Positions 1 through 23,968 of a stretch of 23,968 nucleotides of DNA are shown here, one piece after another; position 1 is the stretch's first letter; every line of letters begins with the position of its first letter. Origin of the DNA: a virus; IMG/VR virus record IMGVR_UViG_3300044642_000350, positions 1 through 23,968 of that record. The stretch is one strand, 5' to 3'. Below the pieces are notes generated by a model. It searched no databases. It was not told where the DNA came from and saw only the letters and a program-made list of their open reading frames with translations. Both the position numbers and the translations under genes were made by a program.

Positions 1-1
1 C

Positions 2-988
2 ATAGACACTGCAAATACCTTCTTTCGTGCCCGACATGTTGCTAGTTACAACAGCGATACATGGGAGAAGATCGGCATGGCACTACACTTGACACTTGCT
101 AGTGTTAATCAAGCAGTAAGACGCTATGGAATTGACCACGTTGTGTTTTGTTTAGAAGGCCGTAGCTTCCGCAAAGATATCTACGAGCCCTACAAAAAGA
201 ATCGCATTGTTGATGCCATGTCAGTTACTGAGGCTGAAAAAGAAGAAAACGATATGTTTTGGGATACGTATGAAAAATTCACTACGTACATCAGAGAGAA
301 AACTAACGTTAGCGTACTCAGGCATGAGCGGGCTGAGGCTGACGATTTGATTGCCCGCTTTATTCACTTACATCCAGATGACACGCATTATATTATTAGC
401 ACTGATTCCGATTATGTTCAGCTTATTACTGATAAAGTGTTCCAGTACAATGGAGTCACAAATGAACTTATCACACTTGACGGATACTTTAAGGATACAG
501 GCAAACCGATATTAGACAAGAAAACTAAAGAACCTAAACTGTTGGAAGATCCAGAATATTTGCTCTTTAAGAAAATTATTCGCGGTGACGCAGGTGACAA
601 CGTATTCACCGCATATCCTAGAGCACCCGAGAAAGGTAGTAAGAATCGTGTAGGTATTCGTGAGGCATTTGAGGATCGTGACAAGCAAGGCTTTAAATGG
701 AATAATTTCATGTTGCAACGTTGGGTAGACCACAATGGTGTAGAACAGGTTGTACGTGATTGTTATTTACGTAATAAAATATTGATTGACTTGAAATCAC
801 AACCCGATGAAATCAAACAATTAGTTGATGATGCTATTCGGAATGGTGTTCGCACTACAGTTACTCCTCAAGTAGGTGTTCATTTAATGAAATTTTGTGG
901 CAAATATGAACTTAATAAAATATCTGAAAATGCTGAGACTTATGCTAAGTGGCTTAATACCCCGTATAAAGGGTCGTTGCATGAGTAA
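2..988 (+). CDS. 5'-3' exonuclease / RNase H (FEN family), 5'-truncated by window
   Basis: The reading frame is open to the left edge, and the codons before the first ATG (position 77) read IDTANTFFRARHV, a typical N-terminal block of T4-like phage 5'-3' exonucleases, so the true start lies outside the window. Acidic metal-binding blocks are visible: AEADD followed by ISTDSDYVQL (about positions 340-425), then the RGDAGDN block (about 583-603) that introduces the helix-hairpin-helix region. The order matches T4 RNase H (rnh) and its cyanophage relatives. In the family this enzyme removes RNA primers and 5' flaps during lagging-strand replication, together with the phage ligase and polymerase; a ligase is encoded at 8742. 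The downstream gene overlaps its stop by 8 bases. The family call is firm; assignment as the direct rnh orthologue is inference. Confidence 0.88.
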   Translation: MDTANTFFRARHVASYNSDTWEKIGMALHLTLASVNQAVRRYGIDHVVFCLEGRSFRKDIYEPYKKNRIVDAMSVTEAEKEENDMFWDTYEKFTTYIREKTNVSVLRHERAEADDLIARFIHLHPDDTHYIISTDSDYVQLITDKVFQYNGVTNELITLDGYFKDTGKPILDKKTKEPKLLEDPEYLLFKKIIRGDAGDNVFTAYPRAPEKGSKNRVGIREAFEDRDKQGFKWNNFMLQRWVDHNGVEQVVRDCYLRNKILIDLKSQPDEIKQLVDDAIRNGVRTTVTPQVGVHLMKFCGKYELNKISENAETYAKWLNTPYKGSLHE

Positions 989-1211
989 TATACTAGAAAA
1001 ACAGTTGTATGCAGGTATCTTAGCAGTATTGAATGACAAAAATAGTTATTACAATAGTTCTGTAGGTCCTCATCATTCTAAGTTTGAAAAAAATGGTGAA
1101 CAGGCTGTTATGGATTTTATCAAACAGTTTGCTCCGCTAATGCTTAAAAAACAAAATGAAGATTTGGATGAACGTGCTAAGAAATTAATGTGGGAAGAGT
1201 TGAAAAAATAA
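981..1211 (+). CDS. small hypothetical phage protein (76 aa)
   Basis: Not recognised. The start at 981 (ATGAGTAA) overlaps the exonuclease stop, which is preferred over an in-frame ATG at 897 that would sit deep inside the exonuclease. The protein is charged and probably helical: the N-terminal half resembles an alpha-helical segment (ILEKQLYAGILAVLND) and the C-terminus is lysine/glutamate rich. It ends in TAATG, coupling it to the next gene. Translational coupling and position suggest it is co-expressed with the replication gene upstream; no function can be assigned. Confidence 0.7.
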   Translation: MSNILEKQLYAGILAVLNDKNSYYNSSVGPHHSKFEKNGEQAVMDFIKQFAPLMLKKQNEDLDERAKKLMWEELKK

Positions 1212-1399
1212 TGTCTGATAATCTTTCGTTGTATCAAAAAATTGTTGATTATTATTATGATAATATTCATTGGGAGTCTGAGTTGTCAATCAATGACTGG
1301 TTGACTAAGGATTATGGTGCATTTTATAATAGATATAGTAAAACATTTTCATTTGAGTCAGATGCAAAGAAGGCGTGGTTTTTGTTGAGGTGGGCATGA
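1211..1399 (+). CDS. small hypothetical phage protein (62 aa)
   Basis: Not recognised. It starts in a TAATG overlap with the preceding stop (the upstream in-frame alternative at 1190 lies inside the previous gene). The product is aromatic-rich, with many Tyr and Trp residues (for example IVDYYYDNIHW), and has no membrane segment or signal peptide. It ends ATGA-overlapped with the next gene at 1396, so it belongs to a translationally coupled chain running from the exonuclease to about 3030. Confidence 0.65.
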   Translation: MSDNLSLYQKIVDYYYDNIHWESELSINDWLTKDYGAFYNRYSKTFSFESDAKKAWFLLRWA

Positions 1400-1749
1400 A
1401 TAGACCTAACTTAGAACATGATTTAAAGAACTGTGATTGGATTATTGCTAAAGCAAAAGCTAATAAATCCTATGCACAAAACATCTATGCGGCATTATGT
1501 AATATGGAATGGCAAAAGCGTGAGATCTGGCCTATTCTTAAAGAAGAAACTTGGGGTTGCACTTGGCGTTACGCAGGTGGACTTGTAGCGGAACTTCTTG
1601 ATGAAGGTGATTACCTAGATTGGTACTGTTCTGGTATTAGAGATGAAAGCTCAGGATATGCACCTGAAGGTGTTGTCACTGACGAGATTGAAGAAGATTT
1701 TTTAAAACTTGGCTGGGTGCCAATTCCGTATGAAGATGATGGTATATAA
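1396..1749 (+). CDS. hypothetical acidic phage protein (117 aa)
   Basis: Not recognised. The start at 1396 overlaps the previous stop as ATGA. The sequence is soluble and acidic, with a central Trp/Gly-rich block (WGCTWRYAGGLVAELLDEGDYLDWYCSG) and an acidic C-terminus. An architecture of this kind is common among small phage proteins that are conserved only among relatives. It ends TAATG-overlapped with the following 50-aa gene, so it is part of the same coupled cluster. Confidence 0.7.
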   Translation: MNRPNLEHDLKNCDWIIAKAKANKSYAQNIYAALCNMEWQKREIWPILKEETWGCTWRYAGGLVAELLDEGDYLDWYCSGIRDESSGYAPEGVVTDEIEEDFLKLGWVPIPYEDDGI

Positions 1750-1901
1750 TGAAACTACTACACGATGATTATAATTTAGTTTATGTTTGGGTTGATGATA
1801 TGAACGAAGATATTGAACTAAGTCCACATTTTGATTATGAAGATGATGCTTTTCAATGGTTTGAACGAATGAAAAAAGAGGTAACAAAAAATGAACGATG
1901 A
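1749..1901 (+). CDS. very small acidic hypothetical protein (50 aa)
   Basis: Found by reading the gap between neighbours: ATG at 1749 overlaps the previous stop (TAATG), and the frame runs 50 codons to TGA at 1899, overlapping the next start (1891) by 11 bases. The product begins MKLLHDDYNLVYVWVDD and is acidic. The sequence shortly before the next start (AAAGAGG) may serve as the ribosome-binding site of the gene at 1891. Its perfect fit in the overlapping gene chain is the main argument that it is real. Confidence 0.6.
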   Translation: MKLLHDDYNLVYVWVDDMNEDIELSPHFDYEDDAFQWFERMKKEVTKNER

Positions 1902-2118
1902 TGAATACGAAAATTTTAAAAACTATACTTTGAACATCAAAGGTCTTGATTGTTTAGATGAAAAGATGCTCGGTATGCTTATTGACAGCTTAGTAGAGTT
2001 TTATATCGACAAGTATGGTATTGATTCATTGGCAGACAGTGAACCAGAAAAACCAGACTTCCAAGTTGAAAACTTGAATATCGCAAATGATTATTTGAAA
2101 AAATTTAAATTACAATGA
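1891..2118 (+). CDS. small acidic hypothetical protein (75 aa)
   Basis: Not recognised. It has a plausible Shine-Dalgarno (AAAGAGG) about 12 bases upstream of ATG 1891. The protein is acidic and predicted helical by eye, with no cysteine cluster or membrane segment. It ends in an ATGA overlap with the gene at 2115, continuing the coupled chain. Confidence 0.68.
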   Translation: MNDDEYENFKNYTLNIKGLDCLDEKMLGMLIDSLVEFYIDKYGIDSLADSEPEKPDFQVENLNIANDYLKKFKLQ

Positions 2119-2597
2119 GTGAAAAAGAAATCTTTTATAAAAAAGTAGGTCGTAGATACGTACCCGTGCGTGAATATGATGATAAACTTATGGATGCGTT
2201 TCCTAAGGGCGCACATCTTGTAATATGCTATCCCGGTGGACAAAGCACAAGGTATAATGTAGATCCAGCATACGCTCCTATGATTGCGGCTGGGCGTGTT
2301 GCAGAAGATAAGATTAGTGAGGCAATTAGAAAAGCAACTGACTTGCGTCCTGCTAAGAAAGAAAGAAAATTAACAGAAGAACAACTACGTTGCTGGAAAG
2401 CATTGAGCAAAGCGTTCGGAGAAGAGAATCATGCATTAGAATGGCCTAGTGCAAGAGAGGCTTGTGAAGAAGCAGTTAAAGCAATGAGTGTTGAGGCAGA
2501 AAAATTATTATCTGTCCCATCAGTAAGAAAAGCCTACGAACATTTCTTGTTAGTAGCAAAATTAACCAAGGATAAAAATGATGAACCTAATCGCTAA
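2115..2597 (+). CDS. hypothetical phage protein (160 aa)
   Basis: Not recognised. The N-terminal part (KKVGRRYVPVREYDDKLMDAFP, then a PGGQSTRYNVDP turn-rich block) looks like a small beta-rich domain. It is followed by a basic linker (about residues 78-90) and a helical C-terminal half rich in Ala, Glu and Lys. It starts in an ATGA overlap and its 3' end overlaps the next gene by about 20 bases. The two-part organisation with a basic linker could suit nucleic-acid association, but no known motif is visible. Confidence 0.72.
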   Translation: MSEKEIFYKKVGRRYVPVREYDDKLMDAFPKGAHLVICYPGGQSTRYNVDPAYAPMIAAGRVAEDKISEAIRKATDLRPAKKERKLTEEQLRCWKALSKAFGEENHALEWPSAREACEEAVKAMSVEAEKLLSVPSVRKAYEHFLLVAKLTKDKNDEPNR

Positions 2598-3030
2598 ACC
2601 AATTGTAAAGAACCAATACTGGGTAGTCACTGACGGTGACAAAAAAGTAGGTAACGTAATTCAAGAAGGTACTGAGTATAAGGTAAAAATTGACAATAAA
2701 ATTGAAAGTTATACTAGTACTAAACAAATTGAAAAGAAAAAACGTATTCAATTTGAAACTATAAAACCTAGCAAAGTTAAAGAGCAAATGCCATCATTTG
2801 CAGTATACCCAACTACTTCAAATCGAATTTACAATAGTTATTATGATGTAAAGCGTAAACTGCATATCTATACAAAAACTCCAAAAAGTAAATGCTATCA
2901 TGTTGCGGGATGGTTCGCAATCAAACAAAACGATGGTTTTGTGAATATCTTTTGCCCCAAATACATCTTTGTACAACGTTACGAATATCGCGGACCATTT
3001 AAGACTGAAAACGATATTACTTTAGACTAA
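2578..3030 (+). CDS. hypothetical phage protein (150 aa)
   Basis: Not recognised. Two consecutive ATGs (2578, 2581) are possible starts; both lie inside the 3' end of the preceding gene. The product is basic and rich in beta-prone residues. An N-terminal stretch (QYWVVTDGDKKVGNVIQEG) resembles a short SH3-like or beta-barrel fold. The C-terminal half carries Tyr-rich segments and two Cys residues. It is the last member of the coupled chain that starts at the exonuclease; a late-promoter-like box follows directly. Confidence 0.72.
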   Translation: MMNLIAKPIVKNQYWVVTDGDKKVGNVIQEGTEYKVKIDNKIESYTSTKQIEKKKRIQFETIKPSKVKEQMPSFAVYPTTSNRIYNSYYDVKRKLHIYTKTPKSKCYHVAGWFAIKQNDGFVNIFCPKYIFVQRYEYRGPFKTENDITLD

Positions 3031-3033
3031 ATA
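3026..3033 (+). promoter_or_regulatory. possible T4-like late promoter box (ACTAAATA)
   Basis: The core TAAATA, shared with seven other sites in the window, overlaps the stop of the previous gene and lies 4 bases before ATG 3038. T4 late promoters (TATAAATA) initiate about 5-7 bases downstream of the box, so the transcript would start at or next to the ATG. The first two bases depart from the T4 consensus, so this is one of the weaker matches. Confidence 0.4.
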
Positions 3034-3037
3034 CTAT

Positions 3038-3226
3038 ATGAGCCAAATTAAAAAGTTTATTGATAGAGTTGCTAATGCAGAAGGACGTCAGATGCGTGAA
3101 TTTCTAATGCCTATATCTGACGCCAAAGAACTACGTGACGAGATTATGAAACTAGTTTTAGACAAGAAAGACCAGACAAATAGCACAGAACCTATTCAAG
3201 TTGTTATGAGTGGTGGTAAATGGTAA
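3038..3226 (+). CDS. small hypothetical protein, probably leaderless (62 aa)
   Basis: Not recognised. The N-terminus (SQIKKFIDRVANAEGRQMREFLMPI) is helical and amphipathic, and the remainder is charged. No Shine-Dalgarno sequence precedes ATG 3038; instead the late-promoter-like box ends 4 bases before it. This suggests expression from a leaderless late mRNA. Helical proteins of this size that follow late promoters are often virion-associated or assembly proteins, but that is only an inference here. Confidence 0.65.
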   Translation: MSQIKKFIDRVANAEGRQMREFLMPISDAKELRDEIMKLVLDKKDQTNSTEPIQVVMSGGKW

Positions 3227-3230
3227 ACTA

Positions 3231-3524
3231 ATGAGTAGAACACAAGCCAAAGTTATTATAGAACTTGTTGATAAAAAAACATACAAATGCGACCAAATTG
3301 TAGAGGCTGCTGGTATATGGGCTGTGTTTTATGACGGACAACCAATCAATCTAAAAAGTCAACATTACCTTGACAGTAACATAGTTCCTAAATATAAAAA
3401 GACCAGTTTTAGTAATCCTGGCCATGCTAGAAACTTATGCCGCAAATTAAACACACAATTTAAGACAGATAAATTTTCAGTAGTGTTTATGAATAATGGT
3501 ACAAAAGTGTACCCGGATGAATAA
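3231..3524 (+). CDS. hypothetical phage protein (97 aa)
   Basis: Not recognised. The ATG at 3231, four bases after the previous stop, is preferred to an upstream in-frame GTG at 3210. The protein is basic and mixed alpha/beta (KVIIELVDKKTYKCDQIVEAAGIWAVFYDGQPINL), lacking signals for export. Its 3' end overlaps the next gene by 8 bases (ATGAATAA), so the two are translationally coupled. Confidence 0.68.
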   Translation: MSRTQAKVIIELVDKKTYKCDQIVEAAGIWAVFYDGQPINLKSQHYLDSNIVPKYKKTSFSNPGHARNLCRKLNTQFKTDKFSVVFMNNGTKVYPDE

Positions 3525-3924
3525 ATTAAAAGTCGTGATAACCGAAGCAGTATGTAAGCAATTGCCATTTATTACGACTTCGGAAAATTGGAACTTTGAC
3601 GATGCTATTAAAAGATGGTGGGTTACAGGAGCCAGTAGTGAAGTATTACGATTAACTGATACAGGAGACATGTGTTTCCAACTAGCAGAAATAGAATGTT
3701 ATAAATATGACTTCATGCCTAAAATGCCGGTACAAGGTAGTTACTATAATTACATGTCAACATTAGGTAAAAAAATCAAATGTCCTTATTACTTAGGGGT
3801 AAATAAAATTGACGATGAAAGAAAAAAACCATATATAAAATTATATGATAGTAAAATTGCTATGATGGTAAGTTTGTATGGTGACATAGATAGTTATTTA
3901 AAATCAGTAAAGGTAAAAAAATGA
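3517..3924 (+). CDS. hypothetical phage protein (135 aa)
   Basis: Not recognised. The start at 3517 overlaps the previous stop; an in-frame ATG at 3496 lies further inside the upstream gene and is less likely. The product is basic with several Trp and Cys residues and an aromatic central part. It ends ATGA-overlapped with the 57-aa gene at 3921. Confidence 0.68.
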   Translation: MNKLKVVITEAVCKQLPFITTSENWNFDDAIKRWWVTGASSEVLRLTDTGDMCFQLAEIECYKYDFMPKMPVQGSYYNYMSTLGKKIKCPYYLGVNKIDDERKKPYIKLYDSKIAMMVSLYGDIDSYLKSVKVKK

Positions 3925-4094
3925 CAGAAGAAAAGAAAAGTAATAACCCATTTATCAATATGGCCAATGATGCTAAAAAAGCAAACAACATCACAAAGCA
4001 ATATGGTAAAGCACCTAAACAACAGGGTCCAAAACCTAATACAAAAGGTTTTGGTGGTGCAAGCGTAGTAAGACGAACAGGCCGGGGCGGCTGA
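3921..4094 (+). CDS. small basic Gly/Lys/Asn-rich phage protein (57 aa)
   Basis: Found by reading the gap: ATG at 3921 overlaps the upstream stop as ATGA and the frame runs to TGA at 4092-4094. The protein is polar and low in complexity, starting MTEEKKSNNPFINMANDAKK and ending in a Gly/Arg-rich tail (VVRRTGRGG). The tail could bind nucleic acid or lie disordered in the virion. Its stop codon forms part of the GATAAATA late-promoter-like box. Confidence 0.62.
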   Translation: MTEEKKSNNPFINMANDAKKANNITKQYGKAPKQQGPKPNTKGFGGASVVRRTGRGG

Positions 4095-4100
4095 TAAATA
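4093..4100 (+). promoter_or_regulatory. T4-like late promoter box (GATAAATA)
   Basis: Seven of eight bases match T4 TATAAATA. It overlaps the preceding stop codon. Unlike the leaderless cases, a Shine-Dalgarno (AAAAGGA) and 16 bases separate it from ATG 4117. Confidence 0.5.
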
Positions 4101-4116
4101 ATTAAAAGGAAACATC

Positions 4117-4302
4117 ATGAAAAAACTAGCATATATTCTACTAACTTCATTTGCATTAATTTTCACAAGTTATGCGGCTGAACCAATCAAGTCACCAAAT
4201 GGCATGAAACTTGCTAAGAAGAAAGACCATAGCAAGGACAAGAAGGCTAAAAAACCAGAAAAATCAGCTAAAAAAGAACAAAAAGAACAGAAATCAAAGT
4301 AA
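4117..4302 (+). CDS. exported lysine-rich small protein (61 aa)
   Basis: The first 20 residues form a clear Sec signal peptide: positive KK, hydrophobic core (LAYILLTSFALIF), and a TSYA/A cleavage site. The mature peptide of about 40 residues is almost entirely Lys with Glu, Ser and Ala, and would be a very basic periplasmic or envelope peptide. A late-promoter box and a good Shine-Dalgarno precede it. It is likely made late in infection. A polycationic periplasmic peptide could bind lipopolysaccharide, peptidoglycan or DNA; no family is recognised. Confidence 0.72.
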   Translation: MKKLAYILLTSFALIFTSYAAEPIKSPNGMKLAKKKDHSKDKKAKKPEKSAKKEQKEQKSK

Positions 4303-4304
4303 CT

Positions 4305-4312
4305 GATAAATA
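4305..4312 (+). promoter_or_regulatory. T4-like late promoter box (GATAAATA)
   Basis: An identical octamer to the one at 4093, 212 bases upstream. It directs a leader of roughly 55-60 bases to the gene at 4374. The leader carries a hairpin (4323-4347) and a strong Shine-Dalgarno (TAGGAGAA). Confidence 0.5.
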
Positions 4313-4322
4313 AATTAGCAGT

Positions 4323-4347
4323 TTCGGGGTCTGTCACAAAACCCGAA
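4323..4347 (+). promoter_or_regulatory. hairpin in the 5' leader of the gene at 4374
   Basis: TTCGGGGT (4323-4330) pairs with ACCCGAA (4341-4347) with one bulged G; the loop is CTGTCACAAA. No T-run follows, so it is not an obvious terminator. It would lie near the 5' end of the late transcript and could stabilise the mRNA or control translation. A hairpin with the same arms (TCGGGT/ACCCGA) lies between dnaK and hsp20 at 21062. Confidence 0.45.
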
Positions 4348-4373
4348 TTTAAACACACACATAGGAGAATAAA

Positions 4374-4649
4374 ATGTTTAATACAATCACACATACTGCC
4401 ATCGATGCAGTTCAAACAGGTAAAAAGCAAATCGTTAGCTCAGTCGTAAAACACGAAACTCTTGCTAACACAATCAACAAATTTGTAGATGCAGAAACAG
4501 CATACACCAAAGCATTGTTTGACAACACTGTCAATACAGTCACTGGTTTCTATTCTTTGTTGACTAGTAAAGATTTTGCTAAAGAAGTTACTGAAACTTT
4601 TGTTCCTTCTTTTACAAGCACAAAAGCCGCAAGCAAAAAAACTAATTAA
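4374..4649 (+). CDS. phasin-like small helical protein (91 aa)
   Basis: The product is helical, Thr/Ala/Lys rich, and starts MFNTITHTAIDAVQTGKKQ. The central pattern (FVDAETAYTKALFDNTVNTVTGFYSLL) recalls the amphipathic helices of phasins, the proteins that coat polyhydroxyalkanoate granules in many proteobacteria. The similarity is one of pattern only. It follows a late-type promoter, a leader hairpin and a strong Shine-Dalgarno (TAGGAGAA), so high expression is expected. Alternatives are a small virion or DNA-associated structural protein. Confidence 0.6.
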   Translation: MFNTITHTAIDAVQTGKKQIVSSVVKHETLANTINKFVDAETAYTKALFDNTVNTVTGFYSLLTSKDFAKEVTETFVPSFTSTKAASKKTN

Positions 4650-4652
4650 TTT

Positions 4653-4808
4653 ATGTGGATCCTCAAACAAATTGAGAAATGCTTTAGTAAATTTAGTAAC
4701 AGTTATTCAAGCAGACTAGAAGAATACATCGTCAGTCGCAATCCACAGAGCGAGGCTGACGTTGAACGTCTTACTATTGAATTTCACCGACGAATGTCCT
4801 ACTATTAG
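4653..4808 (+). CDS. small hypothetical protein (51 aa)
   Basis: Found by reading the gap between 4649 and 4829. The frame runs from ATG 4653 to TAG 4806-4808. The C-terminal half (RLEEYIVSRNPQSEADVERL) is a charged helix resembling short helical peptides that occur in many phage and proteobacterial genomes. No good Shine-Dalgarno is visible, but it starts three bases after the previous stop, so reinitiation is possible. Confidence 0.52.
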   Translation: MWILKQIEKCFSKFSNSYSSRLEEYIVSRNPQSEADVERLTIEFHRRMSYY

Positions 4809-4814
4809 TATCCA

Positions 4815-4822
4815 AATAAATA
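4815..4822 (+). promoter_or_regulatory. T4-like late promoter box (AATAAATA), leaderless configuration
   Basis: Seven of eight bases match T4 TATAAATA. Only 6 bases separate it from ATG 4829 and no ribosome-binding site is present, so the predicted transcription start coincides with the start codon. Confidence 0.55.
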
Positions 4823-4828
4823 CTAATT

Positions 4829-5410
4829 ATGACATTAGTTTATATCCACGGTGCAAGTGCTACTGGTGAAAGTTTTAATCATATTCGTGAACATTTAGGT
4901 GGTAACGACATTGTAGTTAATTACGACAGTAGGAACGGTTTTGAAAACAATCTAAAAACTATGACTGAACAATTAGCATCAGTTAATAAAATGTTTTTTA
5001 TTGGTCATAGTTTGGGTGGAATATATGCTATTCACTTAGCCAATTCATTACCCAAGCAAACACTTGGTGCAGTAACACTTAGCACTCCTTACGGTGGGGC
5101 TGAGGTTGCTGATTATGCTAAGTATTTTCTACCATTCAGCAGATTGATGAAAGATATTGGACCAAGTAGTTGGGCAATGAAACGGGCAAATCGAATTAAG
5201 ATACAGCATCCATGGACTAATGTAGTAACTGTAAAAGGACAAAGTCCTTTTATGGTTCAGCCTAATGATGGGGTAGTAACTATTGCAAGTCAAAAACACC
5301 ATGATGATATGGAATTGATTGAAATAGATTACAATCATTATGAGGTGGTTCTTAGTGAAAAAGTCATTAATATTATTAAAGACCGAATTAAAAAGATCCA
5401 AAATAATTGA
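4829..5410 (+). CDS. alpha/beta hydrolase (esterase/lipase-like)
   Basis: A compact 193-aa alpha/beta hydrolase. Residues 3-8 (LVYIHG) form the first strand and oxyanion loop. The nucleophile elbow is GHSLGG with Ser61; the acid is probably Asp147 (in PNDGVV) and the base His170 (in YNHYEVV), so the triad is complete and correctly ordered. No signal peptide is present, so it acts in the cytoplasm or leaves on lysis. The family includes lipases, esterases and acyltransferases; substrate cannot be predicted. It starts directly after a late-promoter box without a Shine-Dalgarno, which implies late expression. A role in releasing lipids or remodelling membrane at lysis is plausible but is inference. 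Confidence 0.82.
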   Translation: MTLVYIHGASATGESFNHIREHLGGNDIVVNYDSRNGFENNLKTMTEQLASVNKMFFIGHSLGGIYAIHLANSLPKQTLGAVTLSTPYGGAEVADYAKYFLPFSRLMKDIGPSSWAMKRANRIKIQHPWTNVVTVKGQSPFMVQPNDGVVTIASQKHHDDMELIEIDYNHYEVVLSEKVINIIKDRIKKIQNN

Positions 5411-5435
5411 TAGTGTATCATAACAATGATATACT
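5407..5435 (+). promoter_or_regulatory. sigma70 promoter (TTGATA-17-TATACT)
   Basis: The -35 TTGATA (5407-5412) and -10 TATACT (5430-5435) are separated by exactly 17 bases. The spacer and -10 form a 9-bp inverted repeat: GTGTATCAT (5413-5421) and ATGATATAC (5426-5434), with one wobble position. It drives the gene at 5486. The -35 overlaps the end of the hydrolase gene. Confidence 0.65.
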
Positions 5436-5441
5436 TCAATC

Positions 5442-5458
5442 GTGTTCACGGTGAACAC
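5442..5458 (+). promoter_or_regulatory. 17-bp perfect palindrome at the transcription start (operator-like)
   Basis: GTGTTCAC-G-GTGAACAC is a perfect palindrome around a central G, starting 6 bases after the -10 box. That is the usual place for an operator blocking RNA polymerase. As RNA it could instead form a 7-bp hairpin with a CGG triloop at the mRNA 5' end. No repressor gene is recognised in the window. Confidence 0.55.
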
Positions 5459-5485
5459 AACAGACATACACACAAGGAGAAAATT

Positions 5486-5755
5486 ATGTCAGATTTTACA
5501 CCAAAACTTCCAGAAGTTAAGTTTAACAAAAATGGTTACGAGATTCGCAGTGACGTTCTAGCAATGGCTAAGGATATTGTCATGCAAGACTATAACCTTA
5601 AGGTTGCGGGTTGGCAATTGACTACCCAAAAGGATGAAAAGACCGGACAACTTGTTAGCACCGTAGCAATGCCCGAGTTTCCCGGAATGGAAAAGATTTT
5701 AGAAGCCGCTGAAAAGATGTACGGTTTTGTTAATCAAAGCACTACTAAAAAGTAA
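5486..5755 (+). CDS. small conserved phage protein (89 aa)
   Basis: Start 5486 follows a strong Shine-Dalgarno (AAGGAGAA); an in-frame ATG at 5426 lies before the predicted transcription start and is rejected. The protein begins MSDFTPKLPEVKFNKNGYEI and has the central segment VLAMAKDIVMQDY, then a GWQL..KDEKTGQLVSTVAMPEFPG block. From memory this resembles a short protein conserved among T4-like marine phages, of unknown role. Expression comes from its own sigma70 promoter with an operator-like palindrome, and it is followed by an intrinsic terminator, so it forms an independent monocistronic unit. Confidence 0.75.
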   Translation: MSDFTPKLPEVKFNKNGYEIRSDVLAMAKDIVMQDYNLKVAGWQLTTQKDEKTGQLVSTVAMPEFPGMEKILEAAEKMYGFVNQSTTKK

Positions 5756-5769
5756 TACTTTTAGTTCTC

Positions 5770-5800
5770 AAAAAGGCTCCGCTAGTCGGGGCTTTTTTTT
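5770..5800 (+). terminator. intrinsic terminator
   Basis: GCTCCG (5776-5781), loop CTAGT, CGGGGC (5787-5792), then eight T residues (5793-5800). An A-run upstream extends the stem with the T-run. This is the only canonical intrinsic terminator seen in the window. It isolates the gene at 5486 from the promoter-rich block that follows. Confidence 0.85.
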
Positions 5801-5809
5801 GCCCAAAAT

Positions 5810-5838
5810 TTGACAATAAATGGATACTCTGCTATACT
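5810..5838 (+). promoter_or_regulatory. sigma70 promoter (TTGACA-17-TATACT)
   Basis: Consensus -35 TTGACA (5810-5815), 17-base spacer, -10 TATACT (5833-5838). The TTGACAATAAAT left half is shared with the next three promoters. The leader (ATTGATTAATTAAAGGAGC) is nearly identical to that of the promoter at 6166. Confidence 0.85.
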
Positions 5839-5868
5839 ACGTGTATTGATTAATTAAAGGAGCTTGCA

Positions 5869-6141
5869 ATGACCCAAGTTTATGATGCACTGACAGACAA
5901 ACAAAAACGTGAAATTCGCATGTATGGCGTTACCGAAGCCGAGATGAAAGAGGCTGTAGAACAAAGTATTACTTTTCGTCATAGTGGTCCTGCTATGATG
6001 GCAGCTAGTCTGATGAGTGATTGTCAGGAAATGATTGCTTACGACAACGGTGGTTCTTACGATTTCATGGTTATCGAAGATGTTCGCCAAGCACTGAATC
6101 GTGCTAAGTGGATCCTCTTTGAGTACTGTGACCAAAAGTAA
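5869..6141 (+). CDS. small hypothetical phage protein (90 aa)
   Basis: Not recognised. It has a strong Shine-Dalgarno (AAAGGAG) 8 bases before ATG 5869 and its own promoter. The product is soluble, acidic and Met-rich, with an N-terminal helical part (DALTDKQKREIRMYGVTEAE) that looks like a short interaction motif. High promoter strength and small size fit an early host-takeover protein, but that is inference. Confidence 0.75.
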   Translation: MTQVYDALTDKQKREIRMYGVTEAEMKEAVEQSITFRHSGPAMMAASLMSDCQEMIAYDNGGSYDFMVIEDVRQALNRAKWILFEYCDQK

Positions 6142-6165
6142 TACTTTATGTTACATACCCAAAAT

Positions 6166-6194
6166 TTGACAATAAATCGTTTTGGGTATATAAT
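6166..6194 (+). promoter_or_regulatory. sigma70 promoter (TTGACA-17-TATAAT)
   Basis: Perfect consensus -35 (6166-6171) and -10 (6189-6194) at 17-base spacing, with TTTGGGTA before the -10 box. It drives the gene at 6225. Confidence 0.9.
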
Positions 6195-6224
6195 ACTTGT
6201 ATTGATTGATTAAAGGAGCTAGTT

Positions 6225-6461
6225 ATGAAGGTAAAACTTTTTGTTACAGGTAGTCAGAATTACATGTATTTCAAAAACAAACTTCCTACTAGGCGTTGGG
6301 ATTACTGTGAGACACCCCGTACAGTGACCATTATCCAAGATCCGGTCAACGTCTATCAAGACGGTGAGTATGGTTTTGTGAAGGTTTTTGGTCGTAAGAT
6401 TTTTGTCAAATGTGACGGAAGTCATTGGGAAATTGTTGGTGCTGAGAAATCCAAAACTTGA
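6225..6461 (+). CDS. small hypothetical phage protein (78 aa)
   Basis: Not recognised. A strong Shine-Dalgarno (AAAGGAG) precedes ATG 6225. The protein is basic and beta-rich (MKVKLFVTGSQNYMYFKNKL, then alternating hydrophobic residues to VKVFGRKIFVKCDGSHWEIV), possibly a small barrel. Its stop codon TGA (6459-6461) lies inside the -35 box TTGACA of the next promoter, so coding and promoter sequence are directly abutted. Confidence 0.72.
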   Translation: MKVKLFVTGSQNYMYFKNKLPTRRWDYCETPRTVTIIQDPVNVYQDGEYGFVKVFGRKIFVKCDGSHWEIVGAEKSKT

Positions 6462-6486
6462 CAATAAATCAGTTTGGGTATATAAT
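6458..6486 (+). promoter_or_regulatory. sigma70 promoter (TTGACA-17-TATAAT)
   Basis: Perfect -35 (6458-6463) and -10 (6481-6486), 17-base spacer. The -35 contains the stop codon of the upstream gene. The following leader down to the ATG (AGACAGTAAAGAAAAGGAAA) is nearly identical to that of the promoter at 6899. Confidence 0.9.
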
Positions 6487-6518
6487 AGACTCTTAGACAG
6501 TAAAGAAAAGGAAACAAA

Positions 6519-6896
6519 ATGTCAAACGAATTCAAATCTTGGGAACAAATGTCTGAGTTAGAGCAGGCCCAATGTACATATTGGGATATGTACAAGGATG
6601 CGTATGGCGTTCGTCCTCGAGGCGTTGACACTTCTAGTTGGACTTTGGAACAGTTTGAAGCAGAGTTTGCTTCACTGGCTACTGCTATTGAACAAGAAGA
6701 TGCCCAGCGCAAAACTGCTGAGGCAGAAGCCATCACTAAGTTTGAACAGCATGTGACCAACATTACATGCATGGGTGCCCGCAATCGTGAGACCGCACTT
6801 AAGTGGATTATGGATGCTAGCAACGCCAATGGCGACTGGGAGTACTTTTGTTTTACTCAGGGTTTGCCTTATAATTACTTCAGAAAAGCAGCCTAA
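6519..6896 (+). CDS. hypothetical phage protein (125 aa)
   Basis: Not recognised by function. It starts at 6519 behind AAAGGAAAC. Acidic and helical: an N-terminal Trp/Tyr-rich part, a central coiled-coil-like Glu/Ala segment (about residues 45-80), and a C-terminal block (ETALKWIMDASNANGDWEYF, then GLPYNYFRK). The last block recalls a short C-terminal motif frequent in small proteins of many phages. Produced from its own strong promoter and therefore likely early. Confidence 0.75.
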   Translation: MSNEFKSWEQMSELEQAQCTYWDMYKDAYGVRPRGVDTSSWTLEQFEAEFASLATAIEQEDAQRKTAEAEAITKFEQHVTNITCMGARNRETALKWIMDASNANGDWEYFCFTQGLPYNYFRKAA

Positions 6897-6898
6897 GG

Positions 6899-6927
6899 TT
6901 GACAATAAATGGATTTGGGTATATAAT
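6899..6927 (+). promoter_or_regulatory. sigma70 promoter (TTGACA-17-TATAAT)
   Basis: Perfect -35 (6899-6904) and -10 (6922-6927), 17-base spacer, starting just after the stop of the upstream gene. It is a near-copy of the promoter-leader unit at 6458 and drives the genes at 6960 and 7232. Confidence 0.9.
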
Positions 6928-6959
6928 AGAATCTTAAACAGTAAAGAAAAGGAAACAAA

Positions 6960-7232
6960 ATGTCTGCACTAGTTGAATACACATTGGAATTGTACAAATC
7001 TGACAAACGTGTTAAAGGCGGTAAGCGTCTTGTTACCAAACAAGAATTTGCCCCAGTCACTAAAGCCTACATCAAGGCTGTGATTGAATCAAAAACTAAG
7101 TTGGGTTTTATTGTGGAAGCACATGAGACTTTTGTTACCAAACGCAACATGATGACTGGTAAGACATACCAAGAGCGTTATGATACCCCGTATTTCTGCT
7201 CACCCTCTAGCGAAACTTTTTGGAGCATGTAA
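6960..7232 (+). CDS. small basic hypothetical protein (90 aa)
   Basis: Not recognised. ATG 6960 follows AAAGGAAAC, the same leader as the gene at 6519. The protein is basic and Lys/Thr rich (GGKRLVTKQEF), with no membrane segment. Its stop overlaps the next start as TAATG, so it is the first gene of a bicistronic unit with the gene at 7232. Confidence 0.72.
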   Translation: MSALVEYTLELYKSDKRVKGGKRLVTKQEFAPVTKAYIKAVIESKTKLGFIVEAHETFVTKRNMMTGKTYQERYDTPYFCSPSSETFWSM

Positions 7233-7888
7233 TGCCTAAATATCAAAAGCCTGTACTAAATTTTAATGCTGATGATGTTTGGTCCGCGGCTTGTCAGGCC
7301 CAACGAGTCAATGGTGCGTATGTTAAACTGAGTGTGTTGTCCGAATCTGATCCTAGTATGGATCGAAAATCTAATCGCCAATTGGTAGAATCATTATTGT
7401 CAGACACTACACAAATTACCGACGAAAATCGTGAACAGGGTAAAAAGGTTCGTAAGTACTATCAAGCATTCACTTTCAAAATTCTTAAAGGAATTAAATT
7501 AAGTGAATTTGATAACACTGCAATGCTTATTAGTAATCGTGATGTTATTAATGATAACTATGATGTTGCCGTTATTGCTAGTCTACCTAGTTGTTACGAG
7601 CGTGGTGTAAAGCGTGATAATGTTGACCAAAGAGTTAAGTTTGCTACCGGTGGATACATAGGTAATATTAGTGACAAGGTTACAGTAACTATTGAGGTAC
7701 TGAAAACTGTTTACAGCCAAAAGTGGAATACAAATTATTTTACAGGTATCACAAGTGATGACCAAGTAGTATTTTTTGCATACAACGGTACCGGTAAGCT
7801 AGATATTGGTGACACCTATACAATTCAGGGTACTGTTAAATCACACCGTGACAACAGTACTCAACTGAATCGGGTAAAGTTTATTTGA
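7232..7888 (+). CDS. hypothetical protein with possible C-terminal OB-like domain (218 aa)
   Basis: The start at 7232 (TAATG overlap) is chosen over a TTG at 7220. The first about 100 residues are mixed and charged. The C-terminal part (TVTIEVLKTVY, DDQVVFFAYNGTGKLDIGDT, YTIQGTVKSHR, NRVKFI) has the strand pattern and closing 'L-x-G-D-x-x-x-I-x-G-x-V-K' seen in small OB-fold nucleic-acid-binding domains, such as the last strands of single-strand binding proteins. The OB call rests on pattern only. Being upstream of the ligase gene it may belong to DNA metabolism. Confidence 0.7.
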   Translation: MPKYQKPVLNFNADDVWSAACQAQRVNGAYVKLSVLSESDPSMDRKSNRQLVESLLSDTTQITDENREQGKKVRKYYQAFTFKILKGIKLSEFDNTAMLISNRDVINDNYDVAVIASLPSCYERGVKRDNVDQRVKFATGGYIGNISDKVTVTIEVLKTVYSQKWNTNYFTGITSDDQVVFFAYNGTGKLDIGDTYTIQGTVKSHRDNSTQLNRVKFI

Positions 7889-7913
7889 CAACATATCCGT
7901 TCTATACTATAAT
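7885..7913 (+). promoter_or_regulatory. sigma70 promoter (TTGACA-17-TATAAT)
   Basis: The -35 TTGACA (7885-7890) spans the stop codon of the gene at 7232, and the -10 TATAAT (7908-7913) follows after 17 bases. The spacer differs from the four-promoter family at 5810-6927. It probably drives the membrane peptides, desaturase-like gene, ligase and following genes. Confidence 0.85.
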
Positions 7914-7944
7914 ACAATCATTCTTTCACACACAGGAGTTTTTT

Positions 7945-8079
7945 ATGCGTAATTTTATCCTCGGCACATTGTTTGGTATTGTAATTGCTACAGTGGGTTT
8001 CACTGGTATTGCTAAATTACTTGACAATGGCGTCAATAAAACTAAGGCAATCGTACAAGAGCAAGCCAAGGAACAGTAA
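7945..8079 (+). CDS. single-pass membrane peptide (44 aa)
   Basis: ATG 7945 follows CACAGGAGTT, a good Shine-Dalgarno; an in-frame ATG or alternative start nearer 7885 would overlap the promoter and is rejected. One N-terminal transmembrane helix (FILGTLFGIVIATVGFTGIA) is followed by a short charged tail. The stop overlaps the next start (TAATG), pairing it with a 30-aa membrane peptide. Confidence 0.68.
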   Translation: MRNFILGTLFGIVIATVGFTGIAKLLDNGVNKTKAIVQEQAKEQ

Positions 8080-8171
8080 TGGCTTGGCTTGCTGTACTAC
8101 TGTTAATATTCTCAGGTCATATTGTCTTTGCATTTATGTTGGCATTTATTATTTTAATTATTGAAAGTTGA
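8079..8171 (+). CDS. 30-aa membrane peptide
   Basis: Found by reading the gap. ATG 8079 overlaps the upstream stop as TAATG and the frame ends TGA 8169-8171. Practically the whole peptide is hydrophobic (MAWLAVLLLIFSGHIVFAFM followed by LAFIILIIES). It overlaps or abuts the next gene start. It could be an accessory to the upstream membrane peptide or to the desaturase-like membrane protein. Confidence 0.5.
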   Translation: MAWLAVLLLIFSGHIVFAFMLAFIILIIES

Positions 8172-8174
8172 GTG

Positions 8175-8726
8175 ATGAGTTTGTTTATTGTGGTTATTAT
8201 TTTAACATTCTTAAGCCTTGCTATCACAGCCCTTTGCGGTATAAAGTATATTCATCCTAGTGCCCATCTTGGATTTAACGTTACTGAAAAATCAAAATTA
8301 GTACATCTTGCAAGATTCTGGTGGTGGTTAGTAACAGGATTAAATTTAAAAGAATATTCAGCCATACATAGACACAATCACGCACATTCTATGACAAAAT
8401 GGGAAGATGGGATTCCACCTGATAGTGTTTTAGTACGTGCTAAAATGTTTATAGAACAACGGCGTAATAAAAATCTTATAGAAGATTATGGTATTGAATC
8501 TCCGAACACATGGATAGATATTAACCTATATCAACGATATCATTACTTGGGTCCTGTAGTTTATTTGTTGTTATTACTATCAGTCTTAGGCACACCGGGA
8601 TTTATTGTATGGATAGCACAATCAATATTCATTGTATTTTTATGTTCAGAATCTGTCAATGCAGATAGAGATTTTTGTAGTAGTGAATTGTTAATGTTTT
8701 TGAAAACCAAAAAATATTACGAATAA
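8175..8726 (+). CDS. fatty-acid-desaturase-like membrane protein, degenerate/truncated
   Basis: 183 aa with an N-terminal membrane helix and a second hydrophobic hairpin (about residues 125-160). The centre (FWWWLVTG, then EYSAIHRHNHAH and a following acidic/Pro segment) matches the region around the second histidine box of membrane acyl-CoA/fatty-acid desaturases, which usually reads HRxHH in a 'TKEW-A-HR-x-HHA' context. The later 'YGIESPNTWIDINLYQRYHYLG' block also fits the family. However, box 2 reads HRHNH (fourth position Asn), and the first (HxxxxH) and third (HNxHH) boxes are absent, where family members are around 250-350 aa. Either GTG 8172 or ATG 8175 can start it. It is probably not an active desaturase; it may bind host desaturase or lipids. 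Host origin (betaproteobacterial type) is inferred. Confidence 0.6.
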   Translation: MSLFIVVIILTFLSLAITALCGIKYIHPSAHLGFNVTEKSKLVHLARFWWWLVTGLNLKEYSAIHRHNHAHSMTKWEDGIPPDSVLVRAKMFIEQRRNKNLIEDYGIESPNTWIDINLYQRYHYLGPVVYLLLLLSVLGTPGFIVWIAQSIFIVFLCSESVNADRDFCSSELLMFLKTKKYYE

Positions 8727-8741
8727 TTTAGGAGTTAAAGA

Positions 8742-10079
8742 ATGAGTGCAAGTTGGATTAATAAATTAAACGAGAGCGATAGCCGCCTCCACAAAGAAGA
8801 TGTAATTTTGCAGGCGCTTGAGGCAAGTGTCCTAGGTAGTCGTAATAGTCAGATTTTCTTGGGCTTTACCAAAGCCTGTTACAACCCTTATGTTACGTTT
8901 GGTATTCGTCAAGTGCCCGATACAGTAGGTATAACTGATGCAGAGAATCCTTGGGACGATTTTAATGAGTTGATGGTACAACTTAGTCAGCGTAGGTTGA
9001 CAGGTCATGCCGCACGTGATGCTGTACAAAATATATCTGAACGATTTGATAGTATAGAATGGAACACATTTTTAGCTCCAGTATTGCGTAGAGACTTACG
9101 TGCCGGTATCAGTGACAAGACAATCAATAAAATTTGTAAAGGTACTGACTATGAAGTGCCAATCTTTGGTTGTCAACTAGCAACTAATAGTGAAGGTCGC
9201 CCTGAGATGAAAGGTATCAAACGTCTTGAACCTAAACTTGATGGCGTTCGTGTATTGTTGATGGTTATCCCTGATGAAGAAGGTAACGTTGTTACTATTT
9301 GCTTTAGTCGCAATGGTAAACAGTTTGACAACTTTGGTCATATTGAAAATCAAATACGTGATAACTTTGTAAAACTTACACACAAAGCCGCAACAAGTAA
9401 TCTGAGTATGGGCTTTGTAATGGATGGTGAAGTGATTGGTAATACATTCCAAGAACTTATGCGTCAAGCACGCCGTAAGACTGATGTGCAAGCAGAGGAT
9501 AGTGTGTTCAATGTATTTGACATTCTACCACTTGATGCTTTCCGTGAAGGTCATTGGAATGCACAACTACACAAACGCATTACTATTTTAGAAGATATGC
9601 GTAGTATTATTGATAACATGCCTAACGTTGAATTGTTACCACATATCATGGTTGACTTGGATACAGCGGCAGGTAAGGATCAATTAGAGCGATATGCTAA
9701 GGATCAAGTTAATCTTGGATTCGAAGGCATTATGATTAAAAACGTAGAAGCCCCATATGTCTGCAAACGCAGTACAGATTGGATGAAATGGAAACCCACT
9801 ATCACAGTTGACTTAACTGTTGTTGGTCTTGAAGAAGGTACTGGAAGAAATGCCGGTCGGCTTGGTGCTCTTGTTTGTGAGGGTGAAGATGACGGTAAAA
9901 TCATTCAAGTGAATGTGGGTAGTGGATATAGTGATGAGGATCGTAGTGATTATTGGATTAACTCTAATAGCATCATTGGTCGTACTGCTGAAATCATGTG
10001 TGACGTAATTACTCAAAATCGTGATGGTACTTATAGTTTGCGTTTCCCCCGTTTTGTTAGATTTAGGGATGATAAATGA
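8742..10079 (+). CDS. ATP-dependent DNA ligase
   Basis: 445 aa, slightly shorter than T4 gp30 (487 aa). The nucleotidyltransferase motif I is K165-LDGVR, with Lys165 the site of adenylation. Motif III (VFDIL), motif IV (FEGIMIKN) and motif V (MKWKPT) follow in order, then a C-terminal OB domain (TVDLTVVGLEEGTGRNAGRL). The N-terminal about 150 residues are the helical DNA-binding domain. It seals nicks in replication, recombination and repair, working after the flap exonuclease at the left of the window. A strong Shine-Dalgarno (TTAGGAGTT) precedes ATG 8742. Its stop overlaps the next start as ATGA, coupling it to the paralogue array. Confidence 0.95.
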   Translation: MSASWINKLNESDSRLHKEDVILQALEASVLGSRNSQIFLGFTKACYNPYVTFGIRQVPDTVGITDAENPWDDFNELMVQLSQRRLTGHAARDAVQNISERFDSIEWNTFLAPVLRRDLRAGISDKTINKICKGTDYEVPIFGCQLATNSEGRPEMKGIKRLEPKLDGVRVLLMVIPDEEGNVVTICFSRNGKQFDNFGHIENQIRDNFVKLTHKAATSNLSMGFVMDGEVIGNTFQELMRQARRKTDVQAEDSVFNVFDILPLDAFREGHWNAQLHKRITILEDMRSIIDNMPNVELLPHIMVDLDTAAGKDQLERYAKDQVNLGFEGIMIKNVEAPYVCKRSTDWMKWKPTITVDLTVVGLEEGTGRNAGRLGALVCEGEDDGKIIQVNVGSGYSDEDRSDYWINSNSIIGRTAEIMCDVITQNRDGTYSLRFPRFVRFRDDK

Positions 10080-10315
10080 ACGATAAATTTAAAATACTGG
10101 CTCTGCAGGCCAAAATGGGCACTGCTGACTTTGATGCAGGTAGTTACTATGTTGCCACACCAGACCAGATGCAAAAATTCTGCGAGTTGATTATTGCTAA
10201 GTGTATCGAGGAAGCAGGTGATCCAGCCGATGGGTTAATTCTAGGCGATACCTGGCACGATGGTGTTCGTGCTAGTGTTTGGAGTATTCGACAACATTTC
10301 GGAGTTGAAGAATGA
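10076..10315 (+). CDS. tandem paralogue 1 of small phage family (79 aa)
   Basis: First of three adjacent related genes. It shares the ending HFGVEE and a central helix (QMQKFCELIIAKCIEEA) with the next two, but lacks their N-terminal MNERI block. Translationally coupled on both sides by ATGA overlaps. Families with the 'FAELIV-...-HFGVEE' pattern are scattered across many tailed phages; their function is unknown. Confidence 0.72.
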   Translation: MNDKFKILALQAKMGTADFDAGSYYVATPDQMQKFCELIIAKCIEEAGDPADGLILGDTWHDGVRASVWSIRQHFGVEE

Positions 10316-10521
10316 ACGAAAGAATTAAAGAACTTATTAATGAATCCACCTGCTTCAAAGAAGGTGATACCGAAGGGAAATACGATATTGAAGTGTTTGA
10401 CAAAGAAAAGTTCGCCGAGTTGATTGTACGGGACTGTATGCTTATCTGTGAAGATGTTATGAAAAAAGATAATTCTGCGCTTGGTTGTTGGAGTGAAATC
10501 AAAAGAACATTTCGGAGTTGA
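10312..10521 (+). CDS. tandem paralogue 2, C-terminus frameshifted (69 aa)
   Basis: Begins MNERIKELI and contains EKFAELIVRDC, matching paralogue 3. The nucleotide sequence of the conserved end (TTTCGGAGTTGAAGAATGA) is present but read out of frame: one extra A in the AAAA run at 10501-10504 changes the ending from an expected KEHFGVEE to KRTFRS and ends at TGA 10519. Without that base it would end at 10528 with the usual ATGA overlap. This is a recent inactivating or tolerated frameshift, a sequencing error, or slippage on the A run. Confidence 0.68.
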   Translation: MNERIKELINESTCFKEGDTEGKYDIEVFDKEKFAELIVRDCMLICEDVMKKDNSALGCWSEIKRTFRS

Positions 10522-10524
10522 AGA

Positions 10525-10824
10525 ATGAATGAACGAATTCGAGAACTTGCTGAACAGGCTGGAACATACTTTGGAGGAGGAACGACTGATTATTTCGGTG
10601 ATTATTTGCCTCCGTATGTGTCAATAACTGATCTAGATTTAGAAAAGTTCGCCGAGTTGATTGTGCGAGAATTTGTCAGTATCGTGGAAGAAGAAATTAA
10701 ATTGGTAGAAGAATTCAAATCCACTGCTGTGAAAGCTGATGTGATTAAATGTCATACAAGTAAAATTTATCATTTTCATAAATTGATTGATAAGAGTAAG
10801 AAACATTTCGGAGTTGAAGAATGA
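10525..10824 (+). CDS. tandem paralogue 3 of small phage family (99 aa)
   Basis: Starts MNERIRELAEQAG and has the central LEKFAELIVRE helix and terminal HFGVEE, aligned with its two neighbours. An insertion of about 25-30 residues lies after the central helix, making it the longest copy. The ATGA overlap at its end couples it to the gene at 10821. No enzymatic motif is visible. Confidence 0.73.
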   Translation: MNERIRELAEQAGTYFGGGTTDYFGDYLPPYVSITDLDLEKFAELIVREFVSIVEEEIKLVEEFKSTAVKADVIKCHTSKIYHFHKLIDKSKKHFGVEE

Positions 10825-11015
10825 TACATTTTAGAACTGATGGTGATACCCTGTACAACGGTTTAAATATCTATAAATTTTATAAAAGCACTGCGTGGGG
10901 ATTTGTGTTTAGGTATGGTCCTAGAAACACTCACAATTTAGGAAAAAAGATTTTCATTGTGCGCTATGATAGAATCAGTCGATTGTTCAACTTGGCCACG
11001 TTAGGAGTGGATTGA
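10821..11015 (+). CDS. small basic hypothetical protein (64 aa)
   Basis: Not recognised. ATGA overlap with paralogue 3. The product is basic and aromatic-rich (GLNIYKFYKSTAWGFVFRYG), suggesting a small beta-rich domain. Its stop is overlapped by the next start (TGATG), so it remains within the long coupled operon from 7945. Confidence 0.65.
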   Translation: MIHFRTDGDTLYNGLNIYKFYKSTAWGFVFRYGPRNTHNLGKKIFIVRYDRISRLFNLATLGVD

Positions 11016-11236
11016 TGTCTGAATTAGAAATTGCACTGCAAGCACATGACTGGAGCCTAGATGGTTGGCGCACACGACCTCAAGTGGATCAGTTGATGAA
11101 AGGTCATCCAGATTCTGCAGAGGCCCAGACACTGTGGCAACAGTATTGTCCTTGGAGCAACAGCAATGGTGGCTATGTTACATGGTCAAAAAAATTCACC
11201 CAAGACAGTGCCACAATGATATGGAGTTATCAATGA
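11015..11236 (+). CDS. small hypothetical protein (73 aa)
   Basis: Not recognised. The start at 11015 (TGATG overlap) is preferred to TTG 11012; an AGGAGTGG ribosome-binding site lies about 12 bases upstream. Trp-rich acidic protein: MSELEIALQAHDWSLDGWRT, then a helix and a WSNSNGGYVTW segment. Ends ATGA-overlapped with the gene at 11233. Confidence 0.66.
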   Translation: MSELEIALQAHDWSLDGWRTRPQVDQLMKGHPDSAEAQTLWQQYCPWSNSNGGYVTWSKKFTQDSATMIWSYQ

Positions 11237-11544
11237 TACCAGATTACAATTTACTGTGCCAAACAAGGCCCTTGTACAACGAACCATACCACACTGTGAG
11301 ACCATTGTTGCCAATAAGAATGCAACACGGAGCAGACATGATTGAGTGGGCTGAACAAGAATTTGGTCCAGCAGGAAAAAGAGTTCGGGGCATTGTGGGA
11401 CAAACTGTAAAAGTTACAGAACCTGGGCTACGATACTATGTGGATCCCACTGCATTTTGGTTTAGACACAGCGAAGACCGCGACTGTTTTGTCGCACATT
11501 GGACCAAAGAATTAGAAAATAGCAATGGTTTAAAGATTAAATAA
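11233..11544 (+). CDS. hypothetical phage protein (103 aa)
   Basis: Not recognised. The start at 11233 overlaps the previous stop (ATGA); the same frame is open upstream to 11065 but there it only shadows the preceding gene. The C-terminal part (YYVDPTAFWFRHSEDRDCFV) recalls an 'FxFxxxxDAxxFKLxW' ending that is common in small phage proteins. It is the last gene of the operon. Confidence 0.68.
   Translation: MIPDYNLLCQTRPLYNEPYHTVRPLLPIRMQHGADMIEWAEQEFGPAGKRVRGIVGQTVKVTEPGLRYYVDPTAFWFRHSEDRDCFVAHWTKELENSNGLKIK
11536..11543 (+). promoter_or_regulatory. weak late-promoter-like box (ATTAAATA)
   Basis: The TAAATA core overlaps the stop of the gene ending at 11544 and precedes the cytochrome gene at 11572 with its Shine-Dalgarno (TAAAGGAAA). 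It is a poor match at the first positions and may be chance in AT-rich sequence. Confidence 0.25.
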
Positions 11545-11571
11545 TATTACATTTATTAAAGGAAAAAGTAT

Positions 11572-11874
11572 ATGAAAATTTCAATTGTGTTATTAGCATT
11601 ATTGTGTAGTTTATCTGCCAATGTACAGGCGCAGGATGCAGTGTCAGGCAAGATCAAATATACGAGTTGCAGTGCATGTCACGGTGCTCAAGGTCAAGGC
11701 GGAGTAGGTCCAAAACTTCAAGGCCAAAAAGCCGAAGCAATTGTGAAAAAACTCACTGCATACAAAAACAAACAAAAAGTTGGACCACAGAGTGAATTGA
11801 TGTGGGGCATGGCCGGTGCACTATCGTCTGATGATATTAAGAATATTGCCGCATACACAGCCACGCTCAAATAA
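11572..11874 (+). CDS. secreted c-type cytochrome (class I, c553-like)
   Basis: 100 aa: signal peptide residues 1-20 (cleavage after QAVQA-type site, ANVQA/QD), then the haem-binding CSACH (Cys33, Cys36, His37), GPKLQGQ, and a C-terminal LSSDDIKNIAAYTATL helix that is typical of class I cytochromes. Met77 or Met80 (in LMWGM) supplies the sixth ligand. The mature protein would be periplasmic, with haem attached by the host Ccm system. It carries electrons to a terminal oxidase or a similar partner. Cytochromes c are rare among phages. It may boost or redirect host respiration; the similarity to host proteins points to acquisition by transfer. A good Shine-Dalgarno is present. Confidence 0.9.
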   Translation: MKISIVLLALLCSLSANVQAQDAVSGKIKYTSCSACHGAQGQGGVGPKLQGQKAEAIVKKLTAYKNKQKVGPQSELMWGMAGALSSDDIKNIAAYTATLK

Positions 11875-11883
11875 GATTATACA

Positions 11884-12060
11884 ATGATTAAAATCATATT
11901 AGCTTTTGTAGTTATTTTTGGTCTATTCTTTTTTGGTATAAAAACCGTTAGAGAAATGACCGAAAAAGAACTTTGGTCGGTGACTAAACTATTGACATAT
12001 AGTGCTATCTGTGCTATACTCACACTTGTATTTTTAATCACTCTTGTAGTTTTATTTTAA
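11884..12060 (+). CDS. two-pass membrane peptide (58 aa)
   Basis: Found by reading the gap. ATG 11884 to TAA 12058. Two hydrophobic helices (IKIILAFVVIFGLFFFG and SAICAILTLVFLITLVVLF) flank a short charged loop (KTVREMTEKELW). No clear Shine-Dalgarno. The sigma70 promoter of the next gene lies inside its 3' part, which is normal in compact phage genomes. Its location between a cytochrome and an SPFH lipoprotein suggests an envelope role. Confidence 0.58.
   Translation: MIKIILAFVVIFGLFFFGIKTVREMTEKELWSVTKLLTYSAICAILTLVFLITLVVLF
11992..12020 (+). promoter_or_regulatory. sigma70 promoter (TTGACA-17-TATACT)
   Basis: -35 TTGACA (11992-11997) and -10 TATACT (12015-12020), 17-base spacer, inside the end of the membrane peptide gene. 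Drives the SPFH lipoprotein at 12070 about 45 bases downstream, independent of the cytochrome. Confidence 0.8.
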
Positions 12061-12069
12061 AGGAAAAAC

Positions 12070-12864
12070 ATGAAACGTATTTTTACTCTCTCTATTATCG
12101 CCGTAGCAATTTTGGCTACTGGTTGTACACGTATTGAAACCGGCGAGGTTGGTGTGCGTATTGGCTTTGACCGACAAATCAAGTCCGGTGAATTATTGCC
12201 CGGTTCATTCAATCAAACTATGATTGGTGATGTATTAACATTCCCCATCAAGGACGTCAATGTGGTGCTTGAAAACATGACACCTGTTGCTAAAGACAAT
12301 TCAACAATGAAAGACTTTGATGCTGTGGTGGTTTACAACATCAACCCACAACAAGTAAGTGAGTTGTACGCAACCAAGAACAAGAGTTTCCACGCTGATT
12401 TCAAGGGAGACACTTATGTGATGTACAACTACATTGTACAAAATGCTCGAAATGCTATTTACAAATCAGCCCGCAAGTATGAAGCATTGGACATGGCAGA
12501 CAATCGCACTGACATGGAAAACTTTATCAAAGAAGAAATTGCTCGAAATCTTGGTGAAGAAAAACTAGATGGATCAATCACAATCAGTCAAGTGATGATT
12601 CGTAATGTGTTGCCCAGTGACACAGTAGTTGAATCTGCAAACGCATTGGTTCGTAGCAAAAACGAATTGAAACAGAAAGAAGTTGAAGTTAAAACTGCCG
12701 AAGCAGAAAGTCGCAGAATGGCAGCATTGGCTAATAACTCGGGTGCTAGTATTGCATTCATGCAAGCACAAGCTATGTTGAATATCTCAGAAGGTATCAA
12801 GAACGGTCAAGTACAGACTATTGTAGTTCCTAGCAACTTCAATGCATTAATGATGCCTAAATAA
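12070..12864 (+). CDS. SPFH/band-7 family lipoprotein
   Basis: 264 aa. Residues 1-18 form a lipoprotein signal with lipobox ATGC (Cys19 acylated). Then comes an SPFH-like domain (IETGEVGVRIGFDRQIKSGE, later a strand-rich region and VMIRNVLPSD), followed by an Ala/Glu/Lys coiled coil (about residues 195-225) and a hydrophobic C-terminal tail, as in prohibitin/HflK-type proteins. These proteins assemble into membrane rings or scaffold proteases such as FtsH. Here the anchor is a lipid rather than the usual N-terminal helix, so the ring would sit on the periplasmic face. Shine-Dalgarno AAAGGAAAA is clear. A role in membrane protection or superinfection exclusion is inference. Confidence 0.82.
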   Translation: MKRIFTLSIIAVAILATGCTRIETGEVGVRIGFDRQIKSGELLPGSFNQTMIGDVLTFPIKDVNVVLENMTPVAKDNSTMKDFDAVVVYNINPQQVSELYATKNKSFHADFKGDTYVMYNYIVQNARNAIYKSARKYEALDMADNRTDMENFIKEEIARNLGEEKLDGSITISQVMIRNVLPSDTVVESANALVRSKNELKQKEVEVKTAEAESRRMAALANNSGASIAFMQAQAMLNISEGIKNGQVQTIVVPSNFNALMMPK

Positions 12865-12865
12865 C

Positions 12866-13027
12866 ATGTGGGCGTTGATTATTGCACTGATGATGGATAC
12901 AACGCCCGCCGAGACAAAGTTCACTCGGTTGGCTGAGGTTAAAACATATCAAGAATGTCGAGACCTTGCCAAGGTGTTGCGGGATCGTGGATTGAAAGCA
13001 CATTTGTTTTGTGTGGAGCAACAATAA
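12866..13027 (+). CDS. small hypothetical protein (53 aa)
   Basis: Found by reading the gap. ATG 12866, one base after the SPFH stop, to TAA 13025. It has a short hydrophobic N-terminus (MWALIIALMMD) that could be a weak signal or membrane segment, and two widely spaced cysteines (TYQECRDLAK and LFCVEQQ) that could form a disulfide outside the cytoplasm. Small phage proteins with this 'ECxxxA...C' layout are common. It ends where the next gene begins (TAAATG). Confidence 0.55.
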   Translation: MWALIIALMMDTTPAETKFTRLAEVKTYQECRDLAKVLRDRGLKAHLFCVEQQ

Positions 13028-13279
13028 ATGGGCAATCAGACCGAATACTTTGAACGCACAGGATACAAACCTAAGTACTTCATAGGCGACCGAGTATTTG
13101 GTAAATATAACAAAATTCCATTTGTAGGTACTGTAGGTAATGATAGGTTGATTAATGAATTAGTTGGACCAGAGATTACAATACATCTGGATTTACCAAT
13201 TAAGATTGACAAAGATATTAAAACCTTTATAATTGTCAAACACAAAGATGTCAAATTATTAAAAGAAATTAAGGAATAA
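13028..13279 (+). CDS. small hypothetical phage protein (83 aa)
   Basis: Not recognised. Starts immediately after the previous stop. Beta-rich basic protein; the middle (YFIGDRVFGKYNKIPFVGTVG) has the turn-rich pattern of a small SH3-like barrel, a fold frequent among phage accessory proteins, and the C-terminal (IIVKHKDVKLLKEI) closes it. No Shine-Dalgarno of note; coupling to the upstream gene is likely. Confidence 0.66.
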   Translation: MGNQTEYFERTGYKPKYFIGDRVFGKYNKIPFVGTVGNDRLINELVGPEITIHLDLPIKIDKDIKTFIIVKHKDVKLLKEIKE

Positions 13280-13280
13280 T

Positions 13281-13829
13281 ATGGTAACTCTAGTTAAACA
13301 TGAATGGCATAGCACAGACCGTCAATATACGTATGAACTTGATGAAGATACATTAAGTGAGATTTATCCAGATATGGATGAAGATGAAATTGCCAATTTA
13401 ATAGAACAACTTGAAAACGGTGAAGCCGATATTGAAGATATTATCAATGAGGCATGGAACAATGATATTGAACTTGATTGGGAGTTTCAATATGATGATT
13501 GTTGGACTGACCGCAAAGGTGGTTATGAAGTTACATATGAGTATGGTGATGAGAGTAGTTATCATCACGAACCTCCTCCACCAGAGCCAACACACAAGTG
13601 TACTAAGTGTAAATGGGTTGGTCAAAATTATGATGCTAATTGGATATGGCCAGAAGATGATGAAACTGGTACAAAAGAAGCCAAGAAAGTTTGCCCAATG
13701 TGTGATAGTGATACTGAACTAACCGAAGTTGGTCTTAAAGAAGAACAAGAACGTGCTGAACGAAAAGCACGATGGGCAAAAGAAGAGGCTGACGAAGGTG
13801 CACACTCTGAAAAGATGAATGATGAATGA
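13281..13829 (+). CDS. acidic protein with a zinc-ribbon (182 aa)
   Basis: The first about 95 residues are strongly acidic (Asp/Glu-rich). A zinc-ribbon-like motif follows: Cys107-xx-Cys110 and Cys138-xx-Cys141, separated by a 27-residue loop. A charged C-terminal helix (EEQERAERKARWAKEEADEG) ends the protein. Acidic, DNA-mimic-like segments plus a metal knuckle would suit binding to a host nucleic-acid-binding protein, but no specific family is recognised. The 3' end overlaps the next gene. Confidence 0.74.
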   Translation: MVTLVKHEWHSTDRQYTYELDEDTLSEIYPDMDEDEIANLIEQLENGEADIEDIINEAWNNDIELDWEFQYDDCWTDRKGGYEVTYEYGDESSYHHEPPPPEPTHKCTKCKWVGQNYDANWIWPEDDETGTKEAKKVCPMCDSDTELTEVGLKEEQERAERKARWAKEEADEGAHSEKMNDE

Positions 13830-14037
13830 TGATTTAGCTGGTAAGAAACATGTGTTTGAAGATGGATCAGTTATTGAAGTGCTTCAAATCAAAATGAGAG
13901 ACAATAGTATAGAAACTGTACCTATTGTAACTTATACTGTGCAACAAGGTAGAAGTTTGCCTAGAAAATTAGTTTTGCCATTGAACGAATTTATTAATAC
14001 ATTTGGTCACTTATTTGGAGAAGATAATGGCTTATAA
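13819..14037 (+). CDS. small hypothetical protein (72 aa)
   Basis: Not recognised. Two consecutive ATGs (13819 and 13822) lie inside the end of the zinc-ribbon gene; either can start it. The product is mixed alpha/beta, with no cysteine or membrane segment. The 3' end overlaps the gene at 14027 by 11 bases, and provides its Shine-Dalgarno (TTGGAGAAG). Confidence 0.64.
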   Translation: MMNDDLAGKKHVFEDGSVIEVLQIKMRDNSIETVPIVTYTVQQGRSLPRKLVLPLNEFINTFGHLFGEDNGL

Positions 14038-14254
14038 AACAATTTATACTGAGGTTGAGGTTGATGTTGACCTTGCAGATTTTGATACTGAGGATTTGCT
14101 TGACGAATTAGCAAGTCGTAGTTCACTACCAATGGAAGAAGATTCTCATAGTAAAGAAATACTTGAAGTCATTTATCTAAAACGTAGGTTAGGTAAAGAC
14201 TATCAATCAGAGTTAGACCAATTGATTTATACAGGATTAGGTAAAGTGTTATAA
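14027..14254 (+). CDS. small acidic hypothetical protein (75 aa)
   Basis: ATG 14027 is preferred to the in-frame GTG/ATG near 14003 because a Shine-Dalgarno (GGAGAAG) sits just upstream. Acidic N-terminus of alternating Val/Glu/Asp (TIYTEVEVDVDLADFDTEDL) and a helical, basic C-terminus. Small acidic proteins of this type recur in tailed phages; function unknown. Confidence 0.68.
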   Translation: MAYKTIYTEVEVDVDLADFDTEDLLDELASRSSLPMEEDSHSKEILEVIYLKRRLGKDYQSELDQLIYTGLGKVL

Positions 14255-14273
14255 TACTTTGACACTTAAACCG

Positions 14274-14281
14274 AATAAATA
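14274..14281 (+). promoter_or_regulatory. T4-like late promoter box (AATAAATA), leaderless configuration
   Basis: Same octamer as at 4815. Five bases separate it from ATG 14287 and no Shine-Dalgarno is visible. Confidence 0.55.
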
Positions 14282-14286
14282 CACAG

Positions 14287-15909
14287 ATGTTTTCACGTTT
14301 CTTATCAATTTTCACATTTAGTAATGCCACACTATTAGTGGCATTAGCACTTAGTACTATCGCCGCATGGTATAGTATTGTCGGTTTAACTGCTATCTTT
14401 GCCGCGGCAGTTATACCCATTATCATCATGGGTTCAGCACTTGAACTTGCAAAAATTATAACAACTGTTTGGTTGCGTAAGTATTGGCAACGTTGCACAT
14501 GGATAATGAAAGTTTATCTTGTGCCTGCTGTTGTTGCGCTTGCATTATTGACAAGCATGGGCATCTTTGGTTTCTTAAGTAAAGCACATTTAGACCAAGC
14601 TGTTCCATCTAGTGATATTGCTGCCAAAGTCTCTTTACTAGATGAAAAAATTAAAACTGAACGTGATAACATTGATGCGGCTAAAAGAGCACTAACACAA
14701 ATGGATTCACAAGTTGACCAAATGTTAGGTCGTACTGACAGTGATAGGGGTGCAGAACGTGCTGTTCAAATTCGTAGACAACAGGCTAAAGAACGTAATG
14801 CATTACAAAATGATATTGCCAAATCACAAGCCGTTATAGCTAAGTTAAATGAAGAACGAGCACCAATCGCAAGCGAACTACGTAAAGTAGAGGCAGAAGT
14901 TGGTCCTATAAAATACATTGCCGCATTCATCTATGGTGATAATCCAGACGCTAATTTATTAGAACGTGCAGTACGTTGGGTAATTATTTTACTTGTTATT
15001 GTTTTTGATCCATTAGCAATTATGTTAGTGATTGCGGCTAATCAAAGTAAAGATTGGGACAAGGAAGAATTAATTGAAGATGATAAAAATATTATGGCTA
15101 TCATTCCTCCTAAAGAAGAGGATATAGACCTTTTTACCGAAGAAGAAATACCGGCATTAGATACTGAACCTATTGCTACATGGCCCTTTCCCTCTGAAAA
15201 AACATCCAGTGTAAAAGAAGAACCTATAACTGAATTTCAAATAGCCAAACAAAATGAAACTTTTACAGACAATCAACTTACACAATTAAAAGAATTAATT
15301 GCATCATTGTCAAAACCTGAGAAACCAGATTATAGTGATATTGAAATTGTACCAGTACATACAAAGTATGAAGAACCTGTTGTTGAAGTACAACCAGAAG
15401 AAATAATTGATGTAATAGAACCAGAAGAAGTTATCAGTGATGACACCCCAAACTACGAAGGTTTTAAAGATCCTAATACCGGAAAGTGGACACAAACAGG
15501 TCCTGATTTTGTTCCAATAACATCACAACCATCATTCGTTAAATTTGACGGGGACTATGCTGAATACAAAGGTAAACATGTACACAAACGTGTTTTATAC
15601 GATCAGTTTCCTGAATTAAAATTAGAAGAAGATAAACGCCGTTCATCTAATACAAGATTTGGTACAGATTTTCCAAACACTAAGATGTTAGGTGATGTAT
15701 TTGTACGTGTTGATGTAACTCCTAATAGAGTATACAAATACAATGGTGCAAAATGGATAGAAACAAGTAAAAACATAAGTAGTACATATTTGGCTAATCC
15801 AGAATATGTTCAATTTTTAATCGGTAAACTTGCGTCAGGTGAATATGATATGGACCTATTAACCGTTGACGAACAGGATGCAGTTGAAAAGCATTTAAAA
15901 ACTGGGTAA
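14287..15909 (+). CDS. large coiled-coil integral membrane protein (540 aa)
   Basis: Three N-terminal transmembrane helices (about residues 11-30, 33-52 and 75-98) precede a long charged coiled coil (about 110-215), then a fourth hydrophobic segment (about 232-252). The rest is an acidic Glu/Pro/Asp-rich linker (about 260-400) and a C-terminal globular part with a 'GFKDPNTGKWTQTGPDF' block and a terminal 'NPEYVQFLIGKLASGEYDMD' segment. From memory, similar proteins occur in T4-like marine phages with unknown function. It is expressed from a late, leaderless-type promoter. Acting as a tether between membrane and virion assembly, or as a spanin-like or holin-linked factor, is speculation. Confidence 0.78.
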   Translation: MFSRFLSIFTFSNATLLVALALSTIAAWYSIVGLTAIFAAAVIPIIIMGSALELAKIITTVWLRKYWQRCTWIMKVYLVPAVVALALLTSMGIFGFLSKAHLDQAVPSSDIAAKVSLLDEKIKTERDNIDAAKRALTQMDSQVDQMLGRTDSDRGAERAVQIRRQQAKERNALQNDIAKSQAVIAKLNEERAPIASELRKVEAEVGPIKYIAAFIYGDNPDANLLERAVRWVIILLVIVFDPLAIMLVIAANQSKDWDKEELIEDDKNIMAIIPPKEEDIDLFTEEEIPALDTEPIATWPFPSEKTSSVKEEPITEFQIAKQNETFTDNQLTQLKELIASLSKPEKPDYSDIEIVPVHTKYEEPVVEVQPEEIIDVIEPEEVISDDTPNYEGFKDPNTGKWTQTGPDFVPITSQPSFVKFDGDYAEYKGKHVHKRVLYDQFPELKLEEDKRRSSNTRFGTDFPNTKMLGDVFVRVDVTPNRVYKYNGAKWIETSKNISSTYLANPEYVQFLIGKLASGEYDMDLLTVDEQDAVEKHLKTG

Positions 15910-15920
15910 ATTGTTACCCA
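15903..15920 (+). promoter_or_regulatory. hairpin at the end of the membrane protein gene
   Basis: TGGGTAA (15903-15909) pairs perfectly with TTACCCA (15914-15920) around loop ATTG. It includes the stop codon TAA. No T-run follows, so it is not a standard intrinsic terminator, but may help to stall or process transcripts entering the promoter at 15928. Confidence 0.5.
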
Positions 15921-15922
15921 AA

Positions 15923-15943
15923 ATCTCTTGACCAATAAGAGAT
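15923..15943 (+). promoter_or_regulatory. 7-bp inverted repeat overlapping the -35 box (operator-like)
   Basis: ATCTCTT (15923-15929) and AAGAGAT (15937-15943) are perfect inverted repeats, with a 7-base spacer, and cover the -35 box of the promoter at 15928. This position fits a repressor or activator site. Confidence 0.45.
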
Positions 15944-15956
15944 TCTCTGTTATACT
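15928..15956 (+). promoter_or_regulatory. sigma70 promoter (TTGACC-17-TATACT)
   Basis: -35 TTGACC (15928-15933) and -10 TATACT (15951-15956) with a 17-base spacer. Drives the lipoprotein at 15988 and probably the one at 16614. Confidence 0.75.
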
Positions 15957-15987
15957 ATCATCATTGTTTAACTTATTAAAGGTTTTT

Positions 15988-16608
15988 ATGAAACACACAC
16001 TCACTTTTGTCGCAGTCGTTGCTATTCTAGCAGGTTGCTCCTCAACTAAGACCGCAGTAAACCCTGATGAACCTATCAGAAATCAAAAGTTGTCCACAAC
16101 ATTTACAGAGGATAATGTAAAGATTACAACAAATTGTGCATGGTATAAGCCATTTAAATCTGAATGCGATATAGTTTCTATTGAAGCTACTGCAACTGCA
16201 TGGACTAATGGTGCAAGTATTGTACAAGTTAATGAAGGTCGTAAGGTTGCTAAAAGCCAAGCACTAGCAAACGTTAGTCATTTTATCAATACCCAAATCT
16301 CAAGTTCACGGATTACAAATGTTATAGCCAAACACGTTGAAAAGGCTAAAGATGAGATGAAAAATGGTTCAGAAGAATCACAGATGACTGATAAAGAAGC
16401 CAAAACAAATAGTACATCGGTTCGTGAAAATTCAAATGATACTGCACGTACAGTAACTAATACTATCCGTGAAAATTCTGAATCTATCTTGCGTGGATTT
16501 AGAACTGTCAAGGAAGAAAAAGTAGGACAACAAGAAGTTTCAGTTACCGTTCGTTGGGACCGCGAAAGTGAGCGAGTTGCTAATGAATTGCGTAAAAGCA
16601 TGAATTAA
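15988..16608 (+). CDS. lipoprotein (LAGC lipobox)
   Basis: 206 aa. ATG 15988 follows TTAAAGG and gives a proper lipoprotein signal (MKHTLTFVAVVAILAGC, Cys17 acylated); the in-frame ATG at 15928 would start inside the promoter. The mature part is charged, with two Cys residues (TTNCAWYKPF and KSECD) that could form a disulfide. Its C-terminal half is a long Asn/Thr/Glu/Lys-rich helix. The ending (VSVTVRWDRESERVANELRKS) resembles the last strand of LPP20/outer-membrane-lipoprotein-type folds. Function not known. It is the first of a pair of lipoproteins in an operon. Confidence 0.78.
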   Translation: MKHTLTFVAVVAILAGCSSTKTAVNPDEPIRNQKLSTTFTEDNVKITTNCAWYKPFKSECDIVSIEATATAWTNGASIVQVNEGRKVAKSQALANVSHFINTQISSSRITNVIAKHVEKAKDEMKNGSEESQMTDKEAKTNSTSVRENSNDTARTVTNTIRENSESILRGFRTVKEEKVGQQEVSVTVRWDRESERVANELRKSMN

Positions 16609-16613
16609 TAATC

Positions 16614-17594
16614 ATGCGTTTAATTTTAGCATTGGCAGTTACCCTGTTAACTGCCTGTGCTACTACGGTAGCACAAAATAAAACTATCCCAATCAGCGTG
16701 ATAGGTGAAGGAACTACTATCAACGATGCAAAAAACAATGGCTTTCAAAAAGCCATTGAGCAAGAAGTTGGTGTAGTTCTTTTATCACAAAAACAAATCA
16801 AAAATGACAAGCTAAGTAAGGACGAAATTGTATTACATAGTGCAGGTTATATTGACCATTATACAGTACTTGATACAGAAAAGGTAAACAACACTTATTA
16901 CCTAACAATGGATGTTTATGTCAAATCCAGTTCTATCGCAGAAAGAGTGTTAGGGGTATCAAATAAATCCAAATCTGTCAATGGTGAAAAAATACACGAC
17001 CAATTTGAAGTATATTCAAAGTACAGAAAAACCGGTGATGAATTGATGAAGGCAGTGTTGGAAGAATATCCGCATTCTGCATTTATTGTTAAAAATCAAA
17101 GAATTGATAGTTCAGGAGTTGTGACAGCAATAGATAAAAATAGAAATCCTGTGTTTATTGTACCCTTTGAAGTAAGTTATAATTATAACTTTCTAAAATC
17201 GTTTAATGAGGCTTTAAAAGCTACAAGCGATAAAGAAATAAAAGGTCATGTCCAACAACGTAAAATTAGGGTGATTAGTAAAAAACCCGGTAGTGTTTGG
17301 GGTAGTACTGATTCATATTTTATCAACGATATACAACGTGATGAATTGATTAAGCAACATTTTGTTGGTAAATTATATGTAAAATTAATTGCATTAGACG
17401 GAGCAGGGAAGAGATTATTTCATACATGCCAAACCTTTGCCGGGGAAGAAGATACAATTTATTTGAACAAAGAATTTACAATTAATGGTAATGACGTTTT
17501 TGAAAATGAATTGGCATTTACATTTAAGAAAAATCACCCCATAATGAAAGAAGTCAGTTCTTATGTATTGACTGTTCATAAAGGAAAATGTTAG
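16614..17594 (+). CDS. lipoprotein with FlgT-like / LPP20-like N-terminal domain
   Basis: 326 aa. Signal and lipobox LTAC (Cys15). After this, IPISVIGEGTTINDAKNNGF, then a helix (QKAIEQEVGVVLLSQKQI) and SAGYIDHYTVLDTEKVNNTYY resemble the N-terminal domain of FlgT and LPP20 lipoproteins (flagellar-assembly or envelope proteins), in which a helix packs on a short sheet. The rest contains strand-rich segments and a lysine-rich C-terminus. It begins 5 bases after the upstream lipoprotein gene, so they form an operon. Together with the cytochrome and SPFH lipoprotein it points to extensive remodelling of the host envelope by the phage. Family match is by pattern. Confidence 0.75.
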   Translation: MRLILALAVTLLTACATTVAQNKTIPISVIGEGTTINDAKNNGFQKAIEQEVGVVLLSQKQIKNDKLSKDEIVLHSAGYIDHYTVLDTEKVNNTYYLTMDVYVKSSSIAERVLGVSNKSKSVNGEKIHDQFEVYSKYRKTGDELMKAVLEEYPHSAFIVKNQRIDSSGVVTAIDKNRNPVFIVPFEVSYNYNFLKSFNEALKATSDKEIKGHVQQRKIRVISKKPGSVWGSTDSYFINDIQRDELIKQHFVGKLYVKLIALDGAGKRLFHTCQTFAGEEDTIYLNKEFTINGNDVFENELAFTFKKNHPIMKEVSSYVLTVHKGKC

Positions 17595-17644
17595 AATTTA
17601 TAATGCTGTACAAACAATGATAAGTAATAGTATTAAAATCAAAC

Positions 17645-18847
17645 ATGTCCGAAGAAAATAAACCAATAAATTATTGTAGCTTTTGCAACAACCACAAAGA
17701 TGCTGTTAAAAAACTAGTAGTCGGTGGTTCTGTTGCTATATGTAGTGATTGCGTTGAATTATGCCAAGAACTCATAACTGATGGAGTTGTTGAACCTACA
17801 ACAAAAGAATCCAATCCAGATTACGATCCAGAGTCCATAAAAGAATACCTAGATCAACATGTCATTGGACAAGATGATGCTAAAAAGGTTCTCAGCGTAG
17901 CCATTGCTAATCACTATAAACGGATAAATAATCCTCCTAAAGATTTAGAAATACAAAAAGGCAATGTACTTATTGTAGGTCCGACAGGTAGTGGCAAAAC
18001 CTTACTTGCAAAGACTGCGGCTAAATATCTTAAAGTGCCCTTCGTTGTAGCTGATGCAACTAGTTTAACCGAAGCAGGTTATGTAGGTGATGATGTTGAA
18101 TCAATGATTAACATGTTGCTCAATGCGGCTAACGGTGATAAAGACTTAGCCGAGCGTGGTATCGTATTTGTTGATGAAATTGACAAAATTGCCCGAAAGA
18201 GTGAGAGTGTTAGTATAACACGTGATGTATCAGGTGAGGGAGTACAACAAGCATTACTCAAATTAGTTGAAGGTACAGTATGTCGCATAGCAGGAAGCGG
18301 TGGCAGAAAACATCCTGGTGCCGACATGCTTGAAATAAACACAAAAAACATATTATTCATTGCAGGCGGGGCTTTTGTTGGATTGAAGGAAGTAATAGGA
18401 AATAGATTAAATGGAACAAGTATCGGGTTTCAAGCGGCTATCAAAGATAATAAAAAAGAGGGTGAACTAAGCAAAGTTACCCCTGATGATTTAACAAAGT
18501 ACGGAATGATTCCAGAATTCATAGGTAGATTTACTACTACAGTTAGTATTGATGAATTAGATAAAGAACAGTTGATTCATATCTTAACCGATGTTAAAAA
18601 TAATTATATCAGCCAATACAAATATTTGCTTAAATTAGATAATATCGAACTTACATTTACCCAAGATGCATTGGAACAAATGGCAGAAAATTCATTAACT
18701 CTGAAAACAGGGGCTCGTGGATTGCATACAGAAATTGAGCGAGTATTAATGCCGCATATGTTCCTCACCAAATCATACCGTCAAAATAACATAAAATTGC
18801 TAAATATTAACAAGGAGCAGATTTTAAATCCAAAATCTTTGTTATGA
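17645..18847 (+). CDS. clpX: ClpX, ATP-dependent unfoldase
   Basis: 400 aa against about 424 in E. coli. N-terminal zinc-binding domain with Cys11, Cys14, Cys33 and Cys36. Walker A GPTGSGKT (112-119), pore-1 loop GYVG (145-148), Walker B VFVDEIDK (174-181), pore-2 RKH (221-223), ClpP-docking loop IGF (260-262) and sensor-2 region GARGLHTEIERVL near the end are all present. The enzyme should therefore unfold substrates and dock on a ClpP 14-mer, which must come from the host. No Shine-Dalgarno is evident. Its stop overlaps the bS21 start as ATGA. The intact loops imply real function, presumably directing host ClpP to chosen proteins or aiding virion assembly. Confidence 0.96.
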   Translation: MSEENKPINYCSFCNNHKDAVKKLVVGGSVAICSDCVELCQELITDGVVEPTTKESNPDYDPESIKEYLDQHVIGQDDAKKVLSVAIANHYKRINNPPKDLEIQKGNVLIVGPTGSGKTLLAKTAAKYLKVPFVVADATSLTEAGYVGDDVESMINMLLNAANGDKDLAERGIVFVDEIDKIARKSESVSITRDVSGEGVQQALLKLVEGTVCRIAGSGGRKHPGADMLEINTKNILFIAGGAFVGLKEVIGNRLNGTSIGFQAAIKDNKKEGELSKVTPDDLTKYGMIPEFIGRFTTTVSIDELDKEQLIHILTDVKNNYISQYKYLLKLDNIELTFTQDALEQMAENSLTLKTGARGLHTEIERVLMPHMFLTKSYRQNNIKLLNINKEQILNPKSLL

Positions 18848-19056
18848 GTAAGAAAATTCCAGTATTTGACAACAATGTAGAGAAAGCATTACGTAAACTT
18901 AAAAAAAAGTTAACCGAATCCGGTTTACTACAAGAGGTCAGAGAACGTCAGGAATTTGTCAAACCAACCATAAAAAAGAAGATTGCCAAAAGTCAAGCAA
19001 AAAGACGTTGGAAGAAACACTTGCGTGACCAACAATTGCCCCCTAAAATGTACTAA
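18844..19056 (+). CDS. rpsU: Ribosomal protein bS21 homologue
   Basis: 70 aa, as in E. coli bS21 (71 aa), and very basic. The conserved core is visible: VEKALRKLKKKLTESGLLQE, RERQEFVKPT, then KKKIAKSQAKRRWKKH. bS21 binds the 30S platform near the anti-Shine-Dalgarno, and phage bS21 copies are known from marine and freshwater phages, where they are thought to enter host ribosomes and bias initiation toward phage mRNA. Here it is overlapped with clpX (ATGA) and translationally coupled. Given that several late genes in this window seem leaderless, a bS21 with changed initiation preference is a tempting link; that part is inference. Confidence 0.93.
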   Translation: MSKKIPVFDNNVEKALRKLKKKLTESGLLQEVRERQEFVKPTIKKKIAKSQAKRRWKKHLRDQQLPPKMY

Positions 19057-19064
19057 CCCAATTA

Positions 19065-19093
19065 TATACAAATATTTTACGTAATCATATAAA
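19065..19093 (+). promoter_or_regulatory. possible sigma70-type promoter upstream of dnaK (TATACA-17-TATAAA)
   Basis: TATACA (19065-19070) and TATAAA (19088-19093) at 17-base spacing in the 107-base gap before dnaK. The -35 matches consensus at four of six. The region is extremely AT-rich, so this may be chance; no heat-shock (sigma32) consensus was seen. Confidence 0.35.
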
Positions 19094-19106
19094 ATAGATA
19101 TATACA

Positions 19107-19130
19107 TGTAGATGCTGTAAAGGTCTACAG
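19107..19130 (+). promoter_or_regulatory. mutually exclusive hairpins in the dnaK leader
   Basis: TGTAGA (19107-19112) can pair with TCTACA (19124-19129), or CTGTA (19115-19119) with TACAG (19126-19130). The two structures share the right arm and cannot coexist; the second is followed by TTTT. Such alternatives are a hallmark of regulated leaders, but the stems are short and the energy difference is unknown. Confidence 0.35.
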
Positions 19131-19163
19131 TTTTAAAAATCTTGCTTAACAAAGGAGAACATT

Positions 19164-21053
19164 ATGAGCAAAGTCATCGGTATCGATTTGGGTACCACAA
19201 ATTCATGCGTAGCCGTTATTGAGAACGGAATCCCCAAAGTAATTGAAAACAGTGAAGGTGCTAGAACAACACCAAGTATTGTCGCCTATACAGACGAAAT
19301 TCTTGTTGGTGCTAGTGCTAAACGTCAAGCAGTTACTAATCCAAAAAACACAATTTATGCAGCCAAGCGTTTGATCGGTCGTAAATTTACCGAAGAAGCT
19401 GTACAAAAAGATATCAACTTGATGCCTTACAAAATTGTTGCTAATGACAACGGTGATGCATGGGTTCAAGTAAATGAAGATAAACTAGCACCTCCACAAA
19501 TCAGTGCAGAAGTCTTACGCAAAATGAAAAAGACTGCGGAAGATTATCTCGGTGAAGAAGTTACACAAGCAGTTATTACTGTTCCCGCATATTTCAATGA
19601 TAGTCAAAGACAAGCAACCAAAGACGCAGGACGTATTGCCGGTCTAGAAGTATTGCGTATCATTAACGAACCTACAGCAGCCGCATTGGCGTATGGTGTA
19701 GATAAACAAGACAAGCGTGACCGTAAAGTTGCAGTGTACGACTTAGGTGGTGGTACATTTGATGTATCTATCATTGAATTGGCAGATGTTGATGGTGACA
19801 AACAAATTGAAGTATTGTCCACAAACGGAGACACATTCTTAGGTGGTGAAGACTTTGACCAACGAATCATGGATTTCTTGGTTGACGAATTCAAAAAGGA
19901 TCAAGGCGTTGATTTGACTAAAGATGTGTTAGCATTGCAACGACTTAAAGAAGCCGCAGAAAAGGCTAAGATTGAGTTGAGTAGTTCAGTACAAACAGAT
20001 GTTAACTTACCGTACATCACCGCAGATGCAAATGGCCCTAAACATTTGAACGTTAAGTTGACACGTAGCAAACTAGAACAACTAGTTGAAGAACTTATCA
20101 AACGTAGTATCGAGCCTTGCAAGACAGCAATGAAAGATGCCGGTGTAAGTGCTAGTGACATTGACGAAATTATCTTAGTTGGCGGCATGACACGTATGCC
20201 TAAGGTACAAGAAGAAGTTGAAAAACTATTCGGCAAAGCACCACGCAAAGATGTTAACCCTGATGAAGCAGTAGCAGTTGGTGCCGCAGTTCAAGGCGCA
20301 GTACTAAGTGGTGAGCGCAAAGACGTATTGTTGCTTGACGTTACTCCATTGAGTTTGGGTATTGAAACAATGGGCGGTGTAATGAGCAAATTGATTGCTA
20401 AGAACACAACAATTCCAACTAAACAAAGTCAAACATTCAGTACAGCCGAAGATAATCAACAAGCAGTTACAATCAAAGTGTTCCAAGGTGAGCGTGAGAT
20501 TGCAAAATACAATAAAGGTCTAGGTGAATTTAACTTAGATGGTATTGCACCAGCACCCCGCGGAGTACCTCAGATTGAAGTTACTTTTGATATTGACGCA
20601 AATGGTATCATGCATATCAGTGCTAAAGACAAAGGTACGGGCAAAGAAAACAAAATCACTATTAAGAGTAATAGTGGTTTGAGCGAAAGTGAAATTCAGC
20701 AAATGGTTAAAGATGCTGAGGACAATGCAGAAACAGACAAGAAAGCACGTGAATTGATTGAAGCACGTAATGGAGCAGAATCAACATTGAATGGCTTCCG
20801 TAATGACTTTGAAAAGTACAAAGACCAAGTTACAGAAGAAGAACGTACTAAAGCAGAAGAAGCATTAAAAGCAGTTGAATATGCGATTCTAGGTGATGAC
20901 GCAACAGTTATCCAAGAATCTATTCCTAAACTATATGAAGCAATTGGTCCTATCACTAAGGTTAAACACGATGCTGAAGAAGCAGAGAAGAAACAATCAC
21001 AAGAAGCAGATGTGGTTGATGCAGAAGTTAAAGAGTCCGCAGAGACTGTTTAA
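19164..21053 (+). CDS. dnaK: DnaK (Hsp70 chaperone)
   Basis: 629 aa, full length (E. coli 638). The N-terminal ATPase domain has [40 protein letters not shown] and [12 protein letters not shown]; the linker [18 protein letters not shown] precedes a substrate-binding domain and helical lid. The acidic tail ends with DVVDAEVKE, as in proteobacterial DnaK. Everything needed for folding is present. J-protein and GrpE are not in the window, so host cofactors must be used. Strong Shine-Dalgarno (AAAGGAGAA). DnaK in a phage is uncommon; likely uses are folding of capsid or replication proteins and blocking the host heat-shock response. Close similarity to host DnaK implies a relatively recent transfer. 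Confidence 0.97.
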
Positions 21054-21061
21054 CTAAATTA

Positions 21062-21089
21062 GTCGGGTGCCATATAGGATGGACCCGAC
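21062..21089 (+). promoter_or_regulatory. hairpin between dnaK and hsp20
   Basis: GTCGGGT (21062-21068) pairs with ACCCGAC (21083-21089); inside, CCA (21070-21072) pairs with TGG (21080-21082) around loop TATAGGA with one bulged G. There is no T-run. It resembles the hairpin in the leader at 4323 and may punctuate the dnaK and hsp20 transcripts or protect their ends. Confidence 0.6.
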
Positions 21090-21122
21090 ATGTCATAACT
21101 TGCTTAATAAAGGAGAAACAAA

Positions 21123-21566
21123 ATGACAAGAGAATTAACGTTACGTTCAATAGATATTCCATCTATCCATAGATTCGGAATAGGATTTGATTCAATGCTT
21201 GATGAACTACTGAGAACAACAAGTCAACCACAAGGTAACTATCCACCGCACAATGTAATTAAGACAGGAGATGAAACTGTATTAATTGAGGTTGCAATTG
21301 CAGGATTTGATGAAGGTGAAATTTCTATCACAGTAGAAAACAATACATTATTGATTTCCGGTCAACAAAATAAAAATGATCCAATCAATTATGAATATCT
21401 ACATCGTGGATTGAGTAGCAGAAACTTTATCCAAAAGTTCAAATTGGCTGAACATGTTGAAGTTATTGACGCATCTATTAAAAACGGAGTTCTTTCTGTC
21501 TTACTAGAGCGTAAAATGCCAGAAGATAAGAAACCCAAGAACATTGCAATAAACTACAATAAATAA
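21123..21566 (+). CDS. small heat-shock protein (Hsp20/IbpA-like)
   Basis: 147 aa with an alpha-crystallin domain (about residues 42-135): NVIKTGDETVLIEVAIAGFD, the YEYLHRGLSSRNFIQKFKLAEHVEV segment and the signature GVLSVLLER. A C-terminal NIAI matches the I-x-I anchor that links dimers into oligomers. The IbpA-like 'RNFxxxFxLAEHV' block is intact. The protein holds denatured proteins for DnaK to refold. Its leader (CTTGCTTAATAAAGGAGAA) matches that of dnaK almost base for base. T4-like cyanophages commonly carry an hsp20, which supports the phage assignment. Confidence 0.94.
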   Translation: MTRELTLRSIDIPSIHRFGIGFDSMLDELLRTTSQPQGNYPPHNVIKTGDETVLIEVAIAGFDEGEISITVENNTLLISGQQNKNDPINYEYLHRGLSSRNFIQKFKLAEHVEVIDASIKNGVLSVLLERKMPEDKKPKNIAINYNK

Positions 21567-21579
21567 TATAATAGCATAT

Positions 21580-21587
21580 CGTAAATA
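21580..21587 (+). promoter_or_regulatory. possible late promoter box (CGTAAATA) upstream of clpS
   Basis: TAAATA core directly after the hsp20 gene, with the hairpin at 21588-21613 beginning right behind it. Moderate match to the T4 late box. Confidence 0.35.
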
Positions 21588-21613
21588 AAAGTGTGCGGGA
21601 AACTGCACACTTT
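21588..21613 (+). promoter_or_regulatory. perfect 9-bp hairpin between hsp20 and clpS
   Basis: AAAGTGTGC (21588-21596) pairs with GCACACTTT (21605-21613), loop GGGAAACT. Only a TTTC follows, so it would be a weak terminator. If the box at 21580 is a promoter, the hairpin lies at the 5' end of the clpS mRNA and could protect it. Confidence 0.55.
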
Positions 21614-21628
21614 CAATGAAAGCACAAC

Positions 21629-21937
21629 ATGGCACAAACTGAAACAAGAATTAGAATTAGACCCAATTTGAAAGTACCTGAACCCCCAATGTTCAAGGTA
21701 ATTTATATGAACGATAATCACACTTCAATAGAGTTTGTCGTTAAAAGTTTGATTGACCATTTTAATTATACAGAGGATACTGCATCATCTATTACTACAG
21801 GAATTCATGAATCCGGTAGTGCAGTTGTTGCTGTGTTGCCCTTTGAAATTGCAGAACAAAAGGGAATTGAAGTTACACTTGATGCCAGAAACCAAGGGTA
21901 TCCACTTCAAGTTAAAATAGAAGCCGACGCAACTTAA
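21629..21937 (+). CDS. clpS: ClpS adaptor (N-degron recognin)
   Basis: 102 aa. The ClpS core begins PPMFKVIYMNDNHTSIEFV, with helices and the 'H-ESGSAVVAV' strand after it. Family residues that bind the N-degron: Asn28, Asp29, and His60 are kept, as is Thr32; the second aspartate is Asn30 and the Met gatekeeper is Ile34. Host ClpS normally hands substrates with N-terminal Phe, Leu, Trp or Tyr to ClpAP and blocks other ClpA uses. The phage carries ClpX but not ClpA, so ClpS should act on host ClpAP. The changed pocket suggests altered N-end preference. No strong Shine-Dalgarno: GAAAG precedes ATG 21629. The stop overlaps the converging minus-strand gene by 4 bases. Confidence 0.9.
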   Translation: MAQTETRIRIRPNLKVPEPPMFKVIYMNDNHTSIEFVVKSLIDHFNYTEDTASSITTGIHESGSAVVAVLPFEIAEQKGIEVTLDARNQGYPLQVKIEADAT

Positions 21938-22629
21938 AGATTTATTTCAATGCGTTTTGCAAAGTATGGTTCAACATCATACTTTGCGTTATTCACATAG
22001 TTGATGTTATTAATTTTAGTGTCAACAAACTTATCATAAGTTCCATATATCCACTTAGTTACTTTGTGTTCTGTGTCTTTGTATAGAACATATCCGGGGA
22101 AGATATCCTCATCATTCACATCGTTCTCACCGAAGTACAATTCTCTGAGTGGAACGCAACTACTGATAATGACTACCTTTTTAACGTCAACATGTAGTTG
22201 TAATTTTTCAAGTGTTTTCTCAAGGTATGCAATATCGTCATATCTAAAACATTTTAAATGAAAATCATCTAGGATGCTGTTTTCTATCTTTTTATTGCTC
22301 CAACCGTTTAAACCTAATAATGCGATTCCGTCAACTACAACTACGTTATTGTGTAAGTAAATGACGTTTCTAAAACTACTACACAGTTTAGCTATTTCAT
22401 TGGATCTAGTATCTCTATCAACGATACCTTGATTTTCTAATGTTCCGTCAATAAAAAACACCCCGTGATATAAACCACTGAGGTGTTTCAAAGTTTTATG
22501 TAAAACAGTTATATCGGTTGTGATGTTTCCAGCAACTATACAGAATAAACTAGTAGGTTTACCCTCCCAATTGAATTCATCGTTTGGGGTTAAATTTAAG
22601 TCACTGATAACATCAAAACCATATATCAT
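21934..22629 (-). CDS. metallophosphoesterase-like pseudoenzyme
   Basis: 231 aa with the layout of calcineurin-like phosphoesterases: ISDLNL (9-12 region), VAGNI (about 32-36), FFIDGTLE (58-65), VVVVDGIALLGLNGW (96-110), IISSCVP (154-160) and WIYGTYDKF then NYVNN near the end. In active family members these would be DLH, GD, GNH, SH and GHTH. Here Asp10 stays, but His12 is Asn, Asp35-type is Asn35, Asn-His is Thr63-Leu64, the next His is Ser157 and GHTH is GTY. Almost all metal ligands are gone. It likely has a binding or regulatory role, not catalysis. It starts in an ATGA overlap with the EF-hand gene and is co-transcribed with it from the minus strand. Confidence 0.75.
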   Translation of the reverse strand: MIYGFDVISDLNLTPNDEFNWEGKPTSLFCIVAGNITTDITVLHKTLKHLSGLYHGVFFIDGTLENQGIVDRDTRSNEIAKLCSSFRNVIYLHNNVVVVDGIALLGLNGWSNKKIENSILDDFHLKCFRYDDIAYLEKTLEKLQLHVDVKKVVIISSCVPLRELYFGENDVNDEDIFPGYVLYKDTEHKVTKWIYGTYDKFVDTKINNINYVNNAKYDVEPYFAKRIEINL

Positions 22630-22928
22630 GACGCTTTTGGTTTAGCTTTAGTGACTTTAGCTTTTACAGCCTTAGCCCCATCAACTGCATCTTTCAAATT
22701 AACCTTGCCATCTTGATTAACATCCAGTGCTTTTTTGGCACGGGCAGTAGTCTTTTTAGCAACTTCTTTGACTGCGGTTACTTCGGCCTTAACTTCAGCA
22801 ATAACCTCTTTAGCAACTTCCTCAACCTTAGCAACTTCTTGTTGCACAGCTGGGTTTTTGCTTCCGTATTGATTGTATAACACATAACCAATCACTATAA
22901 TAATAGCAATAATGATAATAACTTCCAT
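22626..22928 (-). CDS. membrane-anchored Ala/Lys-rich protein with an EF-hand/dockerin-type loop
   Basis: 100 aa. Residues 2-18 are a transmembrane helix. Then an Ala/Lys/Glu/Val helix of about 45 residues, a calcium-binding loop at 69-80 (Asp69, Asn71, Asp73, Asn77, Asp80: DVNQDGKVNLKD), and an Ala/Lys tail. The loop is of EF-hand or dockerin type. Good Shine-Dalgarno on the minus strand (GAAGGAG, 9 bases before the ATG). The protein would present a Ca-binding tip at the membrane or in the cell. Its partner gene is the phosphoesterase-like pseudoenzyme. Confidence 0.75.
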   Translation of the reverse strand: MEVIIIIAIIIVIGYVLYNQYGSKNPAVQQEVAKVEEVAKEVIAEVKAEVTAVKEVAKKTTARAKKALDVNQDGKVNLKDAVDGAKAVKAKVTKAKPKAS

Positions 22929-22948
22929 AGTAAATCTCCTTCAATTAA

Positions 22949-22956
22949 TATTTATG
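22949..22956 (-). promoter_or_regulatory. T4-like late promoter box, minus strand (CATAAATA)
   Basis: The minus strand reads CATAAATA, 20 bases before the ATG of the EF-hand gene, leaving room for the Shine-Dalgarno. It faces away from the box at 22984, giving a divergent late-promoter pair in a 68-base gap. Confidence 0.55.
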
Positions 22957-22983
22957 ATCCGTAGTCCCAAAGAAGATTTTTTT

Positions 22984-22991
22984 CATAAATA
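22984..22991 (+). promoter_or_regulatory. T4-like late promoter box (CATAAATA), leaderless configuration
   Basis: Seven of eight bases match T4 TATAAATA, and only 5 bases separate it from ATG 22997. No Shine-Dalgarno is present. Confidence 0.6.
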
Positions 22992-22996
22992 CATAT

Positions 22997-23488
22997 ATGA
23001 ACCTATCTAATTATTCACTCATAGATATGATGGATCTTCCCTTGCCCCCGATCCATGTTCAGAAAAAATTAGCATATAGGCCAACTGCAAAAGACGTAAA
23101 ACATGTTTATAAACAACTAAACGAGTACGTATTCGAAAATCAATTAGTAATACCGTCAATACACCTAGTACCTAGATGTAGAAAATACTGGGGTATGTGT
23201 ATGGGTGAAATAGAAATTTATAAGACCGGAAGCTATTGTGAGATTAAACTTATGGATAAATGGTTTTGCCCTCAATGGTTTGTGACCACATTAGCGCATG
23301 AAATGGTTCACCAATATCAATGGGACATATTAGGCCCCGAACGTGAAAAGAACGGAAAAGATTGGTTAATGAGTCACGGACCATCTTTCTTTCGATTTCG
23401 TGAAAATTTAGAACAGTATGGAATAAGTCTCAAAACTGCACATAGTCAAAGACGCTGGTTTAAACATCAAAATCTGTTCAGGGCATAA
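22997..23488 (+). CDS. SprT-like zinc metallopeptidase
   Basis: 163 aa. The active site is HEMVH (101-105) with Glu102 as catalytic base; the third zinc ligand is probably His127 (MSHGPSFF). The N-terminal half (VYKQLNEYVFENQLVIPSIH, CRKYWGMCMG) is a SprT-type fold. Only scattered cysteines are seen and the usual C-terminal zinc ribbon is missing. SprT-like proteases in cells (SPRTN) cut DNA-protein crosslinks. In a phage one could clear proteins from DNA or process phage proteins. Preceded by a late promoter box and no Shine-Dalgarno, so probably late and leaderless. Confidence 0.88.
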   Translation: MNLSNYSLIDMMDLPLPPIHVQKKLAYRPTAKDVKHVYKQLNEYVFENQLVIPSIHLVPRCRKYWGMCMGEIEIYKTGSYCEIKLMDKWFCPQWFVTTLAHEMVHQYQWDILGPEREKNGKDWLMSHGPSFFRFRENLEQYGISLKTAHSQRRWFKHQNLFRA

Positions 23489-23491
23489 ATA
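23484..23491 (+). promoter_or_regulatory. T4-like late promoter box (CATAAATA), leaderless configuration
   Basis: Identical octamer to the one at 22984, overlapping the stop codon of the SprT gene. Six bases separate it from ATG 23498 and no ribosome-binding site is present. Confidence 0.58.
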
Positions 23492-23497
23492 CGTATT

Positions 23498-23968
23498 ATG
23501 CGTGATTTAATAGACTTAATAAAACTACTCGAAGGTGACGGTGCTACTGAAGGAACAGACGGCGTAAAGGCTAAAGGTTTGTATCCCGATGAATTAAAAA
23601 AGCGTGACAACTTTAACATCTTTATAGGTAAAATAAATAAAGGCCTTCCTTTTATATACCACCCAACAGGTGAAGAGGTTTATATCAAACGTAGCGAAGC
23701 AAATAAAATAAAGCAACTGTTTGATACTGGACAGTTGATTGGTAAAAAAATTACCATTATGACTAATGATGGCAATCAAATTAACTTAGGTGAATTAAGA
23801 AAGACTGAGGAGTTTGGCGGAAGCTCTAAGGAAAACTTAAAATTAAAACCATCAACAATAGGCATAACTGATAGAGACATTGCTGCCACTGACTTGTATA
23901 ATGAGATAAAAAATAACAGTGTATTAAACAGCACTGACTATGGAAAAATTGTAATTCAATTAGCAGAA
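23498..23968 (+). CDS. hypothetical phage protein, 3'-truncated by window
   Basis: 157 codons are open to the right edge. It starts MRDLIDLIKLLEG, a helical opening seen in various phage proteins, then a beta-rich segment (NIFIGKINKGLPFIYHPTGE) and a charged 'LGELRKTEEFGGSS' part. A similar KT-x-x-FGG turn occurs in several uncharacterised phage proteins. It follows a late promoter with no Shine-Dalgarno. Late expression points to a virion or assembly role, which cannot be confirmed here. Confidence 0.68.
   Translation, partial: MRDLIDLIKLLEGDGATEGTDGVKAKGLYPDELKKRDNFNIFIGKINKGLPFIYHPTGEEVYIKRSEANKIKQLFDTGQLIGKKITIMTNDGNQINLGELRKTEEFGGSSKENLKLKPSTIGITDRDIAATDLYNEIKNNSVLNSTDYGKIVIQLAE

Follow-up and report, generated by a model that had tools for sequence, protein, structure and literature searches.

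A reversed two-gene module was identified in a 24-kb virus record (hereafter the window, meaning the whole stretch of 23,968 nt analysed), in which a pseudo-metallophosphoesterase (pMPE) is preceded by a small companion peptide, and the pair is tentatively regarded, with a probability of about 0.45, as a membrane-tethered non-catalytic scaffold kept by huge T4-like phages. Since the active site is lost and the neighbouring gene encodes a predicted membrane-anchoring peptide, pMPE is probably a scaffold and not an enzyme. The pMPE gene (231 aa; 21934-22629, minus strand) was recognized from its ORF, its fold model, its hhalign match to the metallophosphoesterase (MPE) of phage Phosso and its lost ligands, and the companion anchor peptide (100 aa; 22626-22928, minus strand) from its ORF and from an equivalent located 5′ of pMPE in nearly all relatives. 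Both ORFs were thus found where the original prediction had placed them, and they form the only minus-strand block in the window, as it had also claimed, all remaining recognisable genes lying on the plus strand. The 4-nt overlap between the two ORFs was a feature of the window only, most relatives presenting gaps of 6-56 nt between companion and pMPE.

Sequence searches with pMPE returned little. The single protein had no match in Pfam, PHROG or PDB sequences, 14 aligned members had none in Pfam or PDB sequence searches, and PF00149 in particular had no match in the window at E ≤ 10 and none among the 14 aligned members. The window pMPE had no tblastn match among INPHARED phages, and a divergent copy (L042) gave only marginal matches, which corresponded to the intact MPEs of Agrobacterium phage Atu_ph07 and Sinorhizobium phage Phosso (PV764938, 160674-161573) and led to a profile comparison. 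The pMPE family profile aligned with the Phosso MPE at an hhalign E of 5e-13 over 198 columns and with that of Atu_ph07 at 4e-10 over about 197 columns, these being its best sequence-profile matches. The two phage enzymes have the same fold as pMPE region by region and share with it the non-catalytic residues D6, S9, W21, G34, Y54, G62, E65, W110, D132, P160 and N214, whereas they differ from it in having all eight catalytic positions, an insertion after the first motif, and another gene neighbourhood.

The phosphoesterase scaffold first recognized from the sequence was corroborated by structure prediction. A model obtained from 26 family sequences alone reached a pLDDT of 89 and a pTM of 0.88, superseding an earlier one from 14 sequences (pLDDT 70). 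The predicted fold was calcineurin-like, which had been open to contradiction at this point, and the closest solved structure was PptH of Mycobacterium tuberculosis (6unc; Foldseek 4e-8, Z 21.3, 219 residues, 3.2 Å), which differs from pMPE in being a named hydrolase and has 14% identity to it. The model had 32 PDB matches at E ≤ 0.001, the best of them calcineurin-like, with MPPED2, Mre11, GAP50 and Vps29 among the lower-ranked ones, and its best matches among viral structures were annotated metallophosphatases. Judging from the profile alignments and the modelled fold, pMPE belongs by descent to the calcineurin-like metallophosphoesterase superfamily.

The ligand positions were assigned in pMPE from the alignment, and the substitutions originally listed proved exact: D10 is kept, with H12N, D35N, GNHE changed to G-T63-L64-E, TH to S-S157, and GHTH to G-T197-Y-D199. 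The eight canonical metal/catalytic positions accordingly read D10, N12, N35, T63, L64, S157, T197 and D199 in the window pMPE, where the active references Phosso and Atu_ph07 present DHDNHHHH, and D10 is the sole kept residue. Among 70 pMPEs, one of the eight ligands was kept in 42, two in 25 and three in 3. D10 was invariant (70/70), N35 replaced the bridging Asp in 69 of the 70, and N12 and N157 were common, while positions 63 and 199 were among the more variable columns. Residues fixed in pMPE and absent in both active references, among them N35, Q144, H146, D185, Y222 and R226, are possible contact sites. Retention of the catalytic set by relatives, which would have marked the window copy as a decayed gene, was also examined, and the complete D-x-H, GD, GNH, H and GHxH set was found in 0/70. 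pMPE is therefore presumed to work without catalysis.

The relatives of pMPE were collected in three viral-contig scans, which yielded 13, 32 and then 235 sequences, 70 of the latter being distinct, with pairwise identities of 34-100%. No cellular relative was found in a peptide-pattern scan of 84,980 cellular genomes. The gene was intact in the first 32 relatives except for the frameshifted L044, in which the pMPE frame was split into two ORFs at 4716-5407 (a frameshift or an assembly error). The three pMPE pairs with estimable dS gave dN/dS values of 0.062, 0.039 and 0.052, on which the family is under strong purifying selection. Because the ligand loss is common to 70 relatives, dN/dS is 0.04-0.06 and the gene is intact, pMPE is, as far as its sequences tell, a maintained pseudoenzyme family and not a decayed pseudogene. 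Its carriers are very large freshwater phages: some relatives were located on contigs of 349-367 kb, and the 367-kb record harbored a T4-type gp23 capsid gene, gp23 being the one T4 protein sought. At the sensitivity used, the family is absent from Pfam, PHROGs and INPHARED phage genomes, and no paper on phage phosphoesterase pseudoenzymes was found in a literature search covering open-licence papers. pMPE thus seems to represent a phage pseudoenzyme family not described before, widespread and with a fixed genomic setting.

In this setting, the plus strand of the window encodes, in order, a ClpX-like unfoldase (17645-18847), ribosomal protein bS21 (18844-19056; Pfam Ribosomal_S21, 5.8e-16), a DnaK-like chaperone of 629 aa (19164-21053; recognized from its sequence and from the unnamed family phrog_22485, 3e-278), Hsp20 (21123-21566) and the ClpS adaptor (21629-21937; Pfam ClpS, 5.5e-22), which together form a proteostasis cluster at 17645-21937. 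The reversed pair follows, the 3′ end of the convergent ClpS gene overlapping pMPE, and then a divergent SprT-like metalloprotease (22997-23488, plus strand; Pfam SprT-like, 27.5 bits, and synteny). ClpS lay on the strand opposite to pMPE in 70/70 relatives, as did SprT in all 59 in which it was found, and the order ClpP, SprT, the anchor-pMPE pair, ClpS, Hsp20, (DnaK), bS21 and ClpX was held in the first relative set as far as the contigs reach. ClpP lies beyond SprT in the relatives, in two copies in some of them, and DnaK is absent in several. An additional ORF of 123 aa was observed between the anchor peptide and pMPE in L021 (5598-5969). A conserved protein of 500-530 aa was located between SprT and ClpP, partially included in the window (23498-23968), and its copy in L013 (2927-4471) had no Pfam or PHROG match.

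The pair was also proposed to be under its own late promoter. An element of the T4-late type, CATAAATA, was found upstream of the pair (22949-22956, minus strand), corresponding to the TATAAATA-like T4-type late element sought near the gene start. Matches of this type are expected 2.7 times by chance in the window, so that the single match is not significant and the claim rests on conservation. In a first set of loci, 25/25 had the TAAATA core 13-50 nt ahead of the anchor gene, against 2.5 expected by shuffling and 0.4 at random positions (about 2%), and it was found upstream of the anchor gene in 64/64 loci of a larger set. The element resembles the T4 late promoter. One qualification is that an element of this type is not exclusive to the pair, SprT being preceded by a divergent CATAAATA of its own (22984-22991, plus strand). 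A sigma-70 promoter scan returned fewer sites than shuffles. Moreover, a stem-loop that is terminator-like on the pMPE strand was located in the Hsp20-ClpS gap (21589-21613, within a stretch noted at 21582-21613). Its stem sequence changes among relatives while the structure is kept in most of those examined; TTTTATTTA often comes after it on the pMPE strand, and a TAAATA immediately precedes it on the ClpS strand. It was missing in several relatives and had no T-run in others. This structure could serve the reversed pair as a terminator, or else be a hairpin at the 5′ end of a late ClpS mRNA.

The pairing of pMPE with a predicted membrane peptide, also part of the original prediction, was near-constant across relatives. 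The companion was placed directly 5′ of pMPE in almost every one of them, 66 of the 70 being classed automatically and the peptides of L021 and L044 being recognized on inspection; it was absent in L042. In the window, a hydrophobic membrane segment is predicted at about residues 3-19 (VIIIIAIIIVIGYVLYN; 22872-22922, minus strand), and the mean Eisenberg hydrophobicity of residues 1-18 was 0.94. Two types of N-terminus, a hydrophobic span (MEIIIGIVV...) and a short amphipathic stretch (MLNFLKKLFG), alternate among close relatives, the amphipathic type showing moments of 0.41-0.68, above most shuffles and individually mostly not significant. Lys, Ala and Pro abound in the tail, whose putative cytoplasmic location was judged only from charge. 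What appears to be conserved in the companion is membrane attachment, by interchangeable transmembrane or amphipathic segments, together with a basic low-complexity tail, and the pair is accordingly likely to reside at the membrane. PHROG matches suggesting a spanin (E 0.004 and worse) were rejected, as they rest on the hydrophobic N-terminus and none of the relatives' companions tested showed them again.

A complete dockerin/EF-hand-type Ca loop, DVNQDGKVNLKD, was indeed present at residues 69-80 of the window companion (22689-22724, minus strand; Dockerin_1), where Pfam Dockerin_1 scored 21.5 bits, below the cut-off of 22.9. The companions of L039 (which shares its contig with L013), L044 and L045 were above the cut-off, L039 carrying two loops, and the motif was confined to the companion gene in the 14 records scanned. 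These observations agree with the earlier suggestion of a Ca-responsive or Ca-sequestering system. However, the loop is facultative: by pattern it was found in about 9/66 companions, and it is absent in near relatives of the window that retain all the other features. Consequently, a Ca reading cannot explain the conserved pair, and such a system is improbable.

Other explanations of the family concern its relationship with catalysis. A PF00149 match was found elsewhere in 12 of the 13 records tested, the seven aligned proteins (L046-L049 and L051-L053) being all intact, and in several records this resident gene lay a few kb from pMPE, so that catalysis is covered separately in the same phages. 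The resident enzyme shares with pMPE its superfamily and genome, and distant homology is detectable (hhalign E 4e-5, weaker than for the phage enzymes above); unlike pMPE, it has a full catalytic set and a separate locus, and very long branches set the two apart in a tree. It is conceivable, if rather unlikely, that pMPE acts as a regulatory pseudo-subunit of this enzyme, in a heterodimer that would localise or tune it; the homology and the proximity agree with such a role, but the Phosso/Atu_ph07 type is nearer to pMPE than the resident enzyme is, and the genes occupy separate positions. Retention of enzymatic activity by pMPE itself, through a rearranged or different active site, is about as improbable as the Ca system: D10, E65, H146 and D132 are conserved, but D132 and E65 also occur in active enzymes as non-ligand residues, and a second metal-ligand cluster is not apparent in the sequence. 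We also doubt that a metal-free pocket allows pMPE to capture a nucleotide or phosphorylated ligand, which would make it a sponge or sensor directed, for example, against host signalling nucleotides. The polar and non-random character of the pocket, with D10 invariant, N35 in 69/70, and N12 and N157 common, fits this idea, but positions 63, 64, 197 and 199 vary, some being among the most variable columns, and a late-type promoter and a membrane companion suit counter-signalling less.

Two further explanations were considered. Decay into a pseudogene, to which the loss of nearly all ligands and the frameshifted L044 might point, is scarcely tenable, as the ORF is intact in other relatives, the same loss occurs throughout, dN/dS is low, and synteny and promoter are fixed. 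The reversed late transcript might chiefly serve as an antisense RNA shutting down ClpS late in infection, given that its 3′ end is convergent with ClpS, abutting or overlapping it in the window and relatives, and that, in most of the relatives examined, the terminator-like stem-loop lies past the start of ClpS. This is very unlikely, since the protein sequence of pMPE is under strong purifying selection, and several relatives do without the stem-loop while others have it without a T-run.

A membrane-tethered scaffold is therefore the preferred reading. In this model, the pair would be made late in infection from its own late-type promoter, and the N-terminus of the companion, transmembrane or amphipathic, would place it in or on the cytoplasmic membrane. 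Through the flexible basic tail of the companion, or by forming a complex with it, pMPE would be kept there as a rigid domain and would bind a partner protein, in the manner of Vps29 in retromer or of GAP50 in the Plasmodium inner membrane complex. We infer the physical contact between pMPE and its companion, as well as the scaffold role, from the pairing, bearing in mind that an operon is no proof of binding and that L042 has no companion. The likeliest clients would be the phage Clp/chaperone/SprT machinery around the gene, or virion-assembly factors handled by it, a guess from gene neighbourhood. The partly conserved polar pocket (D10, N35, often N12/N157) could point to ligand binding as opposed to a bare scaffold. 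In a more specific and rather doubtful version, the dead phosphoesterase on its exchangeable anchor would form a late membrane platform positioning a Clp/chaperone/SprT quality-control machine, like a retromer-type Vps29. The family suggests that the membrane may be where huge phages arrange protein quality control during late infection. The two-gene module named here is small and testable.

Calcineurin-like-fold pseudoenzymes are known in eukaryotes. Vps29 of retromer is an inactive phosphatase fold that serves as a protein scaffold (PMC7539009), although it differs from pMPE in being eukaryotic, smaller and without a membrane-peptide companion, and its fold match was weak. GAP50 of Plasmodium, a phosphatase fold annotated as involved in membrane anchoring (PMC4256932), matched the pMPE fold with an E of 1.2e-4; it is likewise eukaryotic, and acid phosphatase activity has also been reported for it. 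Clp protease, chaperones and bS21 have been described in huge phages from freshwater lakes (PMC9723584), in a text that makes no mention of a phosphoesterase; bS21 adjoins capsid genes in those phages, whereas in the window it belongs to the Clp/chaperone cluster.

Further membrane-associated genes were observed upstream of this cluster in the window. A 540-aa membrane protein and two signal-peptide/lipoprotein-like ORFs (226 and 326 aa) occupy 14287-17594; they had no confident family match, and their position adjoining ClpX is conserved in many relatives. An SPFH/Band 7 membrane lipoprotein (Pfam Band_7, 1.8e-17; phrog_200) is encoded at 12070-12864.
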